DNA of 64,000 nucleotides from Desulfofustis sp. PB-SRB1 (GTDB lineage Bacteria > Desulfobacterota > Desulfobulbia > Desulfobulbales > Desulfocapsaceae), in NCBI GenBank assembly GCA_016722945.1, contig JAEQMT010000009.1, forward strand, positions 62,001-126,000. Direction: 5' to 3'. Shown here piece by piece: positions 1 through 64,000 of the stretch. Under the pieces are notes generated by a model. That model was given only the letters and a program-made list of their open reading frames with translations. It made no database searches and was not told where the DNA came from. Within the stretch, counting starts at the first letter, position 1, and the number at the start of each line of letters is the position of its first letter. The position numbers were made by a program, and so were the translations under genes.

Positions 1-1
1 A

Positions 2-586
2 GATGCCCGCCGTTTTCTTGAAATTGTCTTTCGCCAATCACTGCAGCTTAACGAAATCATCGAGGATCTTCTGATGCTCTCGCGGGTTGAGCGTGATATC
101 AAGGAGGGCGATGTCTCCCTCACCTCGCAGCAACTGCTGCCGGTGCTCGAAGACGCGCTGGACACCTGCCGGCTGCAAGCCCAGGAAAAGCGGATTACCC
201 TTCGCCTCAATTGTCCCGCCGATATCTCGGCAACCATCAATGCAACCCTTCTTGAGCAGGCCATCATCAATCTTGTGGGTAACGCCATAATACACAGCAA
301 TGAAGGTGATACGGTAACGGTGCGTGCCGAGATGGAGGGGCGTGATGATGGCGATATGGTGGTGATCAGCGTCATTGATCAGGGCAGCGGTATCGCCAAG
401 CAGCATCTGCCCCGGCTGTTTGAGCGATTTTATCGCAGCGATCGGGCCCGGAGCCGCAAACTGGGCGGTACCGGTCTTGGCCTGGCCATCGTCAAGCATA
501 TCGTTCAGGCCCATAGCGGTTCGGTGAGTGTTGCCAGCGTGCTCGGGCGCGGCTCCACTTTCCGCATCGAATTGCAGGCTGATTGA
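2..586 (+). CDS. Sensor histidine kinase, C-terminal part (cut by window start)
   Basis: The reading frame is open from base 2, so the N-terminal sensor region lies outside the window. The visible part begins in the dimerisation/phosphoacceptor domain (RQSLQLNEIIEDLLMLSRVE) just after the expected His. The ATPase domain follows, with an N box (INLVGNAIIHS), G1 box (DQGSGI), F box (LFERFYRSD) and G2 box (GGTGLGLAIVKH). This arrangement is typical of PhoR-type kinases, which autophosphorylate and pass the phosphate to a response regulator. The partner regulator is presumably upstream and is not visible, so the signal sensed is unknown. Confidence 0.93.
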   Translation, partial: DARRFLEIVFRQSLQLNEIIEDLLMLSRVERDIKEGDVSLTSQQLLPVLEDALDTCRLQAQEKRITLRLNCPADISATINATLLEQAIINLVGNAIIHSNEGDTVTVRAEMEGRDDGDMVVISVIDQGSGIAKQHLPRLFERFYRSDRARSRKLGGTGLGLAIVKHIVQAHSGSVSVASVLGRGSTFRIELQAD

Positions 587-772
587 GTGGGTACCCTAAA
601 GGGTTTCCACTATTTTCAGAAAAGTGCTTATATTTTATAACTAAATTTTCATTTACTAAATTTTCATTTACTCCGGGATTCGCGCAGTTACGGTGATTTT
701 TTGGGCTGGCAGCTGGTATCGCCTCAAGTCCTTCTGAAGGTGGAGCGAAAGCATTAAGGAGTTGACTATATT

Positions 773-843
773 TGATGGACTCGTAAAAACCTCAAAATTG
801 CTTGCTTTCGTCATTCCCGCGAATGCGGGAATCCAGTGATTGA
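773..843. repeat. MITE-A remnant (left half)
   Basis: This carries the left end of repeat family A (GATGGACTCGTAAAAACC) and the central hairpin ATTCCCGCGAATGCGGGAAT. It stops where a family-B repeat begins. The matching right end is absent, so B probably inserted into A or replaced its right half. Confidence 0.7.
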
Positions 844-844
844 A

Positions 845-986
845 GGGAACCTTGAAAAATGGCCTTTTCGCCCAATCTTCGCATTGCTCTAAAGGTAGTT
901 TTATCCCGGCACTAACGGTCATAGGGTCGGTAACCTGCTCCTAGCGCCTCGATTTTGAACGATAATTCTCATTTTTCAAGGTTCCG
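845..986 (-). repeat. MITE-B copy, about 142 bp
   Basis: The ends are inverted: GGGAACCTTGAAAAATG on the left and CATTTTTCAAGGTTCC on the right. The interior matches the copies at 5.7, 7.3, 56.2 and 56.7 kb in reverse orientation. It has no coding capacity. It ends two bases before the start codon of the next kinase gene. Confidence 0.75.
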
Positions 987-987
987 T

Positions 988-2232
988 ATGGCTGACACAT
1001 CGAAGGAAAAAGAACATTCCCACCGGACCGGCTCAGAGAAGATTGTCTCGGATTCCTCTTATCCGGCGCCAGAGCTGAGCGGTTCAACAAGTGCCAATGA
1101 GCTTGCCCGGAGCAACGAGCTTCTTTCGGTTATGCTTGACAGCGTCGACGGTATTATCTTTGTGGCCGATATCGACACGCATGAAATCCTGTTTGCAAAT
1201 TCTTATCTGAAAAACCTGTTTGGTTTCGATCCGGTGGGCAAGAAATGCTGCCGCTATGTACATGCCGGCGCCGACAATCAGTGTGGATTCTGCTCCAACT
1301 ATCAGTTTTTAAATGAACATGGGGTACCGTCTCCGCCTCATTTTTCTGAGTTTCAGAATCCCTTCACGCAAAAATGGTACCGCGCCAAGGATCAGGCGAT
1401 CCGCTGGTACGACGGCAGATATGTCGGCCTGGAAGTGGCGGTTGATATTACCGAGCAGAAGCGTCTGAGCCGATTTCTGGCAGAGGCGCGGCGTCAGGCG
1501 CGGATGGCGGGTACCATCCACAGCCGCTTTGTCGCCCTGGTCGCCCATGATCTGAAATCACCCTTTTATTCCATGACTCAGATGCTCAAACGTATTCTTG
1601 AGCGTGAGACGTTTGCCCATACGATTCACCGCGAATTTCTTGAAAACATCGTGGAGAATGGCCAGCGAATGCTGCACATGATCGACAACCTGTTGACCAT
1701 GGATCGGCTCAAACAAGGCGATTTGAGTCTGGACTGGAAGTTTTTCGATGTCTCTCAGATGGCTGATGAGGTGGTGAGCAATTTTCGCCATGCCGCCTAT
1801 GAGAAGAATATCACTCTGGTCAATGCTATCCCCCGCCGGACAAAGCTCTACGGCGACCGGTATCTTATGTTTGTGGTACTCAACAACCTCGTTTCAAACG
1901 GGATTAAATTCAGCCGGCCGGGCGGCGGGGTGGAACTCTGCGTGCCCACTGCCGGCCGCTCCATGACCGTGTCGGTACGCGACAGCGGCAGCGGCATGAG
2001 CCGTGAGGCGATGCAGAATCTCTTTCAGGGCGAGGCTCAAACATCGGTGCCGGGCACCCGGGGAGAATCGGGCAGTGGGCTTGGCCTGCTGTTCTGCCGG
2101 GATATCATCGCCGCCCACCATGGCGCAATCACGGTTGACTCGGCACCGGGTGAGGGCACCGAATTCCGGGTCGAACTGCCGGAATGCTATGCCCTGGGAA
2201 TCGAGCCTGACGGGTCTCAGGAGAATGATTGA
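988..2232 (+). CDS. PAS-domain sensor histidine kinase
   Basis: This is a 414-residue soluble kinase. A PAS domain lies at about residues 40-155, followed by an H box with phosphoacceptor His187 in AHDLKSP. The ATPase domain has an N box (LNNLVSNGIKFS), G1 (DSGSGM) and G2 (SGSGLGLLFCRDI). The PAS domain has a CC pair at 87-88 and a CGFC motif at 99-102. Such cysteines occur in PAS domains of anaerobic deltaproteobacteria and could hold a metal or sense redox state (inference). No membrane segment or adjacent regulator is visible. An earlier in-frame ATG at 955 lies inside the MITE-B end, so I prefer 988, which has AAGG six bases upstream. Confidence 0.9.
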   Translation: MADTSKEKEHSHRTGSEKIVSDSSYPAPELSGSTSANELARSNELLSVMLDSVDGIIFVADIDTHEILFANSYLKNLFGFDPVGKKCCRYVHAGADNQCGFCSNYQFLNEHGVPSPPHFSEFQNPFTQKWYRAKDQAIRWYDGRYVGLEVAVDITEQKRLSRFLAEARRQARMAGTIHSRFVALVAHDLKSPFYSMTQMLKRILERETFAHTIHREFLENIVENGQRMLHMIDNLLTMDRLKQGDLSLDWKFFDVSQMADEVVSNFRHAAYEKNITLVNAIPRRTKLYGDRYLMFVVLNNLVSNGIKFSRPGGGVELCVPTAGRSMTVSVRDSGSGMSREAMQNLFQGEAQTSVPGTRGESGSGLGLLFCRDIIAAHHGAITVDSAPGEGTEFRVELPECYALGIEPDGSQEND

Positions 2233-2234
2233 TA

Positions 2235-3659
2235 CTACGAATCGGCGGCGACCGTCTTGCGGTGTTCGGTCTTCTGAGAGCGACCAGCGATGTTCTGTAT
2301 TGCTTCTCTGGCAAGCAGTCCGCCGGTGGATTGCGGGGTTTGGTCATCGAGAACGGCGGTAATGATTTTTTGGGTGGTGATGTGTTCAGGGGGCAGTGAC
2401 GGCATAAACTCGCCACTTTCGGGATTGCGGTGGATGATGCCGCCCTGCTCCAGCCGTTGCACCGCCTGGTTGATCGTCTCCGGCTGATAGGAGGAGCAGG
2501 CTGTGTTGATAGCAGCAAGTGAGGCGCCTCTGTTTTCCCGAAAACGGGTGTTGATTAGTTCACCGATGTCAAAGGCGGCGCTGAGGAGCTGGGCGGGAGA
2601 GAGTGGTTTTTTCAGCAATGAGTAGGAGGCAAAATGCTCTATGGCATAGGCTACCTGGGCGCCGATAAGCACAAACAGCCAGCCCAGGTACATCCAGGAA
2701 AGAAAGAGCGGGATGGAGGCAAACGAGCCGTAGATCGTGTTGTATTTGGCAACCCCGACTTGCAGCGAGATATAGATGTTCTGGGTGATGAACCACAAGA
2801 TACCCGCCAGCAGTGCGCCGATGGCGGTGGGACGAATTTTGGGATTGGTGTTCGGAAAGAAGAGGTACAACACGTACAATGTCGCCGACAATAACAGGAC
2901 GGGAACACCCTTGAGAATGATAACCTGAATCCACGACGCCGGCATGATGCGTTCGATGTGTTGTAGCGCGGACTGGTTCTCCACAACAGCGCCCGCCGCC
3001 AGCGCCACATTTAGGGAAATGGGGGTCAGCACCAGCAGGGTAAGGTAATCGGAAACTTTACGCAAAATGGAGCGGCCACTGGCCACGTGCCAGATACTGT
3101 TCATCGCCGTTTCTATCTGGTTCAGGATGAGAACGGCGGAGAGCAGGATGCCGACAATACCGAAGGTGCCCAGGGTGGCGAAGTTGGTCTTGTCGACGTA
3201 AGAGAAAATCTGGTTGGCAATGGAGCGCAGTTGCGAGACGAGATCGGTTGCCGGCGGAGATTGCCCGGCTCCATCGGTTGATGTGTTTTTGTCCTGATTG
3301 TCTGTGGAACCGTCGGTCTCAGAGGTGGTCGGCAGCAGGCGGGACACCGTTGCCGAGCTCTGTTCAAGACTGTCTATGTAGTGAAAGACTACGGTACGTA
3401 GCTGATCACCCCCGCCCAACCCTTTGACCACCGCGGTGCTTGTGGCCAGCAGCGGCACCATGGAGAGTAGCAGGGCATAGGTCAGCGCGGCAGCGCGCAT
3501 GGAAAGCCGGTTACTGCTTGTCTCAAACAGGGTGGTGAGGATAATTTTCGTCAAGCCATGCACCATGCCGAGTAGGCGCGGCCGTTCGGGCGCCGGTGCA
3601 TCGGCCCATTCGATAATGCGGGATGAGACGGCGGAAAAATTTTTGTTGTCGGTGTTCAT
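2235..3659 (-). CDS. YihY/BrkB-family integral membrane protein
   Basis: This 474-residue protein has a hydrophobic core. An N-terminal MRAAALTYALLLSMVPLLA segment and later LSWMYLGWLFVLIGAQVAYA are characteristic of the YihY/virulence factor BrkB family, once misnamed RNase BN. A polar insert of about 50 residues, rich in Ser, Thr, Asp and Gln, follows the first loop and probably faces the periplasm. The C-terminal 100 residues look like a winged-helix-type soluble domain, as in longer family members. The biochemical function of the family is unresolved. It converges on the preceding kinase with only 2 bp between them. Confidence 0.88.
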   Translation of the reverse strand: MNTDNKNFSAVSSRIIEWADAPAPERPRLLGMVHGLTKIILTTLFETSSNRLSMRAAALTYALLLSMVPLLATSTAVVKGLGGGDQLRTVVFHYIDSLEQSSATVSRLLPTTSETDGSTDNQDKNTSTDGAGQSPPATDLVSQLRSIANQIFSYVDKTNFATLGTFGIVGILLSAVLILNQIETAMNSIWHVASGRSILRKVSDYLTLLVLTPISLNVALAAGAVVENQSALQHIERIMPASWIQVIILKGVPVLLLSATLYVLYLFFPNTNPKIRPTAIGALLAGILWFITQNIYISLQVGVAKYNTIYGSFASIPLFLSWMYLGWLFVLIGAQVAYAIEHFASYSLLKKPLSPAQLLSAAFDIGELINTRFRENRGASLAAINTACSSYQPETINQAVQRLEQGGIIHRNPESGEFMPSLPPEHITTQKIITAVLDDQTPQSTGGLLAREAIQNIAGRSQKTEHRKTVAADS

Positions 3660-3724
3660 CGGCAGCGAGTTGCGTCTTCCTGAAACTACCCGATACAGGT
3701 CATCGCCTTGCGTATGTGCGCCCG

Positions 3725-5611
3725 TCAGAGCGGTTCCACCTGTGGAACGAGAAGTCGGGTAGCCGGCTTGAGGGTGGTGAAGCCGATATCGGCATTGTAT
3801 TTTTTCATCAGCCAGAGGGGCAGATTGAACACCTTATAGCAGATCGACCAGAGGGTGTCACCCTTCCTGACGGTGTAGGAATCAAAGCCGACGATGGCAT
3901 AGGATGCGAAGAAATCCTCCTGGATTTCGCGATGAAAATCAAATCGCTGCTGCTCGAACGTTTGCGGGTCGACGGTGGTGAAGACAAGGGTGAGCTGCTG
4001 TCCCGGCACAATCTCTTCATCCGCGGCCAACCCGTTGGTGCGGCCGATCGACTCCGCGGAATTACCCAGCCAGCGGGCGAAGACGCCTAAAGATTCATCA
4101 GGCTGCACCTCCACTTCACCGGTAATGGCGCCGTTATGGCGGCGAGGGTTCATCACCTGCAGATTGCCGGCGACGACAATATCACCAGTGGCGGCGCTTT
4201 GTTGCCGCTGGGTGGCGTATTTTTTGTTGTCGTTGAGCACCACCAGCTCCTCATCCGTTCCTGAGGCGGATGGAATACGCAGGTTTTGACCGGCCTGAAT
4301 AAAGCCGTTTTTACCGAGATGGTTGATGGCCAGAAGGGTCTGCAGCGATATTCCGTGTTTTTTGGCAATGGCCCCGGCGGTGTCGCCTGGTTGGACGCGA
4401 TAAAAACGGCTGGCCTTTTGCGCACCGCTGAAAAGAGAGGCGGGGGGATTGCGCAGAGCATTGCTGATTTGCGGTTGCGAGGGAAATTTCAGGGCATAGC
4501 CTTTGGGGATGTATTTTGTCCCGTCAAACACGGGATCGCGCAGCGCCGGATTGTATCGCCTCATGGTTGGCTCATCGATCTGCAGATACCGCATCAGGTT
4601 CACTGCTTTGGTGTAGCCGGGAGTCCTGAAAATGAAATAGCTCCGGGGTTGATCGAGTCGCAACTGGCCTGACTGTTCATACATCTTTGCTACTCTGACC
4701 GCGGCCAGAAATTCCGCATAAAAATTTCGTGAGGCAAACTTGAAGTGTCCTTTCCGGTAGTGAGCGAAGATGCGCTCATATGACCCATATTCGGCCACCG
4801 CCCTCCTCATGCCGGCCGGGCCGTAATTATAGGCGGTGATTGCCAGTGGCCAGGAGCCAAGCTGCTCATAATTTTTTTTCAGGAAACGGGCGGCACCATC
4901 GGCGGCGATCAGCGGGTCGCGCCGTTCGTCGATGATATAATCGATCCTCATATACTGGGAGCCGGTTTCCCGGGTGAACTGCCAGGCCCCGGCGGCACCG
5001 AACTTGGAGTAAGCATCGACGTTGAACGATGACTCAACATGGGGCAGGTAGGCAAGGTCCTCAGGCAGGCCGTAAGATCTGAAAATCTGCTTAATGTTTG
5101 CCATGTAGGCCCCTGAGCGGATGACCCCGCGGCGAAATTCTTCCTTAATACCGGTCTGGGCGCGGATGTTTTGTGCCGCTTCGAGGTAGTGGCTGCTGCT
5201 TGCATTGGCGTCGAACAGAGCGGCAACCCGCTTTTCTTCGCTGGTTCGCGGACGATTAGGGCCGGCCAGGGAGGTGAGGATGGCGGCGTAGTGATCTTTA
5301 GTTTTTTCAATGAGAGCGCGGTTGCTTTTCCTGGCCGCGCTTGTTTTTTGTGGGTTAAGCTTGATTACCCGGTATATCCGATCAAGGTCTGTCTGATCAT
5401 GAATTACCGCCATGGAGCTTGAGTAACGGCCATAAACATGTTCCCAGAATGTTACGTTGGCGTGTATTTCCGGGTAGTGTGGGAAATAGGCGGGATCGGC
5501 GCCGCTGCCGGCTTCGGCCATACACTTTCCCGAACATACAAAGACAATGCAGACGTACACGATAAACCGGCTCAGCCTGGCCGGACTCGATACCACGTGG
5601 TGAATTAACAT
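3725..5611 (-). CDS. MltD-like lytic murein transglycosylase with LysM domains
   Basis: This 628-residue protein should be exported: the N-terminus has a hydrophobic stretch (FIVYVCIVFVCSG) followed by a polar region. The SLT domain at about residues 180-300 has the catalytic Glu193 in LPHVESSFN and the downstream AAGAWQFT and AYNYGPAGM motifs. LysM-type peptidoglycan-binding modules follow near residues 405-450 (RVQPGDTAGAIAKK), a weaker one near 500-550, and one at the C-terminus (TVRKGDTLWSICYK). It cleaves glycan strands to 1,6-anhydromuramyl products. A 65-bp gap separates it from the downstream YihY gene on the same strand, so co-transcription is possible. Confidence 0.93.
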   Translation of the reverse strand: MLIHHVVSSPARLSRFIVYVCIVFVCSGKCMAEAGSGADPAYFPHYPEIHANVTFWEHVYGRYSSSMAVIHDQTDLDRIYRVIKLNPQKTSAARKSNRALIEKTKDHYAAILTSLAGPNRPRTSEEKRVAALFDANASSSHYLEAAQNIRAQTGIKEEFRRGVIRSGAYMANIKQIFRSYGLPEDLAYLPHVESSFNVDAYSKFGAAGAWQFTRETGSQYMRIDYIIDERRDPLIAADGAARFLKKNYEQLGSWPLAITAYNYGPAGMRRAVAEYGSYERIFAHYRKGHFKFASRNFYAEFLAAVRVAKMYEQSGQLRLDQPRSYFIFRTPGYTKAVNLMRYLQIDEPTMRRYNPALRDPVFDGTKYIPKGYALKFPSQPQISNALRNPPASLFSGAQKASRFYRVQPGDTAGAIAKKHGISLQTLLAINHLGKNGFIQAGQNLRIPSASGTDEELVVLNDNKKYATQRQQSAATGDIVVAGNLQVMNPRRHNGAITGEVEVQPDESLGVFARWLGNSAESIGRTNGLAADEEIVPGQQLTLVFTTVDPQTFEQQRFDFHREIQEDFFASYAIVGFDSYTVRKGDTLWSICYKVFNLPLWLMKKYNADIGFTTLKPATRLLVPQVEPL

Positions 5612-5707
5612 TGCGGAGGGATGAGAGCGATTAGTGGTGTAACTTCACGGCTATTGATAGAATAGCAATGAATACCGCTATGTATACCAAAAACTGAATA
5701 CATTCAA

Positions 5708-5846
5708 GGGAGCCCTGAAAAATGAGGATTTTCTTTCAGAACCAAGGCGCGAAAAAAAGGTACCACGGGCATATTACTGATATTGCCAGGATAACATTAT
5801 TTGAGCAACGATGAGACAGGACGAAAAGGCCATTGTGCAACCTCCC
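5708..5846 (+). repeat. MITE-B copy, about 139 bp
   Basis: It begins GGGAGCCCTGAAAAATGAGG and ends ATTGTGCAACCTCCC, with the family-B interior. It fills most of the gap between the divergent transglycosylase and Nudix genes. No target duplication is evident here. Confidence 0.72.
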
Positions 5847-5872
5847 CTCTATAATCACCGGCAGCAAGTACA

Positions 5873-6364
5873 ATGAATACCTATACGCCGATTCTGGCAA
5901 CCCTTGGTTTCGTGATGAGCGCTGATCAGAGCAGCACTCTGCTCGTCCACCGAAATCGGCGGACGATGGATGTACACTACGGCAAGTTTAACGGTCTTGG
6001 TGGAAAGGTACTGGCGGAAGAATCGATTTATGAGTGCATCTGCCGGGAAATTAATGAAGAGGCCGGCATTACATGCGAACAGGTAGTGTTGCGGGGTACG
6101 ATTAACTGGCAAGGATTCGGCGGTGACGGGGAAGACTGGTTCGGCTTCATATTTCGTATCGATGGCTACCGCGGCACGCCCTTTACCAAGAACGATGACG
6201 GGGAATTGATCTGGCACCCGGTTACGCAGCTCCACACCCTGCCCATGTGGGAGGGTGACAAACAGTTTCTACCCATGGTGTTTGATGCCGACCCCCGGGT
6301 TTTTCACGGCGTCATGCCGTACCGTGGCGAGCAGCCGCTGAGCTGGCGCTGTGCCCGGCTGTAA
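5873..6364 (+). CDS. Nudix hydrolase, MTH1/MutT-like
   Basis: This 163-residue protein has a complete Nudix box starting at the second Gly of LGGKVLAEE and ending REINEEAGI, which fits Gx5Ex7REUxEExGU. The preceding YGKFNGLGGK and the C-terminal LPMWEGDKQFLPMVFD resemble MTH1-type oxidised purine nucleoside triphosphatases. A role in sanitising 8-oxo-dGTP is therefore likely but not proven. It stands alone, with the division genes starting about 100 bp downstream. Confidence 0.9.
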   Translation: MNTYTPILATLGFVMSADQSSTLLVHRNRRTMDVHYGKFNGLGGKVLAEESIYECICREINEEAGITCEQVVLRGTINWQGFGGDGEDWFGFIFRIDGYRGTPFTKNDDGELIWHPVTQLHTLPMWEGDKQFLPMVFDADPRVFHGVMPYRGEQPLSWRCARL

Positions 6365-6465
6365 TATTTTTTGATACGCCATCATGCTTGCCTGTGTTCC
6401 ATCCATGGTATACTGTGAGCGATACCGATCATTGTAAACAGAAAGTTAAAAAATATGGGGAGATC

Positions 6466-6888
6466 ATGAACGATACGAATGAGTTGAGCAGACTCGAACA
6501 TAATATCGACCAATTGCTGGCCGGCTACCGGGAGTTGAGGGCGAAGCATGACCGGGTGCAGCAGGAGTTGAGTGAACTGAGATCAGAGAATCAGCAACTC
6601 AAAGATTCACTTACCGGCATCGATGATGATCGCAGTGAAATTCAGAGCAGGATCGGCGCTCTGATTGAGCGAATTGAGTCCTGGGAACAGGAAATCCAGC
6701 AAACCCCCGACGTCTACGAGCCAGATGGACACAGTGACACCGGTAGTGCCGGTGAGCCCAAAGAAGTGGACGACTCCAAGGTATTTGTACAAAGCGACGA
6801 AGCTGAGCGTTATGCGACCCAGACCCCTGAGTCAGAGGATGGGGGCGAGGCGAGCGGCAGCGTGCAGGGTTCTCTGTTCAGGGCCTGA
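6466..6888 (+). CDS. ZapB-like coiled-coil cell division protein
   Basis: This 140-residue acidic protein has an N-terminal half that is a continuous heptad-type coiled coil (LSRLEHNIDQLLAGYRELR onward), followed by a low-complexity acidic tail. It lies directly upstream of zapA, which is where small ZapB-like proteins (TIGR02449 type) occur. A role in Z-ring organisation is inferred from this position. I chose ATG 6466 because GGGGAG lies just upstream; an in-frame ATG at 6388 would add a stretch with no Shine-Dalgarno. Confidence 0.75.
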   Translation: MNDTNELSRLEHNIDQLLAGYRELRAKHDRVQQELSELRSENQQLKDSLTGIDDDRSEIQSRIGALIERIESWEQEIQQTPDVYEPDGHSDTGSAGEPKEVDDSKVFVQSDEAERYATQTPESEDGGEASGSVQGSLFRA

Positions 6889-6932
6889 TTTTTCCTGTGT
6901 AATCATTGTGCCGGTGCTGCTGGGGGGACTTC

Positions 6933-7250
6933 ATGGCTGAAACGGAACGGCTGATTACCTTTCATCTGTTCGGCCAGGAATTTTCTTTTTATACGGCGGC
7001 AAGTGATGAGGAGACCGATGCGATCCTGACGCTCGTTCGAAATCAGTGCAAGGAGCATGGCACACACGGCGGCTCTACCGTTGCCCAGAGCAAAATGACC
7101 ATGATGGCGTGCCTCAACCTTGCCGCCCAGTACCTGGCCCTGCAGCGCGATTATACCCAGCATCGTGAGGAAACCGGCCGCCGGCTGGCCAGAATGAATA
7201 AGCTGCTCAGTGCATTCACACCGGCGCCAACCAACACCAATGATGAATAA
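6933..7250 (+). CDS. zapA: Cell division protein ZapA
   Basis: This 105-residue protein has the ZapA pattern: a short N-terminal beta region (ERLITFHLFGQEFSFYTAAS) with the family's F/Y-rich strand, then a long helix beginning at SKMTMMACLNLAAQYLALQR. ZapA tetramers bundle FtsZ filaments. The start at 6933 has GGGGGG just upstream; an earlier in-frame ATG at 6906 would add nine unlikely residues including three Cys. It follows the ZapB-like gene by 44 bp and precedes 6S RNA, a common order in proteobacteria. Confidence 0.88.
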   Translation: MAETERLITFHLFGQEFSFYTAASDEETDAILTLVRNQCKEHGTHGGSTVAQSKMTMMACLNLAAQYLALQRDYTQHREETGRRLARMNKLLSAFTPAPTNTNDE

Positions 7251-7327
7251 ACGTTTCGGTTTTTCTGATGATATGGTACTGTGTTGGTAAGAACACACTG
7301 TTTTGGGGTGACCTGGAGAAAACTCAT

Positions 7328-7466
7328 GGGATCCTTTAAAAATGAGAATTTTCGTTCAAGATCAAGGCGCGAGAAAAATTTTACCGCGGGCCGGGCTGAT
7401 ACTCCGAGGATAAAATTTCTAGAGCAACGATGAGATTGGGCGAAAAGGCCATTTTGCAAGATTCCC
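7328..7466 (+). repeat. MITE-B copy with 4-bp target duplication
   Basis: It begins GGGATCCTTTAAAAATGAG and ends TTTTGCAAGATTCCC. It is flanked by TCAT on both sides (7324-7327 and 7467-7470), which supports transposition with a 4-bp duplication. It lies between zapA and 6S RNA. Confidence 0.82.
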
Positions 7467-7550
7467 TCATGTTTCAAGGCTGCCTTATGATGGAGCAATA
7501 CAGACCTCTACAAGAGACAAGGAGGAATAATAGGGGAATGTTATAGGGAT

Positions 7551-7716
7551 TTTCCCTGCGCTGTTGGTGATTTGTAGTGTTCTTGAGCCAACTCTCACCC
7601 TAAGGGAGCCACCACTGCCCCGCAACGAAAGACCGTCACGTTTCTCGACGCCGGGTATGCGGATCCCACCTATTTCGATAGGTTCTAATACGTCCTACAG
7701 ACACGGCAGGGTGGGG
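7551..7716 (+). ncRNA. ssrS: 6S RNA
   Basis: The segment begins TTTCCCTGCGCTGTTGGTGA and ends GGCAGGGTGGGGAAA, so the 5' and 3' ends can pair into the closing stem. Other 6S hallmarks are the TTCTTGAGCC block after the first stem and the GGGAGCCACC block, which form the flanks of the central bubble mimicking an open promoter. The length of about 166 nt and the location after zapA fit proteobacterial 6S RNA, which binds the housekeeping RNA polymerase holoenzyme and is released by product-RNA synthesis. The exact ends are uncertain by a few bases. Confidence 0.88.
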
Positions 7717-7731
7717 AAAATGAGTTTCAAC

Positions 7732-7756
7732 ACGACTCACTGAGTCGTTGTTTTTA
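7732..7756 (+). terminator. Rho-independent terminator after 6S RNA
   Basis: Arms ACGACTCA and TGAGTCGT are separated by one base and followed by TGTTTTT. It lies 15 bp past the 3' end of 6S RNA. Confidence 0.8.
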
Positions 7757-8107
7757 GATAGAGGCGGCCGTCGGCCACAATTGCCGGGATGTCGCCTCAA
7801 AGCCATGGCATAAGCGGTACGGCAATGGCGAACGCGAAGCGAGCGATGATGACAGGAAGATTCCGGGAAAGTTTCGTGCCTGGCGACGCTGGGTGCAAAT
7901 CATTTCCCGTTATAGATATATCCGTGATGAAGGGATTATCAGCTATCAGATAGAGCCATTCTTCTCGTCAAGCAGCAGTCCCACCGGATGACGCACCGGT
8001 AGTCGGTTCGTCCGGGACGACTCGCATCTCTTAGTGCCACTGCCCTTTTCCCGTCCTAACGGGAGCCTGCGGGTTATGCCGCGGATACTTAACCGTAGGA
8101 TAACCTC
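7757..8107. other. Long rny leader without a recognised gene
   Basis: This 351-bp gap has no gene I can name. A start-less open stretch ends at a TGA near 7990 and would encode FRAWRRWVQIISRYRYIRDE, so it may be a decayed gene. The last 120 bp contain short inverted repeats (TTTTCCCGTCCTAACGGGAG and CGGGTTATGCCGCGG) that could form a structured leader for RNase Y mRNA. No known riboswitch was recognised. Confidence 0.4.
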
Positions 8108-9673
8108 ATGTATATACTGAATCATCCGTCCATTTTTGTGGTTGTCGGTCTGCTTGTCGGGGTGGTAGCAGGGTTTTTCGTTCGCAAGCGAGTCGTCGAA
8201 AGCCACGTCGAAAATATCAAGGACCAGGCTAAAAAGCTGATCGAAAACGCCATCGTCGAGGCCGAGCAGCTGAAAAAAGAGGCGTTGCTGCAGAGTAAGG
8301 AGGCGGCCTACCAGGTAAAACAGGCCGCCGAGGAAGAGCTTCGGGCCGACCGTCGCGAACTCAAGGAAGAGCGGGCCCAGCTCGACAAAAAACGTGAGCT
8401 GCTGAAAAAAGACTGGGAGACCTGTGACCGCAAGCGGGTTGAGCTGGATCAGGCCGAGACCAGGGTGGTGCGCCGCGAACGCGAGGTTACCCTGAAAGAC
8501 AAGGAAGTCGATAATCTGCTCAATAGGTATCGGGAAGAACTCTCGAGAATCTCCGGGCTCAGCCAGGAGCAGGCCAAAAAGCAGCTTATGGACATGCTCG
8601 AAAGTCAGGCAAAAATGGATGCCGCCAAACGGCTTGCCAAGATTGAAAACGAGATGAAAGTGGAGGCCGACCGCAAGGCCAAGAAAATTATCGCCCTGTC
8701 AATTTCCCGCTATGCAGGCGATTATGTCGCCGACAAGACGGTGACCACGGTTGCCCTGCCCAGCGACGAGATGAAGGGACGGATCATTGGCCGGGAGGGC
8801 AGAAATATCCGTGCCATCGAGGCGGCCACCGGTATTGACATCATTATCGACGATACGCCGGAGGCGGTCATTCTGTCAGGCTTCAACCCGGTTCGCCGTG
8901 AGGTGGCCCGCCTTGCCCTCACCCAGCTTATCAATGACGGACGCATCCATCCGGGGCGCATCGAAGAGGTGGTTGAACGGGTCACCAAGGATCTTGAAAA
9001 TGAAATGCGCGAGGCCGGTGAACAGGCCACCTTTGATGTGGGCGCTCATGGCATCCATGTCGAACTGATCAATATTCTGGGACGGTTGAAATATCGAACC
9101 AGCTACGGCCAGAACGTCTTGCAGCACTCCCTCGAAGTCGCCTTTCTCTGCGGCATTATGGCGGCGGAACTGGGGCTGGATGTGAAAGTTGCAAAACGTG
9201 CCGGCCTGCTGCACGACATCGGCAAGGCGGTGGATCATGAGGTGGAGGGATCACATGCCATCATTGGCCGCGATCTGGCAAAAAAATATGGGGAACAGGA
9301 AGAAATCGCCTACGCCATCGGCGCCCATCACGAGGAAATAGAGCCGCGCTCGCCGCTGGATGTTCTCGTGCAATCGGCGGACGCCCTTTCCGGGGCGCGG
9401 CCCGGCGCCAGAAAGGAGATGTTGCAGAGTTATGTAAAGCGGCTGGAGGATCTGGAGGGTATTGCCAATTCTTTTAATGAAGTGGAGAAATCATATGCCA
9501 TTCAGGCCGGCCGCGAACTGCGCATCATTGCCGATTCCGGTCGCATCGGCGACAGTGAAGCGGTCCTGTTGAGCCAGGATATTGCCAAGGCGATTGAGCA
9601 GCAGCTTACCTATCCCGGTCAGATAAAGGTAACCGTGATCAGGGAAACACGAGCGGTTGAATACGCTAAATGA
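8108..9673 (+). CDS. rny: Ribonuclease Y
   Basis: This 521-residue protein has the family's usual length and order. An N-terminal membrane anchor ([16 protein letters not shown]) is followed by a long charged coiled coil to about residue 200. The KH domain carries [15 protein letters not shown], and the HD domain has [10 protein letters not shown] and [12 protein letters not shown] as metal ligands. RNase Y starts mRNA decay by endonucleolytic cleavage at the membrane. tyrS follows 18 bp downstream and is probably co-transcribed. Confidence 0.97.
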
Positions 9674-9691
9674 TAGGAGGCGGTGCGCACC

Positions 9692-10915
9692 ATGGCGGGC
9701 ATACAAGACGAGGTTGATAAGCAGCTGGCGCTTATCGAACGGGGCGTGGTGGATTGTATCTCTCGCCCCGAGCTGAGTGAAAAAATCAAAACATCTCTTT
9801 CTTCCGGTAACCCCCTGAAGATCAAAGCCGGTTTTGACCCTACCGCGCCTGATCTGCATCTGGGCCACACCGTTTTGTTGCAGAAGATGAAACATTTTCA
9901 GGAATTGGGCCATGAAATCCATTTCCTGATCGGTGATTTCACCGGTCTGATCGGCGATCCTACCGGTAAATCGGAGACCCGCAAGCCCTTGAGCCGCGAA
10001 GATATCCTGCAAAACGCCGAAACCTACAAGGAGCAGGTGTTCAAGATTCTCGATCTCGACACCACGATCATTGATTTCAACAGTGTCTGGCTGGGAGAAC
10101 TTGATTCTTTCGCTATGATCAGGCTGGCCTCAGAGCTGACCGTGGCGCGGATGCTGGAGCGTGATGATTTCAAGAAACGATTCGAGCAGAACCGGCCCAT
10201 CTCCATTCATGAGTTCCTCTACCCGCTCATCCAGGGATACGACTCGGTTGCCATGCGGGCCGATGTGGAGCTGGGCGGAACCGACCAATTGTTCAACCTG
10301 CTTATGGGCCGTGATTTACAGAAGGCGCGTAATCAACCCCCGCAGATCGTCCTTACCATGCCCCTGCTGGAGGGGCTGGATGGAGTCAACAAGATGAGCA
10401 AATCACTGAGCAACTACATCGGCATTACCGAACCCGTCACCGAGATGTACGGCAAGGTAATGTCCATATCCGATGAGTTGATGCATCGTTTTTATGAGCT
10501 GCTCAGCGATCTCTCCAACGAGGAGGTGGCGGCCCTGCGCCTCGACATCGAGCATGGCCGCGTCCACCCGAAAGCGGCAAAGCAACGGCTGGCGCACGAG
10601 ATATGCACCAGGTTTCACTCAGCGGTAGCGGCTGATGATGCCAGGCGCCACTTTGAATCGGTATTTGCTCACAAGGAGCTGCCGGACGACATCCAGCAGG
10701 TTACCCTCACCCATTCGGAACCGCTCTGGGTGCCGAAACTGCTGGCGGAAATCGGTCTGGTAAGTTCAACCTCGGACGGTCGGCGGATGATCAAACAGAA
10801 CGCGGTTCAGATCGATGGTGAAAAAATCACCGACGAGCAGGCTACGGTTGAACCGCATGGTGAGCTGATTATCAAGGTGGGTAAACGCCGTTTCTGCAAG
10901 GTGGTATTTCACTGA
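9692..10915 (+). CDS. tyrS: Tyrosyl-tRNA synthetase
   Basis: This class I synthetase of 407 residues charges tRNA-Tyr. The HIGH motif is HLGH (in [12 protein letters not shown]) and the KMSKS loop is [14 protein letters not shown]-terminal S4-like RNA-binding domain is present ([20 protein letters not shown]). The length and [17 protein letters not shown] match the long bacterial TyrRS type. AGGAGG at 9675-9680 is 11 bases before ATG 9692; a GTG at 9683 is only two bases from it and so less likely. Confidence 0.97.
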
Positions 10916-12208
10916 TTATGTGTCCGGATTCAGGCAGGGGTTGAAATATCCGGTTCGCACCGCCGGAAATGTCTTGTTCAGCAGCCTCAGCCACCCAGAC
11001 ATTCCGTGTCCATCGAGATCGGCGGGCACCCGCAGTTCGTTAAGGTAGAACTCAGGGTCGATGTTGAGGTTGCGCAGCTGAATCAGATCGACCCCTGTCT
11101 TTTCCAGGAGGTTGAAAAGCGCTGTCGTCTCGTCGTGTGAGTCGGTAAACCCGGGCATGATAAAGTAGTTTAACGAGACAAAGCGGCCTGCCTGTTTCAT
11201 GATGGCGATGGACTCGATCACATCGTTTAATGAATAGTTTGCCGGGCGGTAATATCTTTCATAATAGCGCGGCTGGGCCGAGTTCAGACTGACCCGGATA
11301 CTGTCGAGCCCGGCCCGCGCCAGACGCGCCACCGCGTCCGGAAGGCTCGCGTTGCTGTTGAGATTGATCGTACCCCGTTCAGTATGACGACGGATTTCAC
11401 CAATGGCCGTTTCCATCAGACGCGCCAGCAGCAGCGGTTCCCCCTCACAACCCTGGCCAAAGCTCACCACCGGATTTTTCACCGTATCGATGTGCAGAAG
11501 AGCCACCTCGGCCAGTTCATCGGCAGTGGGAACAAAGTTGATTCGTTCCTGGGTGGCCGGACAGCTTTGGCTCGGTTGTTTTGATATGCACCCCAGACAA
11601 CGGGCATTACAATGAGGTGAACAGGGCAGCGGCGCCTCATACCGAGCCAGAAAAAAATTGCGTGCGGCCGGGCATTGATAGCTTAGGCAGCAGGTGCCCA
11701 GATGCTGAACAAGTCGATTATCCCGGTATGCCTCCAGCCGGGCGAAGGTTGCCGTATCGATTGCTCTTTGCTTGAAATGGTGTGGTTCCTGGCGCTGGTC
11801 CGGGTCGCTTCGAAAGGCCGCCACCCAGAACCTCTCATCGTGCCAGCCCACTGCGGTATAGGCGTAGAGCGGAAGACGAACGCAGTCAGGTGTTGAATGA
11901 TAGGCAGCACTCAGGATTGCAGTATGGGCCGGGGCCATGAAAGCGGCCACCGCCTGCACCTTCTTTGTTGATCGATGCGGATCATTGGCCAGCAACACCG
12001 GTTCATGGGTATGTGGGTCAAACCCCACCGGTTGGCGCTGGGGCAGGGCAAAGAGCTCACTGCCGGGGGGCAGTTCGATTAATTCGCTGAGTTCGGGCAG
12101 CCGGTAGGCGCCGGCCGCCATGCCGGCCATGGAAATCTCGTCGAAATCAATGATGTTGCCGGCGCTGTCGGCATACACCAGGGACGGGATCTCGGACGGA
12201 TGAATCAC
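10916..12208 (-). CDS. Radical SAM protein of unassigned function
   Basis: This 430-residue protein has a radical SAM core with the 4Fe-4S ligand motif CNARCLGC (Cx3Cx2C) near residue 200. It is followed by VSFGQGCEGEPLL, LNSNASLP and DSIRVSLNSAQPRYYERYYR. Elements before the core, including CCLSYQCPAARNFF, add cysteines that might bind another cluster. The N-terminal 200 residues match no domain I recognise. The start ATG overlaps the stop of the upstream gene by 4 bp, so the two are translationally coupled. The substrate is unknown. Confidence 0.85.
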   Translation of the reverse strand: MIHPSEIPSLVYADSAGNIIDFDEISMAGMAAGAYRLPELSELIELPPGSELFALPQRQPVGFDPHTHEPVLLANDPHRSTKKVQAVAAFMAPAHTAILSAAYHSTPDCVRLPLYAYTAVGWHDERFWVAAFRSDPDQRQEPHHFKQRAIDTATFARLEAYRDNRLVQHLGTCCLSYQCPAARNFFLARYEAPLPCSPHCNARCLGCISKQPSQSCPATQERINFVPTADELAEVALLHIDTVKNPVVSFGQGCEGEPLLLARLMETAIGEIRRHTERGTINLNSNASLPDAVARLARAGLDSIRVSLNSAQPRYYERYYRPANYSLNDVIESIAIMKQAGRFVSLNYFIMPGFTDSHDETTALFNLLEKTGVDLIQLRNLNIDPEFYLNELRVPADLDGHGMSGWLRLLNKTFPAVRTGYFNPCLNPDT

Positions 12209-12630
12209 CGTGGGCGCAATGCCCTGGTTATGGAATCGACGGCCCGATATACATCGATATCCTCACCGAATACATCGCCGATATCGGGATGCTCCACCAG
12301 ATCCTCAATTATGAATTGGGTGAGATAGAGGGTAACGATATTGAAATCCTGAACGAGGGTGCGGATGGGGGCGACCTTCATCTGCAGGTCAAACTCGTCC
12401 ATCATGTGCAGGGAGCGGAGCTGTGCCGCGAATGATTCCTGGATCGACTCCACGTTTACCGTTTCGATGATCTGGCGATCCATTAAGCGTTGCACGAGTT
12501 TGGTGGCAAGCGGTTCGGCGTGGTCACGGGCAATAATGAACATCTTACGGCGCTCATTCTCGCGCTTGCGATCGATGGCCCGCACTGCCTTGTCGGTTGC
12601 CCGGTTCGGGTTGACGTGCATTTTTGCCAT
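12205..12630 (-). CDS. Conserved hypothetical protein coupled to radical SAM gene
   Basis: This 141-residue soluble, mostly helical protein has a basic N-terminus (KAVRAIDRKRENERRK) and an acidic C-terminus. I do not recognise the family. The start at 12630 has AGGAG about eight bases upstream; an in-frame ATG at 12693 would add 21 residues without better support. Its end overlaps the start of the radical SAM gene, so the two likely act in the same process. Confidence 0.7.
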   Translation of the reverse strand: MAKMHVNPNRATDKAVRAIDRKRENERRKMFIIARDHAEPLATKLVQRLMDRQIIETVNVESIQESFAAQLRSLHMMDEFDLQMKVAPIRTLVQDFNIVTLYLTQFIIEDLVEHPDIGDVFGEDIDVYRAVDSITRALRPR

Positions 12631-12693
12631 GGTGGTGTTCTCCTGTATCAAAAGTAGTAGCGGCACTCTCACTGCCGACAAATACACAAACAA

Positions 12694-13003
12694 TCAACTC
12701 TACTCAGAAACCGCAACTTTAACTAGATCAAAATTCATTTTCTGGTGGTGCGGACCTGTTTTATCAGGGTTTAACCAGGATGATTTTTTTTTCGGCATGG
12801 CGGGGACAGAGGTTTTTCCGAGTTCATCAAACACACTTCTCATTTATGGTGGTCTTCTAAATAGTTCTTGAATTTGACGCCATGTCCGGTAGAATGCGCC
12901 GTCTTGTTAATCGATCTGGTAGGAACCCGTCAATTGGGCGTCCTTCCTGAAATCGGCCGCGGTCAGGTGATATACGTTGGTAAAATTTAGCGGGAGCGGA
13001 ATC
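12694..13003. other. Intergenic region with a decayed MITE-A end
   Basis: About 310 bp between divergent transcription units. GAGGTTTTTCCGAGTTCATC near 12807-12830 matches the right end of repeat family A, but no left partner is present. The rest shows no gene; promoters for both sides should lie here. Confidence 0.4.
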
Positions 13004-13534
13004 ATGAACCTAAGGATTTCTGTAACATCAGTTTTCGTTGTACTTTTCGGCTTGTTTCTTATCAGTGGCTGTGGTGCTAAAAAGACCGATGACGAGGTGA
13101 AACCGGAGCAGACTTCGTTGCAGGATGCAGGCAGTGCGCAGGGCTCGGAAGAGCCGCTGGAGACCGAGGTGATCGTGGAGATTTCCGAGGGACGGACCTC
13201 GGAAGGGCTGCTGCCGGTCTACTTCGACTTTGACAAGTCCGATATTCGCTCTGATCAGGAAGGACGGATGCGGATCAACAGTGATTTCATGAAAGAAAAC
13301 CCCGCCTTTACCGTGCGCATCGAAGGCAATACCGATCCACGCGGTTCAAATGAATACAATATGGCCCTTGGCGAGCGCCGCGCGTTGAGCGCCAAGAAAT
13401 ATATGACGAACCTTGGTATCGATGAAGCGCGGCTCGATACCATCAGTTACGGCGAAGAACGACTGTTAATGTTCGGCAATGATGAGTTGTCCTGGGCGCA
13501 GAACCGCCGGGCCGACTTTGTTATCAACAGGTAG
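13004..13534 (+). CDS. Pal-like OmpA-family outer membrane lipoprotein
   Basis: This 176-residue protein starts with a lipoprotein signal (hydrophobic segment ending LISGC), so the mature N-terminus would be lipidated Cys. The C-terminal OmpA-like peptidoglycan-binding domain has PVYFDFDKSDI and TDPRGSNEYNMALGERRA, the diaminopimelate-binding signature of Pal. A linker rich in Glu, Gln and Ser joins them. Pal anchors the outer membrane to the cell wall. The start at 13004 has GGGAG upstream. No tol genes are adjacent, so it could be another OmpA-type lipoprotein. Confidence 0.88.
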   Translation: MNLRISVTSVFVVLFGLFLISGCGAKKTDDEVKPEQTSLQDAGSAQGSEEPLETEVIVEISEGRTSEGLLPVYFDFDKSDIRSDQEGRMRINSDFMKENPAFTVRIEGNTDPRGSNEYNMALGERRALSAKKYMTNLGIDEARLDTISYGEERLLMFGNDELSWAQNRRADFVINR

Positions 13535-13614
13535 TGTAAAGGTTGCCGTGTTCGTCGGTGAGCGCCGGAGCGGCAACGATATTTCAGCAATAAGCGAGGT
13601 GTAAAGAGTTAGCC

Positions 13615-14154
13615 ATGCAAGTCAAACGAGGTCTTTTTATGTATGCAGCCGTGCTGGCTGCCTGTCTTATCTGTGTCGGTTCTCCCGCCCTTGCCCAGCA
13701 GGCGAAAATTGGAATTATGAGTGTTCAGCGGGTGCTCAGCGAGTCCGCCGCCGGCAAAGAAGCGAGAAATCTCATGGATGCAAAGATGAGTGAGCTGCGC
13801 GGGCAGTTAAACGCTGAGGGACAGGAAATCGTTGCCTTGCAGGAGGAAATCGAGAAAAAAAGCTCCGCCTGGAGCGAAGAAATGAAACAGGAGAAGCGGA
13901 TCGAGTTTCAGCGGCGTCGGCGTGAGTTCGAGGCAAAGCAGGAAGATGCGCAGTTTGAGATGAAGGGGCTTCAGGAGAAAGAGCTGACCCCGATGCTCAA
14001 GGCCCTTGAACAGGTCGTGGATAGCTATGGCAAGGCCAATAATTACACCCTGATTCTCGATGAACAAAGCGGTGTTACATACTTCAGCCAGGCCATAGAT
14101 ATAACCGACAAGTTGATTATTGAGCTTGACGCAGCCATGGCCGGACAAAATTAG
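13615..14154 (+). CDS. Skp/OmpH-family periplasmic chaperone
   Basis: This 179-residue protein has a signal peptide (YAAVLAACLICVGSPALAQQ, cleaved after ALA) and the Skp pattern. The first strand is KIGIMSVQRVLSESAAGKEA, two long charged helices of about 80 residues form the tentacle, and YTLILDEQSGVTYFSQAIDI closes the body. Skp trimers carry unfolded outer membrane proteins across the periplasm. It follows the Pal-like gene by 80 bp and is followed by a strong terminator. Confidence 0.9.
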   Translation: MQVKRGLFMYAAVLAACLICVGSPALAQQAKIGIMSVQRVLSESAAGKEARNLMDAKMSELRGQLNAEGQEIVALQEEIEKKSSAWSEEMKQEKRIEFQRRRREFEAKQEDAQFEMKGLQEKELTPMLKALEQVVDSYGKANNYTLILDEQSGVTYFSQAIDITDKLIIELDAAMAGQN

Positions 14155-14184
14155 TAGTTACGCTTTATCATCCCGCGATGAATC

Positions 14185-14219
14185 AAAACGATGCATGGGA
14201 TATCCTATGCATCGTTTTT
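14185..14219 (+). terminator. Rho-independent terminator after skp
   Basis: Arms AAAACGATGCAT and ATGCATCGTTTT enclose a 10-base loop and run into a T tract. Only 27 bp separate it from the yicC start. Confidence 0.9.
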
Positions 14220-14245
14220 CTTTTTAACCTTTTTTCCCGGTAATA

Positions 14246-15127
14246 ATGTCACTGAAAAGCATGACCGGCTACGGCCGAGCTGAAGTCAGCGGACAAACCA
14301 CATCATGGGTTGCCGAGGTGCGCGGCACCAATCACCGTTACCTTGATATTAAAATCAAGCTGCCACGAGAATATAACGGGTTAGAGGAGAGGGTCAGAAA
14401 GCTGGCGGGACGCTTCCACCGGCGTGGCCGGGTGGATATTTCGCTTTCCGCAAGCGGTGATGGGGCCGATCTGAGCGCTCCGGCAATTGATTATGGGCGA
14501 GCCATGGCTTACAAAAAAGAGCTGGACGCGCTGGCCGGCGAACTCGGAATTAGTGACGAGCTGACGATGTTCCAACTAGTGAGCCTGCCCGATGTGCTTA
14601 AAAAAGAACAGGCTTCCGTTGATATCGAAGAGGCCTGGAACAAGCTCAACCCTGCCCTGGAAAACGCTTTAGGCGATTGCCTGGCGATGCGAACCCGCGA
14701 GGCGGATATGTTGACTGTCGATCTGCGTGAGCGGGTCTCCGCCTTTACCTCGATGCTCAACGAAATTGAGGCTGAGTTGCCGGCCGTTGTAGCAGGCAAG
14801 CGCGAAACGCTGCGCCAGAGAATTAATACCTTGCTTGAAGAGGTGGAGATCGATCCGGTTCGCCTGGCCCAGGAAGTGGCGTATCTTGTGGAAAAAAGCG
14901 ATGTAACCGAGGAAATCGTGCGGTTGCGCAGTCATCTCGAACAGTTTGACACTCTGCTTGCCGCCGACGATCCGGTGGGGCGCACCATGGATTTTCTCAT
15001 TCAGGAGTTTCTTCGTGAGGTAAACACCATGGCGTCGAAACTGGGTGATGCCGCCATGGCCAGGAAAACGGTGGAGCTTAAAGGTGAGCTGGAAAAGATC
15101 CGCGAGCAGGTGCAGAATATCGAATAA
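14246..15127 (+). CDS. yicC: YicC-family endoribonuclease
   Basis: This 293-residue protein starts with the family signature MSLKSMTGYGRAE and has VRGTNHRYLDIKIKLP. The C-terminal DUF1732 region has RLAQEVAYLVEKSDVTEEIV and FLIQEFLREVNTMASK. YicC proteins are reported to be RNases involved in small-RNA turnover. It lies upstream of remA-like, gmk and rlmB on the same strand, an order often seen with gmk in proteobacteria. Confidence 0.94.
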   Translation: MSLKSMTGYGRAEVSGQTTSWVAEVRGTNHRYLDIKIKLPREYNGLEERVRKLAGRFHRRGRVDISLSASGDGADLSAPAIDYGRAMAYKKELDALAGELGISDELTMFQLVSLPDVLKKEQASVDIEEAWNKLNPALENALGDCLAMRTREADMLTVDLRERVSAFTSMLNEIEAELPAVVAGKRETLRQRINTLLEEVEIDPVRLAQEVAYLVEKSDVTEEIVRLRSHLEQFDTLLAADDPVGRTMDFLIQEFLREVNTMASKLGDAAMARKTVELKGELEKIREQVQNIE

Positions 15128-15154
15128 CTACATCACTACATCTTCTTGTAATCA

Positions 15155-15445
15155 ATGCAACTATTAAATATCGGCTATGGCAACACGGTTATGGTAAGCC
15201 GGGTAATCGCGGTGATCAATACCGGTTCGGCGCCGGCCAGAAAGCTCAAGGAAACGGCAAAAAACAGTCAGCGGCTGGTGGATGTTACCGAGGGACGTCG
15301 CACCCGCTCAATCATTATCACCGATTCCAACCACGTCATTCTCTCCTCCGTGCAGACCGAGACCATTGCCCAGCGACTTGCTGCCCTGCGAGCCGAATAT
15401 CATCTCACCAGCAGCGACGAAGGACCGGAAGTTATCGCCATCTAA
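15155..15445 (+). CDS. RemA-like DUF370 regulator
   Basis: This 96-residue protein matches the RemA/DUF370 family from its N-terminus (LLNIGYGNTVMVSRVIAVIN) through KLKETAKNSQRLVDVTEGRR to the conserved SIIITDSNHVILSSVQTETI. In Bacillus, RemA is a DNA-binding activator of matrix genes. In deltaproteobacteria the family is common next to gmk, but its targets are little known. The gene ends 5 bp before gmk, so the two are almost certainly co-transcribed. Confidence 0.88.
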   Translation: MQLLNIGYGNTVMVSRVIAVINTGSAPARKLKETAKNSQRLVDVTEGRRTRSIIITDSNHVILSSVQTETIAQRLAALRAEYHLTSSDEGPEVIAI

Positions 15446-15450
15446 GCATC

Positions 15451-16062
15451 ATGAGCGGCCAGTTGATCATTGTTTCCGCTCCATCCGGGGCCGGTAAGAC
15501 GACCATGCTCAAGCGCGTCATCGGCACCGTGGCGAGGCTGAGCTTTTCAGTCTCTCACACCACCAGGCAGCCTCGACCCGGTGAGATCGAGGGTCGGGAT
15601 TACTATTTCACCGATGATTCCCGGTTTCAACAGATGATCGCCGAGCATGGCTTTATCGAGTGGGCCCGGGTGCATGAAAATTACTACGGCACCGCCCTCG
15701 CTCCTCTGCGCGATGCTTTGGCCGAAAATCTCGATGTGCTGCTCGATATCGACGTCCAGGGCGCCGCCATCGTGCGCGGCCAGTCGGCGCTGCCGGTCTA
15801 CTCCATTTTTATCATGGCCCCCACCCCGGAGGAGTTGGAGCGTCGGCTGCGGGGCCGTCGCACCGAGGATGAAAAGGGTCTGCGGGGACGGATTCGCCAG
15901 GCCCGGGAGGAGATGGCGCAGGCCGGTACCTACGACTATCTCATCGTCAACGAGGATCTTGACCGCTCGGTTGACACATTGTGCGCCATTATCGTTGCCG
16001 AGCGGGCGAAACAGCGGCGCAGTCCCGATGGTGAGCCGATTAGATGGCACGAACCCCATTGA
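15451..16062 (+). CDS. gmk: Guanylate kinase
   Basis: This 203-residue enzyme phosphorylates GMP to GDP with ATP. The P loop is APSGAGKTTM, followed by the GMP-binding VSHTTRQPRPGE and GRDYYF, then IEWARVHENYYGT and DIDVQGA. The length and motif order are standard. Its 3' end overlaps the start of the rlmB gene by 19 bp, indicating an operon. Confidence 0.97.
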   Translation: MSGQLIIVSAPSGAGKTTMLKRVIGTVARLSFSVSHTTRQPRPGEIEGRDYYFTDDSRFQQMIAEHGFIEWARVHENYYGTALAPLRDALAENLDVLLDIDVQGAAIVRGQSALPVYSIFIMAPTPEELERRLRGRRTEDEKGLRGRIRQAREEMAQAGTYDYLIVNEDLDRSVDTLCAIIVAERAKQRRSPDGEPIRWHEPH

Positions 16063-16871
16063 CCAAACCATCGCGGCGGCCGGCCCCGGCTGAAAAACGG
16101 GTTCGGTACAGTGACGATCTGATCTGGGGTATTCATCCCGTTCTGGCACTGCTGACCCGCCATCCCCATCGGATTACCGAGCTTATTTTACAACGCGACC
16201 GGCGTGGTGAGGGGTGGCAACGGCTGTTTGCCGCCGCGAAAGAGGCACAGGTAAGATATACCCTGGTTGACCGGCTGGTTATTACCGGAGCACCTGATGG
16301 TGAACCTGTCCATCAGGGTGTTGTGGCGCGTGGTTCCGTCGTCGATATGGTCTCCTTTGCCGAGCTGCTCGCTATCTTGTCAGATGGCGCCGGGCAGACG
16401 CCGCCACCGCGGATTCTGGCATGTGATTCGATTCAGGATCCGCGCAATCTCGGCGCCCTGATCCGCTCGGCCTACGCGGCCGGGATCGACCATATCCTTA
16501 TCCCGCGGGAGCGCAGCGCCCCCCTTGGCGGTACCGCCGCCAAGGCCTCAGCCGGCGCCCTGGCCCACGTTACCATCAGCCGGGTGGTCAATCTTCGTGA
16601 CGCCCTCGACTCATTGAAAAAAATTGGTTTCTGGATTTACGGGGCAACCGCGCAGCCGCAGGCCGCAAGTATTTATGAGATGGATTTGACCGGGCCTATC
16701 TGCCTGGTGATCGGCAGCGAGGAGAAAGGAATCAGGCCCCTTGTCCAGCGCCAGTGCGATGCTCTCATCGCCATTCCGATGGCGGGTGAGATTGACTCGC
16801 TCAACAGCTCGGTGGCCGGCGCGGTTATTATGTTTGAGATGTATCGGCAGGCAGTGGCGGCGGCAAAGTAA
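16044..16871 (+). CDS. rlmB: 23S rRNA 2'-O-methyltransferase RlmB (TrmH/SpoU family)
   Basis: This 275-residue protein has an N-terminal substrate-binding domain starting with IWGIHPVLALL and a SPOUT methyltransferase domain. That domain carries motif 1 (DSIQDPRNLGALIRSAYAAG), motif 2 (LVIGSEEKGI) and motif 3 (IPMAGEIDSLNSSVAGAVIM), the knot that binds S-adenosylmethionine. E. coli RlmB methylates G2251 of 23S rRNA; this target is inferred by family. It overlaps gmk by 19 bp. Confidence 0.93.
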   Translation: MARTPLTKPSRRPAPAEKRVRYSDDLIWGIHPVLALLTRHPHRITELILQRDRRGEGWQRLFAAAKEAQVRYTLVDRLVITGAPDGEPVHQGVVARGSVVDMVSFAELLAILSDGAGQTPPPRILACDSIQDPRNLGALIRSAYAAGIDHILIPRERSAPLGGTAAKASAGALAHVTISRVVNLRDALDSLKKIGFWIYGATAQPQAASIYEMDLTGPICLVIGSEEKGIRPLVQRQCDALIAIPMAGEIDSLNSSVAGAVIMFEMYRQAVAAAK

Positions 16872-16878
16872 CGGCGAT

Positions 16879-18081
16879 CTACCGTTTTTTTTGGGCCAGT
16901 TTGGCACGCAGCAGCGCCCCGAAGCTTCCTTCCTCGGGCTGATTGTCGCTCTGTTTTTTCTGCTTCTGGCGATACTCCTTGAATTCCCGTTCCTGGCTGT
17001 GCGACTCTTCTTCCGGATTGGTGTAGTCGGCCGGTGCCAGAGATATCTTACGGTTTTCAAGATCGATCGATTCCACCACTACTTCCATGTTCTGACCGGC
17101 CTCGACAACCTCGCGGGGGTGGCTGATACGGCGGCCGGAACCAAGTTTCGAGATGTGAACCAGCCCGTCGATGCCCGGCGCCAAAGTAACGAAAACGCCG
17201 AACGGGGCAAGCCGGGCGATGGCGCCGATGTGTGAGGTGCCGGATGCGAACTGCTCCTCAACCTTTTGCCACGGGTCTTCCAGGGTATCTTTTATGCTCA
17301 GGCCGATACGCTCTTTGTCCCAGTCAAGGCTCTTGATGAGCACCTTAACCGGTTGTCCCACCTGAAAATGTTCGGCCAGATTGTCGACCCGGCTCCAGCC
17401 GACCTCGGCACCGGGTACCAGCCCGTCGATACCGCCCAGGTCGACGAAGACGCCAAACGGTTGAATGGATGAGACGGTGCCCTCAACCACCTGGTCGATT
17501 TCGAGACGATCACGTAACTCCCGGCGTTTTTCTTCCCGCTCCTGCTCCATCAGCGCCCGGGCGGACAGCACGATGTTGCGGCCGGGCGGCTCGTAGCGGG
17601 TTATGAGAAAATTCATCTGGGCCCCGACATACTCCTCGACGGGGTTTTCCACCCGCCGCAGCCCCATCTGGGAGTAGGGGCAGAACCCCCGCACACCGCC
17701 GGCCAGGGCTATTTCAAAACCACCCTTTATTTCGCCCTTGACGGTCCCGACAACCGGGACGGCGCCGCGCCAGGCCTCTTCGAAGTGGGCGCTGTCGGAG
17801 CCGGTCCCGATCCGTTTGGTAAAAAGCAGTTGACCGGAGCTTACCTTGAGGAAAAAGACCTCCACTGAGTCGCCCGGAGCAATAGTGAGGGTGCCCGTTT
17901 CATCGACGAACTCAAATGCATCGACGATGCCTTCGCTCTTGGCGCCGACATCAAGAAAGATGGTGTCGCGATCAATAGATGCGACAACGGCTGAAATCTT
18001 CTCGCCGGGAATCAGGGCCTTTACCGCCCTGGTCTCGGACTGCTTCAACAATTCAGCAAAATTTCCGTCGCTCTGAGCCAT
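16879..18081 (-). CDS. S1-repeat RNA-binding protein (S1-like, four repeats)
   Basis: This 400-residue protein contains four S1 modules, at about residues 24-95, 105-180, 195-265 and 280-352. The clearest are the third (VEGTVSSIQPFGVFVDLGGI) and the fourth (LAPFGVFVTLAPGIDGLVHI). The C-terminal 50 residues are charged. Full ribosomal protein S1 has six repeats in proteobacteria, so this is probably a shorter S1 paralogue or general RNA-binding protein. It converges on rlmB, with 7 bp between the stops. Confidence 0.88.
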   Translation of the reverse strand: MAQSDGNFAELLKQSETRAVKALIPGEKISAVVASIDRDTIFLDVGAKSEGIVDAFEFVDETGTLTIAPGDSVEVFFLKVSSGQLLFTKRIGTGSDSAHFEEAWRGAVPVVGTVKGEIKGGFEIALAGGVRGFCPYSQMGLRRVENPVEEYVGAQMNFLITRYEPPGRNIVLSARALMEQEREEKRRELRDRLEIDQVVEGTVSSIQPFGVFVDLGGIDGLVPGAEVGWSRVDNLAEHFQVGQPVKVLIKSLDWDKERIGLSIKDTLEDPWQKVEEQFASGTSHIGAIARLAPFGVFVTLAPGIDGLVHISKLGSGRRISHPREVVEAGQNMEVVVESIDLENRKISLAPADYTNPEEESHSQEREFKEYRQKQKKQSDNQPEEGSFGALLRAKLAQKKR

Positions 18082-18114
18082 ACATTGCTCCTCTTACCGC
18101 ATAAAAACAGATAG

Positions 18115-18825
18115 CTACTGGTAGATGATTTCCGTTCCCTCAGGTGGTGAGAAGGTGAACAGCGCCGCAATCGCACCTTCATCCTCAGAGGCGAGGGGGT
18201 CTATCAATACGCCTTGTATGTCAATGATTGTCACGGTATCGAAAAAATCTGTAATAACCAACCGCTCAATCAGATACTCATCGGTGATGAAAAGATGCAC
18301 CGCGCTGATGTTGGTACGCGGGTCAAGGGGTTGCAGCCGGATTACCCGCAACGATGGCAACGAAACGAGACGGGAGAGCACGGCATCATCGGCATCAGTG
18401 ATTAAAAACGATTCGGCCAGGGGGGTGCGCCCGGAAAAAAATGAGAAGAGCAAATCGGTCTGAGCCTGTTCGACAGGGGCGATTATCTGTTGGTTGAGCT
18501 GGGCAAAATACATGGATACGGTAGTGCCATCGGAGATGATAACCTGATAGTCGGGTTCGTCATAGTCCCAGCGCATCCGAGGTTGTGCACCGTGTGAGCT
18601 GAACAGGGCGCGGCCTGCCCCGCGCTTGCTTCTGCCGGCCATCTCACCACTGGTTTGCTGGACAAAATCAAAACTCAAACTCTCTATCCCCGCGTAGCGC
18701 TGCCGCAGTTGTTCGGCAATTTGCTCCGGTTCCGGGGAAATTTTCTCGTCTCCCCAGCAGGTGGTGGCATATACCAACACGAGAAGGGCTAGCATGGTGA
18801 TCAGTGGGAGAAATGAGGATTTCAT
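18115..18825 (-). CDS. lolA: LolA-like outer-membrane lipoprotein carrier
   Basis: This 236-residue protein has a signal peptide (MLALLVLVYATTCWGDE) and the LolA fold pattern: RYAGIESLSFDFVQQTSGEM, then GRALFSSHGAQPRMRWDYDEP and VIISDGTTVSMYFAQLNQQI. LolA shuttles lipoproteins across the periplasm from LolCDE to the outer membrane. It is about 35 residues longer than E. coli LolA. It follows the S1-like gene's start by 33 bp on the same strand and may be transcribed with it. Confidence 0.88.
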   Translation of the reverse strand: MKSSFLPLITMLALLVLVYATTCWGDEKISPEPEQIAEQLRQRYAGIESLSFDFVQQTSGEMAGRSKRGAGRALFSSHGAQPRMRWDYDEPDYQVIISDGTTVSMYFAQLNQQIIAPVEQAQTDLLFSFFSGRTPLAESFLITDADDAVLSRLVSLPSLRVIRLQPLDPRTNISAVHLFITDEYLIERLVITDFFDTVTIIDIQGVLIDPLASEDEGAIAALFTFSPPEGTEIIYQ

Positions 18826-18852
18826 AAATGCTCGACTACAGTGGCGGGTGGT

Positions 18853-19257
18853 TCAGGGGCATGGGCCGAGGTAGCGCCCCTCAAAGGTGCTTACCATTTC
18901 CGTACCCTGTGTGACGATGGTGATTTCTCCTTCGGATCGATCCTGAAAATAGGTGGCGCGACCGGTGCCACGGGAGATTGCACCCTCATTGTCGCAGGTG
19001 AAATTCCAGCTTACGCTGCTGCCGTCGATGCGCTGCTCCATGGTGCATCCGGTGTTACCGAGCCGGTCTACCCCGGTCTGAGGCACGAAGTTCTCCTTTG
19101 TCATGCACTGGGTGTTGGTCTGGGGCGGCAGGTTGAACCCCGTCATTTCAGTCGTGATCGTTATCTCCCAGAGTCCTTCTGAAAAATCGGGAATGTCGTC
19201 GGCATAGCAAGGAGATACCAGTGCGACAATAAGCAGCACAAATGTTGATAATCTCAT
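18853..19257 (-). CDS. DUF3617 secreted protein
   Basis: This 134-residue protein starts with a signal peptide (LSTFVLLIVALVSPCYADD). It matches the DUF3617 pattern of GLWEITITTEM, a Cys in TQCMTKENFVP, GCTMEQRIDGSSVSWNFTC and a closing FEGRYLGPCP. Four cysteines in the mature part suggest two disulfides in the periplasm. The function of the family is not established. It lies 27 bp upstream of lolA on the same strand. Confidence 0.82.
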   Translation of the reverse strand: MRLSTFVLLIVALVSPCYADDIPDFSEGLWEITITTEMTGFNLPPQTNTQCMTKENFVPQTGVDRLGNTGCTMEQRIDGSSVSWNFTCDNEGAISRGTGRATYFQDRSEGEITIVTQGTEMVSTFEGRYLGPCP

Positions 19258-19471
19258 GTTCAGGCTCCCAGGCTGTAATGTAACTTCTTAATCGGCGACT
19301 TTAGTAAACTCGCCGCTGGTTGTCCATTGGAATTATCGGGTGAAATGGTATGAGGGGCAAATCCTTACCCTGCTCCCATTGCACGTTCTGCTTGTGCCTG
19401 TTGTGGATTGACAAGAACAACGGCGGGCATTATCACTGTGTCAAATTTTTTTTACACCATCATTATAACAA
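19258..19471. other. Intergenic region, nothing identified
   Basis: Upstream region of the DUF3617 gene. It contains a T-rich tract (CAAATTTTTTTTACACC) but no gene or clear signal was recognised. Confidence 0.4.
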
Positions 19472-19631
19472 GATGAATTCGTAAAACCTCAAAATTGCTT
19501 ACTGCCGTCATTCCCGCCCTCGATAACAACACTCAAGGGCAGGCTGCAGCGGGAATCCAGTGATTTCAATTAATTATGGATGTCACGTCAATTACGGTAT
19601 GACGGGAATAAGGGTTTTTACGACGCCATCA
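19472..19631 (+). repeat. MITE-A copy with extended centre, about 160 bp
   Basis: Left end GATGAATTCGTAAAACC and right end GGGTTTTTACGACGCCATCA are inverted. The central hairpin ATTCCCG...CGGGAAT is interrupted by a 32-bp insert (CCTCGATAACAACACTCAAG onward) that is shared with the copies at 22.3 and 51.5 kb. Confidence 0.8.
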
Positions 19632-19650
19632 TAAAAAAAGAGGTTTATCA

Positions 19651-19938
19651 ATGCCGATTTATGAATATGAGTGTCGCGCCTGCCAGAAGATTCACGAAAT
19701 CCAGCAAAAGATTGTCGACCCTCCCATCACCAGTTGCCCAGACTGCCGGGGACCGGTAAAAAAACTCGTCTCCACAACATCCTTTCTGCTCAAAGGCGGC
19801 GGCTGGTACGCGGACGGCTATGCCTCCACCAAAGATGCTCCCGCCAAAAAAGAGGAGACCAAGAAAGAAGGTGCGGCCTGTACGGCGGCGAAAGAGTCAT
19901 GTGGCAGCTGCCCGGCCGCGGTGGGGGCGGAGAAGTAG
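19651..19938 (+). CDS. FmdB-type zinc ribbon protein
   Basis: This 95-residue protein starts with the FmdB/CxxC regulatory signature MPIYEYECRACQKIHEIQQK. Two CxxC knuckles (CRAC and CPDC) should bind one zinc ion. A linker leads to a Lys/Ala-rich tail ending in three further Cys (SCGSC and an upstream C). These small proteins were named for a putative regulator of formamidase, but their role is unknown. AAGAGG lies upstream of the ATG. Confidence 0.88.
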   Translation: MPIYEYECRACQKIHEIQQKIVDPPITSCPDCRGPVKKLVSTTSFLLKGGGWYADGYASTKDAPAKKEETKKEGAACTAAKESCGSCPAAVGAEK

Positions 19939-19968
19939 AACCCGCCCAGCTTCGCCTCTGCAGCCGGA

Positions 19969-21075
19969 TTACTCCTTTTTGCCACTTTTAATTAGCGCCA
20001 TCGCGTCGCCGTAGGAATAAAACCGATAGCCCATTTCAATTGCCGCCCTGTACGCCGACAACAGTCTTGTTCGGCCGCACAGCGCCGCCACCAGAAAAAG
20101 AAGTGACGAGCGCGGCAGATGAAAATTAGTGATCAGGTTGTCCACCACCTGAAAGGTGTAGCCGGGCGTAATATACACATCACACCATTGTTCAATCGGT
20201 TTTATCTCATGTTCTGAAACGGCGGCACTCTCCAAGGCCCTTACCGTTGTCGTTCCCACCGCCCACACCTGAGCTCCCCGTGTTTTTGCCCTGTTAATCA
20301 GCGCAGCGGTTTCATCGCCAATCTTGACATATTCCTGATGAATCTTGTGATGACGGATATCCTCATGGGTAACCGGGGCAAAGGTGCCGTGCCCTACATG
20401 CAAAGTAATGGAGGCTATGGAAACCCCCAGCCGGGAGATTTTATCCAGCAGCGGGCCGGTGAAATGAAGGCCGGCGGTGGGCGCTGCCACCGCGCCCGGT
20501 TCGGCTGCATAAACGGTCTGATATCGCTCAACATCGATTGCGGTGGGGCCATCCTCTCTTTTCACGTAGGGCGGCAGCGGTACGTTGCCGTGGGCGGCGA
20601 GCAGGCTGTCGAGATCATGACCGGTTGTGGTGAACAGCGTACCCGACCACCTGCCGCGGCCGAGGTTCTCGTCAAGTGCAAAGATGATTGCATCAGCGAT
20701 CCTCAACTGCATGCCGGCTCGCGGCGGCCGGGAGCTTTTTACCAGCACCTCGCACTGGTAGGCAGCGTTGCCTGATTCACCACCATTCTTGATGTGGACG
20801 GGATAGTGGAGCAAAAACAACTCCACCTTGCCGCCACTCTCTTTTCTGCCGAACAACCGGGCCGGAAATACCCTGGTATCGTTGCGTACCAGCACATCGC
20901 CGGGTTTAAACAGGGTATGGATCTGATGAAAGAGGCGGTGCTCGATCCCGCCGCTGGCTCTATCCATTACCAGCAGCCGGGACTGGTCGCGACCATCCAC
21001 CGGATACTGGGCAATTGCCTCCTCCGGTAAATGATAGTCGTAGGATGAAAGGGAAAAATCTTCTTGGCTCTTCAC
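19969..21075 (-). CDS. queA: tRNA ribosyltransferase-isomerase QueA
   Basis: QueA transfers and isomerises the ribosyl part of S-adenosylmethionine onto 7-aminomethyl-deazaguanine in tRNA, giving epoxyqueuosine. Family motifs are YDYHLPEEAIAQYPVDGRDQ, VRNDTRVFPARLFGRKE, TAGLHFTGPLL, TLHVGHGTFAPV and FHLPRSSLLFLV. The GTG at 21075 gives 368 residues. An ATG at 21138 would add 21 residues of poor quality and overlap the divergent mobA-like gene, so I prefer GTG. Neither start has a clear Shine-Dalgarno. Confidence 0.94.
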   Translation of the reverse strand: MKSQEDFSLSSYDYHLPEEAIAQYPVDGRDQSRLLVMDRASGGIEHRLFHQIHTLFKPGDVLVRNDTRVFPARLFGRKESGGKVELFLLHYPVHIKNGGESGNAAYQCEVLVKSSRPPRAGMQLRIADAIIFALDENLGRGRWSGTLFTTTGHDLDSLLAAHGNVPLPPYVKREDGPTAIDVERYQTVYAAEPGAVAAPTAGLHFTGPLLDKISRLGVSIASITLHVGHGTFAPVTHEDIRHHKIHQEYVKIGDETAALINRAKTRGAQVWAVGTTTVRALESAAVSEHEIKPIEQWCDVYITPGYTFQVVDNLITNFHLPRSSLLFLVAALCGRTRLLSAYRAAIEMGYRFYSYGDAMALIKSGKKE

Positions 21076-21116
21076 GGTACCATATTGCTTGACATGACAA
21101 GGGGTATCTTCGTACC

Positions 21117-21758
21117 ATGACCAGGCATGACATGGCAATTACCCGGTTCCCCAAAATGAACGATGCGGCGGAAAAATATCTACAAAAGGTATGGGGATGT
21201 GTGCTCATCGGCGGGCGCAGCTCGCGCATGGGCAGAGCAAAACAGTTGCTCACCGATGCAGCCGGAAAAACCTGGCTGGAGCGTATCGTTTCGGCCCTGC
21301 TCACCCGGGTACCCGATGTGGTGCTGGTTGGCGCGGGCGAAGTCCCCGCTGCCTTGCAAGATCTGCGGGTGATTGGCGATGCCGAAGGGGCGGCCGGGCC
21401 GCTGGCCGGGCTGGCGGCGGTGATGCGGTATAAGGCGGATGTTTCGTGGTTGTTGACGGCCTGCGATATGCCGCTGGTGAGTGCGGAGGCGATGGACTGG
21501 TTACTTATGCAACGGGCGCCCGAGGTGACCGCGGTTGTTCCCTACAACCCCGATACCTTGCGCCATGAACCGCTTTTTAGTTGGTACGATGGACAGTGCG
21601 CCCCCTATGTGGAAACACTGCTTAAGAGTGCGGAGCAGCGCATCACCCGGCTTATTGACTGTCCCGGCGCCGTTTCGCCGCCGATCCCGTCTCATCTTTT
21701 GTCCGCCTGGCGCAATATCAATACGCCGGAGCAGCTGGAACAATCAAATATCTGGTAG
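21117..21758 (+). CDS. mobA: Molybdenum cofactor guanylyltransferase MobA
   Basis: MobA joins GMP to molybdopterin to make the guanine dinucleotide cofactor used by DMSO-reductase-family enzymes such as formate dehydrogenases. The nucleotidyltransferase motif is VLIGGRSSRMGRAKQLL, followed by AGPLAGLAAVM and LLTACDMPLVSAEAM (metal-binding Asp). The product is 213 residues from ATG 21117; ATG 21156 would give 200 residues and also leaves the motif intact. The N-terminal LIGGRSS replaces the more common LAGGRS. Confidence 0.9.
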   Translation: MTRHDMAITRFPKMNDAAEKYLQKVWGCVLIGGRSSRMGRAKQLLTDAAGKTWLERIVSALLTRVPDVVLVGAGEVPAALQDLRVIGDAEGAAGPLAGLAAVMRYKADVSWLLTACDMPLVSAEAMDWLLMQRAPEVTAVVPYNPDTLRHEPLFSWYDGQCAPYVETLLKSAEQRITRLIDCPGAVSPPIPSHLLSAWRNINTPEQLEQSNIW

Positions 21759-21764
21759 TTAGTT

Positions 21765-22295
21765 ATGAAATATAGTATTTCTCGCCTGCAATCGGCACTT
21801 TTCATCCAGATTCTTGTCTGGTTGTCTGTTGCCGGCCTTACCGCCTGTGCACCGGAGAGCTCGAAACGACTCAAAATCGGTGATCAGGCCCCTGATTTTG
21901 CAATTGTCGATCTCACCGGCGCCTCCATCTCACTTGCCCAGTGGCGGGGCAACCCTGTCATCCTGCGTTTCTGGGATACCGAGTGCAAATACTGCCGGGC
22001 CGATACGCCCTCCATCAATTACTATTTCGATCAGTACCAGGAGCGCGGTCTCAAGGTGTTATACGTCGCCACCGGCAACGAAACCGAAGCACGGGTGCGC
22101 GAATTCATCGAGGTTCTCGATGTTGCCTTCCCGGTGGCCATCGACAGCGACATGAAGGTAGCCGAAAGCTATCAGGTGACCATTGTCCCGCAGACCATTT
22201 TTATCAGCCCCGATCAGAAGATCATCACCGCCGTCGTCGGCGGTGTCGGCAAGGCGGAGCTGGCCGAGATCCTCGGGCCGTATCTATCCTCTTAA
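21765..22295 (+). CDS. TlpA/ResA-like thioredoxin-fold lipoprotein
   Basis: This 176-residue protein has a hydrophobic N-terminus ending LTACAPES, a lipoprotein signal. The thioredoxin-like domain has GDQAPDFAIVDLTGASISLA, redox motif CKYC in WDTECKYCRADTP, and the cis-Pro loop VTIVPQTIF. Such proteins reduce or oxidise thiols outside the cytoplasmic membrane, often in cytochrome c or metal-site assembly. It follows mobA by 6 bp. The NosL cluster starts 190 bp downstream beyond a repeat, so a link to it is possible but unproven. Confidence 0.88.
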   Translation: MKYSISRLQSALFIQILVWLSVAGLTACAPESSKRLKIGDQAPDFAIVDLTGASISLAQWRGNPVILRFWDTECKYCRADTPSINYYFDQYQERGLKVLYVATGNETEARVREFIEVLDVAFPVAIDSDMKVAESYQVTIVPQTIFISPDQKIITAVVGGVGKAELAEILGPYLSS

Positions 22296-22299
22296 TCGC

Positions 22300-22459
22300 G
22301 ATGAACTGGTAAAAACCTTGAATTTGCTTGCTAACGTCATTCCCGCCCTCGATAATAACACTCAAGGGCAGGCTGCAGCGGGAATCCAGTAATTTCAATG
22401 ATTATGGATTTCGGTTCAACTCCACAATGACCATAAGTGGGGTTTTCACGAAGCCATCA
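22300..22459 (+). repeat. MITE-A copy, about 160 bp
   Basis: Left end GATGAACTGGTAAAAACC and right end GGGGTTTTCACGAAGCCATCA. It contains the same 32-bp hairpin insert as the copy at 19.5 kb. It fills the gap between the thioredoxin-like gene and the NosL gene. Confidence 0.8.
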
Positions 22460-22485
22460 ATCGTAACTAAGGAGAAATTGATCAC

Positions 22486-23037
22486 ATGAATAGTATCGTG
22501 AAGGGTGTTCTTGTTTTTGTTGGTATTCTGCTCTCCGTTCCGGCCGGAGCCGAGCCAGTAGATCCCATCGACCCGAAGAGCAGATGCCCGGTATGCGGCA
22601 TGATGCCCGCCAAGTACCCGCTGTGGATTGCCCAGATCCATGCGGTGGATGGTGAGCCGGTGTTTTTTGACGGGGTCAAGGATATGATGGCCTACTATTT
22701 TGAGCCGGAAGTCTACGGCGGGCCACCTTCTCTGGATGATGCCGATATCTACGTGCGCGACTATTACCGGCAGGAGTATATCGACGGCCGGAGTGGTTTT
22801 TACGTGGTGGGCAGCGATGTGATGGGGCCCATGGGGTATGAGTTGATCCCCTTTGCCGAGCGTGGCGCCGCCGAGCAGTTTCTTGCCGATCACAACGGTG
22901 ACACCATCCTGAGCTTTACGGAAATTACCCTGGAGCGCATTAACGAGATGCGGCAGGCGCACATGCTGAAAATGAAAAAGAATAAAGGCAACATGAAGCA
23001 TGACCACAGTGCCGGCGCCATGAACAGCCAGCAATGA
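22486..23037 (+). CDS. NosL-like copper-binding accessory protein
   Basis: This 183-residue exported protein has a signal peptide (VLVFVGILLSVPAGAEP) rather than a lipobox. The NosL core begins RCPVCGMMPAKYPLWIAQI and continues VFFDGVKDMMAYYF and GFYVVGSDVMGPMGYELIPF. The tail is rich in Met, His and Lys (MLKMKK, MKHDHSAGAM), which suits metal binding. NosL proteins bind Cu(I) and help N2O reductase, but no nosZ is present here. It heads a tight five-gene cluster and overlaps the next gene by 4 bp. Confidence 0.9.
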   Translation: MNSIVKGVLVFVGILLSVPAGAEPVDPIDPKSRCPVCGMMPAKYPLWIAQIHAVDGEPVFFDGVKDMMAYYFEPEVYGGPPSLDDADIYVRDYYRQEYIDGRSGFYVVGSDVMGPMGYELIPFAERGAAEQFLADHNGDTILSFTEITLERINEMRQAHMLKMKKNKGNMKHDHSAGAMNSQQ

Positions 23038-23339
23038 AGTGGATGTCGAAGCCGCGGCCGTCAACCTGGCTGGGTATCATCGGCGGCGGTCTCATGTTCT
23101 GCCAGCTCATCCTGATAGGGCTTGCCCATGTCCAGCTGGCCGCACGTACCTCCGGGCAGGAACTGATGCGTGCCCAGGTGCAGCGGCTTGGCCTCAGCGA
23201 CATCTGCATCGCCACCGAGGCCAGATACATCAGGCATTTGGCCGTCACCGATCAGGTGGCGCCGTTCATGGATCACCCCTTGGCTCTTGAATATTTCCCC
23301 TCCGGTTCACTGTGGGCCCCGGTTATCTCATCTCGCTGA
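23034..23339 (+). CDS. Small single-span membrane protein of NosL cluster
   Basis: This 101-residue protein has one N-terminal membrane segment (WLGIIGGGLMFCQLILIGLA) and a periplasmic domain of about 70 residues with a single extracytoplasmic Cys (LSDICIATEAR). I do not recognise the family. It overlaps the NosL gene by 4 bp and the permease gene by 28 bp, so it is almost certainly co-translated with them and probably a subunit or partner of the transporter. Confidence 0.8.
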   Translation: MKWMSKPRPSTWLGIIGGGLMFCQLILIGLAHVQLAARTSGQELMRAQVQRLGLSDICIATEARYIRHLAVTDQVAPFMDHPLALEYFPSGSLWAPVISSR

Positions 23340-24517
23340 GGCGGCAGCGTAACCTGCTCGATTTCGCCCTGGGCAGCCTGTGGCGGGCACGCTGGAAAAA
23401 CGGCGGTATCGTCGTGGTGTTCAGCCTGGTCATCTTCATTATCGCCTCATTTCGGCTGATGGTGGCCGGCCTCGAGCAGGCCTCCACGGCGGTGTTGGCC
23501 ACCGTGCCGGACATCACCGTGCAGCGGCTTGTGGCTGGTCGGCAGATGCCGGTACCGCTTTGGTGGGTGGAGGAGTCCGGAGCCGTTTTCGGTATCAGAA
23601 GCATTAAACCCCGCGTCTGGGGGTACTATTTTCATGAGACCAGCGGCGCCAATTTCACCATTATCGGGGTGGAGGATTTCCCCGGTGGCGAACCGCTGCC
23701 GGGTGTCGCCATGCAGGCCGTAAGCGCGGATGAGCAGGTGGAGGAGAACCAATTTTCTCCCGTGGTGCTGGGCCAAGCCGTGCACCAGATGCTTGCTCTT
23801 GGCGACCGGGTCAATGTTTCGCTGTTTCGGCCCGATCTCACCCTCAAAGGGTTTTCAGTGGTCGGTCTCTTTGCACCGCAAACCGGGCTGGTAACCGATG
23901 ATCTCATGGTCATGGCCATCGACGATGCCCGTGATTTGTTCGCTCTCGCGCCGCACAACGCCACCGATCTGCTTATTTCGGTGCCCAACCCGCTGGAGGT
24001 GGACACCATCGCCCAGAAGCTTATGGCAAAACTGCCCGGCAGCAGGGTGATCACCAAAGCCCAGATTGGTAAAACCTACAATGCGGCCTTTGGCTGGCGG
24101 AGCGGGTTCGGGATGATCTGTCTGATCGGTACGGTGGCGGCCTTCGTTATTCTCGCCTGGGATAAGGCGGCCGGTCTGAGTCCGGAACAGCGCCGCGAGG
24201 TGGCGCTGCTCAAAACACTGGGCTGGCAGACCGGCGATGTAATGGCAATCCGGTTCATGGAATCACTGGTTGTCTGTGTGGTGGCATTTCTGGTGGGCAC
24301 CGGACTTGCCTGGGCGCATATCGTTTTTACCGACGGCTTTCTGTTCAAACCATTGCTGCTGGGCTGGTCGGTGCTTCGGCCATCCTTGTCGCCGGTACCG
24401 GTGATCCGTTTCGATGATGTGCTCATCATTTTCGTCATGTCGGTTGTTCCCTATCTTGCCGCTACCATCGTACCCGCCTGGCGCGGCGCGATGATCCGGG
24501 CCGATGCCACCCTGTAA
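23312..24517 (+). CDS. FtsX/MacB-type ABC transporter permease
   Basis: This 401-residue permease has one N-terminal membrane helix (GGIVVVFSLVIFIIASF), a periplasmic domain of about 220 residues, then three C-terminal helices (FGMICLIGTVAAFVILAW and later). This is the MacB/LolE layout. The coupling segment REVALLKTLGWQTGDVMAIR is typical. Such transporters act by mechanotransmission on periplasmic substrates. The gene overlaps the small membrane protein gene and meets the ATPase gene head-on, so the ABC pair is complete. Confidence 0.9.
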   Translation: MGPGYLISLRRQRNLLDFALGSLWRARWKNGGIVVVFSLVIFIIASFRLMVAGLEQASTAVLATVPDITVQRLVAGRQMPVPLWWVEESGAVFGIRSIKPRVWGYYFHETSGANFTIIGVEDFPGGEPLPGVAMQAVSADEQVEENQFSPVVLGQAVHQMLALGDRVNVSLFRPDLTLKGFSVVGLFAPQTGLVTDDLMVMAIDDARDLFALAPHNATDLLISVPNPLEVDTIAQKLMAKLPGSRVITKAQIGKTYNAAFGWRSGFGMICLIGTVAAFVILAWDKAAGLSPEQRREVALLKTLGWQTGDVMAIRFMESLVVCVVAFLVGTGLAWAHIVFTDGFLFKPLLLGWSVLRPSLSPVPVIRFDDVLIIFVMSVVPYLAATIVPAWRGAMIRADATL

Positions 24518-24518
24518 G

Positions 24519-25196
24519 ATGATTATCAGGCTGCACGAGGTTCATAAGTTTTACAACCGCGACACCCCGCGCCAGGTGCATGCGGTGCGCGGCGTCAGCC
24601 TGGCGGTTCAAGAGGGCGAGGCGGTATGCATCAGCGGTCCCAGCGGTTCGGGTAAATCGACCCTGTTGGGTATTATCGGCGGCTTCTTCGTTCCCACCAG
24701 CGGGCTGGCCGAGGTTGCCGGCGTCAAGCTGGCCCGCCTGCCGGATCGGTTTCTCACCAGCTATCGCCGCGACTATATCGGCTTTATTCCGCAGCGTTTC
24801 CCGGTTATCGGCGCGATGAGCGTGCTGGCCAATGTCATCCTGCCCCTGCTGCCGCTGGGCGTGGAACAGCGAGAGAGCGAAGAGCGGGGAAGACAGCTAC
24901 TTACCCGTCTCAACATCACCCACAAACAAAACATGCCCGCCGCCGAGCTTTCCGGCGGCGAACTGCAGCGTCTGGTCATTGCCCGGGCGCTGATCAACGA
25001 TCCGCCCATCATCCTGGCCGACGAACCCACCGCCCATCTTGACAGCGCTTTGAGCACCCAGTTCATCTCAATTATGAGTGAGTGCCGGGCCGAGGGCAAA
25101 ACCGTGGTGATCGCCTCCCATGATCCGCTGGTGTTTCAATCCTCGTTGATCGATCGACACCTGATTCTGGAAGACGGCGCCATGGTCGCCGGGTGA
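24519..25196 (+). CDS. LolD/MacB-type ABC transporter ATP-binding protein
   Basis: This 225-residue ATPase has Walker A GPSGSGKST, a Q loop (IGFIPQRFPV), signature ELSGGELQRLVIARAL and Walker B IILADEPTAHLD, with an H-loop His in VIASHDPLVF. It is the partner of the FtsX-type permease upstream. ATG 24519 follows the permease stop by one base; an in-frame ATG at 24504 would overlap the permease end and add five residues. Confidence 0.94.
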   Translation: MIIRLHEVHKFYNRDTPRQVHAVRGVSLAVQEGEAVCISGPSGSGKSTLLGIIGGFFVPTSGLAEVAGVKLARLPDRFLTSYRRDYIGFIPQRFPVIGAMSVLANVILPLLPLGVEQRESEERGRQLLTRLNITHKQNMPAAELSGGELQRLVIARALINDPPIILADEPTAHLDSALSTQFISIMSECRAEGKTVVIASHDPLVFQSSLIDRHLILEDGAMVAG

Positions 25197-25205
25197 TGCG
25201 GCGCC

Positions 25206-26231
25206 ATGTTGTTTGAACCGTTCTCCCTCGCCCTGCTCGGGGCCGGCCTCATCTCGCTCTATCTGGTGCTGGTGGCTTCATTCACCGCGGTTCAGGTGAT
25301 CAGATACTGGGATCTCGAGGCCGACGACAACCGCCAGATCGAACTGGAACAGCGCACCTGGCTCTCATCGGCGCTGGTGCAGGGTGCTTTGGTGCTGCAG
25401 ATGGTAAGCCTTGTCATCATGATCGGCGCCGCCGATCATTTTGCCGATCTGCTCAGTGGCGCCATGTGTGCCACCGGGGCGCTCACCGCCAATTCATTCG
25501 GCGTCCCCGCCCTGATGGTCAAGATTGTCACGCTTTTTTGTGCCGCTATCTGGCTGACCATCAACCGAATAGACCTGAGCGTGCCGACCTATCCACTCAC
25601 CACAGCCAAACACTGGCTCATTCTGACCCTCTTGCCGCTTATCTGTCTCGACCTCGGCCTGGTTACCGCCTACCTCGCCCTGCTGCGCCCGGATATCGTG
25701 GTATCATGCTGTGGGGTGATCTTTGCCGAGTCGACCCCCAACGGTTTCAGCCTGATCGGCCTGCTGCCCACACTGCCGCTGCTGGGTTGCTACGGTGCGC
25801 TCGTTGGCGTGCTTATCTGGCTGGCTATTTTTATGCGGCTCAAAATGGCCAATGGTAAAACTATCGGTGGTGCCGAGGCGTTTGTCGCCGGGCTTGGCTG
25901 GCCGCTTTTTTACCTGCTTTCGGTGGTGGTTATTACCGTTATTGTCAGCCCCTATGTGTACGCCATGCCGCACCACCGCTGTCCCTTTGACCTGCTGCGC
26001 GGCTCCTACGGCTGGATTGGCTACCCCCTCTACCTGAGCCTGCACGGCGCGGTCATTGCCGGCATCACCATCCCGGTCACCTGGTGGTCGGCCAGATACC
26101 CCGGCGCAGCCGACACCGCCCAGCGCATCCAACGCCGGGCAGTACCGGGCGCCATGGCACTGCTGCTCGTCTTCCTCACCATAGCCGCATTCAAACCGCT
26201 GATGTACAACATCCTCGGCGGCCAATGGTGA
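25206..26231 (+). CDS. Polytopic membrane protein of NosL cluster
   Basis: This 341-residue protein has about eight membrane segments and no family I recognise. Cys and His residues sit at membrane-edge positions (SGAMCATGALTAN, VVSCCGVIFAE, MPHHRCPFDLL), which would suit metal, heme or thiol chemistry. It follows the ATPase gene by 9 bp and ends the cluster. Context suggests it works with NosL and the ABC transporter. Confidence 0.82.
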   Translation: MLFEPFSLALLGAGLISLYLVLVASFTAVQVIRYWDLEADDNRQIELEQRTWLSSALVQGALVLQMVSLVIMIGAADHFADLLSGAMCATGALTANSFGVPALMVKIVTLFCAAIWLTINRIDLSVPTYPLTTAKHWLILTLLPLICLDLGLVTAYLALLRPDIVVSCCGVIFAESTPNGFSLIGLLPTLPLLGCYGALVGVLIWLAIFMRLKMANGKTIGGAEAFVAGLGWPLFYLLSVVVITVIVSPYVYAMPHHRCPFDLLRGSYGWIGYPLYLSLHGAVIAGITIPVTWWSARYPGAADTAQRIQRRAVPGAMALLLVFLTIAAFKPLMYNILGGQW

Positions 26232-26384
26232 CACCGACGGATGCCAGATGAGCTGATAGGAATGTGAGTTATGTGAGAATCCTATTCGCCGGTTTAGAGA
26301 ACTGTGCGTCCGCCCCAATAGACGGTAACCGAAAAAAAGCATAGACCGGGAGGGTCGATCTCCAGATCGACCAAAAAAACACCT
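26232..26384. other. Backbone-to-island junction, nothing identified
   Basis: About 150 bp with a short inverted repeat GGTCGATCTCCAGATCGACC (26349-26368). This is the boundary between the GC-rich backbone and the AT-richer island. Confidence 0.4.
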
Positions 26385-26575
26385 TTCTAGCAACCACCCT
26401 CATCAGGAGTCCGGCGCACTCTTTCGCAAAGCCAATCATTGTGCCTGCCGCGCCATGATCGCCGCTGCCACCGAAAAAACACAAGAGGTAACAACAAAGC
26501 ATCTTCGGCGTGCCAACTCGAAACCGCCATTATGCATACATCACAAACAGGGAGCACATCACAAAACAGCATTCG
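26385..26575 (+). pseudogene. Remnant of the TniB-like ATPase gene (third copy of the 3.2-kb element)
   Basis: The segment aligns with the last part of the ATPase gene of the intact elements (33230-33395). It includes CTCTTTCGCAAAGCCAA, GCCATGATCGCCGCTGCC and GAAAAAACACAAGAGGTAAC, and runs on to the GGAGCACATCA before the small downstream gene. Many substitutions and the loss of everything else show an old, decayed insertion of the same element family. Confidence 0.85.
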
Positions 26576-26960
26576 TTTTACACAGACAAGCCCCAAAATC
26601 AGTCACTTCTATATTGTTGTATTTATTGACTATTTTACTCATAGATCCAATAACATGTAGTTATTTAGTCGTCCGTATAAGTGGTAATATTTCGCAAAAA
26701 GCTGCACAAAGGCTGGGTAAAACCCCCTAAAAATGCTCCTAAGAGCCAGCTATGTCGAAGTAAAATCCCAAGTTATACGGCAGCGATATAACACGGCTAT
26801 TTCCGCAAAAAGCCGCACCGAGACTCCCCATTTTTAATCTTGTCAATGATTCGCCTATCAGATATTATAGTGTATGGGGCCGACATTTATATGACATTTC
26901 GGTACGTTCCGCCCCCAGTACGCAGAAGAACATCCAATGGAGAGGAGGAAATGGAAAAGA
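26576..26960. other. AT-rich gap at array start
   Basis: No gene found in about 385 bp. Two similar segments (ATATTTCGCAAAAAGCTGCAC near 26689 and CTATTTCCGCAAAAAGCCGCAC near 26799) resemble each other and may be decayed attC arms. No integrase gene or attI site was recognised. Confidence 0.4.
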
Positions 26961-26964
26961 GGAC

Positions 26965-27034
26965 GTGCAGTATCGCACGAGGATTTTCCGGCGTTTCTCC
27001 CGAAAAAGCTGCTGCGTGATATTATACGTTAGTG
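26965..27034 (+). other. attC-like site at array start (R' GTTAGTG)
   Basis: Imperfect palindrome: TATCGCACGAG pairs with CTGCTGCGTGATA, and TTTTCCGG pairs with CCGAAAAA inside it. It ends in ACGTTAGTG. The core GTTAGTG (27028-27034) is the reverse complement of CACTAAC at 27541-27547, which closes the first cassette. Confidence 0.6.
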
Positions 27035-27057
27035 ATAAAAATCAATATTATCCCAAA

Positions 27058-27537
27058 ATGCTCATTAGAAAGGCCAAATACACAGAGCACCAGAAGCTTA
27101 CAGAAATATCATTCGAATCAAAGGGCTACTGGGATTACCCAGATGAGTATTTCGACATTTGGAGAAACGAACTTACTATAACAGCAGAATATATAAATAT
27201 TCACCGGGTCTACGTTGCCGAAATTCAAGAATCAGTTGTAGGTTATTACTCGATCGTCAATCTTCCGCAAGACATTGAGGTTTCCGGTATTTTCATTAAC
27301 AAAGGTTTTTGGCTTGAGCATATGTTCATTTTACCAAGTTTTATTGGTAAAAGAATTGGAACCAATATGGTCTCCCACCTTATTAAAGTATGTAATGATA
27401 ATAATATTAAGCAAATAAGTGTATTGGCAGACCCAAACTCTAAAACATTTTATGAAAAAATGGGGTTCCAATATGAAAAGGAATATCCATCTACAATAAA
27501 TGGAAGATCAACCCCTCTTCTGAAAAAGAAAATATAA
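27058..27537 (+). CDS. Cassette-borne GNAT N-acetyltransferase
   Basis: This 159-residue protein has the GNAT fold pattern: VYVAEIQESVVGYYSI, then WLEHMFILPSFIGKRIGTNM, the acetyl-CoA-binding motif A (R/Q-x-x-G-x-G/A type: GKRIGT), and the late strand ISVLADPNSKTFYEKMGFQ. The acceptor substrate is unknown. It fills one integron cassette bounded by GTTAGTG (27028) and CACTAAC (27541). It is AT-rich compared with the backbone. Confidence 0.85.
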   Translation: MLIRKAKYTEHQKLTEISFESKGYWDYPDEYFDIWRNELTITAEYINIHRVYVAEIQESVVGYYSIVNLPQDIEVSGIFINKGFWLEHMFILPSFIGKRIGTNMVSHLIKVCNDNNIKQISVLADPNSKTFYEKMGFQYEKEYPSTINGRSTPLLKKKI

Positions 27538-27540
27538 AAA

Positions 27541-27602
27541 CACTAACCAACCGTTACACTCGGACGCGCGTGATCGCGCGCCGGTGAACTTAAACGTTCG
27601 GC
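27541..27602 (+). other. attC site, 62 bp
   Basis: R'' is CACTAAC (27541-27547) and R' is GTTCGGC (27596-27602). The centre folds through GGACGCGCG and CGCGCGCC around TGAT. R'' matches the start of its own cassette, and R' matches GCCGAAC at the end of the next one. Confidence 0.85.
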
Positions 27603-27629
27603 TGAAAAATAAAATTGGGTTGCAAAATA

Positions 27630-27983
27630 ATGTATAAACCAGCGAAAGAACCAAACGATCTTGAGAAATACTTCGTAGAACGTGCCAACGCTGGAGATGT
27701 TGAAGGGCTGGTTGCACTCTATGAAGCGGATGCAATATTGACTGATGGTGCAGGTGAGATAGCTGTTGGAAAAAAACAAATTAGAGAATTTTTTATAAAT
27801 TTTTTGGCCGATCTTCCAATGCTAGAGCCCAGCAATCAAACTGAAGCATTGTGTAGCGGAGACCTGTCTCTTACCTCGTCCAAACTCAGTAATGGAGATA
27901 TTACAGCTGAAGTTGCTAGGCGCCAGCCAGACGGTAATTGGCTCTGGGTAATTGATCAATTTGCACTTGGAAAGTATAAATGA
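27630..27983 (+). CDS. NTF2-like (SnoaL/DUF4440-type) protein in a cassette
   Basis: This 117-residue protein has the NTF2-like pattern: DLEKYFVERANAGDVEGLVALYE, then ADAILTDGAGEIAVGKKQIR and NWLWVIDQFAL at the end. Members range from isomerases to ligand binders, and no catalytic set can be assigned. I chose ATG 27630 over a TTG at 27615. It is the only gene of a cassette bounded by GTTCGGC and GCCGAAC. Confidence 0.82.
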   Translation: MYKPAKEPNDLEKYFVERANAGDVEGLVALYEADAILTDGAGEIAVGKKQIREFFINFLADLPMLEPSNQTEALCSGDLSLTSSKLSNGDITAEVARRQPDGNWLWVIDQFALGKYK

Positions 27984-27988
27984 TAATT

Positions 27989-28049
27989 GCCGAACCAATT
28001 GTTCCACATGACCCGCAAACATCGCGGGCCTGTGAACACAACGTTATGT
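27989..28049 (+). other. attC site, 61 bp
   Basis: R'' is GCCGAAC (27989-27995) and R' is GTTATGT (28043-28049). Inner arms TTGTTCCACATGACCCGC and GCGGGCCTGTGAACACAA are complementary with bulges, as expected for a folded attC. Confidence 0.88.
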
Positions 28050-28062
28050 GGCGCCTTAAAAA

Positions 28063-28434
28063 ATGAAAGATAGGTCAGAGAAAAAACTTGAAGAGGTGTT
28101 ACAAACTGCGTCTGATCACCTTTTCCCATCTGAAATAGGCAAAGCGAAGGTAAACTTAGACAGCAGAAGTTGTGATGGCGACACCCCGCTTCATGTATTC
28201 ATTTGGGGCAATGAAACAGAAAACGCACTGTTTCTTATTGAGAATGGTATCGATATCAACGCCATCGGAGATATGGGTGAAACAGCACTTCACGTAGCAT
28301 TACACCAAAACAACGAAATAGTAATGAAAGCTCTTTTAAACGCAAATGCCAAAACAGATATAGTATCTGAGTTCGGTAAAACTGCAATGGACATAGCAAA
28401 AGAAAAAGGTATAAACCTTAGCAAGGACACATAA
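28063..28434 (+). CDS. Ankyrin-repeat protein in a cassette
   Basis: This 123-residue protein holds about three ankyrin repeats: DGDTPLHVFIWGNETENALF, MGETALHVALHQNNEIVMKA and FGKTAMDIAKEKG. There is no signal peptide or enzymatic domain, so a protein-binding role is inferred. Its stop codon lies inside the R'' core of the following attC. It is the sole gene of its cassette. Confidence 0.88.
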   Translation: MKDRSEKKLEEVLQTASDHLFPSEIGKAKVNLDSRSCDGDTPLHVFIWGNETENALFLIENGIDINAIGDMGETALHVALHQNNEIVMKALLNANAKTDIVSEFGKTAMDIAKEKGINLSKDT

Positions 28435-28488
28435 CAAGGCTAATACAGCCGACGCAAAAAGCCACGCGGCTGATTAGCAGCGTTGGGC
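28429..28488 (+). other. attC site, 60 bp
   Basis: R'' is ACATAAC (28429-28435), the reverse complement of GTTATGT at the cassette start, and R' is GTTGGGC (28482-28488). Arms AACAAGGCTAATACAGCC and GGCTGATTAGCAGCGTT pair. It is closely similar to the attC at 33845. Confidence 0.92.
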
Positions 28489-28500
28489 AGGAAATAATAA

Positions 28501-29268
28501 ATGAGATTCACACATTACGATCTTGGTCAAAAGAGAGGTGGGGAAATCATTGAAGTGACGTTGCAGGGTAGCTCAGCCAATGTCAGGCTAATGGATTCCT
28601 CCAATTTTTATAGTTACCGAGCTGGTCGAAGTCATCGCTATCAGGGCGGGCTGGTTAAAAGGTCACCATATAGAATTCAAGTACCAAGATCGGGACATTG
28701 GCACGTTACGGTTGATATGGCTGGTCTTAGAGGCACTGTTCGTTCTTCTATTCGGCAATTACCGGGAGCATTACCGACTGCACAAGAAGCTCCACTCTCA
28801 TCTGTTCCATCTCTTGTTCGTGATAGAGAACCAGGATTTCAAGCGGCAGAAGATCTTGAATTCGATGTTTTTATATCTCACGCTTCAGAAGATAAAGAAG
28901 AGGTAGTTCGCCCCCTAGCCCATGCACTCAAACAAGGTGGACTCAAAGTTTGGTATGACGAGTTTGAATTAAAAATTGGAGATAGCCTCAGGAGAAAAAT
29001 CGACACCGGTTTGTCCAAAAGCCGTTTTGGTATTGTCGTTTTCTCAAAGATATTTCTCACGAAAGGATGGACCAATTATGAACTAGACGGTTTGGTCACA
29101 AAGACTATCAGTGGAGACCAAGTGTTACTACCCATTTGGCATAATGTAACAAAAAAAGAAATCATTAATTATAGTCCTTCCTTAGCTGACAAACTGGCAA
29201 GAAACACATCCACTCACACTGTTGAGGAGATCGCTGAAGAAATAATCACTCTTATCAATTGGGACTAA
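28501..29268 (+). CDS. DUF1883-TIR domain protein (candidate defence NADase)
   Basis: This 255-residue protein has two parts. Residues 1-90 match DUF1883 (FTHYDLGQKRGGEIIEVTLQ, VRLMDSSNFYSYRAGRSHRY, VPRSGHWHVTVDMAG). From about residue 120 comes a TIR domain (EFDVFISHASEDKEE, VWYDEFELKIGDSL, GIVVFSKIFL) with Glu194 in WTNYELDGL at the catalytic position of NAD-cleaving TIRs. Bacterial TIR proteins often act in antiphage systems by NAD depletion or signal-nucleotide synthesis; that role here is inference. It is the first of three genes in one cassette, 34 bp before the membrane protein gene. Confidence 0.88.
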   Translation: MRFTHYDLGQKRGGEIIEVTLQGSSANVRLMDSSNFYSYRAGRSHRYQGGLVKRSPYRIQVPRSGHWHVTVDMAGLRGTVRSSIRQLPGALPTAQEAPLSSVPSLVRDREPGFQAAEDLEFDVFISHASEDKEEVVRPLAHALKQGGLKVWYDEFELKIGDSLRRKIDTGLSKSRFGIVVFSKIFLTKGWTNYELDGLVTKTISGDQVLLPIWHNVTKKEIINYSPSLADKLARNTSTHTVEEIAEEIITLINWD

Positions 29269-29302
29269 CCAGATAAAGAGAAACCAGCAAAGGAGACTCT
29301 AA

Positions 29303-29830
29303 TTGAAAGACCTGATAGACAAATTCTCTTCTTATAACATTTTTAACTACCTATTACCTGGAGTGTTGTTCGCGGCCTTAGGTGATCGTTTGACATCATA
29401 TTCTCTGCTTATTGACGACATTGTGGTCGGAGTTTTTATCTACTACTTTATTGGGCTGGTTATTAGCCGAATAGGCTCACTATTCCTTGAGCCACTTTTG
29501 AAATGGCTGAAAATTGTTAATTTTGCACCGTATTCTGATTTCCTGAAAGCAGCATCCAGTGACAATAAAATCGAATTATTATCTGAAGCAAATAATATGT
29601 ACCGCACACTATCTTCGGTATTTATTTGCCTTGCTGTTCTTAAATTTATAGAATTCTTGGAAAGAACCTATCCTTCTATTTCTAGCTATACTTCGATTAT
29701 CTTTATATTACTACTTGCCTTGCTTTTTGTCTTTTCATATCGAAAACAATCAAACTATATCTCCCTAATAATATCTTGCGCTATTCAATCAAAGGCTGTC
29801 AGTAATGACCAAGACAAGGAGGAAACATAA
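29303..29830 (+). CDS. Membrane protein, middle gene of the TIR cassette
   Basis: This 175-residue protein has about four hydrophobic segments (FNYLLPGVLFAALGDRL, IVVGVFIYYFIGLVISRIGS, FICLAVLKFIEF, SIIFILLLALLFVFSY) and a cytoplasmic loop between the second and third. I do not recognise the family. It starts at TTG with AAAGGAG eight bases upstream, and its stop overlaps the next start (TAATG), so the MBL protein is translationally coupled to it. Pairing with a TIR protein suggests a membrane effector or anchor (inference). Confidence 0.75.
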   Translation: MKDLIDKFSSYNIFNYLLPGVLFAALGDRLTSYSLLIDDIVVGVFIYYFIGLVISRIGSLFLEPLLKWLKIVNFAPYSDFLKAASSDNKIELLSEANNMYRTLSSVFICLAVLKFIEFLERTYPSISSYTSIIFILLLALLFVFSYRKQSNYISLIISCAIQSKAVSNDQDKEET

Positions 29831-30477
29831 TGCAGTTAAGCATTCATAATGTCGGTCATGGACTTTGCATCAGTTTGCTCCATCAGAATGGTAATGCCAT
29901 GCTATGGGATTGTGGTCATCAAGACGACTATCGGCCTTCCGCTTTCTTGCCTGGAATAGGAATAACAAAAGTTGATTATTTTTTTGTCACAAATTACGAC
30001 GAAGACCATTTGAGCGACCTCCCAAATTTGCGGCAGAAAATTCGCCTTCGTTCAATGTATAGAAATAAAAGCATCTCAGGTCATCAACTTCGACAACTAA
30101 AGTTGCAAGGTGGACCAGTTAGCGCCGCTATGGAATCAATGCTTGATATGATTCAAACATTTACTGGCGGCCCTTTAAGCCCTGCTCCCGAATTTCCTGA
30201 CGTTAGCTTTAGAATTTTTAATAATTCGTACAGCAATGATTTTCCTGACACAAACAATATAAGCTTAGTAACTTTCCTGAAATGCAGGGAGGTCAAGTTT
30301 GTTTTTCCAGGGGATCTCGAAAAGAAGGGTTGGCTTTCGTTATTAAAAAACCAAAATTTTATTGCTGCGCTTGCAGATGTAAACATTTTCGTAGCACCGC
30401 ACCATGGTCGTGAAAATGGTTATTGCCCAGATGTTTTCGAATACTGCAACCCTGACGTTATAATTTTTTCAGATAGC
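29830..30477 (+). pseudogene. ComEC-like MBL-fold hydrolase, 5' part, broken by element copy 1
   Basis: The first 216 codons of a metallo-beta-lactamase-fold protein. SIHNVGHGLCISLLHQNG and LWDCG resemble ComEC/Rec2-type MBL proteins. The metal motif is NYDEDH, in which the usual first His is Asn, and later APHHGREN supplies two His. The frame is cut at 30478 by the 3.2-kb element and resumes at 33704. Joined without one TAGC copy, it gives 259 residues. The broken form ends in a stop two codons into the element, so it lacks the last 43 residues and may be inactive. Confidence 0.9.
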
Positions 30478-30674
30478 TGTTGAACCCCAGATTATCTAAA
30501 ATAAAACCAGCCTTTTTTGTCAGAATCTGTTAGCAGTGGGTGGTGACACTGCAGATTATTTTGATTTCTCGTAACGTTATTGCACACCCCTCGTGAGTGG
30601 TGGCTGCCGGGGCCGTGGACACGGCCCCGGCAGCCCTCCAGGCAGGAAACCTACTTCCTGAAAGGAGTTGCCTT

Positions 30675-31181
30675 GTGGTACTGTTTGTTGCCGCATCCGT
30701 CAAGGAAATTGCTCGTCTCGGCACCGCCTACCCCTGGAATAAACCATCGTGCTGTCCCCGGTGCGGTGGACGGTTGTGGTGGCATGGATTTGTTGTCGCC
30801 TGGTTTAGCTGCCTTTCTCATTGTGTCTATCTTCGACGTCTGTTCTGTTCGCAGTGCCGCGCCGTTCATCGGTTGAAACCACAGGGGTATTGGCCCCGGT
30901 ATCGCAGTTCCAGTGCTGAGATTCACCAGGCAATTACCCACCGACAGAGCACAAAACGCTGGCGGCCCGATCTGCCGCGTTCGCGCCAACGCCAGTGGTG
31001 GCGTCGGCTAGGTCGGATGATTCGGCTGGTCTTCGGGATGTCCACTCAGCTTACCCACCGGGAAGGATTCACTCGACTCATTGCACGAAACATCATCCCG
31101 GTCACCCAAGCAATACACCATGACAATCGACACATCCATGACCCACCCTACCGTATTGTAGCTCTGCCCGGCGGCCTCTGA
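30675..31181 (+). CDS. DUF6431-type zinc-ribbon protein of the element, copy 1
   Basis: This 168-residue basic protein has two Cys pairs, SCCPRCGGRLWWHG and RLFCSQCRAVH, probably one zinc ribbon. A Trp/Arg-rich middle (RQRQWWRRLGRMIRL) looks DNA- or protein-binding. The family accompanies DDE integrase/ATPase pairs in many bacterial elements, and its job in transposition is not established. GTG 30675 with AAGGAG upstream is preferred to an ATG at 30597 that lies inside a hairpin. Confidence 0.8.
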   Translation: MVLFVAASVKEIARLGTAYPWNKPSCCPRCGGRLWWHGFVVAWFSCLSHCVYLRRLFCSQCRAVHRLKPQGYWPRYRSSSAEIHQAITHRQSTKRWRPDLPRSRQRQWWRRLGRMIRLVFGMSTQLTHREGFTRLIARNIIPVTQAIHHDNRHIHDPPYRIVALPGGL

Positions 31182-31245
31182 GCATGGTATCGGCAGACAG
31201 ACTCGGATAACCCGACTCTGATACCCCATACCCAGGAGGACGCCC

Positions 31246-32565
31246 ATGGAAGACGAAGCCTTACGTACCGAAGTTGCCCTGTTTCGCTTCGGAGTCATCA
31301 GCGAGTTGGTTGCATCACGACTCGAACCCGGTGAGTTGACCGAACTCATCTATCAAAAAAGTGAGCAGCACTGGCATATCCCCGGCTCTCATCGCACCCG
31401 GGTGTCGGCAGCCACCGTCAGGCGCTGGCTGCGACTCTATGAGCGGGGCGGCCGCGAGCTCAGTGCCTTGATGCCGGCCAGGCGGTGCGACCGGGGATGC
31501 TCTCGCACGGTCGATGATGAGACTCGCGGCGCCCTGATCCGGTTGCGCAAAGAACAACCAGGTTGGCCGGTCTGGCGGCTGGTGCAAGCACTTGCTGAAA
31601 AACAAGTAATCACACCCGGCACGACCCTGAGTCTCTCCACCGCCTATCGCATCCTCACCCAGGAAAAGCTTGACAGCGCCGCTCTGCACAAGCGAGCCCC
31701 GGTGGATCGACGGCGTTACGAGGCCGAATTCCCCAACGATATCTGGCAATCAGATATCATGCACGGCCCGCTGGTAAAAGGCACCGGCAAAAGGCGCAAA
31801 GCGTATCTGATCGCCATTCTTGACGATCATTCCCGGTTCATTACCCACGGCGAGTTCTTCTCTTCGGAAAAACTCGAATCCTGGCTCCAGGTCTTTCGCC
31901 AGGCCCTGCTTACCAGAGGACTGCCGCGTAAACTCTACGTGGACAACGGCGCCGCCTTTCGCTCACGCCATCTCGAACGAATCTGTGCCTCGCTCGGCAT
32001 CGCCCTGATCCACAGCCGCCCCTATACCCCACAGGGGCGCGGCAAGATCGAGCGCTTCTTTCGCACCGTCAGATCCCGGTTTATCTCGCGCCTCGATGAC
32101 CAACCCGACACCCTTGCTCAGCTCAATGAGCGGTTCCAGCACTGGCTGGAAACGGACTATCTGCATCGGGTTCATTCGGTCACCGCGATGACCCCGTTCA
32201 ACCGCTTTGCCGCTCATCTTGAAATGATTCGCGAAGCACCCGCTGATCTTACTGATCACTTCCGTAAAGAAGTGCGGCGCCGGGTCAGCAAAGACCGGGT
32301 CGTCACCATCGACGGACGACTCTTCGAAGCCCCGGTTCAATTGATCGGTGAACGGGTCACGCTCTTGTTCAACGATGATCGGCCGGAACGGGTCGAAATC
32401 TTCTGTAAGGGGCAGTCGTGTGGTCTGCTCAGGCCGGTTGATCTGGTGGTCAACACCCTGGTGAAACGAACCAAAAACGGCGGTGAAGAGATGCTCGCCG
32501 AAACCTCGACATGCCGGCCGGGACGGCTGCCCTTTGATCCTAGCGCCGACGGAGGTGGATCATGA
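31246..32565 (+). CDS. DDE integrase (TniA/Mu-like transposase), copy 1
   Basis: This 439-residue transposase has N-terminal helix-turn-helix domains (VSAATVRRWLRLYERGG) and an RNase H-like core. The DDE residues lie in DIWQSDIMHGP, LYVDNGAAFRS and GRGKIERFFRTV. A C-terminal beta domain (RVVTIDGRLFEAPVQL) matches the Mu transposase/TniA group. It cuts and joins element ends and probably needs the ATPase encoded next, whose ATG overlaps its stop by 4 bp. Confidence 0.92.
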   Translation: MEDEALRTEVALFRFGVISELVASRLEPGELTELIYQKSEQHWHIPGSHRTRVSAATVRRWLRLYERGGRELSALMPARRCDRGCSRTVDDETRGALIRLRKEQPGWPVWRLVQALAEKQVITPGTTLSLSTAYRILTQEKLDSAALHKRAPVDRRRYEAEFPNDIWQSDIMHGPLVKGTGKRRKAYLIAILDDHSRFITHGEFFSSEKLESWLQVFRQALLTRGLPRKLYVDNGAAFRSRHLERICASLGIALIHSRPYTPQGRGKIERFFRTVRSRFISRLDDQPDTLAQLNERFQHWLETDYLHRVHSVTAMTPFNRFAAHLEMIREAPADLTDHFRKEVRRRVSKDRVVTIDGRLFEAPVQLIGERVTLLFNDDRPERVEIFCKGQSCGLLRPVDLVVNTLVKRTKNGGEEMLAETSTCRPGRLPFDPSADGGGS

Positions 32566-33365
32566 GCTATCGAACTTTCTTCGGCCTCAGTGCGGAGCCC
32601 TTCAGGGCTGATCTCGCCCTTGAGCAGGTGCTCACCACCCCGGAATTGCTCGGCGTCCAGCAACGCCTCGACTATGTCTTGCGTCTGGGCGCCATCATGC
32701 TTGTCACCGGCGAAGTCGGCGCCGGCAAATCAACCGCCGTGCGCTACAGCTGTGGAACGCTTCATCACTCTCGGTACAAGACCCTGTGGGTCACCGCTTC
32801 AGCCGGCTCTATTCTCGAACTCTACCGCCAGCTCCTGGCCGAGCTTGACATCGCTACCGCATCGTCCTCACGGGCCGTATTGACCCGGCTGATCAGAGCA
32901 CAGATCGACAGCCTGGTCGCCGGTAAAAAGCAGCAACCCCTGCTGATTATCGATGAGGCCTCACTGCTGCGCCTCGATGTCTTTGCCGAGCTCCATACCA
33001 TCACCCAGTTCGAAGCCGACTCCAAACCGTGGCTGCCCATGGTGCTGGCCGGCCAGAATAACCTGGCGGAAAACCTGCTCTACCGTACCGCCATACCGCT
33101 GGCTTCTCGCATTGTTGCCAGAAGTCATCTGCCGGCGGTCACCCGCCAGGCGATGGGTGAGTATCTGGACCATCATCTCACCATTGTCGGAATAAAAAAC
33201 TCACCCTTTACCGAACAGGCGGTAACCGCCATTCATCAGGGCTCCGGCGGGCTCTTTCGCAAAGCCAACCATCTTGCCCGCGGCGCCATGATCGCCGCTG
33301 CCGCCGAAAAAACACAAGAGGTAACAGCGGAGCATGTTCGGTGTGCCGACTCGGAGCTGCTGTAA
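32562..33365 (+). CDS. TniB/ExeA-like AAA ATPase, copy 1
   Basis: This 267-residue ATPase has Walker A GEVGAGKST, Walker B LLIIDEAS and sensor region LPMVLAGQNNLAENLL. The N-terminal YRTFFGLSAEPFRAD is typical of transposition ATPases related to ExeA, TniB and IstB. These proteins select or mark target DNA for the DDE enzyme. It is coupled to the integrase gene by a 4-bp overlap. Confidence 0.92.
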   Translation: MSYRTFFGLSAEPFRADLALEQVLTTPELLGVQQRLDYVLRLGAIMLVTGEVGAGKSTAVRYSCGTLHHSRYKTLWVTASAGSILELYRQLLAELDIATASSSRAVLTRLIRAQIDSLVAGKKQQPLLIIDEASLLRLDVFAELHTITQFEADSKPWLPMVLAGQNNLAENLLYRTAIPLASRIVARSHLPAVTRQAMGEYLDHHLTIVGIKNSPFTEQAVTAIHQGSGGLFRKANHLARGAMIAAAAEKTQEVTAEHVRCADSELL

Positions 33366-33393
33366 TTCAACCATCAAACACAAGGAGCACATC

Positions 33394-33555
33394 ATGAAAC
33401 CTGAACAGACCATCCAGTTTCTTGCCGAACTGCTTGAACTGGCTGAAGAACTAAACCGTATCGTCAAACAGTATTGCCGACTCGTAACCACTGATCAATC
33501 TGGACACGGACACTACGCAGAGAAGAAGGACTCAGAATATGATGCATTGTTCTGA
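33394..33555 (+). CDS. Small helical protein of the element, copy 1
   Basis: This 53-residue acidic protein (IQFLAELLELAEELNRIVKQ) has a Shine-Dalgarno AAGGAG before its ATG. It is conserved unchanged in the inverted copy, which argues that it is translated. The function is unknown. Confidence 0.65.
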   Translation: MKPEQTIQFLAELLELAEELNRIVKQYCRLVTTDQSGHGHYAEKKDSEYDALF

Positions 33556-33703
33556 GTAAATCTGTACTCTAGTCGTGCCGAGATGCTCCCCCCGGGCGGC
33601 GCTACGCGACGCACGCCCGGGGGGGACGCCTGCAAAATATTCTGATATCACTGGTAAGATATTCAGACAAATGCTGTGCATTTAATGTGAGAATCAACAT
33701 AGC

Positions 33704-33835
33704 TCAATAAAACATGCCACACAAGAAATGTCTCAAATATATGGGGGGCATGCAAAAGGAATCACATTCAGCGGGGCGCCTCGAAAAGTTTTATCTACAC
33801 GAAATGACGGGACTTTGACATGGTCAATTAATTAA
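33704..33835 (+). pseudogene. MBL-fold hydrolase, 3' part (after element copy 1)
   Basis: The frame of the gene begun at 29830 continues here after the TAGC duplication. The join reads DVIIFSDSS-IKHATQEMSQ and ends TWSIN followed by TAA. This is 43 codons plus the stop. The attC R'' core lies 10 bp downstream, confirming that this is the natural end of the gene and its cassette. Confidence 0.92.
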
Positions 33836-33844
33836 TGGGACATT

Positions 33845-33904
33845 GCCCAACAAGGCTAATTCAGCCGGCGCTAAAAGCCGCGTTGCTGATTAGCGTCGTT
33901 GGGC
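33845..33904 (+). other. attC site, 60 bp
   Basis: R'' is GCCCAAC (33845-33851), the reverse complement of GTTGGGC at 28482, and R' is GTTGGGC (33898-33904). It closely resembles the attC at 28429. The cassette it closes spans the TIR, membrane and MBL genes plus the inserted element. Confidence 0.93.
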
Positions 33905-33933
33905 ATGTCTACAATGATCACGTGGAGCATCGA

Positions 33934-34245
33934 ATGAACAGGACAGAAGTCCTTGTGCGGGGCGCGGCTCGTGACTTCGACGATATCTACGAAGGAACCA
34001 AGCTCGAAGTGATCGCCAGGCGTGAAGAGCTCATGCTGCTACTCGAACGTAAGTTCTCTCTCTCGGAGTGGACGAGGAACCCAGACAGTAACAACACATG
34101 GACGGGCTCCTCGAGAACAGTACGTACGACCTGTGATCTCCTCGTGCGAGAAGATGATGGCGTGGTCATGCTAAGCATCGCAAATGCTGACATGGACGAA
34201 GTTGTTTCGTTCAGCGAGGAACTGGGGCTGGGCATCTTTGATTAG
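33934..34245 (+). CDS. Hypothetical protein in its own cassette
   Basis: This 103-residue soluble protein matches no family I know. It is acidic at the C-terminus (MDEVVSFSEELGLGIFD) and has a basic middle. The ATG at 33934 has GGAG upstream; an open frame from 33835 runs through the attC and is not the real start. The cassette is bounded by GTTGGGC (33898) and GCCCAAC (34279). Its GC content is higher than that of the neighbouring cassettes. Confidence 0.7.
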   Translation: MNRTEVLVRGAARDFDDIYEGTKLEVIARREELMLLLERKFSLSEWTRNPDSNNTWTGSSRTVRTTCDLLVREDDGVVMLSIANADMDEVVSFSEELGLGIFD

Positions 34246-34278
34246 GCCGTGACACAGCAACCGCAAAGACAGGAATAG

Positions 34279-34367
34279 GCCCAACAAGACGAATGGACAG
34301 AGGACGGGAAAAACTGCCGCCGCCTTCGGCTCTGGCAGTCCTCCCCGCCCGTCATTCGCGGCGATAT
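34279..34367 (+). other. attC site, 89 bp, with degenerate R'
   Basis: R'' is GCCCAAC (34279-34285). Arms GACGAATGGACAGAGGACGGG and the CCCGCCCGTCATTCG near 34345 pair, with an inner GCCGCCGCCTTCGGCTCTGGC loop. R' has decayed to GCGATAT, yet it still matches ATATC in the closing core at 38343. Confidence 0.75.
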
Positions 34368-34417
34368 GTCTTGAAATCACACACACTACTGAGATGAACT
34401 AAAAATCAGGTAATTAA

Positions 34418-36107
34418 ATGACACTTTTTGAGCTGGAAAGCATAGAAAGCGAGAGTGATGTTGAGCAGAAGATCATTATGCCACTTCTCAAAAATGTTCT
34501 TGGATATTCAGATTTAGAAATACGAACAAAAGATTACCTTGCACCGACTCAAATAGACAAAGGGGCAGGGAAGAAAATGGGGTACTACCCGGACTATATT
34601 ATCTATATTGCAGGTATTCCTTGCTTAATTATAGAAACTAAAGATATTTGCGTACCTTCTGAAGAGGGCTACAGAGAAGCGAGATTATATGCAACAGAGA
34701 TTAATAAAAGGTATCCAAAAGATGTAAATCCTGCAAAGTATATATTGTCATCAAATGGAATAGAAATCCATTTAGGTCCATGGGATTCTGAGCAAGAGTT
34801 ACATGTTCTTGAAACAAGAAATCTCAAAGAAGGCTTGAAAGATCTTGAAACACTGAAATTAAATATTTCCAGAAGCTTTCTATTAACCCATGCTCAATTA
34901 GTCAGAGATAAATTAATTGCTGTAGATCGTTATAAGCCTCTTTTTCTTCTTGGTGGCCCTTCCCGTCAGAGCTCACAGCTTTCACCTAATACATTTGCCG
35001 CCGATTTAGTTCCAATTTTGAGAAAATACTTTGACCCTGATGAAACTAAATGGTCGGAGGAAATTTTAGAAAGAGGTTATTGCTCTTCTGACGAGATTAC
35101 TAAATATAATTCTACACTTGAATCATTACTTAAAGATAGAATAATGCTGAAAGGGGGTGTTGAATCATTAAAAACTACGAAAAATAAAGCCGACATTATC
35201 GATAAAGCTCTTTCTAAAGCAGTCACTTCGAAAAGAGACGTTCCAGACCCATTCATTTTAATAATTGGTGGTGTTGGTTCTGGAAAGTCGATGTTCATAG
35301 AGCGATACTATAAACATTTAATTAATGAAGAAATAAAGAATAATACACTTTGGGCTGTGGTGGATTTCAACACCGCACCTCAAGATATTTCAGATTTAGA
35401 GACTTGGATATGTCAAGAATTTATAAATGATTTTTCTTTGAGAAATGGTGACGATGACTTTTTCACTTTTGAAAACCTTAAAAGGTATTTTGCACCAGAC
35501 ATTGCTAGACGCGAAAAAGGCCCGTATAAGCTATTAAAAGAAGAAGTATATCAAACTTATGTAGAAAAGATTACTAATGACATAACTAAATGGAACGACG
35601 ATCCTGAAAAATTATCAGAGAGTATCATTAGATACTATTCAAAAGATAAAAATATTCCAATTATAGTCGTCTTTGACAATGTTGATAAAAGAGACAGAGA
35701 CCAGCAACTAAGTGTTTTTCAATCAGTACAATGGTTCAGATCTAAAAATAAGTGTTTTTCACTTTTGTCGCTTAGAGATGAAACATTTGATGCATACAAA
35801 GATTCACCACCATTAGATGCATTTTTAAAACCTTTTGCTTTTAGAATTGTTCCACCTAGATTTATAAATGTAGTGAAGAGAAGGCTTGAATTAGCAATCG
35901 GTTATTTATCCGCCCAAACAGATAAAAGTCTCACATACACACTTCCGAATGGCATTCAAGTTACATATCCATCTACCAAAATAGGAAAATACCTTCTTAG
36001 TATTTACCTTTCGGTTTTTAATCCACAAAGAAAAATAAGCCTGATTTTAGAGGCACTTTCAGGAAAAAATATAAGACGTGCACTTGAGATGTTCGCAGAT
36101 ATTCTAA
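34418..36107 (+). pseudogene. PD-(D/E)xK nuclease-ATPase, 5' part, broken by IS701-type element
   Basis: 563 codons are intact before the insertion. The N-terminal domain (residues 1-130) resembles the HsdR N-terminal nuclease: Asp59 in YYPDYIIY, then Glu73 and Lys75 in LIIETKD. A P-loop ATPase follows with Walker A GGVGSGKS near residues 284-291 and Walker B IIVVFDNVDKRDR. Such nuclease-NTPase fusions are common in defence islands; the role here is inferred. The gene resumes at 37643. It is the only gene of its cassette. Confidence 0.88.
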
Positions 36108-37638
36108 CCCTACAACGAAACTTATATTGACGTCATAGCCACAATATGTAACACTGCGCAACATAACCCAAACCATGGAGGTGGGCCTATGTTGCCGTCA
36201 ATTCGATCCGTTGAGCACACGTACGAAATACCGAAATTCTCGATCACCACAAAAGACATTGATGGTTTTTATTCCGAACTTGAAGGGTATCATGAGGTTT
36301 TTGCCGACTGTTTCCACCGGAGTGAGTCGCGGGGCCATTTTTTTAAGTACATGGCCGGCCAATTCAGTGAGCTTGAAAGGAAGTCGATTGAACCGATTGC
36401 CGTTAATATCAAAGGCGGAAATGTTAGAGCAATGCAGCGGTTTATCAGTGACGCGGAATGGGATGAGGATAAAATAAGCCGCAAGTATCGTCATATGGTT
36501 AATGATGATATGGGTGATCCAAACGGCATTCTCATTTTCGATGAATCTGGTTTTGTCAAAAAAGGATCCGACTCGATCGGTGTAGCCAGACAATACTGCG
36601 GCACCATTGGAAAGGTGGATAATTGTCAGGTCGGTGTATTCGCGGCGTATGCCTCCCCCCAGGGGTACGCCCTGATTGACAAGCGGCTTTTCATTCCAGA
36701 GAAATGGTTCACCAAAGACTATGCCGCAAAACGGGAAAAATGCGCTTTACCCGAAAATATCAAGTTCAAAACCAAACCGCAACTGGCGGTTGAGATGTTT
36801 ACTGCAATTCGAGACGAGGGGATACTTCCATTCAAATACATTGCCACCGACAGCCTGTATGGCTCAAGCCCCGAATTTATCAATGCGGTTGATCGGCTTC
36901 CCGGGGTCACCTATTTTGTATCCATGGCCAGTGACACCCGTTGTTGGCTGAAAAGACCCGTCGTCAGGGAAAAGACATACAAATACAAGGGCACGGTCAA
37001 AACCAGGAGAATTCTGGAAGATACATCAAAGACCCCCATTGCGTTCATCGATCTTGCCAAAAGCATCAATGATTTCTTCTGGTACAGGCGAAAGGTCTCC
37101 GAAGGCACCAAAGGCCCTATTATGTATGAATTCACTAAGCGCCGGGTTGTATTGTCAAAAGATGGATTGCCGGAAAAGGAAGTGTGGGTTGGTCATCAAG
37201 CGAACGCTCGGCCCCAAGCCGGAATATTCGTTTTTTATCAGCAACGCCCCGGTCAGCACTCGCCTTGCAAAGTTTGTCTGGCTGAGCGGAGTGCGGTGGG
37301 CTATTGAGCAATGCTTTGAAGAAACGAAAACAGAGCTGGGGATGGACCACTATGAAGTTCGTAAATATTCCGGCTGGAATCATCATATTCTGACATGTAT
37401 GCTGGGGCATTTTTTCCTCTGGCACCTCAAGATACGGTTGGGGGAAAAAAACGCCGTCTATTACTCTGTCGCAGCTTAGGATGTTGATTGAAACGGTTCT
37501 GCCAATCGCCCACTATGACGCCATGACAATGTTGGCGCTGATTGAGAGCGTGCAGGTTAAGAATCACAGAGCGTATCTTTCGCATCGAAGACGACGCCTG
37601 CGATCATTAAATGATTTTAAATAACTTTCGTTGTAGGG
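36108..37638 (+). mobile_element. IS701-family element, 1,531 bp, decayed
   Basis: Inverted ends CCCTACAACGAAACTTAT and CCCTACAACGAAAGTTAT (reverse strand of the right end). CTAA is duplicated at 36104-36107 and 37639-37642, which fits the YTAR targets typical of IS701. It interrupts the nuclease-ATPase gene. Its only gene is frameshifted. Confidence 0.92.
36189..37624 (+). pseudogene. IS701-family transposase with two frameshifts
   Basis: The DDE_5-type transposase is clear: ILIFDESGFVKKGSDSIGVA, RQYCGTIGKVDNCQVGVF, IATDSLYGSSPEF and WAIEQCFEETKTELGMDHYE. The frame changes by +1 near 37195 (around GTGTGGGTTGGTC) and again near 37445 (GGGGAAAAAAACGCC). After the second shift, TLSQLRMLIETVLPIAHYDA continues to 37624. 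Each shift is explained by one extra base. Autonomous activity is unlikely unless these are sequencing errors. Confidence 0.88.
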
Positions 37639-37642
37639 CTAA

Positions 37643-38335
37643 TCTCTGGATATTTTGGTGATGATTTAATTTTTTCAATTACTGAAGGGAATAAATTCAA
37701 TATTCCTGAATGGCTAGTTATTAGAGTTCTCATGAGATCAAACTATGAATTTTTTGCAGATAATCATGGCTATACTCAAAATTTACTTGCTGTTCAGGCT
37801 AGTAGCAAGACATCTAATAATTTTATTTTGTTAGAAATTTTAGAGTTCCTTAGTAATCGCAGAAAAGATAGGACTGCTTTTAAAATAGAAGGATATCATT
37901 ATGTTCCAGAACTTGAGTTCCATTGTAGTAAATTGGGATATTCGCAAGAAGATATCAATTGGGCACTAGAGATATTGTTAAACAGGGGATTAATAGTCAC
38001 AGATCATCAGCGAACTAAAGGTATTACTAGTCAAGATTATATAAAAAATTGGTGCTTCTGGTTATTATCACTTGAGATTTTTGGCATCAAGAACTGAGTA
38101 CTTATCAAGCATTCCAATTGACACATATTTTAATAATAATTCAACAGCTCAGAAGGTAGTTGACTTCTCGTTTGATAGCATGAAAAACAGAAAAAAGAGG
38201 TTAGAATTGCTTAAAAATTATCTTCAAGAAGAATATGAAAGAACAAAACAAACCATCCCTGAATTTGCAGAAAGTAATGAAGGTGTTGAACGTTTCCTAG
38301 AGAAAATCGATGTTGCTATTGGTTTTGAAAAATAA
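37643..38335 (+). pseudogene. PD-(D/E)xK nuclease-ATPase, 3' part, with homopolymer frameshift
   Basis: The frame continues as ADIL-ISGYFGDDLIFSITE. The C-terminal region has winged-helix features (FHCSKLGYSQEDINWALEIL). At about 38042-38047 an AAAAAA run carries one extra A: removing it gives YIKIGASGYYHLRFLASRTE and restores the frame to the TAA at 38335. The whole protein would be 793 residues. If the extra A is a read error, only the insertion disrupts the gene. Confidence 0.88.
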
Positions 38336-38341
38336 AATAAT

Positions 38342-38398
38342 CATATCAAATCATTCCACCGGACTCGCTTAAGCTCGCCGGTTAATTTTACGTTATGC
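38342..38398 (+). other. attC site, 57 bp, with altered R''
   Basis: The R'' position reads CATATCA, one change from the usual CATAACA, and pairs with the decayed R' at 34362. R' is GTTATGC (38392-38398). Arms CCACCGGACTCGCTT and AAGCTCGCCGGT pair as in a typical attC. Confidence 0.85.
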
Positions 38399-38421
38399 CC
38401 CCTAAAAATCGGAGGTCAACT

Positions 38422-38664
38422 ATGCCACATGTAATTGTGAAACTTTATCCCGGAAGATCTGAGGAACAAAAGAAAATACTTGCAAACGAAATAGTCAAAG
38501 ACGTTGTTGCCATTGCAAAGTGTGAGAAAAAATCTGTTTCTGTGGCCTTCGAGGAAATTGAAAAGGAAAATTGGGCAGAAAAAGTTTATAAGCCAGATAT
38601 TCTTAATGGGAAAGGCAGCCTTTACAAAGAACCAGGATATAATCCATTTGAGAAAAGCTGGTAA
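38422..38664 (+). CDS. 4-oxalocrotonate tautomerase-like protein in a cassette
   Basis: This 80-residue protein begins MPHVIVKLYPGRSEEQKKIL, the tautomerase pattern in which Pro1 after Met removal is the catalytic base. A helix (LANEIVKDVVAIAKCEKKSV) and the second strand (SVAFEEIEKENWAEKVYKP) follow. The substrate is unknown. GGAGG lies seven bases before ATG 38422, which is the start consistent with Pro1. The cassette is bounded by GTTATGC (38392) and GCATAAC (38703). Confidence 0.9.
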   Translation: MPHVIVKLYPGRSEEQKKILANEIVKDVVAIAKCEKKSVSVAFEEIEKENWAEKVYKPDILNGKGSLYKEPGYNPFEKSW

Positions 38665-38702
38665 ATCAGAAACTAACTTTTTATGTATGCTGGCAGATCT
38701 TG

Positions 38703-38807
38703 GCATAACAATGCCACTGGAGCAGACGGCGTGAAGATAGCTGTTTTACGTAAAGGCCGTGCGGAATAGAAACTCATTTGGCCGCTGCTCACTGGCGGAC
38801 GTTGGCC
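38703..38807 (+). other. attC site, 105 bp
   Basis: R'' is GCATAAC (38703-38709) and R' is GTTGGCC (38801-38807). Arms GCCACTGGAGCAGACGGC and GCCGCTGCTCACTGGCGG pair across a long loop. It is longer than the other sites here but within the known range. Confidence 0.82.
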
Positions 38808-38820
38808 GAATTATAGGGAG

Positions 38821-39261
38821 ATGAAACACGCCATATCCATACAGACAGCCCTGCTGGTTCTTCAGTCGCAAGCGTTGGCAAAACGAACCGCAGCTCCTAC
38901 TATCGCCCCCGTGGTGCATTACGGGGTTCAGTACGTTGTCCCCAGTGACAATAGTCGAAAGGTTTACGTCCGCGCAGTCGACGCGAGGACTGGAAACACT
39001 TTGTGGGAAAAGACAATTTTAAGGAATTGATCAACCCCTTGGTAAGAGGCGGATGTCCAGTGGGTCTTCATCGCGTCAATAATACTGAAGGATGACACAC
39101 TCATCCTCACAGACGAGCGTGCGAGACGTTTCGTTCTCGACCTGAAGACCAAGAAAGTAATGAAACTCAAGGACAACGAGAAGACGGCCAGAAAGCCGTC
39201 GGAGCCTATTTCGAAATCCGCGCCGGCTCCCTGCGCGGCTTCCGAAAAGGCTCAACGGTAA
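38821..39261 (+). pseudogene. PQQ-like repeat protein, broken by two frameshifts
   Basis: The N-terminal part reads VRAVDARTGNTLWEKTI, a PQQ/beta-propeller-like repeat, then stops at 39030. The next frame gives DNFKELINPLV, and a third gives ADVQWVFIASIILKDDTLIL and ends in TAA at 39261. One base is lost or gained near 39010 and one extra A lies near 39045 (GGTAAGAGG). The protein would be about 145 residues. Its function is unknown. Confidence 0.7.
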
Positions 39262-39262
39262 C

Positions 39263-39269
39263 GTTCGGT
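39263..39269 (+). other. Solo integron core site GTTCGGT
   Basis: ACGTTCGGT resembles an R' core and nearly complements GCCGAAC at 39992, which closes the PIN cassette. The palindromic arms expected upstream are only partly visible (AAGCCGTCGGAGCC and GGCTCCCTGCGCGGCTT), so the attC here is probably decayed. Confidence 0.45.
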
Positions 39270-39362
39270 TTCCGATGCCTCTGATGAAATCTATCAAATA
39301 AAGGGCCATTATGCATGTAACATAAGAAGGGATTTTTTCAAGCTTACTTTGAGATGTCTGAT

Positions 39363-39794
39363 ATGAAAATTTACTTGGATAATTGCTGTTTTAACCGCCC
39401 TTTTGATGACCAGTTGCAGCTCAGGATTTAGTTGGAATCTGAGGCAAATATGAAGATCCAAGATGATATTAGGGCTCAGCGGATACAACTGGTCTGGTCT
39501 TATATTCTGGACTTAGAGAATGATAACAATCCATACGATGAAAGAAGAAGGCAAATTAGTGAATGGAAAATTTATTCAGTATCAGATGTTCAAGAAAATG
39601 CTGAAATAGTCAACAAGGCCAATGACCTCACAAACATTGGATTGAGCAAATTAGACGCTTTCCATATAGCCTGTGCTATTTTCTCTCAATGTGAATACTT
39701 TTTAACGACGAACGATAAGGTTTTGAGAAATGATTCTCTTGTCCAGGAACTGAAAATAGTTGATCCGTTCCTTTTTATTAAGGAGAACGAATAA
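39363..39794 (+). pseudogene. PIN-domain toxin gene with in-frame stop
   Basis: The frame begins MKIYLDNCCFNRPFDDQLQL, a PIN-like start with the first catalytic Asp. It meets TAG at 39429 and then continues without shift through WSYILDLENDNNPYDERRRQ and GLSKLDAFHIACAIFSQCEY to 39794. A single CAG-to-TAG change would explain it. The rest of the gene can still be read from TTG 39432, but without the first Asp. The partner gene follows by 2 bp. Confidence 0.82.
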
Positions 39795-39796
39795 TT

Positions 39797-40009
39797 ATGA
39801 TGACTAATACAGAAATAAAGGTGAAAGGGCTTCAGATTTTAACCAAATCTCTTGGTTTGGTTGAGGCGGAACGGTTTGTCGCTTTAATTCAACAAGAACC
39901 ATTTGACTATACGAAATGGAGAGACGGCTTGTTTGAGGATCTATCTGTTGAAGAAATTAGTCTTAAGGCTATGGAGTTGAGAAAGAAAAAGGCCGAACCA
40001 GGCGGTTGA
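39797..40009 (+). CDS. Small partner protein of the PIN toxin (putative antitoxin)
   Basis: This 70-residue charged protein (SLGLVEAERFVALIQQEPFD, then YTKWRDGLFEDLSVEEISLK) lies 2 bp after the PIN gene, in the position and size of an antitoxin. Its 3' end runs into the R'' core of the next attC. The family assignment is from context only. Confidence 0.65.
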   Translation: MMTNTEIKVKGLQILTKSLGLVEAERFVALIQQEPFDYTKWRDGLFEDLSVEEISLKAMELRKKKAEPGG

Positions 40010-40072
40010 GCGGTCCGGCTTATGCTCCGCTGGCGCTCCGCAAAACTCGGCGCGCTCACCTCAACCTTATCG
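39992..40072 (+). other. attC site, 81 bp, with degenerate R'
   Basis: R'' is GCCGAAC (39992-39998). Arms GGTTGAGC and GCTCACCTCAACC pair, with an inner GCTCCGCTGGCGCTCCGC. R' has decayed to CTTATCG (40066-40072). It runs directly into the group II intron remnant. Confidence 0.7.
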
Positions 40073-40088
40073 CGCCGAGCAAAGATCG

Positions 40089-40250
40089 GTGCATCTTGCA
40101 GGGTGAACGTCCCCGTGATCAACTACTAGACCATGTAACGGGTAACTGTGATGATCCACGCGGAAGTGAGTGCAACCGAAGAACCGGATGCGGGAAAACC
40201 GAACGTCCGACACCGAGTGGGGGGCGCCGGGTACCCGGCGTTTCTACTAC
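40089..40250 (+). mobile_element. Group II intron remnant, internally deleted
   Basis: The 5' part (GTGCATCTTGCAGGGTGAAC) resembles a group II intron start. The 3' part has a domain-V-like hairpin (AACCGGATGCGGGAAAACCG then AACGTCCG) and a domain-VI-like tail (GGGGGGCGCCGGGTACCCGG). The intron-encoded protein is absent. It lies just after an attC; group IIC-attC introns are known to target such sites, but the orientation here is not the classical one. Confidence 0.62.
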
Positions 40251-40281
40251 GAGATATCTCAAATTAAAGTGATAAGAAGTC

Positions 40282-40540
40282 ATGAAGGTTCGCTCAATGG
40301 AGGAGTACGATATCGAGGCAGTTTCAGAAGTACATCGAGCTGCCTTCCCAAGGCAAGAGCATTCCAATGATTGGATATCTTGCAATTTTGCGGCTTATCC
40401 ACGCATGCAATTTTTCGTGGCTGACGATGGTAGTCATATCAAGGGCTTTATCCTCTGGACGCAGAAAAGTGGCTTCCGTGAACAGGTAATTCTTGAACTA
40501 GAACAAATTGCTGTTAACCCCAATGATCACGGGAGAGGGT
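40282..40540 (+). pseudogene. GNAT acetyltransferase, 5' part, split by two elements
   Basis: It encodes MKVRSMEEYDIEAVSEVHRA through ILELEQIAVNPNDHGRG, the first 86 residues of a GNAT enzyme ending inside the acetyl-CoA loop. The IS3-family element begins at 40541. The second half lies 4.6 kb away at 45165. Joining them gives GRG-LGTKLI, the expected loop, and a 156-residue protein. Confidence 0.9.
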
Positions 40541-40608
40541 TATAGTGGACCCCAAAAATGGGACAGCAAATTAAGTTATTTTCCTCACCATAACGGGGAT
40601 ACTGAAAA

Positions 40609-40902
40609 ATGACAGAAAAAAGGCGCAGGACCTACACCGCGGCATTCAAGGCAAAGGTTGGCTTGGAGGCGATCCGTGGGGTACAGACTACTAACGAAAT
40701 TGCCCAGGCATACGGTGTCCATCCGGTGCAAGTCGGCCACTGGAAAAAGGCGATCACCGAACAAGCCGGGACACTGTTTGAAACCAAGCGGGGACGCAAA
40801 AAACGCGACGAAGCCACTGAGCCGGATAGATTATACACGGAAATCGGCCGGTTGAACATGGAGCTGGACTGGTTGAAAAAAAAGTCCGGACTGAGCCGGT
40901 GA
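40609..40902 (+). CDS. IS3 transposase OrfA
   Basis: This 97-residue protein has an N-terminal helix-turn-helix (FKAKVGLEAIRGVQTTNEIA, YGVHPVQVGHWKKA) and a C-terminal leucine-zipper-like segment (EIGRLNMELDWLKKK). It binds the element ends. The A8 run in TTGAAAAAAAAGTCC near its end is a likely -1 frameshift site giving an OrfAB fusion transposase. Confidence 0.93.
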   Translation: MTEKRRRTYTAAFKAKVGLEAIRGVQTTNEIAQAYGVHPVQVGHWKKAITEQAGTLFETKRGRKKRDEATEPDRLYTEIGRLNMELDWLKKKSGLSR

Positions 40903-41873
40903 GCGTTCGACAAACCTGGATAGAGCCTGCTCCAGCAGGCCAATCCTCAGCTCCATCGCTGAGTCGCCAGTGTGAACTGGCCGGAGTAACCCGCTCAGGG
41001 GTCTATCGGTGCTGGAAGGGTGACACTCCGGTCAGCGAGCTGGATCTGAAACTGCTGAGGTTAATTGATGCCGAGTACACCCGCCGTCCCTTTTACGGCA
41101 GCAGGAGAATGGTCTTATCGTTACGTGATGCTGGGTATCAGGTCAACCGTAAGCGGGTACAGCGTTTGATGAAGGTACTCGGACTTGCCGGCATGCTGCC
41201 CGGACCTCATACCAGCAAACCGCATCCCACCCATAAGATCTATCCTTACCTGCTGCGTGGTGTGGCCATTACGCGACCAGACCAAGTGTGGAGCGCCGAT
41301 ATCACCTATATCCGGTTGGCCCACGGGTTTGCCTATCTGGTGGCGATCATGGACTGGTATTCTCGTCGGGTCTTGGCCTGGCGGTTGTCCAATACACTTG
41401 ATTCAGGCTTCTGTATCGACTGCCTGGAAGAAGCACTCCGTACGTATGGTGCGCCTGAGATATTCAACACTGACCAGGGGGCTCAATTTACCAGTACGGC
41501 TTTTACGAAGGTGCTTACGGATGCGAAGATTGCGATCAGCATGGATGGACGGGGCAGGGCATTGGATAATATTTTCGTCGAGCGGTTGTGGCGCAGCGTC
41601 AAATATGAGGATATTTACCTCAAGGGGTACGAGTTCTTTGCCGAATTGTACCGTGGCCTCCGAGCGTATTTCACCTATTATAACGACGAGCGCCCCCATC
41701 AGGCGTTGGGCTATCTTACGCCCACATCAGTCTATCGAGCGGGCACGGGCGGGGGTGCGGAAATAAAGGATCATTTCAACACGGATAGCTCCGGTACCAT
41801 TTCGGCTCCGCTTCGCTCCACCGAAATGGTACCGGAAAGAGGAACTGGGGCAGCGCTACTCCGCTGCGAATAA
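40899..41873 (+). CDS. IS3 transposase OrfB
   Basis: This 324-residue protein carries the IS3 DDE core: VWSADITYIRL, then IFNTDQGAQFTS and NIFVERLWRSVKYEDIYLK, with an N-terminal HTH_21-like region (RRPFYGSRRM). It starts at GTG 40899, overlapping the OrfA stop by 4 bp. The last 40 residues run through a hairpin near the right end and are probably not essential. No defect is visible, so the element may be active. Confidence 0.93.
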   Translation: MSVRQTWIEPAPAGQSSAPSLSRQCELAGVTRSGVYRCWKGDTPVSELDLKLLRLIDAEYTRRPFYGSRRMVLSLRDAGYQVNRKRVQRLMKVLGLAGMLPGPHTSKPHPTHKIYPYLLRGVAITRPDQVWSADITYIRLAHGFAYLVAIMDWYSRRVLAWRLSNTLDSGFCIDCLEEALRTYGAPEIFNTDQGAQFTSTAFTKVLTDAKIAISMDGRGRALDNIFVERLWRSVKYEDIYLKGYEFFAELYRGLRAYFTYYNDERPHQALGYLTPTSVYRAGTGGGAEIKDHFNTDSSGTISAPLRSTEMVPERGTGAALLRCE

Positions 41874-42082
41874 AGGAAAGGGAAATAACTTAAATTCAGG
41901 GGAAAATTGTCCTTGACTTGGGGTCCACCTCAGGTTGGTGTTGATTCTCACATTAAATGCACAGCATTTGTCTGAATATCTTACCAGTGATATCAGAATA
42001 TTTTGCAGGCGTCCCCCCCGGGCGTGCGTCGCGTAGCGCCGCCCGGGGGGAGCATCTCGGCACGACTAGAGTACAGATTTAC

Positions 42083-42244
42083 TCAGAACAATGCATCATA
42101 TTCTGAGTCCTTCTTCTCTGCGTAGTGTCCGTGTCCAGATTGATCAGTGGTTACGAGTCGGCAATACTGTTTGACGATACGGTTTAGTTCTTCAGCCAGT
42201 TCAAGCAATTCGGCAAGAAACTGGATGGTCTGTTCAGGTTTCAT
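42083..42244 (-). CDS. Small helical protein of the element, copy 2
   Basis: This 53-residue protein is identical in sequence to the one at 33394 in copy 1. The ATG has AAGGAG upstream. Confidence 0.65.
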   Translation of the reverse strand: MKPEQTIQFLAELLELAEELNRIVKQYCRLVTTDQSGHGHYAEKKDSEYDALF

Positions 42245-42272
42245 GATGTGCTCCTTGTGTTTGATGGTTGAA

Positions 42273-43076
42273 TTACAGCAGCTCCGAGTCGGCACACCGA
42301 ACATGCTCCGCTGTTACCTCTTGTGTTTTTTCAGCGGCAGCGGCGATCATGGCGCCGCGGGCAAGATGGTTGGCTTTTCTAAAGAGCCCGCCGGATCCCT
42401 GATGAATGGCGGTTACCGCCTGTTCGGTAAAGGGTGAGTTTTTTATTCCGGCAATGGTGAGATGATGGTCCAGATACTCACCCATCGCCTGCCGGGTGAC
42501 CGCCGGCAGATGACTTCTGGCAACAATGCGGGAAGCCAGTGGGATGGCAGTGCGGTAGAGCAGGTTTTCGGCCAGGTTATTCTGGCCGGCCAGCACCATG
42601 GGCAGCCACGGTTTGGAGTCGGCCTCGAACTGGGTGATGGTATGCAGTTCGGCAAAGACATCGAGGCGCAGCAGTGAGGCCTCATCGATAATCAGCAGGG
42701 GTTGCTGCTTTTTACCGGCGACCAGGCTGTCGATCTGTGTTCTGATCAGCCGGGTCAATACGGCCCGTGAGGACGATGCGGTGGCGATATCAAGCTCGGC
42801 CAGGAGCTGGCGGTAGAGTTCGAGAATAGAGCCGGCCGAAGCGGTGACCCACAGGGTTTTGTACTGAGAGGGATGAAGCGTTCCACAGCTGTAGCGCACG
42901 GCGGTTGATTTGCCGGCGCCGACTTCGCCGGTGACGAGCATGATGGCGCCAAGGCGCAGAACATAGTCGAGGCGCTGCTGGACGCCGAGCAATTCCGGGG
43001 TGGTGAGTACCTGCTCAAGGGCGAGATCGGCCCTGAAGGGCTCCGCACTGAGGCCGAAGAAACTTCGATAGCTCAT
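42273..43076 (-). CDS. TniB/ExeA-like AAA ATPase, copy 2
   Basis: This 267-residue ATPase has the same Walker A (GEVGAGKST) and Walker B (LLIIDEAS) motifs as copy 1. Differences include S for T in YRSFFG, HPSQYKT for HHSRYKT and A for V in LTIAGIK. It overlaps the integrase gene by 4 bp. Confidence 0.92.
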   Translation of the reverse strand: MSYRSFFGLSAEPFRADLALEQVLTTPELLGVQQRLDYVLRLGAIMLVTGEVGAGKSTAVRYSCGTLHPSQYKTLWVTASAGSILELYRQLLAELDIATASSSRAVLTRLIRTQIDSLVAGKKQQPLLIIDEASLLRLDVFAELHTITQFEADSKPWLPMVLAGQNNLAENLLYRTAIPLASRIVARSHLPAVTRQAMGEYLDHHLTIAGIKNSPFTEQAVTAIHQGSGGLFRKANHLARGAMIAAAAEKTQEVTAEHVRCADSELL

Positions 43077-44392
43077 GATCCACCTCCGTCGGCGCCAGGA
43101 TCAAAGGGCAGCCGTCCGGGTTGGCATGTCGTGGTCTTGGCGAGCATCTCTTCACCGCCGTTTTTGGTTCGTTTCACCAGGGTGTTGACCACCAGATCAA
43201 CCGGCCTGAGCAGACCACACGACTGCCCCTTACAGAAGATTTCGACCCGTTCCGGCCGATCATCGTTGAACAAGAGCGTGACCCGTTCACCGATCAATTG
43301 AACCGGGGCTTCGAAGAGTCGTCCGTCGATGGTGACGACCCGGTCTTTGCTGACCCGGCGCCGCACTTCTTTACGGAAGTGATCAGCAAGCTCAGCGGGT
43401 GCTTCGCGAATCATTTCAAGATGAGCGGCAAAGCGGTTGAACGGGGTCATCGCGGTAACCGAATGAACCCGATGCAGATAGTCCGTTTCCAGCCAGTGCT
43501 GGAACCGGTCATTGAGCTGAGCAAGGGTGTCGGGTTGGTCATCGAGGCGCGAGATAAACCGGGATCTGACGGTGCGAAAGAACCGCTCGATCTTGCCGCG
43601 CCCCTGTGGGGTATAGGGGCGGCTGTGGATCAGGGCGATGCCGAGCGAGGCACAGATTCGTTCGAGATGGCGTGAGCGAAAGGCGGCGCCGTTGTCCACG
43701 TAGAGTTTACGCGGCAGTCCTCTGGTAAGCAGGGCCTGGCGAAAGACCTGGAGCCAGGATTCGAGTTTTTCCGAAGAGAAGAACTCGCCGTGGGTAATGA
43801 ACCGGGAATGATCGTCAAGAATGGCGATCAGATACGCTTTGCGCCTTTTGCCGGTGCCTTTTACCAGCGGGCCGTGCATGATATCTGATTGCCAGATATC
43901 GTTGGGGAATTCGGCCTCGTAACGCCGTCGATCCACCGGGGCTCGCTTGTGCAGGGCGGCGCTGTCAAGCTTTTCCTGGGTGAGGATGCGATAGGCGGTG
44001 GAGAGACTCAGGGTCGTGCCGGGTGTGATTACTTGTTTTTCAGCAAGTGCTTGCACCAGCCGCCAGACCGGCCAGCCTGGTTGTTCTTTGCGCAACCGGA
44101 TCAGGGCGCCGCGAGTCTCATCATCGACCGTGCGAGAGCATCCCCGGTCGCACCGCCTGGCCGGCATCAAGGCACTGAGCTCGCGGCCGCCCCGCTCATA
44201 GAGTCGCAGCCAGCGCCTGACGGTGGCCGCCGACACCCGGGTGCGATGAGAGCCGGGGATGTTCCAGTGCTGCTCACTTTTTTGATAGATGAGTTCGGTC
44301 AACTCACCGGGTTCGAGTCGTGATGCAACCAACTCGCTGATGACTCCGAAGCGAAACAGGGCAACTTCGGTACGCAAGGCTTCGTCTTCCAT
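43073..44392 (-). CDS. DDE integrase (TniA/Mu-like transposase), copy 2
   Basis: This 439-residue transposase keeps all DDE residues (DIWQSDIMHGP, LYVDNGAAFRS, GRGKIERFFRTV). It differs from copy 1 in a few scattered residues, including the C-terminal LAKTTTCQPGRLPFDPGADG. No frameshift or stop is present, so both copies look functional. Confidence 0.92.
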   Translation of the reverse strand: MEDEALRTEVALFRFGVISELVASRLEPGELTELIYQKSEQHWNIPGSHRTRVSAATVRRWLRLYERGGRELSALMPARRCDRGCSRTVDDETRGALIRLRKEQPGWPVWRLVQALAEKQVITPGTTLSLSTAYRILTQEKLDSAALHKRAPVDRRRYEAEFPNDIWQSDIMHGPLVKGTGKRRKAYLIAILDDHSRFITHGEFFSSEKLESWLQVFRQALLTRGLPRKLYVDNGAAFRSRHLERICASLGIALIHSRPYTPQGRGKIERFFRTVRSRFISRLDDQPDTLAQLNDRFQHWLETDYLHRVHSVTAMTPFNRFAAHLEMIREAPAELADHFRKEVRRRVSKDRVVTIDGRLFEAPVQLIGERVTLLFNDDRPERVEIFCKGQSCGLLRPVDLVVNTLVKRTKNGGEEMLAKTTTCQPGRLPFDPGADGGGS

Positions 44393-44456
44393 GGGCGTCC
44401 TCCTGGGTATGGGGTATCAGAGTCGGGTTATCCGAGTCTGTCTGCCGATACCATGC

Positions 44457-44963
44457 TCAGAGGCCGCCGGGCAGAGCTACAATACGGTAGGGTGGGTCAT
44501 GGATGTGTCGATTGTCATGGTGTATTGCTTGGGTAACCGGGATGATGTTTCGTGCAATGAGTCGAGTGAATCCTTCCCGGTGGGTAAGCTGAGCGGACAT
44601 CCCGAAGACCAGCCGAATCATCCGACCTAGCCGACGCCACCACTGGCGTTGGCGCGAACGCGGCAGATCGGGCCGCCAGCGTTTTGTGCTCTGTCGGTGG
44701 GTAATTGCCTGCTGGATCTCAGCACTGGAACTGCGATACCGGGGCCAATATCCCCGTGGTTTCAACCGATGAACGGCGCGGCACTGCGAACAGAACAGAC
44801 GTCGAAGATAGACACAATGAGAGCGGCAGCTAAACCAGGCGACAACAAATCCATGCCACCACAACCGTCCACCGCACCGGGGACAGCACGATGGTTTATT
44901 CCAGGGGTAGGCGGTGCCGAGACGAGCAATTTCCTTGACGGATGCGGCAACAAACAGTACCAC
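44457..44963 (-). CDS. DUF6431-type zinc-ribbon protein, copy 2
   Basis: This 168-residue protein is nearly identical to copy 1, with changes such as WFSCRSHC for WFSCLSHC and GMSAQLTH for GMSTQLTH. Both Cys pairs are kept. The start is GTG 44963 with AAGGAG upstream. The leader hairpin is kept with 15-bp arms. Confidence 0.8.
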   Translation of the reverse strand: MVLFVAASVKEIARLGTAYPWNKPSCCPRCGGRLWWHGFVVAWFSCRSHCVYLRRLFCSQCRAVHRLKPRGYWPRYRSSSAEIQQAITHRQSTKRWRPDLPRSRQRQWWRRLGRMIRLVFGMSAQLTHREGFTRLIARNIIPVTQAIHHDNRHIHDPPYRIVALPGGL

Positions 44964-45164
44964 AAGGCAACTCCTTTCAGGAAGTAGGTTTCCTGCCTGG
45001 AGGGCTGCCGGGGCCGTTGCCACGGCCCCGGCAGCCACCACTCATGAGGGGTGTACAATAACGTTACGAGAAATCAAAATAATCTGCAGTGTCACCACCC
45101 ACTGCTAACAGATTCTGACAAAAAAGGCTGGTTTTATTTTAGATAATCTGGGGTTCAACAGTGG

Positions 45165-45373
45165 GAACTAAACTCATTCGTGTTTCTCTACCGCTTGTCA
45201 AAAAGCAATTGGCGAGTCGCGGTGCAACTTTGAAACATCTCATTGTCACTACGAGGGCTGACAATGATGCTCAGAGAATTTACCAAAAAGAGCTGGGTGC
45301 CAAAATTGAGGCAACAATTACTAATCTTTACTCGGCAGATGAAGTATTTATGGTTGCTAGGAACGTAAGATAA
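45165..45373 (+). pseudogene. GNAT acetyltransferase, 3' part
   Basis: It encodes GTKLIRVSLPLVKKQLASRG, then IVTTRADNDAQRIYQKELGA and VFMVARNVR before TAA. This completes the acetyl-CoA site and the final strands of the GNAT enzyme begun at 40282. With both insertions and their duplications removed, the frame is continuous. Confidence 0.9.
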
Positions 45374-45384
45374 AAGACCTTTAA

Positions 45385-45540
45385 AAAGCAGGGTTTATTA
45401 ATCGTGGCGGTAAAGGTAGCCACTGCAATTTTTTACACGACAAAGGATTTGCCATCACCATTTCTGGAAAACTTGGCGATGATGTGAAACCATACCAGGA
45501 AAAGCTAGTCAGGAAAAAAATAGAGGATGTACACAAATGA
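45385..45540 (+). pseudogene. hicA: HicA toxin, C-terminal remnant
   Basis: It encodes KAGFINRGGKGSHCNFLHDK and GFAITISGKLGDDVKPYQEK, the HicA fold with its catalytic-type His in GSHCNF. The N-terminal strand is missing: an in-frame TAA lies just upstream at 45382. The stop overlaps the start of hicB as ATGA. HicA is an mRNA interferase; this copy should be inactive. Confidence 0.85.
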
Positions 45541-45887
45541 AAGAACGAGATCGTTATTTAAAAATTGTTGAATGGTCTGATGAAGACCAGTGCTATGTTG
45601 GCTCTGCTCCTGGATGGATTGGGGCCTGCTGTCATGGCGAAGAAGAAAAAATATACAAATAATTGTGTAAAAATGTCGTTGAGTGGATAGAAATCTATCA
45701 ATAAGGCGGTATGCTATTACCTGCCTCAATCGTTGGGAAAAAATATTCAGGAAAATTTCAACTTCGTACCGGAAGTGAACTTCATCATGCCCTTACTATA
45801 AAGGCGCTTCAAGAAGGAGAAAGTCTGAATAATTTCTGTGTAAAGGTCCTAAAAAAATCAATAACAGCAAGAGAACAATACGGCTAA
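45537..45887 (+). pseudogene. hicB: HicB antitoxin with two in-frame stops
   Basis: The frame runs MKERDRYLKIVEWSDEDQCY, VGSAPGWIGACCHGEEEK, meets TAA at 45660-45662 and again at 45702-45704, and then continues KKYSGKFQLRTGSELHHALT and LNNFCVKVLKKSI to TAA 45885. There is no frame change, so two nonsense mutations inactivated an otherwise complete gene with its C-terminal ribbon-helix-helix-like domain. The last codons enter an attC core. Confidence 0.85.
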
Positions 45888-45948
45888 CAAGACGATGCAT
45901 CTGACAAATACCACTGCGGGGTATTTACCGCTGAACTTAATGGTATCG
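45882..45948 (+). other. attC-like site with degenerate R'
   Basis: R'' is GGCTAAC (45882-45888). Inner arms CAAATACC and GGGTATTT pair. R' has decayed to GGTATCG. It is followed, like the site at 39992, by CGCCGAGCAAAG and a group II intron start. Confidence 0.6.
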
Positions 45949-45964
45949 CGCCGAGCAAAGCTTG

Positions 45965-46010
45965 GTGCATCTTGCTGGGTGAAAATCCCTGTCGGGAAGA
46001 GTGCGGAACA
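45965..46010 (+). mobile_element. Group II intron 5' fragment
   Basis: GTGCATCTTGCTGGGTGAAA and the following AGAGTGCGGAACAC match the start of the remnant at 40089 and of group II introns. It is cut off where the truncated vapC begins. The preceding TATCGCGCCGAGCAAAG is also shared with 40069-40084. Confidence 0.5.
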
Positions 46011-46013
46011 CAC

Positions 46014-46312
46014 TAATTGGTCCAGGATCTATACCCTGGTATATTGGCACCGCTTTTTCGGCGATGTTTAAACAAAAGAGGCTGCCACTTGAGGAAGCGA
46101 TAAAAGGAATTTCGATTTTCAATAGCATCCCCATTCGATATATTGATACTGATTTTGTTAGTGTACTTAACTTATCCAAACAAATCGCTATTTATGCATA
46201 TGGCGCCTATTATTTAGATTGCGCTGCCAGGCAAAAAGCTCCGCTACTGACATTGGATCGAAGGCTAAAAGCATCTGCCCATGATTTAATGATTAAAACT
46301 ATGGAGGTTTGA
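46014..46312 (+). pseudogene. vapC: VapC-type PIN toxin, N-terminus lost
   Basis: It encodes LIGPGSIPWYIGTAFSAMFK through IAIYAYGAYYLDCAARQKAP and LLTLDRRLKA, the middle and end of a PIN-domain RNase with two of the acidic residues. The first 35 or so residues, with the first catalytic Asp, are replaced by the intron fragment. The stop is 1 bp before the antitoxin-like ATG. Confidence 0.8.
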
Positions 46313-46313
46313 A

Positions 46314-46532
46314 ATGCAAGTTTATACATATTCAGAAGCTCGCCAAAAGCTTGCAATGGTCCTCGAAAAGGCTGAAGCTACTGGAAAAGTGTTAATACGA
46401 AGAAAAGATAGAAGAACTTTCTCTCTAGTCCCGGAAAGATCTGCTCTTTCACCTTTAGATGTATCAACAATAAAAGCAAGGATCACATCACAGGAGATAG
46501 TTGTTAGCATCCGCGAGGGAAGAGAAAGATAG
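46314..46532 (+). CDS. Phd/YefM-type antitoxin
   Basis: This 72-residue protein starts MQVYTYSEARQKLAMVLEKA, the Phd/YefM DNA-binding fold. It continues GKVLIRRKDRRTFSLVPE and has a toxin-binding tail. It is intact although its VapC-type partner is truncated. The toxin-first gene order is the less common one for such pairs. Confidence 0.82.
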   Translation: MQVYTYSEARQKLAMVLEKAEATGKVLIRRKDRRTFSLVPERSALSPLDVSTIKARITSQEIVVSIREGRER

Positions 46533-46541
46533 AACCTGTCA

Positions 46542-46694
46542 TTACACTTTGACCAGGAACCCGGGGCGCCTGTTGCGCTTGTTGACGGTGAGCGACTTAC
46601 CGGAATCATAGAAAATTTGGAGTTTGGTATCATCCCAGTAAAAACCTTTGTTGTTAAAAAAAATTTTATGAGCAGATTTATGCCGAACGAATAA
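46542..46694 (+). pseudogene. Mrr-like restriction endonuclease, C-terminal remnant
   Basis: It encodes GAPVALVDGERLTGIIENLE and IIPVKTFVVKKNFM, which resembles the last part of Mrr-type nucleases, where a LIDGE(K/R)L strand-helix follows the catalytic core. The catalytic part is absent. It ends in GCCGAAC, a possible integron core (46682-46688). Confidence 0.55.
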
Positions 46695-46740
46695 GCTTAG
46701 ATCGTGCGAGGAACGAGCCACGAGCTGAACCATTGACAAT
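46682..46740 (+). other. attC-like remnant
   Basis: It starts GCCGAACGAATAAGCTTAG. The AACGAATAAG-TTAGATCG block is repeated at 48085. Weak arms AGATCGTGCG and CCACGAGCT are present. No clear R' is seen. Confidence 0.4.
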
Positions 46741-46772
46741 GAGAAAGTAATCATCAAACACGAGGAGTAATC

Positions 46773-47738
46773 ATGTTCACCATCAACTCAGTGCCAATAA
46801 AGCAAATCGGTTACGGTGCAATGGTATTAGAGGGCTATTATGGCCAAAGCGAGGATAATTCAGCGATAGAAACACTAATTCACGCAATCGATCAGAATAT
46901 GATGATCGATACTGCTGATGCCTATGGTGCCGGGCATAATGAAATATTGATTAAACAATCCATGGAGCAATCTGGTAAAGATGCTTTTGTGGCGACTAAA
47001 TTCGGAATAGTCTTTGAAGAAGACCAAACGGGTAGCCGATTAGATACCGGCTGGGGGTTCCCTCTGACAATAAACGGTACGAAGCCTTATGTAAGCCGAG
47101 CCATTGATAATAGTCTCGGACGCCTTGGTGTTGAACAAATCGATTTGCTTTATGCCCACTATCTTGATCCCAACACTCCGCTTGAAGAGACGGTCTCAGC
47201 GATGGCTGATGCAGTCAAGAAAGGCAAGGTGAAAGCCATTGGCTTGTCTAATGTGACAGCCGATGAAATCATTAGAGCAAATAAAGTGCACCCTATTTCA
47301 GCAGTTCAATACGAATATTCATTATTTCGACGTGAGGCAGAACATGAAATTCTACCTGCGGTCAAAAGTATCGGTGCGGCACTTGTTTGCTGGTCGCCAC
47401 TTGGTGCTGGTTTTTTAACCGGAACAGTCAAAGATTTGGATGACGGCGATTTCCGTAATAATAACCCAAAGATGCAAGGTGAAAACTTCACTAATAACTT
47501 GCAACGTTTTGAACATATTAGAAAGATCTCTGTTGATCTGGGTATTACCCCCGCTCAACTTGCACTAGCTTGGCTGATCGCGCAAGGTGACAACATTATT
47601 CCCATTCCAGGTAGTCGCAAAAAGTCTCGCATTGACGAAAACCTTGCCGCTCTGGATATTGAATTGAGTAGCGAAGTTATGGGTAAACTTGACACTATTG
47701 CGCCAATTGGTGCATTCAAAGGAGCAACTTTGGTTTAA
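46773..47738 (+). CDS. Aldo/keto reductase
   Basis: This 321-residue TIM-barrel NADPH-dependent oxidoreductase has the catalytic set Asp/Tyr in DTADAYGAGHNE, Lys in FVATKFG and His in LLYAHYLDP. It has the C-terminal cofactor motif IIPIPGSRKKSRIDENL. The substrate is unknown; the family includes pyridoxal and 2-methylbutyraldehyde-type reductases. GAGGAG lies before the ATG. It is the longest undamaged gene of the array and probably came in as a cassette. Confidence 0.92.
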   Translation: MFTINSVPIKQIGYGAMVLEGYYGQSEDNSAIETLIHAIDQNMMIDTADAYGAGHNEILIKQSMEQSGKDAFVATKFGIVFEEDQTGSRLDTGWGFPLTINGTKPYVSRAIDNSLGRLGVEQIDLLYAHYLDPNTPLEETVSAMADAVKKGKVKAIGLSNVTADEIIRANKVHPISAVQYEYSLFRREAEHEILPAVKSIGAALVCWSPLGAGFLTGTVKDLDDGDFRNNNPKMQGENFTNNLQRFEHIRKISVDLGITPAQLALAWLIAQGDNIIPIPGSRKKSRIDENLAALDIELSSEVMGKLDTIAPIGAFKGATLV

Positions 47739-47747
47739 TTGATATAA

Positions 47748-47840
47748 GCATGGTTTGAAATCCAACAGGAGGATTTAATGGCCAACTGGAGGCAAGCAGT
47801 TGAAGGTCAGCAACCACATAAAATAGAACCGCTGAGATGA
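47748..47840 (+). pseudogene. DUF4160 protein, C-terminal remnant
   Basis: It encodes AWFEIQQEDLMANWRQAVEG and QQPHKIEPLR, the conserved end of DUF4160 proteins, preceded in frame by a stop. DUF4160 genes usually sit just upstream of DUF2442 genes, as here. Confidence 0.78.
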
Positions 47841-47843
47841 GCA

Positions 47844-48059
47844 ATGGTAAAAGTAAAAACAGTTAATCCAAATAATGATTATACCTTATTTGTTGAATTA
47901 TCTGATGGTCGAACCGGAATATTTGACGTTAAACCATATTTATCGAAAGGTGTGTTGAAACAATTGCAGGATATAAACTATTTTAAGCAAGTAAGACCTT
48001 TTTTCTGCGGAATCATCTGGCCAGATGAACAGGATTTAAGTGCGGACACTATTGCATAG
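47844..48059 (+). CDS. DUF2442 protein
   Basis: This 71-residue protein (VKTVNPNNDYTLFVELSDGR, FDVKPYLSKGVLKQL, ending DLSADTIA) matches DUF2442, a small family paired with DUF4160 and suspected to be a toxin-antitoxin-like partner. It is intact, while the partner is truncated. It starts 3 bp after the DUF4160 stop. Confidence 0.85.
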   Translation: MVKVKTVNPNNDYTLFVELSDGRTGIFDVKPYLSKGVLKQLQDINYFKQVRPFFCGIIWPDEQDLSADTIA

Positions 48060-48080
48060 GAATTATAAAAAGTAGAAATC

Positions 48081-48155
48081 GCATAACGAATAAGGTTAGA
48101 TCGAGCAACAAGTTGTATCATGAGCGCTACAGGGCTATGGAATGTGCGAATTATG
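48081..48155 (+). other. attC-like site at array end
   Basis: R'' GCATAAC (48081-48087) and a changed R' ATTATGC near 48145 bound a weakly palindromic stretch. It is the last integron-like signal before the backbone. Confidence 0.4.
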
Positions 48156-48236
48156 CGATTCCAAGCTAAGGAGTCTCTATCTATCTTCGCACAGGCCTTG
48201 AGCAAATATTATCATTTTTACGGAATCCATCTTTTT

Positions 48237-48370
48237 GATAAAATCGTAAAAACCTCTATTACCGTTATGGTAGAGTTGACCCTGATTCCATAATCAATTG
48301 AAATGACTGGATTCCCGCTTTCGCGGGAATGACGAAAGCAAGCAATTTCAAGGTTTTTAAGACGCCATCA
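48237..48370 (-). repeat. MITE-A copy, about 134 bp
   Basis: Ends GATAAAATCGTAAAAACC and GGTTTTTAAGACGCCATCA are inverted. The centre is the short hairpin ATTCCCGCTTTCGCGGGAAT. Confidence 0.8.
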
Positions 48371-48502
48371 TCCTTTTATAAGCCCAAAGGAGCTGATTTT
48401 CTTGGCGCGGCGGATACGCCCTTGGTATAAATAATTCTTCATCATGCTTAAAGAGCTACTTTCATTGTTTCAGCCGTCCATCAACCGGGGGTATCGTCTG
48501 AC

Positions 48503-51500
48503 ATGAATCTTTCGGCAGCTGTTTTGCCCAGCCGTTTCGACCCTCATTTTCAGGTCTTTCACGAGTTGATGCCGTTTAAGGTCCAGCAGATTCTGCTGGT
48601 CTCAAGCCTGTATGATGCCTTCATCATGGAAGAAGACGGCTCCATAACCTCCAAGATCATCCACGAATATCACGGCCTGAATCTCAGCAAGGCGCCCCGG
48701 GTGACCAGGGTGTCATCGGGTGAGGAGGCGCTGGAGTTGCTGGAGCAGCGACATTTCGATCTGGTGGTGACCATGCCGTTTCTCAGCAGCATGAATGCCT
48801 ATGAGCTGGGAGCGCGGATCAAACAAAAATTTCCGGGGCTGCCGGTGGTGCTGCTGGTGCACAACGTTCGCACCATTCGCCCGCTTACCCAGCAGTACGA
48901 TCCTGCCGTTATCGACAACGTCTTTGTCTGGTGCTGTGAGGATGACCTGCTGCTGGCCATTATCAAAAACGTTGAAGATCACGCCAACGTAGACAACGAT
49001 ATCGCCCGTGCCATGGTGCGGGTGATTATCTACGTGGAGGATTCCGCCGAGTACCGGTCGCTCTTTCTGCCGGCTATCTATCATGAGGTGGTACGACAGA
49101 CCCAGGCCGTGCTCGATGAATCGATCAACGAACGTCACCGGCTGCTGCGCATGCGAGCCCGCCCGAAAATCCTCATGGCGCGCAACTATGAAGAGGCGAT
49201 GGATCTCTACCACCGCTACAAGCCGTATCTGTTCGCGGTGATCTCCGATGCACGCTACAGTCGCGGCGGCAGGGTAGATGGACGGGCCGGTGAGCGCTTT
49301 TTGGCGCGGGTACGCGAAGAGATACCAGATCTGCCGCTGCTGATGATCTCTTCTGAGGAGGAAAACAGGAAGGCGGCAGAGGCGATTCCGGCGGTCTTTA
49401 TCTCCAAGCATTCAGCTGATATGCGCGCCGAGCTGGAGCACTTTTTTACCACCTATCTCGGTTTTGGCGATTTTGTTTTTCGCCGGCCGGACGGCACGCC
49501 CATCCGGCACGCTTCGAATCTTATCGAATTTATGCAGGCCCTGCGTGAGGTGCCGGACGAATCCATTCAGTATCACGCCCTGCGCAATCATTTTTCCAAC
49601 TGGGTAATGGCACGCTCGGAGGTGCGGCTGGCACGTGAGCTGCACCGCGATTTCATCGGCGATATCCATCAGGTTGCAGCCATGCGAGAAAACCTGATCG
49701 AGCGGGTACGGGAGTTACGCAGACGGCGCCAGAAAGGGGTGGTGACCGGCTTTAATCGGGATCGTTACGACCCGGAGATCACCGAGTTCGTCAAGATCGG
49801 CACCGGGCCCATTGGCGGTAAGGCGCGCGGCCTCGCCTTTATGTGGGCGCATCTGCAGCAGGCGGTGGAAAAAGAGTCCATCCTCGCCCGGTATCCGGTT
49901 CACATTCCCAAAACCCTGGTGATCTCCGCCGATGGTTTTGATGATTTTATCGATGTCAATCATCTTCATATTGATGGAAAGATGAATGATGAGCAGATTG
50001 CCGACATCTTTATCGACAGCCTCCTGCCCGACTGGTTGCGTCGTGATCTGCATGGTTTTCTTGAGCGTTGCCAGGTACCGCTGTCGGTGCGCTCGTCCAG
50101 CCTGATGGAAGACGGCCATTTCCGTCCCTACGCCGGGCTTTACTCCACCTATTTTCTGACCAACAACCATGAGAGTTTCGAGGAACGGCTCAGCCAGCTT
50201 GAGTGTGCCGTCAAGATGGTCTACGCCTCCACTTGGTTCGAGAGCCCGCAATCGTTTTCGCGGGGAGCCGGAGCAAGTAACAGAGAAGATGCCATGGCCG
50301 TCATTGTCCAGGAGGTGGTGGGTGGTTTGTACAACGGCGCCTGGTATCCGCCCCTGTCCGGGGTGGCACAGTCGCACAACTATTATCCGGTGCAGGGGAT
50401 GTTGCCCACCGAAGGTATCGCCCACGTTGCCGTGGGGGTGGGCAAAACGGTGGTGGAGGGGGAACGCAATCTGCGCTTCTCCCCGGCTCACCCGCAGAAA
50501 TTGATCCAGTTTTCCTCGGTGGACGATATCCTGGAAAACTGTCAGCGCCGGTTTTATGCCCTGAACATGGAAGATCCCGGCTGCCTCAATCGCGCCCAGG
50601 GCAACCTCAGGAGCTATCAGGTGCAGCAGCGTGCGGCTGACGAACCGATACGGCTGCTCTGTTCCACCTATATTCCCGAGGAACACCGCATCCGCGATGT
50701 TGACATGGCGGGTGTGAAGATTCCCACCTTCGCCCAGATGCTCAAACACGGGGCCTACCCCCTGGCCGAGATCCTTACGGAATTGTTGAATATCGGCAGA
50801 CAGGCCATCGGCAGTGAGGTGGAGATTGAATTCGGCGTGGCCATGGGCGACACGCTTGGCGAGTCGAGGTTTTATCTGTTGCAGATTCGTCCCATGGTGA
50901 CCGGCGGTGAGGCGGCCGATGTGGGGATCTGCGCCCACGAGATCGAGCAGGCGTTTTGCTATTCCACCCAGAGTCTGGGCCATGGCCGAGTGAGCGATAT
51001 CTTTGATGTGATCTTCGTTAAGCCGGACAGCTTCGATCCGGCGGCGACCCGCGATATTGCCAGAGAAATCGGCATCTTTAATCGAAATATGGCGGCCGCC
51101 GGTCGCTCTTATCTGCTGATCGGGCCGGGTCGCTGGGGTACCAACGACCACTGGTTGGGGATCCCGGTACAGTGGAGCGATATTTCACGGGTGCATGGGA
51201 TTGTCGAGCTGCGCGGCAAGATGCTGCGTGCCGATCCATCCCAGGGCTCGCACTTTTTTCAAAACATTACCTCCCTGGGTATCCCCTATCTTACCGTTGA
51301 TGAGCAAAACGGCGGGAAGCGCCGGGAAGATAGTGATTATTTCGACTGGGGTTGGCTGCTTGACCAGCCGGCCGTGGCCGACGGCACCTGGGTGCGCCAT
51401 GTGCGTATCCCCATGGGGGTAACGATAAAGTGTGACGGCAAGATGAGTACCGGCATCATTATGTGCCGCACCGATTTAATCGACCGTGAGTGTGCCCCGG

Positions 51501-51517
51501 AGCTTCGGGAATTTTGA
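48503..51517 (+). CDS. Receiver-like / PEP-synthase N-domain (PPDK_N) fusion protein
   Basis: This 1004-residue protein has three regions. Residues 30-150 resemble a receiver domain, but the phosphoacceptor Asp is replaced (FDLVVTMPFLSS). A second receiver-like stretch covers about 170-320 (VRVIIYVEDSAEYR, FAVISDARYSRGG). From about residue 430 comes a PPDK_N / PEP-pyruvate-binding ATP-grasp region (GPIGGKARGLAFMW, VPLSVRSSSLMEDGHFRPYA, AVIVQEVVGG, FYLLQIRPM). No phosphohistidine (TSHAA-type) domain and no PEP-binding barrel are present, so it is not a complete PEP synthase. A signalling kinase or phosphotransferase role is possible. Confidence 0.85.
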   Translation: MNLSAAVLPSRFDPHFQVFHELMPFKVQQILLVSSLYDAFIMEEDGSITSKIIHEYHGLNLSKAPRVTRVSSGEEALELLEQRHFDLVVTMPFLSSMNAYELGARIKQKFPGLPVVLLVHNVRTIRPLTQQYDPAVIDNVFVWCCEDDLLLAIIKNVEDHANVDNDIARAMVRVIIYVEDSAEYRSLFLPAIYHEVVRQTQAVLDESINERHRLLRMRARPKILMARNYEEAMDLYHRYKPYLFAVISDARYSRGGRVDGRAGERFLARVREEIPDLPLLMISSEEENRKAAEAIPAVFISKHSADMRAELEHFFTTYLGFGDFVFRRPDGTPIRHASNLIEFMQALREVPDESIQYHALRNHFSNWVMARSEVRLARELHRDFIGDIHQVAAMRENLIERVRELRRRRQKGVVTGFNRDRYDPEITEFVKIGTGPIGGKARGLAFMWAHLQQAVEKESILARYPVHIPKTLVISADGFDDFIDVNHLHIDGKMNDEQIADIFIDSLLPDWLRRDLHGFLERCQVPLSVRSSSLMEDGHFRPYAGLYSTYFLTNNHESFEERLSQLECAVKMVYASTWFESPQSFSRGAGASNREDAMAVIVQEVVGGLYNGAWYPPLSGVAQSHNYYPVQGMLPTEGIAHVAVGVGKTVVEGERNLRFSPAHPQKLIQFSSVDDILENCQRRFYALNMEDPGCLNRAQGNLRSYQVQQRAADEPIRLLCSTYIPEEHRIRDVDMAGVKIPTFAQMLKHGAYPLAEILTELLNIGRQAIGSEVEIEFGVAMGDTLGESRFYLLQIRPMVTGGEAADVGICAHEIEQAFCYSTQSLGHGRVSDIFDVIFVKPDSFDPAATRDIAREIGIFNRNMAAAGRSYLLIGPGRWGTNDHWLGIPVQWSDISRVHGIVELRGKMLRADPSQGSHFFQNITSLGIPYLTVDEQNGGKRREDSDYFDWGWLLDQPAVADGTWVRHVRIPMGVTIKCDGKMSTGIIMCRTDLIDRECAPELREF

Positions 51518-51534
51518 ATGACTGATGGTGTTGT

Positions 51535-51695
51535 GATGGGCTTGTAAAAACCCTTATTCCCGTCATACCGGAATTGACCCGACACCCATCATTAATTGAA
51601 ATCACTGGATTCCCGCTGCAGCCTGCCCTTGAGTGTTGTTATCGAGGGCGGGAATGACGGTAGCAAGCAATTTTGAGGTTTTTACGAGCCAATCA
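51535..51695 (-). repeat. MITE-A copy with extended centre, about 161 bp
   Basis: Ends GATGGGCTTGTAAAAACCC and GGTTTTTACGAGCCAATCA. The centre has the 32-bp insert found at 19.5 and 22.3 kb, in reverse orientation. Confidence 0.8.
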
Positions 51696-51817
51696 TGTTG
51701 TAAAGAACCTGAAATTTCTCTCTTTCGTTATTGCCGCGAACGCGGGAATCGAGAACTTGGATCAGTTCTGGAAACAGGAGAAAGTTTCAATTTTTTATCC
51801 AGCAAGGAGACAGAACC

Positions 51818-53167
51818 ATGGATGCCATTGTTGAAATGACCAAATCACGCGATCCTGAGCAGTACGAGTTTCACCAGGCCGTCAAAGAGGTGGTGGAGTC
51901 GGTGAAACCGGTGCTCGACCGCAACCCTGAATATCGTCAGCAGGCGGTACTGGAACGCATTACCGAGCCGGAGCGGGTGGTGATGTTTCGGGTGCCGTGG
52001 ATGGCCGATAGCGGCCAGGTGAAGGTGAACCGCGGATTCCGGGTGGAGATGAACAGCGCCATCGGCCCCTACAAGGGGGGCCTTCGGTTTCATCCGTCGG
52101 TAAACCTTGGCATTATCAAGTTTCTCGCCTTTGAACAGGTGTTCAAGAATTCGCTGACCACACTGGCCATGGGAGGCGGCAAGGGCGGCTCCGATTTCGA
52201 TCCGAAGGGTAAATCAGACAACGAGGTGATGCGGTTCTGTCAATCGTTCATGGCTGAGCTGTTTCGCCATATCGGCGCCAATACCGATGTGCCGGCCGGC
52301 GATATCGGCGTCGGCGCCCGCGAGATCGGCTATCTCTTCGGTATGTACAAGAAGATCAAAAATGAGTTCACCGGGGTGCTTACCGGTAAAAGCCTTAACT
52401 GGGGCGGCAGCCTGATTCGCCCCGAGGCCACCGGCTACGGGGTGGTCTATTTTGCCGCCGAGATGATGCAGACCCGCGACGAGACTCTGGAGGGTAAAAC
52501 ATGTCTGGTATCGGGTTCCGGCAACGTTGCCCAGTTCACTACCCAGAAGATTCTCGATCTGGGGGGAAAGGTGGTCACCCTGTCCGATTCCGCCGGTTAC
52601 ATCTACGATGAGAAGGGAATCGACCGGGACAAGCTTGCCTTTGTCATGGAGCTGAAAAATCTGCGACGCGGCCGTATCTATGAGTATGCCGACAAATACC
52701 CGGAAGCGGTCTATACCCCGGTGGATCCCAACCTTGACTATAATCCGCTGTGGAATCACCCGGCCCAGTGCGCCATGCCGTGTGCTACCCAGAACGAGAT
52801 CAATGAAAAGGACGCAAACAACCTGCTGAAAAACGGGGTCTATCTGGTCAGTGAGGGGGCGAACATGCCCTCCACCCCGGAGGCGGTGGATATCTTTATC
52901 GACAACACCATCCTCTATGGCCCCGGCAAGGCGGCCAATGCCGGCGGGGTGGCAGTGTCCGGGCTGGAGATGGCGCAGAATTCCATGCGTCTCTCATGGC
53001 CGCGTGATGAGGTTGACGACCGGCTCAAACAGATCATGCACTCCATCCATAAGACCTGTGTCGATGCCGCCACCAGCTATGGCCAGAGTGGCAACTACGT
53101 GGCCGGCGCCAATATCGCCGGTTTCGTCAAGGTGGTGAACGCCATGCTCGATCAGGGGCTGGTATAG
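51818..53167 (+). CDS. gdhA: NADP-type glutamate dehydrogenase
   Basis: This 449-residue enzyme makes glutamate from 2-oxoglutarate and ammonia. Its length equals the E. coli-type hexameric GdhA. Motifs are the substrate site GPYKGGLRFHPSVNLG, catalytic Lys in MGGGKGGSDFDPKGKS, DVPAGDIGVGAREIG and the nucleotide-binding VSGSGNVAQFTTQK. ATG 51818 has AAGGAGA upstream; the open frame from 51731 would add 29 residues from the upstream spacer. It stands alone after a MITE-A and before bpt. Confidence 0.97.
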   Translation: MDAIVEMTKSRDPEQYEFHQAVKEVVESVKPVLDRNPEYRQQAVLERITEPERVVMFRVPWMADSGQVKVNRGFRVEMNSAIGPYKGGLRFHPSVNLGIIKFLAFEQVFKNSLTTLAMGGGKGGSDFDPKGKSDNEVMRFCQSFMAELFRHIGANTDVPAGDIGVGAREIGYLFGMYKKIKNEFTGVLTGKSLNWGGSLIRPEATGYGVVYFAAEMMQTRDETLEGKTCLVSGSGNVAQFTTQKILDLGGKVVTLSDSAGYIYDEKGIDRDKLAFVMELKNLRRGRIYEYADKYPEAVYTPVDPNLDYNPLWNHPAQCAMPCATQNEINEKDANNLLKNGVYLVSEGANMPSTPEAVDIFIDNTILYGPGKAANAGGVAVSGLEMAQNSMRLSWPRDEVDDRLKQIMHSIHKTCVDAATSYGQSGNYVAGANIAGFVKVVNAMLDQGLV

Positions 53168-53190
53168 CAGAACATTTCGGGATACGTCCG

Positions 53191-53988
53191 GTGGCATCCT
53201 ACGACAGACACTCCAGCCAGGAGTTTGCCCGCATCTCCCGGCGGCTGGATCGCTATTTTGTCTCCATTCCCATGGACTGTCCGTACCAGTTGCCATGTAC
53301 GGCGGTTTTTTATCAGGCCCTGTTCGGCCCCCTCACCGATCACCTGATGGAGCTCTTTCTCGATGCCGGATACCGCCGTAACGGCAATATGCTCTACACC
53401 ATGCACTGTCCCGATTGCCAGGGCTGCATTCCCATTCGTATCGATCCGTCGCGGTGGCGACCAACCCGCTCTCAGCGCAGGGTTAGGCGGCGCAACGATG
53501 ATCTTGAGGTACGTATTGGACCGGTGCAGATGACCCATGAAAGTCTCGATCTGTGTGAGCGATTCCTGCGTACCCGATACCCCCACAAGCACAATACGGC
53601 GGTGGGGTACTATTCCGGTTTTTTCCTCAACCATATTATCACCACCCTGGAGTTTCAGTATCGACTGGACGGCCGTCTGGTGGGCGGCGGGATCGCCGAT
53701 ATCGGTGAAAACTGGATGAATGCGGTCTATTTCTACTTCGACCCCGATGAAGCCAAACGCGGGCTGGGCAATTTCAACATCATTACCATGATCGAGTTCT
53801 GCCGGGAAAAGCAGATAGAGCATCTCTATCTTGGCTACTACATACCCACCGTGCCGGCCATGGCCTACAAGGCCCGTTTTACCCCCCATTATCTGCGGCT
53901 GCACGGCGACTGGCGGCTGATGGAGAAAGGCGACGTCATCCCGCCCGGCATATTGTGCGGTGAGTCGGCTTTCGGAGACCGGCAATGA
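53191..53988 (+). CDS. bpt: Aspartate/glutamate leucyltransferase (Bpt)
   Basis: This 265-residue aminoacyl-tRNA-protein transferase adds Leu to N-terminal Asp or Glu of proteins, marking them for ClpS/ClpAP (N-degron pathway). The ATE_N Cys cluster is CPYQLPCTAVFY plus CPDCQGC. The C-terminal GNAT-like half has GGGIADIGENWMNAVYFYFD and YLGYYIP. It starts at GTG 53191 with a weak ribosome site and overlaps the next gene by 4 bp. Confidence 0.93.
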   Translation: MASYDRHSSQEFARISRRLDRYFVSIPMDCPYQLPCTAVFYQALFGPLTDHLMELFLDAGYRRNGNMLYTMHCPDCQGCIPIRIDPSRWRPTRSQRRVRRRNDDLEVRIGPVQMTHESLDLCERFLRTRYPHKHNTAVGYYSGFFLNHIITTLEFQYRLDGRLVGGGIADIGENWMNAVYFYFDPDEAKRGLGNFNIITMIEFCREKQIEHLYLGYYIPTVPAMAYKARFTPHYLRLHGDWRLMEKGDVIPPGILCGESAFGDRQ

Positions 53989-54995
53989 AAGAGGCGTTGT
54001 TCTACCGCCAGGGCCGTGAACGGGCGGTGGTGTGCGGGCTCTGCAGCCATCATTGTGTGATAGAGGATGGTAGACGCGGTCTCTGCGGGGTGCGGGAAAA
54101 CAGGGGCGGCGTCCTCTACAGCCTCAATTACGGTAAAATCGCCGCCGAGCATCTGGATCCGGTGGAGAAAAAGCCATTGTTTCACCTTCTGCCCGGCTCG
54201 CTGACCTACTCTCTGGCCACGGTGGGCTGCAACTTCAGTTGCCTGCACTGCCAGAACCATACGCTGTCGCAAAGCGGTACCCAGGTAGAACAGTTTCCCC
54301 ATGCTCAACGAACTCCGGCCCAGATCGTCGAGACGGCGCTGCGGGCCGGGGCTGAATCGCTCAGTTTCACCTATTCGGAGCCCACCGTATTCTATGAATT
54401 TGCCGCCGATTGTTGCCGGCTGGCCCATGACAACGGCTTGAAAACCATCTTCGTCTCAAACGGCTACATGAGCCGCTCCGCCGCCACTGCCCTGTGTAAT
54501 CTGGTGGACGGCATCAATATCGACGTGAAGGCTTACTCGGAGAAATTTTACCACCAGATCTGCGGCGGCCGGCTGGCCCAGGTGCTTGACAACGTTCGCT
54601 ACTTCTTCGATCACGGGGTGTGGGTGGAAGTAACCACATTGGTGATCCCGGGCCTTAACGACAGTGATGAGGAGTTGGGTGCCATTGCCCGGTTTCTGGC
54701 GACTATCGACCCCCAACTGCCCTGGCATGTCTCAGCCTTTCGCCCCATCTTTCAGATGCTGGACCGGCCGGCAACTCCGCCGAAGAAGCTGCACACCGCC
54801 CGTGATATTGGCCAGTCCGCCGGTCTCAAACACGTCTACACCGGCAACATCCCCGGCAGTGGCGGCGAAAATACCTGTTGTCCCGGCTGCGGGAACACAG
54901 TGATCAAACGCCGGGGCTATATGATCGTGGAACACTTAATGAAGCAGGGCAATTGTCCCGCGTGTGACACGAAGGTTGCCGGAGTGTGGGAATGA
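53985..54995 (+). CDS. amrS: AmmeMemoRadiSam system radical SAM enzyme (AmrS)
   Basis: This 336-residue protein begins EALFYRQGRERAVVCGLCSH, typical of AmrS/PflA-like proteins. The 4Fe-4S motif CNFSCLHC is at residues 82-89, and NIDVKAYSEKFYHQICGGRL and IPGLNDSDEELGAIARF follow. The C-terminus has a Cys-rich knuckle (CCPGCGNTVIKRRGY, NCPACDTK). The usual partners AmmeMemo (AmrA/AmrB) are not next to it, and its substrate is not established. It overlaps bpt by 4 bp. Confidence 0.92.
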   Translation: MKEALFYRQGRERAVVCGLCSHHCVIEDGRRGLCGVRENRGGVLYSLNYGKIAAEHLDPVEKKPLFHLLPGSLTYSLATVGCNFSCLHCQNHTLSQSGTQVEQFPHAQRTPAQIVETALRAGAESLSFTYSEPTVFYEFAADCCRLAHDNGLKTIFVSNGYMSRSAATALCNLVDGINIDVKAYSEKFYHQICGGRLAQVLDNVRYFFDHGVWVEVTTLVIPGLNDSDEELGAIARFLATIDPQLPWHVSAFRPIFQMLDRPATPPKKLHTARDIGQSAGLKHVYTGNIPGSGGENTCCPGCGNTVIKRRGYMIVEHLMKQGNCPACDTKVAGVWE

Positions 54996-55055
54996 AACCC
55001 GCTATAAGAGCGTTACTTGCATCAGCCGTCCCCCTTCACCACCGGTTAAGAGCAC

Positions 55056-55787
55056 ATGATTAGAACGATTATCTGGTATACCTTTTTCTGGCTTTATCAG
55101 GTGGTGAGCCTGGTTTTATTTATTCCACTGCTGGTATTGCGGTTGGCCGGGATGAAACAGCGTGAAGCTGCCCTGGCGCATTATTTCGTTCGGTCCTGGG
55201 CCCGGCAGATGATTGGTGCGGCCGGAGCAGTGGTGACGGTGCGCGGCTTGAGCAATATCCCAGCTCACGGCAAATATTGCATAGTTGCCAACCATCAGGG
55301 TGGTTTCGATATTCCGCTGCTACTCGGTTATATGCCGAAAATTGCAGGATTTATTGCCAAAAAAGAGTTGAAATATGTGCCGATAATGAGCGGCTGGATG
55401 AGGGAGATCCACTGCGTTTTTCTCGATCGCAGCAATCGGCGTGCCGCCTCGACTGCCATTGCACAGGCGGTTGAGCAGGTTCAAAACGGTCACCCGTTGA
55501 TCATTTTTCCTGAGGGAACGAGAAGCAGAAGTGGTCGGATGAACACCTTTAAACCCGGCAGCCTTAAGCTGCCGATACGCGCAAAAGCGCTCATTATTCC
55601 TGTTACCATAGATGGGTCATACCTGCTCAAGGAAGCAAACGGCGGGCTGATGCGGCCGGGCAATGTAACGATCACGGTGCACCCGTCTGTCGATGCGACA
55701 CCGTTTAGTGAAAGCCAGACCCAGGAACTGGCCGAGAGGTTGTCCGGGATTATTCAATCAGGCTTTATCTCCCCGGAAACCAAATGA
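55056..55787 (+). CDS. plsC: 1-acyl-sn-glycerol-3-phosphate acyltransferase (PlsC)
   Basis: This 243-residue membrane-bound enzyme makes phosphatidic acid from lysophosphatidic acid. The catalytic motif is NHQGGFD (HX4D form), the glycerol-phosphate site is FPEGTRSRSG, and FLDRSNRRAA and VTIDGSYLL follow. An N-terminal hydrophobic segment (FFWLYQVVSLVLFIPLLVL) anchors it. It follows amrS by 60 bp. Confidence 0.93.
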   Translation: MIRTIIWYTFFWLYQVVSLVLFIPLLVLRLAGMKQREAALAHYFVRSWARQMIGAAGAVVTVRGLSNIPAHGKYCIVANHQGGFDIPLLLGYMPKIAGFIAKKELKYVPIMSGWMREIHCVFLDRSNRRAASTAIAQAVEQVQNGHPLIIFPEGTRSRSGRMNTFKPGSLKLPIRAKALIIPVTIDGSYLLKEANGGLMRPGNVTITVHPSVDATPFSESQTQELAERLSGIIQSGFISPETK

Positions 55788-55829
55788 AAGCTATTCTGAA
55801 AAAGAGAATCGACGAGGAACCTTTATCTC

Positions 55830-56219
55830 TTACCGTTGGAAACAAGATTTGAATGGCTTGATCTGGAGATTCTTAAATGGCTTGTAATGTTTAACGTTTG
55901 CCGTCAGGATGGTTTGTCCATGAACAAGAGCGGTTGCTCCAATAAGAGCATCCGCAATCTCCACAGAGTGACTGAGGAAAAACTGTTCCACCCAAAACAT
56001 TGCCTGAGTCGATATCTCTTCTGAAACATACAAAATATTAGTATTCCACACATGAAATGCCTTTCGCAACTCATACAACTCTTTCTTGCTGCGCATACCC
56101 TGGACGAGTTCCATGTAGGTTATGGCTGAAATGTTGAAATCCGTGCACTCGTTTATTGCGGTAAACGCGTTTTTATCGCCACGCAAATACCAAATGAGAA
56201 CATCTGTATCGATGATCAT
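55830..56219 (-). CDS. vapC: VapC-type PIN-domain toxin
   Basis: This 129-residue RNase toxin has the PIN acidic set: Asp4 and Asp6 in MIIDTDVLIWYLRG, Glu in ISAITYMELVQG, and Asp in HSVEIADALIGATAL. VapC enzymes cleave tRNA or rRNA and are held by a VapB-type antitoxin. The antitoxin gene lies upstream on the same strand, but a MITE-B has inserted between its stop codon and this ATG, so ribosome coupling and the native ribosome site are lost or changed. Confidence 0.93.
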   Translation of the reverse strand: MIIDTDVLIWYLRGDKNAFTAINECTDFNISAITYMELVQGMRSKKELYELRKAFHVWNTNILYVSEEISTQAMFWVEQFFLSHSVEIADALIGATALVHGQTILTANVKHYKPFKNLQIKPFKSCFQR

Positions 56220-56222
56220 TTA

Positions 56223-56363
56223 GGGAGCCTTGAAAAATGAGAATTTTCGTTCAAGATCAAGGCGCGAGGAAAATTTTACCGCAGGCATATGGCTGATATT
56301 GCCAGGATAAAATTTTTTGAGCAACACGGAGATTGGGTGAAAAGACCGTTTTTCAAGGTTCCC
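56223..56363 (+). repeat. MITE-B copy inside the vapBC pair, TSD TTTA
   Basis: A 141-bp copy with inverted ends GGGAGCCTTGAAAAATG and TTTTTCAAGGTTCCC. TTTA is duplicated at 56219-56222 and 56364-56367. Before insertion the sequence read TAA-ATG, the antitoxin stop directly followed by the toxin start. Confidence 0.93.
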
Positions 56364-56364
56364 T

Positions 56365-56598
56365 TTAGAATCTTTTTTGGCGTAGTTTCCTCACATAGTC
56401 ACCGACATCTTTCGTTGCCTCATAATCTTTCCACATACCAAAAAGATCATCAGGTTCTCTAACATTTTGCTCTTGCTGGTATGGGACAAGCTTTGCACAG
56501 GGTTTTCCCCGATAGGTAATTATGACCTCTTCACCTCTACTAACGGTGTCGATGAGCTTTTTGGTCTTGAATCTCAAATCCTTCGCGGTGGCTTTCAT
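56365..56598 (-). CDS. Phd/YefM-type antitoxin of vapC
   Basis: This 77-residue protein (MKATAKDLRFKTKKLIDTVS, RGEEVIITYRGKPCAKLVPY) has a Phd-like DNA-binding fold and a charged C-terminal tail (YVRKLRQKRF) to bind the toxin. Its TAA stop uses bases of the MITE target duplication. A perfect inverted repeat 21 bp upstream of the start is a likely autoregulatory operator. Confidence 0.9.
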   Translation of the reverse strand: MKATAKDLRFKTKKLIDTVSRGEEVIITYRGKPCAKLVPYQQEQNVREPDDLFGMWKDYEATKDVGDYVRKLRQKRF

Positions 56599-56619
56599 GA
56601 TACATCATCCTCGTACGTA

Positions 56620-56647
56620 TTAGTATACACTCACAAGTGTATACTAA
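56620..56647. promoter_or_regulatory. Operator-like inverted repeat upstream of the vapB-type gene
   Basis: Perfect 12-bp arms TTAGTATACACT and AGTGTATACTAA enclose CACA. It contains TATACT-type -10 sequences. Position and symmetry fit a site bound by the antitoxin or toxin-antitoxin complex. Confidence 0.7.
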
Positions 56648-56684
56648 TCCGGGATACATGTCAACCTGCCGTAACCAGTCCGCG

Positions 56685-56824
56685 GGGAACCTTGAAAAGA
56701 TGAGAATTTTCGTGCACAATCGAAGGCCAAGGAAACTTTTGCCGTAGGCCGACCCTTTATTCCAGGGATGAAATCTTTTGAGCAGCGAGTGGAGTGGGCG
56801 AAAAGGCTATTTTTCAAGGCTCCC
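56685..56824 (+). repeat. MITE-B copy, about 140 bp
   Basis: Ends GGGAACCTTGAAAAGATG and TTTTTCAAGGCTCCC. It is more diverged inside than the copy 320 bp away. It lies directly upstream of the ghrA-like gene. No target duplication is visible. Confidence 0.78.
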
Positions 56825-56859
56825 TTAAAGGGCCGTTACCTCACCCCAAGGAGCGACGT

Positions 56860-57798
56860 ATGTCTGAGATAAAAGTTGCCTATTATTCCGAACTTGACGA
56901 TCAGGCTCAGTGGGAAGAGATGATGGGGGCGCTGCTGCCGGAGTTACGGGTGTATCCATTGACCCAGCTTGGCGGTGACGAGCAGATGGATTTCGCCGTG
57001 GTCTGGAACCCACCGCCGGGCGCTTTGGCCGGATTACCGGGGCTCAGGGCAATTTTCAATATGGGTGCCGGGGTGGATGCGCTGGTGGGTGATGCGACCC
57101 TGCCCAAGGGTGTTCCCATTATTCGGTTGGTTGATGAGCGCCTTACCCAGCGGATGAAAGAGTATGCCGTACTGCACGTATTGCGCTATCACCGTCTGGC
57201 GCCGCTGTATGAGGATATGCAGAGAAAGAAACAGTGGCGGGCTGTACAGACCCCGGTAGCCCAGGAGCGCGTCGTCGGTGTGCTTGGTCTGGGCGCCATT
57301 GGTGCCGCCTGCGCCGAGGCCCTGCACACCCTGGGGTTTAGGGTGCTGGGCTGGTCACGCACCGCGAAACAGCTGCCGAATATGAGCTGTTACTCCGGTA
57401 TGGCCCAGTTACCGGAATTTATCAGACAATTGGACATTGCCCTGTTTGTCCTGCCCCTTACCCCGCACACCGATGGCCTGCTGAACTATGAGCTGATCGG
57501 CCAGATGAAGCGGGGCGTCTGTTTGATAAATATCGGCCGCGGCCGGGTGCAGCGCGAGGGCGATATTCTGCAAGGTCTTGCCGACGGAACAATCGGCGGC
57601 GTCACCCTTGATGTGTTCGAGCATGAACCGCTGGCCGATGACAGTCCCTTATGGGATCACCCCGCCGTTACCATTACCCCGCATGTAGCCGGAATTACCG
57701 ATCCGCAAAGCGCCGCCCGCACCATTGTTGACGGGATGCGGGAGATATTGGCGGGAAGAGTGCCCAGTCACCTGGTGGATCGAACACGCGGCTATTAA
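56860..57798 (+). CDS. GhrA-like glyoxylate/hydroxypyruvate reductase
   Basis: This 312-residue D-2-hydroxyacid dehydrogenase has the same length as E. coli GhrA. The Rossmann motif is VVGVLGLGAIGAACAEALHT. The catalytic residues lie in INIGRGRVQREGDIL (Arg), DVFEHEPL (Glu) and DHPAVTITPHVAG (His). It reduces glyoxylate or hydroxypyruvate with NAD(P)H. ATG 56860 has AAGGAG upstream; an open frame from 56794 comes from the MITE-B end and is not a real start. Confidence 0.92.
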   Translation: MSEIKVAYYSELDDQAQWEEMMGALLPELRVYPLTQLGGDEQMDFAVVWNPPPGALAGLPGLRAIFNMGAGVDALVGDATLPKGVPIIRLVDERLTQRMKEYAVLHVLRYHRLAPLYEDMQRKKQWRAVQTPVAQERVVGVLGLGAIGAACAEALHTLGFRVLGWSRTAKQLPNMSCYSGMAQLPEFIRQLDIALFVLPLTPHTDGLLNYELIGQMKRGVCLINIGRGRVQREGDILQGLADGTIGGVTLDVFEHEPLADDSPLWDHPAVTITPHVAGITDPQSAARTIVDGMREILAGRVPSHLVDRTRGY

Positions 57799-57874
57799 TC
57801 CGCTGTACCGCTGCCATGCATCATAACGCAGCAATAATAATCGCGGCGCGTCGGGCTGCCGTGCTTACTTTTTA

Positions 57875-58009
57875 TAGTGTCGTCGTAAAAACCAATGTAC
57901 CAGTCATAACGGAGTTGACCCGACATTTGTAATTATTTGGAATCACTGGATTCCCGCTTTCGCGGGAATGACGATAGCAAGCAGTTTTGAGGATTTTCCG
58001 AGTCCATCA
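57875..58009 (-). repeat. MITE-A copy, about 135 bp
   Basis: Ends TAGTGTCGTCGTAAAAACC and GGATTTTCCGAGTCCATCA. The centre is the hairpin ATTCCCGCTTTCGCGGGAAT. Confidence 0.78.
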
Positions 58010-58054
58010 TGTATCATCACAACCCAACACCTCAATACAATGGGAGTAACAACC

Positions 58055-58633
58055 ATGAAAGCCATCCACCTGCTGTTAGCTTTTTGCGCCGCGCTGCTCA
58101 TCTTTAGTTTCCCGGTAAAGGCGGCGGATCTCGAAGACGGGTTCATGGGATATCGGTGGGGTGATGACGTCTGGCAGCATGACGGTCTGCAGGAGCTGTA
58201 TCGTAAGGGCGACCTCGTCTTTTATGCTGATCCCGGTCTTTCCTATGAGCTTGACGGTGCCGTTATCGGCGATGTGATCTATGGGTACTATCGTGAAAAA
58301 TTCTACTCCGTCTACGTTAATATCAGCTCTCTGGATACCTATGACGCGGTAATGCGCCACCTGAAGGAGAGCTACGGCCTGCCCGATATCAAGACCTCCA
58401 CCCAGGATAATTTCTACACCTACAAGTGGAAGTACCAGGATGTCTCCATCAAATTAAAAACCAATCGCAATGACGGCACCATGAAGGTCGCCTTCTATCA
58501 CGAGCCCACCGCTCAGGGACTCAATCGTGAGCGGATCATGCTCGATATCGAGCAGAGTGATCGGTTCTTTCCCCTGAAAAAGGGTGAAGATGTCGATATG
58601 AGGCCCTTTCTCGAATCGTGGGAGTTGCGCTGA
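58055..58633 (+). CDS. Exported hypothetical protein
   Basis: This 192-residue protein has a clear signal peptide (IHLLLAFCAALLIFSFPVKA cleaved before AD). The mature part has GFMGYRWGDDVW, a motif style seen in small periplasmic proteins of unknown role, then alternating strands rich in Tyr and Asp. I do not recognise the family. ATG 58055 has GGGAG upstream; the open frame from 57968 starts inside a MITE-A. Confidence 0.75.
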   Translation: MKAIHLLLAFCAALLIFSFPVKAADLEDGFMGYRWGDDVWQHDGLQELYRKGDLVFYADPGLSYELDGAVIGDVIYGYYREKFYSVYVNISSLDTYDAVMRHLKESYGLPDIKTSTQDNFYTYKWKYQDVSIKLKTNRNDGTMKVAFYHEPTAQGLNRERIMLDIEQSDRFFPLKKGEDVDMRPFLESWELR

Positions 58634-58641
58634 AGATTAAT

Positions 58642-58676
58642 GGGAGCCTTGAAAAATGAGAATGTTCGTTCAGGTT
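58642..58676 (+). repeat. MITE-B left end only
   Basis: GGGAGCCTTGAAAAATGAGA and the next 15 bases match family B, then the similarity ends. It is a truncated copy between two genes. Confidence 0.65.
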
Positions 58677-58764
58677 CGGTGCGTAATAGCTGGGCTGGTT
58701 CTTGGAAAAAATAGATTGCTGGAGTTTTCCTGTACGCATCTTCCCCACGATAATTTCGAGTATC

Positions 58765-59520
58765 ATGGCTAAACCGGCGCTACATAGCTTCTCCACCCTC
58801 ACCTTCGACGTGGTGGGCACCCTGATCGATTTTGAAAGAGGCATCATCGATTGGTTTCGGCGGTGGCTGAGAGGCCACGCCGTTGACAAAACCGATGAAG
58901 AAATTCTCGCCGCCTTTGCCGTGTGCGAGGATTACTATCAGAAACGATCACCGGAAAAACCGTTCACCGCCATGCTTCCGTTGATCTGCAACGATATGGC
59001 TGCCGGCTGGGGGATGAGCGCTGATGAGAATGATGGGATGGATTTTCGCTCATCAATCCGGCAGTGGCCCGCCTTTGCCGATTCCCGGGCGGCCCTGGCG
59101 GAGTTGAAAAAGTGTTTCCGGCTGGTGGCTGTCACCAACGCCGATAGCTGGGCCCTGCGGTATATGAGCGCTAGCCTTGATGATCCCTTTGCCGAATCTG
59201 TTACCTGCGATGAGGTGGGGATCAACAAACCGAGTCACCAGGTTTTTTCCTATGTGTTGGAGAAACTGGCCCGCCACGGGGTCAGCAAAGATGATATTTT
59301 GCATGTCGCCCAGAGTCAGTATCACGATATCCGCCCCGCCTCCGAGATGGGCTTTGCCACCGCCTGGATTGAGCGGCGTCGCGGCCAGATGGGATTTGGC
59401 GCAACACCTGAGCCGGCGCTGATTGTCGAGCCCGATTTTCACAGCGATTCCATGGCGGGATTCGTCGATCAGGTGCGGCGCTCCGGCTGGTTGTCGGCAA
59501 GAGCTCTCAAAACCTCGTAA
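58765..59520 (+). CDS. HAD-family hydrolase (haloacid dehalogenase type II-like)
   Basis: This 251-residue protein has HAD motif I with the Asp in LTFDVVGTLIDFERG (Val replaces the second Asp, as in dehalogenases), motif II in RLVAVTNADSW and motif IV-type Asp/His near ILHVAQSQYHDIRPASEMGF. The Lys of motif III is in VGINKPSHQVF. The substrate may be a 2-haloacid or a phosphate ester. ATG 58765 is preferred to 58702. The last 52 bp overlap the convergent exonuclease gene. Confidence 0.87.
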   Translation: MAKPALHSFSTLTFDVVGTLIDFERGIIDWFRRWLRGHAVDKTDEEILAAFAVCEDYYQKRSPEKPFTAMLPLICNDMAAGWGMSADENDGMDFRSSIRQWPAFADSRAALAELKKCFRLVAVTNADSWALRYMSASLDDPFAESVTCDEVGINKPSHQVFSYVLEKLARHGVSKDDILHVAQSQYHDIRPASEMGFATAWIERRRGQMGFGATPEPALIVEPDFHSDSMAGFVDQVRRSGWLSARALKTS

Positions 59521-60302
59521 TCGGGGAGATAGGGCAGGGGCGGTGGAGCGGGGCAGGGCACAATGAGGGAGGAGCCGAACGGGGTGTTTTCCACGTTTCT
59601 GTTGTAGGCCTCCACCATAAGTTTTTCAAGATTTACCGTATCCTCGATATTGTAGGCAAGCAGGGTGGCAAGTGCCGCCTCATTACCGGTTGCCCGATAG
59701 ATATGCCAGAGCCGAACGGCGTCGGCGCCGTTGCAGCCGTCTAGCAGGCCGCGATGAATGCCGAATTGCTTTTCACACCCCTTTAACCCGCCCCGGCAGC
59801 CGAGCCGCGCCAGCACATAGCGCAGGTCGATATGGGCATGGGGCAATGAGATCGTGAAATAGTTCTCGATAAACGGCACATCGAAACCGATTCCGTTGTA
59901 GGTGACGAGGACATCGTAGCTTGATATATCGGCGATGAATTCGCCCAGGTTCCGTCCCTGAACGTAGGTGTTCAGGGTAACACCATCATAGAGTGCAATG
60001 GTGGTAATTTCCGTCTCCGGCCCCATCCCGGAGGTTTCGATATCGAGATAGGCGGTTCTGTTACGAAAGTGGGGAAAGATCCGCCAGCTGTCGGCGCGGC
60101 GTAATCTACCGGCAAAAAAGTGCGGGTTATCTTTCAGGGCCTGCCTGGAATGGGCAAGCAGATGGCGCAGTTCATCGGTGGGTACTCGCACCAAGTGCGG
60201 CTTATCGTGCAACAAGTCCCATTGTGTGATTCCCGCCTCCCACAACCGTCGTTCGGTTACGTGGCCGATACCCTGGATATGACAAAAGGTGTGGGTGAGC
60301 AC
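59469..60302 (-). CDS. RNase H-like (YprB-type) DEDD exonuclease
   Basis: This 277-residue protein has a DEDD-type 3'-5' exonuclease core: Asp/Glu in AYLDIETSGMGP, Asp in VTYNGIGFDVPFIENYF and Asp in LAYNIEDTVNLEKL. This matches the RNase_H_2/YprB group. The N-terminus (FCHIQGIGHVTERRLWEAGI) looks like a helix-hairpin-helix DNA-binding region. It is 11 bp downstream of arfB on the same strand and its 3' end overlaps the HAD gene by 52 bp. Confidence 0.88.
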   Translation of the reverse strand: MLTHTFCHIQGIGHVTERRLWEAGITQWDLLHDKPHLVRVPTDELRHLLAHSRQALKDNPHFFAGRLRRADSWRIFPHFRNRTAYLDIETSGMGPETEITTIALYDGVTLNTYVQGRNLGEFIADISSYDVLVTYNGIGFDVPFIENYFTISLPHAHIDLRYVLARLGCRGGLKGCEKQFGIHRGLLDGCNGADAVRLWHIYRATGNEAALATLLAYNIEDTVNLEKLMVEAYNRNVENTPFGSSLIVPCPAPPPLPYLPDYEVLRALADNQPERRT

Positions 60303-60313
60303 CGGCAGGGTGG

Positions 60314-60745
60314 CTAATCAAGTGAGGTGACTTTACGGCGGGACTGTTTAAGCAGTGATCTCTTTGTTTTTCCCTCCAACCGCCGCCTACGTGCCGCCTG
60401 AGAAACCTTGACGGGGCGACGCACCTTTTTTTCATGCACCGCGCTCATGATGAGCAGCCGCAAGCGCCGCAGGGCATCCTGCCTGTTTTGTTCCAGGGTA
60501 CGGTGTTGCTGGGCCTTGATGACCACTACCCCATCGCTGCTGATGCGCCGGTCCGGCAGGGTGAGAAGTCGCTGTTTGACCCTTTCGGGAAGCGATGATT
60601 CGTGGATGGGAAAACGCAGGTGCACTGCTGAGGCAACCTTGTTCACATTCTGCCCGCCGGGTCCCGACGCACGAATCTGATCGATATTGATCTCCTGCTC
60701 GGAAATGGTGATATCTTCGTTAATTACCAGCATAAATGGGTGCAA
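60314..60745 (-). CDS. arfB: Ribosome rescue factor ArfB (peptidyl-tRNA hydrolase YaeJ)
   Basis: This 143-residue protein has the release-factor GGQ motif in RASGPGGQNVNKVASAVHLR and a basic C-terminal tail (SQAARRRRLEGKTKRSLLKQ) that enters the empty mRNA channel. It frees ribosomes stalled on truncated mRNA. A second in-frame ATG at 60733 could be the start. It is upstream of the exonuclease gene. Confidence 0.93.
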   Translation of the reverse strand: MHPFMLVINEDITISEQEINIDQIRASGPGGQNVNKVASAVHLRFPIHESSLPERVKQRLLTLPDRRISSDGVVVIKAQQHRTLEQNRQDALRRLRLLIMSAVHEKKVRRPVKVSQAARRRRLEGKTKRSLLKQSRRKVTSLD

Positions 60746-60759
60746 ATTGTATAGCTGAA

Positions 60760-60878
60760 ATGGCCTTTTCGTCCCACCTCATCGTTACGCAAAACATGTT
60801 ATCCTCTGAATGTCAGGTCGGTCTGCGGTAAGATTTTTCCTCGCGCCTCGATCTTGAACGTCAATTCTCATAGTGCAA
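60760..60878 (-). repeat. Decayed MITE-B copy
   Basis: AATGGCCTTTTCGTCCCACC and later GCGCCTCGATCTTGAACGTC match the family in reverse orientation, but the terminal GGGA(A/G)CC ends are lost. It lies between arfB and pyk. Confidence 0.65.
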
Positions 60879-60917
60879 GATTAACTGAAATTTTCTGCCC
60901 GCGCTGCCTTTCTACCC

Positions 60918-62384
60918 TCACGATTCGTTTTTTTCCCCACCATTTGCATCACCCACCACGTAGACCTTCAACATATTGGTGGTTCCACTGGTCCGTACCG
61001 GAAACCCGGCGGTGATCACCACCAGATCATCGGGTTCGATCAGCCCCGCCTTTAGAGCGGTTTGAACCACGAGCAGGGTCTGTTCGTCCATGGTCTGGGC
61101 AAGGGGGCACTGCAACGGGATAACCCCCCAGAAAAGCTGAAGCATGCGAAGATTGGCTTCGTTTGGGCTGATCGCGATAATCGGTGTCTTCGGCCGGTAA
61201 CGTGCCACCCGGCGGGCGGTGGCGCCGGAGGTAGTGGCGGTGATGATGGCCGCCGCGGTGAGGTCGGCGGCGGTGGCGCAGGAGGCATAGGAGATGGCGT
61301 CGGTGATAACCGGACGGCGATGTCGCAATCCTTCCAGCAAAATGGCATCGTAGTTGAGAGCGGCTTCGCTGATTAATGCGTTTTTAACCAGAAACCGCAC
61401 CGACTGAACGGGATATGCACCAACCGCGGTTTCGCCGGAGAGCATGACCGCATCAGTTCCATCAAAGATCGCATTGGTGACATCGCCCGCCTCGGCTCTG
61501 GTTGGGGTGGGACTGAGGATCATCGATTCAAGCATCTGGGTGGCGGTAATGACCGGCTTTCCCGCCCTATTGGCCGCCTTGATAATCTTCTTCTGGATGA
61601 TGGGGACTTCCTCGGCGGGCATTTCAACACCCAGATCACCGCGGGCTACCATTAACCCGTCGGCCGCCTCAAGGATGTCGGTAAGATTATCGACACCCTG
61701 GCGATTCTCAATTTTAGCGATAATGATTTGCTCGCCGCCACCATTTTTTATTACCTCGCGGACAGCAAGTACATCCTCTTTTGTCCGGACAAAGGAAGCG
61801 GCAATGATATCAACACCCTGTTCAACCCCGAAGATTATGTCCAGCTCATCCTCGGCGGCTAGCGACGGCAGGCGTACCTCTACATCGGGCAGGCTGACTC
61901 GCTTGCGGGAAAGCAGGGTGCCACCGACCACGACCCGGGCGGTGATAAGCGATCCATCAACTGCAATGGTCTGAAGCCGCATTTTGCCGTCATCCAGAAG
62001 AATAGCGGAACCGACCGCCACATCACCGGCGATGCCGGGATAATTAACCGGTAAGGTTCCGGATTTTGGTTCACCACCGTTGAGCACTACCGTTTCACCG
62101 ACAGTGAGTTCGACGCCTTCGCCCAGATCTTTAAAGCGGATTTCCGGGCCACGGGTGTCCAGTAACACCGCGGTATAGGTTCCGTGCTTAGACCGCGCCT
62201 GCTTGACGTTGTCGATGAGAAGGGCGTGGCTTTCGCGGCTGCCGTGGGAGAGATTGAGGCGGGCGATATCCATACCCGCCTCGATAAGCGCCTCGATATG
62301 AGTAACCGTATAAGAGCTTGGCCCCAGGGTGGCGATTATCTTGGTCTTTTTTTTGGGTGATTGGATCGTTTTTCGTCTGATCAT
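60918..62384 (-). CDS. pyk: Pyruvate kinase
   Basis: This 488-residue enzyme converts PEP and ADP to pyruvate and ATP. Motifs are KIIATLGPSSYTVTHIEALI, MDIARLNLSHGSRE, the active-site IIAKIENRQGVDNLTDILEA, DGLMVARGDLGVEMPAEEVP and the Lys/Thr-containing GKPVITATQMLESMI. The C-terminal domain is present (PIIAISPNEANLRMLQLFWG). No TSHAA-type extension is attached. It is a single-gene unit divergent from pdxH. Confidence 0.97.
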   Translation of the reverse strand: MIRRKTIQSPKKKTKIIATLGPSSYTVTHIEALIEAGMDIARLNLSHGSRESHALLIDNVKQARSKHGTYTAVLLDTRGPEIRFKDLGEGVELTVGETVVLNGGEPKSGTLPVNYPGIAGDVAVGSAILLDDGKMRLQTIAVDGSLITARVVVGGTLLSRKRVSLPDVEVRLPSLAAEDELDIIFGVEQGVDIIAASFVRTKEDVLAVREVIKNGGGEQIIIAKIENRQGVDNLTDILEAADGLMVARGDLGVEMPAEEVPIIQKKIIKAANRAGKPVITATQMLESMILSPTPTRAEAGDVTNAIFDGTDAVMLSGETAVGAYPVQSVRFLVKNALISEAALNYDAILLEGLRHRRPVITDAISYASCATAADLTAAAIITATTSGATARRVARYRPKTPIIAISPNEANLRMLQLFWGVIPLQCPLAQTMDEQTLLVVQTALKAGLIEPDDLVVITAGFPVRTSGTTNMLKVYVVGDANGGEKNES

Positions 62385-62589
62385 AGCGTAAAGTAGTGTG
62401 GTATTGGTAGGCCTGAATAAGTAATAGTTTAGCTTTGAAATATGAGCGTCGTAATTGAGATGAGTTAGGTTTTCGTTACATGCGCCATTGACTTGCGGTG
62501 CGCCGTGTTGATTCTATTTATGGAATCGTAACTTACAACTTCGATAGTAAAGATCCCCACCACTTATCAAATGCGGGAGCACGCATCAT

Positions 62590-63228
62590 ATGGATATCAG
62601 TCAATTTCGCCGGGAGTACCTCAAGGGCGGTCTCAGCCGGAACTCGCTGGATGATGATCCGATACAACAGTTTTCCACCTGGTTCGGACAGGCCCGTGCC
62701 ACCGACACGCCTGATCCCACCGCCATGGTTCTGGCCACTGTTGATGCGGCCGGACAGCCGAGCCAGCGTACCGTGCTGCTTAAATATTTTGATGAAAACG
62801 GTTTTGTCTTTTTCACCAACTACGGCAGTCGTAAAGCCCATGAAATAGCAGCCAACCGGAAAGTGAGCCTGCTGTTTGTATGGCTTGAGCTGGAACGACA
62901 GGTACAGATTAACGGATGTGCTGAAAAAATATCAACCGCCGAATCGGCCCGCTATTTCATGAGCAGGCCGCGCGATTCCCAGGTGGCTGCCTGGGTTTCA
63001 AGCCAGAGCCATGGTTTGAGTTCGCGCCAGATGCTGATGCAAAAATTTGCCGAAATGAAGCAGAAATTCGGCGAAGGCAAGGTCCCGCTTCCCTCATTCT
63101 GGGGCGGTTACCGGGTAGTACCGGCCGAAATCGAGTTCTGGCAGGGGCGCGAGAACCGTCTTCACGACCGGTTCCTCTATCGGCTCAGCAGCGAGGGTGG
63201 TTGGGCTATTGAGCGCCTTTCCCCGTAA
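62590..63228 (+). CDS. pdxH: Pyridoxamine 5'-phosphate oxidase
   Basis: This 212-residue FMN enzyme makes pyridoxal 5'-phosphate with O2. Motifs are [40 protein letters not shown] and the C-terminal PADR-like signature [19 protein letters not shown], which binds FMN and substrate. The length is standard. Its oxygen use suggests the organism meets at least some O2 or keeps it as a salvage enzyme. Confidence 0.96.
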
Positions 63229-63246
63229 TACCAGTGAGCCGCCTCT

Positions 63247-64000
63247 TCATCCCTTGATGACTGCCAGCGGCCGCAGCACCTCGACCACTTCTATCAAATC
63301 TTTTTGTCTGGCGATAACTGTATCGATGTCTTTATAGGCGCCGGACGCCTCATCGAGATCGTGCTTTGTCCGTAATGCATGGATGATGCCCAGTTCATCG
63401 AGCCTGCGCTTTTCTTTGTCCAGATTCAAACTGCGCTGCGCCTGTTTACGCCCCATTCTGCGGCCCGCCCCATGCGAGCAGGAAGCGAAACTCTCGGCAT
63501 TTCCCTTACCGCGCACGATATAACTGGCCGTTCCCTGAGAGCCGGGAATAATGCCCAGCTCACCGGATTCGGCACGAGTCGCTCCTTTGCGGTGGACGAT
63601 TACCGGTGTGCCGAAATGGGTTTCCCGGGAGGCATAGTTGTGGGCAATGTTGATCGGCGCAGCAAATTCAATGTCGCCACCAAGTCGTTCCACCAGTGCC
63701 TCGGCCACCCGCAGCCGCATCACATCGCGGTTGGCGGCGGCAAAGGCGACGCAGTACTCCATCTCGGCCAAATAACGGCGTCCTTCTTCGCTGTCAAGAG
63801 GCAGGGCGGCCAATTGCCAGCTTGACGGCAGCGGTGATGTGAGCCGTTTGTTCATGGCGGCGGCCTGTTTGTTGTAATGATGTGCCACCTTGAAACCGAG
63901 GTTACGACTGCCAGAGTGGATCATGAACCAGATGGCGCCGTCACTGCCCCGCTGGATCTCGATAAAATGATTACCGCCGCCCAGCGTGCCGATCTGGGCG
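63247..64000 (-). CDS. rtcB: RtcB RNA ligase, C-terminal part (cut by window end)
   Basis: The frame is open to the window edge, so the N-terminus is missing. Visible RtcB motifs are GTLGGGNHFIEI and MIHSGSRNLGFKVAHHYN (metal-binding His), NIAHNYASRE, VHRKGATRAESGELGIIPGS and the guanylylated His in CSHGAGRRMGRKQA. RtcB joins 2',3'-cyclic phosphate or 3'-phosphate RNA ends to 5'-OH ends with GTP. It is convergent with pdxH. Confidence 0.96.
   Translation of the reverse strand, partial: AQIGTLGGGNHFIEIQRGSDGAIWFMIHSGSRNLGFKVAHHYNKQAAAMNKRLTSPLPSSWQLAALPLDSEEGRRYLAEMEYCVAFAAANRDVMRLRVAEALVERLGGDIEFAAPINIAHNYASRETHFGTPVIVHRKGATRAESGELGIIPGSQGTASYIVRGKGNAESFASCSHGAGRRMGRKQAQRSLNLDKEKRRLDELGIIHALRTKHDLDEASGAYKDIDTVIARQKDLIEVVEVLRPLAVIKG

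Follow-up and report, generated by a model that had tools for sequence, protein, structure and literature searches.

Analysis of a 64,000-nucleotide stretch of DNA from Desulfofustis sp. PB-SRB1 (the whole of it hereafter called the window) revealed a conserved module of five genes, encoding a NosL protein, a small bitopic protein (sTM), an FtsX/LolC-type permease, a LolD/FtsE-type ATPase and an unnamed eight-span protein (M8). By a slight preference over all other readings together, we interpret this module as a type VII ABC machine in which soluble NosL proteins act as carriers in the movement of periplasmic Cu(I), serving copper homeostasis or efflux and possibly cuproenzyme loading; the case for copper as its substrate comes from NosL homology and from the neighbouring genes.

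Organization of the locus

The module and the gene upstream of it are arranged as follows.

21765..22295, + strand: ResA/TlpA-like thioredoxin lipoprotein (PF00578, 6.7e-25; lipobox and CKYC read from the sequence)
22486..23037, + strand: NosL type A (CPVCGM), candidate soluble periplasmic Cu(I) carrier (PF05573, 110.7 bits)
23034..23339, + strand: sTM, small bitopic protein without a Pfam family; a periplasmic motif is predicted
23312..24517, + strand: FtsX/LolC-type permease of a type VII ABC transporter, GTG start (PF02687)
24519..25196 (ORF opens at 24504), + strand: LolD/FtsE-type ATPase (PF00005, 97.6 bits)
25206..26231, + strand: M8, unnamed 8-TM protein with conserved, predicted periplasmic Cys loops

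The five tightly coupled genes of a preliminary description of this DNA were all recovered as real ORFs at these positions. The NosL and sTM genes overlap by 4 nt and the sTM and permease genes by 28 nt, and the ATPase ORF is followed by M8 after a gap of 9 nt. The ATPase probably starts at the ATG at 24519, one base past the permease stop, rather than at the ORF opening at 24504. The thioredoxin gene lies 190 nt upstream of NosL here and overlaps it by 4 nt in two relatives (loci L033 and L046). An Rfam scan of the window found 6S RNA only, and a search for plasmid copies of the module found none.

Permease and ATPase

The permease matched PF02687 with 30.9 bits (cut-off 25.5) and its family profile matched LolC (2.4e-12). 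Foldseek comparison of its model (pLDDT 85.9) gave LolE of LolCDE (3.5e-16) and MacB (2.2e-14). Walker A, LSGGE and Walker B can be read from the ATPase sequence, and its best NCBIfam scores were FtsE (173 bits), LolD (169 bits) and MacB (167 bits), the first two being below their cut-offs. By homology, the pair is assigned to the type VII, LolCD/MacB-like ABC transporters; the FtsX domain and the FtsE/LolD-like ATPase agree with the MacB/LolE-type permease and ATPase proposed earlier. Transporters of this class work by mechanical coupling and act on periplasmic or membrane-held substrates. The module shares with LolCDE, MacAB, FtsEX, HrtBA and YtrEF an FtsX permease with a periplasmic domain, a LolD/FtsE ATPase and the fold, and differs from them in its partners NosL, sTM and M8. 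Compared with the LolCDE exporter it falls under the equivalog cut-offs (LolCE 56 against 362 bits; LolD 169 against 308 bits). Compared with MacAB-TolC, its permease and ATPase are encoded by separate genes and not fused as in MacB, and the neighbouring genes scanned in the window include no MFP/MacA.

NosL

NosL has so far been known chiefly for assisting nitrous oxide reductase. The match of the first module protein to PF05573 far exceeds the cut-off of 24 bits, in line with its preliminary identification as NosL-like. In the PDB it is closest to NosL chains (7znq/7osf), to which its CxxCGM motif and a second Met align, residues that are discussed for copper binding in PMC6530538; its tail is rich in His and Met. 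The Cu(I) motif CxxCGM is kept in 156 of 158 NosL sequences (duplicate genomes counted), and the second conserved Met is also kept in module NosLs. Classical NosL is lipoprotein-anchored, according to PMC7558416. No lipobox was found in the window NosL sequence, and module NosLs are mostly not lipoproteins (lipobox-like sequence in 10 of 158 by a simple regular expression, duplicates counted). Carriers of the module often have a second NosL, type B, beside type A; this genome has a single NosL.

M8 and sTM

M8, modelled via a relative, is predicted to be an eight-helix membrane protein (mean pLDDT 89.6) with Cys and His in three loops on one side, in line with the eight-span protein with edge Cys/His residues recognized earlier. 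Its cysteines occur in the motifs GAMC, SCC and HxCPF; four of them, predicted to be periplasmic, are invariant in all 115 alignment rows. The motif CPFC varies, being present in 106 of 115 rows; the window M8 has CPFD. No Pfam, NCBIfam or PDB sequence match was found for M8. Foldseek comparison of the model with the PDB gave a best E of 0.24, and a second look by VIA-align returned helical bundles only (Z up to 13.8). The sTM of the window carries a predicted periplasmic motif, TEARYIRH...HP...FPSG, and nothing meaningful was found for it in Pfam or NCBIfam.

Occurrence across genomes

Comparative analysis of 297 genomes of the phylum, with ORF-based gene calls at the loci, revealed M8 in 43. 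NosL was found in 38 of the 43 M8-positive genomes against 14 of the 254 M8-negative ones, M8 thus being present in 38 of 52 NosL-positive genomes and without detected NosL in five of its 43. The association of sTM is similar (33/43 against 2/254): 33 of the 35 phylum genomes with sTM also have M8. Relatives of the module occur in several phyla, named carriers including Geomonas paludis, Oryzomonas japonica, Geobacter sp. OR-1 and Methylomonas sp. WSC-6. Two findings had been named beforehand as refuting the module, namely that its genes are not conserved together and that they always accompany nosZ elsewhere. Both were looked for; NosL, sTM, permease, ATPase and M8 recur together across phyla, and the module usually occurs without nosZ. 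Clade II nosZ was found in only two of the 43 M8-positive genomes, where the module lies inside a full nosZ-nosDFLY operon, and clade III nosZ in another count of two of 43.

The absence of a nearby N2O reductase, pointed out in the preliminary description, extends to the whole of this genome: TIGR04246 matched nothing but a CuA domain, that of a CoxB protein (28 bits), and the nosZ profile NF052460 gave a best E of 8e-4. Neither the NosD beta-helix nor the ABC-2 permease NosY was found in a Pfam scan of the six genes; both are present at locus L060. NosL genes are easily taken as a sign of N2O reduction, and in this phylum they mark the module far more often than nosZ.

Neighbouring genes and candidate clients

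Neighbourhoods were counted at 58 of 80 named loci (at least 4.5 kb upstream) and at 30 of 33 non-duplicate phylum loci, seven phylum loci having been dropped as duplicates of named ones. Among 109 of the 110 adjacent same-strand genes, the remaining one being a doubtful gene call (a 1753-aa ORF, L063:10274-15535), the families found included AhpC-TSA/Redoxin (21), ACR_tran (14), CusB-type HlyD_D23 (4) and SCO1 (3). Cytochrome c genes adjoin some loci, and DsbD_2 and DsbD_N genes occur at methanotroph loci. The link to a thioredoxin-like protein, suggested from the window, holds across genomes. In the window this protein has a lipobox-like sequence, LTAC, together with a CKYC site, and scores 118 bits against the ResA subfamily, under the cut-off of 170; it is probably the thiol reductant of the module.

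A CusA-type RND gene lies within 10 kb of M8 in at least 12 of 43 genomes, counting partial matches at contig ends (G113 and G142), against 1.05 expected under random placement (Poisson P ~1e-9). In up to 31 of the 43 it does not, and no neighbour is universal. One adjacent RND pump compared with the PDB was CusA-like (957 bits to CusA against 483 to ZneA). Among 30 high-quality genomes of the 43, CusA was found within 10 kb in seven of eight without COX1 and NosZ against one of 22 others, a split that was noticed post hoc and in which four of the eight genomes belong to one family. No CusA over the TIGR00914 cut-off was found in this genome, its single match scoring 406 against 701 bits.

The preliminary description had proposed a metal or cofactor machine with an unknown client. 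Metal handling gained support from the CusA-type pumps, SCO1 and DsbD-like neighbours, and the client did not: the neighbourhood survey that it had called for found no client enzyme recurring beyond a few loci among the 109 adjacent genes. Looking for an unknown client may be the wrong approach to many carriers, because the neighbour most often found apart from thioredoxins is a pump for copper efflux.

Three candidate clients were rejected. CuA oxidase (11 of 43 carriers, absent from 32) is not enriched against 10 of 25 controls (P 0.28), which were hand-picked from listed M8-negative genomes, mostly of the same families, and are a biased selection; the CuA oxidase operon of this genome carries its own SCO1. 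Clade III L-NosZ was dropped since its six loci (L088-L093; five over the cut-off, G173 slightly below) have no M8, FtsX or sTM match and only NosF-class ATPase and thioredoxin matches; in the two f49 genomes with both M8 and clade III nosZ, these lie on different contigs. The third candidate, a PPDK/glutamate dehydrogenase/ATE cluster that directly follows M8 in four family relatives, represents housekeeping synteny, the window having the same cluster 22 kb further on.

Proposed function and alternatives

In the proposed copper machine, NosL type A, often with type B, would be the soluble Cu(I) carrier, and the four invariant cysteines of M8 would provide Cu(I) with a thiol-rich site on the periplasmic side of the inner membrane. 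The sTM protein may serve as a periplasmic adaptor or gate, and the thioredoxin-like lipoprotein would keep the module thiols reduced. ATP hydrolysis would drive the loading or release of Cu(I) between NosL and M8/permease. Where the genome encodes no heme-copper oxidase or NosZ, copper would probably pass onward to an adjacent CusCBA pump for efflux. This genome is one of those with a CuA oxidase and no CusA over the cut-off, in which copper would be buffered or delivered instead; the lack of such a CusA means that efflux coupling is not the whole role here. Location of the module inside a nos operon in two of 43 genomes argues for cuproenzyme assembly there.

The module resembles NosDFY-NosL, in whose operon it is embedded in those two genomes, in combining an ABC transporter with a NosL Cu(I) chaperone. 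It differs in lacking here the NosD beta-helix, NosY and NosZ, in having a LolC-type permease and two unnamed families, and in its predicted soluble NosL with CPVCGM in place of a lipoprotein; it would act like NosDFYL, from different parts and independently of NosZ. CusF is the periplasmic Cu(I) carrier of CusCFBA, and NosL may take its place in a similar carrier logic, CusA-type pumps being recurrent neighbours; the module itself is not an RND pump, and no CusA exceeds the cut-off in this genome. With the SCO1/TlpA chaperones of CuA oxidase the module shares a thioredoxin-like partner and, at some loci, an adjoining SCO1; it differs in that the CuA oxidase of this genome has its own SCO1 and that most carriers have no CuA oxidase.

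An analogue of NosDFYL that assembles a so far unrecognised copper or copper-sulfur enzyme of the periplasm, this client being encoded elsewhere, is the strongest of the alternatives and still somewhat unlikely. It would fit the role of NosL in nos systems as copper chaperone for the CuZ site (PMC6530538), the two modules within full nos operons, the heme-copper oxidases counted in 27 of 43 carriers and the SCO1 and cytochrome c genes at some loci. However, COX1 and NosZ are both absent from 14 of 43 carriers, the frequency of CuA oxidase in carriers does not exceed that in controls, and no recurring client emerged from the adjacent genes. It is improbable that the system instead serves disulfide or cytochrome c maturation, with thiols or sulfane sulfur being moved or reduced by the ABC transporter and a Cys-rich M8 and with NosL as a recruited metal scavenger. 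Thioredoxin-like genes as the commonest adjacent family, the DsbD genes of methanotrophs and the CPFC and SCC motifs would agree with this, but CPFC is variable and replaced by CPFD in the window, and the NosL and CusA links are left unexplained. Although the permease is nearest to LolC/LolE in sequence and fold, we regard a Lol-like lipoprotein-sorting or signalling system with a NosL gene adjoining by chance as very improbable, given Lol scores far under the cut-offs, module NosLs that are mostly not lipoproteins, and the co-occurrence of NosL, sTM and M8 with the permease across phyla.

The proposed copper machine can be extended, tentatively and with clearly less confidence, to a hitherto undescribed class of periplasmic copper machine, driven by ATP, that joins a LolC/MacB-type mechanotransmission ABC transporter to M8, sTM and soluble NosL. 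In strict anaerobes it would supply CusCBA and in other organisms cuproenzymes, the use of NosL in N2O reductase assembly being one derived use. A literature search, a weak one as most subscription papers lay outside its coverage, found no paper describing a NosL/FtsX/LolD/8-TM module.

M8 and sTM represent two families that are widespread and covered by no Pfam or NCBIfam model; they now have a testable role, and the named carriers make a knockout feasible. If the proposed function is true, it would show how anaerobes handle periplasmic Cu(I), and copper would join the substrates of type VII ABC machines.

Gene content of the module

The preliminary description of five tightly spaced genes was borne out, since all lie on the + strand and are closely coupled in the window (22486-26231).

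Genes of the module
+ strand: NosL, first gene of the module (named by Pfam/NCBIfam)
+ strand: sTM, bitopic protein of 101 aa (window sequence)
+ strand: permease with FtsX domain (named by Pfam/NCBIfam)
+ strand: ATPase, LolD/FtsE-like (named by Pfam/NCBIfam)
+ strand: M8, polytopic protein of 341 aa (window sequence)

No Pfam family was found for sTM and M8, even with 17 and 35 relatives scanned (scattered weak matches only), and M8 matched no NCBIfam family, its two matches being at chance level. The 3' end of a thioredoxin-like lipoprotein gene, the thioredoxin also named by Pfam/NCBIfam, is 190 nt upstream of the module. The gap before NosL (22296-22485) contains a palindromic repeat, GTCATTCCCGC...GCGGGAATCCAG, and, with at most one mismatch allowed, 8 copies of its 12-base end lie in the window against 0.5 expected.

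The stretch 26400-48400 is probably an inserted island, with lower G+C over most of its length. It separates M8 from the PPDK_N/response-regulator gene at 48503-51517, which stands directly 3' of M8 in four family relatives. Inverted, near-identical three-gene sets (30597-33365, +; 42273-45041, -) are transposition-related by appearance, and a putative TIR-like protein, named from sequence alone, is encoded at 28501-29268. A 6S RNA gene occupies 7550-7721.

Conservation across genomes

M8 was found in 43 of the 297 genomes sampled from the phylum; in the window's family 6/13 genomes have it. An independent search found sTM in 35/297 genomes, 33 of them carrying M8. NosL is present in 52/297, 38 of them carrying M8; both associations are far from chance (Fisher's test, kinship ignored). 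Among loci with enough upstream sequence, all five gene kinds occur together at 51/58 named loci and 21/30 phylum loci, the rest mostly having NosL absent, M8 divergent or the locus rearranged. Named genomes hold at least 561 stretches with M8 relatives, the best 80 of which belong to Desulfobacterota, Nitrospirota, Methylococcales, Azospirillaceae, Lentisphaerae and Marinimicrobia records. NosL lies downstream in Methylococcaceae (order M8-NosL-Trx-NosL) and upstream elsewhere, often as two genes. Genome G285 has two tandem whole-module copies (L039, 5234-14747) and a third M8 locus (L064).

NosL types, permease and M8

By motif classes of our own definition, module NosL is of two soluble kinds. 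Of the 87 loci in which a NosL was scored, 85 have type A (CPVCGM; 103 sequences); type B (43 sequences) is marked by CxxCGMDR together with a CSxHC motif. In both kinds the CxM methionine and another conserved Met are retained, positions that PMC6530538 discusses in connection with Cu(I) binding.

The permease family profile retrieves LolC, LolF, YtrF and LolE, and the permease model (pLDDT 85.9) resembles LolCDE, MacB, HrtB and others. The M8 model, built for a relative from locus L036 (pLDDT 89.6), has eight long helices, and structure and sequence comparison of M8 with the PDB revealed no significant resemblance to any solved structure. Loops 1, 3, 5 and 7 are richer in lysine/arginine, which places GAMC, SCC and HxCPF in predicted periplasmic loops 2, 4 and 6. 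All 115 rows compared, 7 genomes being represented twice, share Met 87 and Cys 88, 168, 169 and 251; the window M8 keeps all four Cys and has CPFD in place of the majority CPFC.

Possible clients and neighbouring genes

The reported lack of a nearby N2O reductase extends to the whole genome, which has one NosL; there TIGR04246 hit nothing but a CoxB protein, at its CuA domain. Cuproenzyme loading is the main rival to the mechanism proposed below, and two nos operons holding the module strengthen it. Clade II nosZ passed the cut-off in 2/43 M8-carrying genomes against 0/25 controls lacking M8. In both cases the module is embedded in a nos operon that also encodes NosD, NosF, NosY and classical lipoprotein NosL, a form that, among the module loci, was seen in these two operons only. 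Clade III L-NosZ passed in 2/43, a CuA oxidase gene occurs in 11/43 against 10/25 controls, any COX1 in 27/43, and neither COX1 nor NosZ in 14/43. These counts indicate that no common cuproenzyme tested is a required client. The clade II operons (L060, L066/L095) have up to four NosL-family genes each, classical and module-type mixed; the clade III (lactonase-type) loci of the phylum (L088-L093) have neighbourhoods unlike these, most with an ABC ATPase. In the window's genome, the CuA oxidase operon has its own SCO1.

Of the 110 same-strand genes listed no more than 300 bp from the module, 109 were scanned without selection; AhpC-TSA/Redoxin (21) and ACR_tran RND (14) were the commonest families, followed by CusB-type HlyD_D23 (4), SCO1 (3), cytochrome CBB3 (3) and DsbD_2 (2). 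The two RNDs scored against NCBIfam are of the CusA/CzcA type, and the single RND set against solved structures resembles CusA rather than ZneA. Methylococcaceae and Nitrospirota loci have a DsbD_2 protein, DsbD_N and a copper-type P-ATPase as extra genes. In at least 12/43 genomes a TIGR00914-type pump is encoded no further than 10 kb from M8, against 1.05 expected. Among high-quality carriers it is adjacent in at least 7/8 genomes without COX1 and NosZ against at least 1/22 others, and over all 43 in at least 8/14 against at least 4/29, a split noticed after the fact among non-independent genomes.

Proposed mechanism

The module would work like an ABC-plus-NosL copper machine, but membership tests placed it outside NosDFYL, LolCDE, MacAB and CusCBA. 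Its known parts are each of a known kind, and searches of an open-access collection of full texts turned up no description of the assembly, of M8 or of sTM. The genes are linked, the transporter is of the ABC class, NosL is assigned by family and motif, and the neighbours are tied to copper and thiol chemistry. With Cu(I) as the proposed cargo, M8 may provide a membrane Cu(I) site, sTM an adaptor and the thioredoxin a reductant, and ATP-driven exchange with NosL would end in CusCBA efflux where that pump occurs. In the window's genome, which encodes a CuA oxidase and a CopA-class ATPase over the cut-off but in which no CusA passes the family cut-off, buffering or delivery of copper is likelier than RND efflux.
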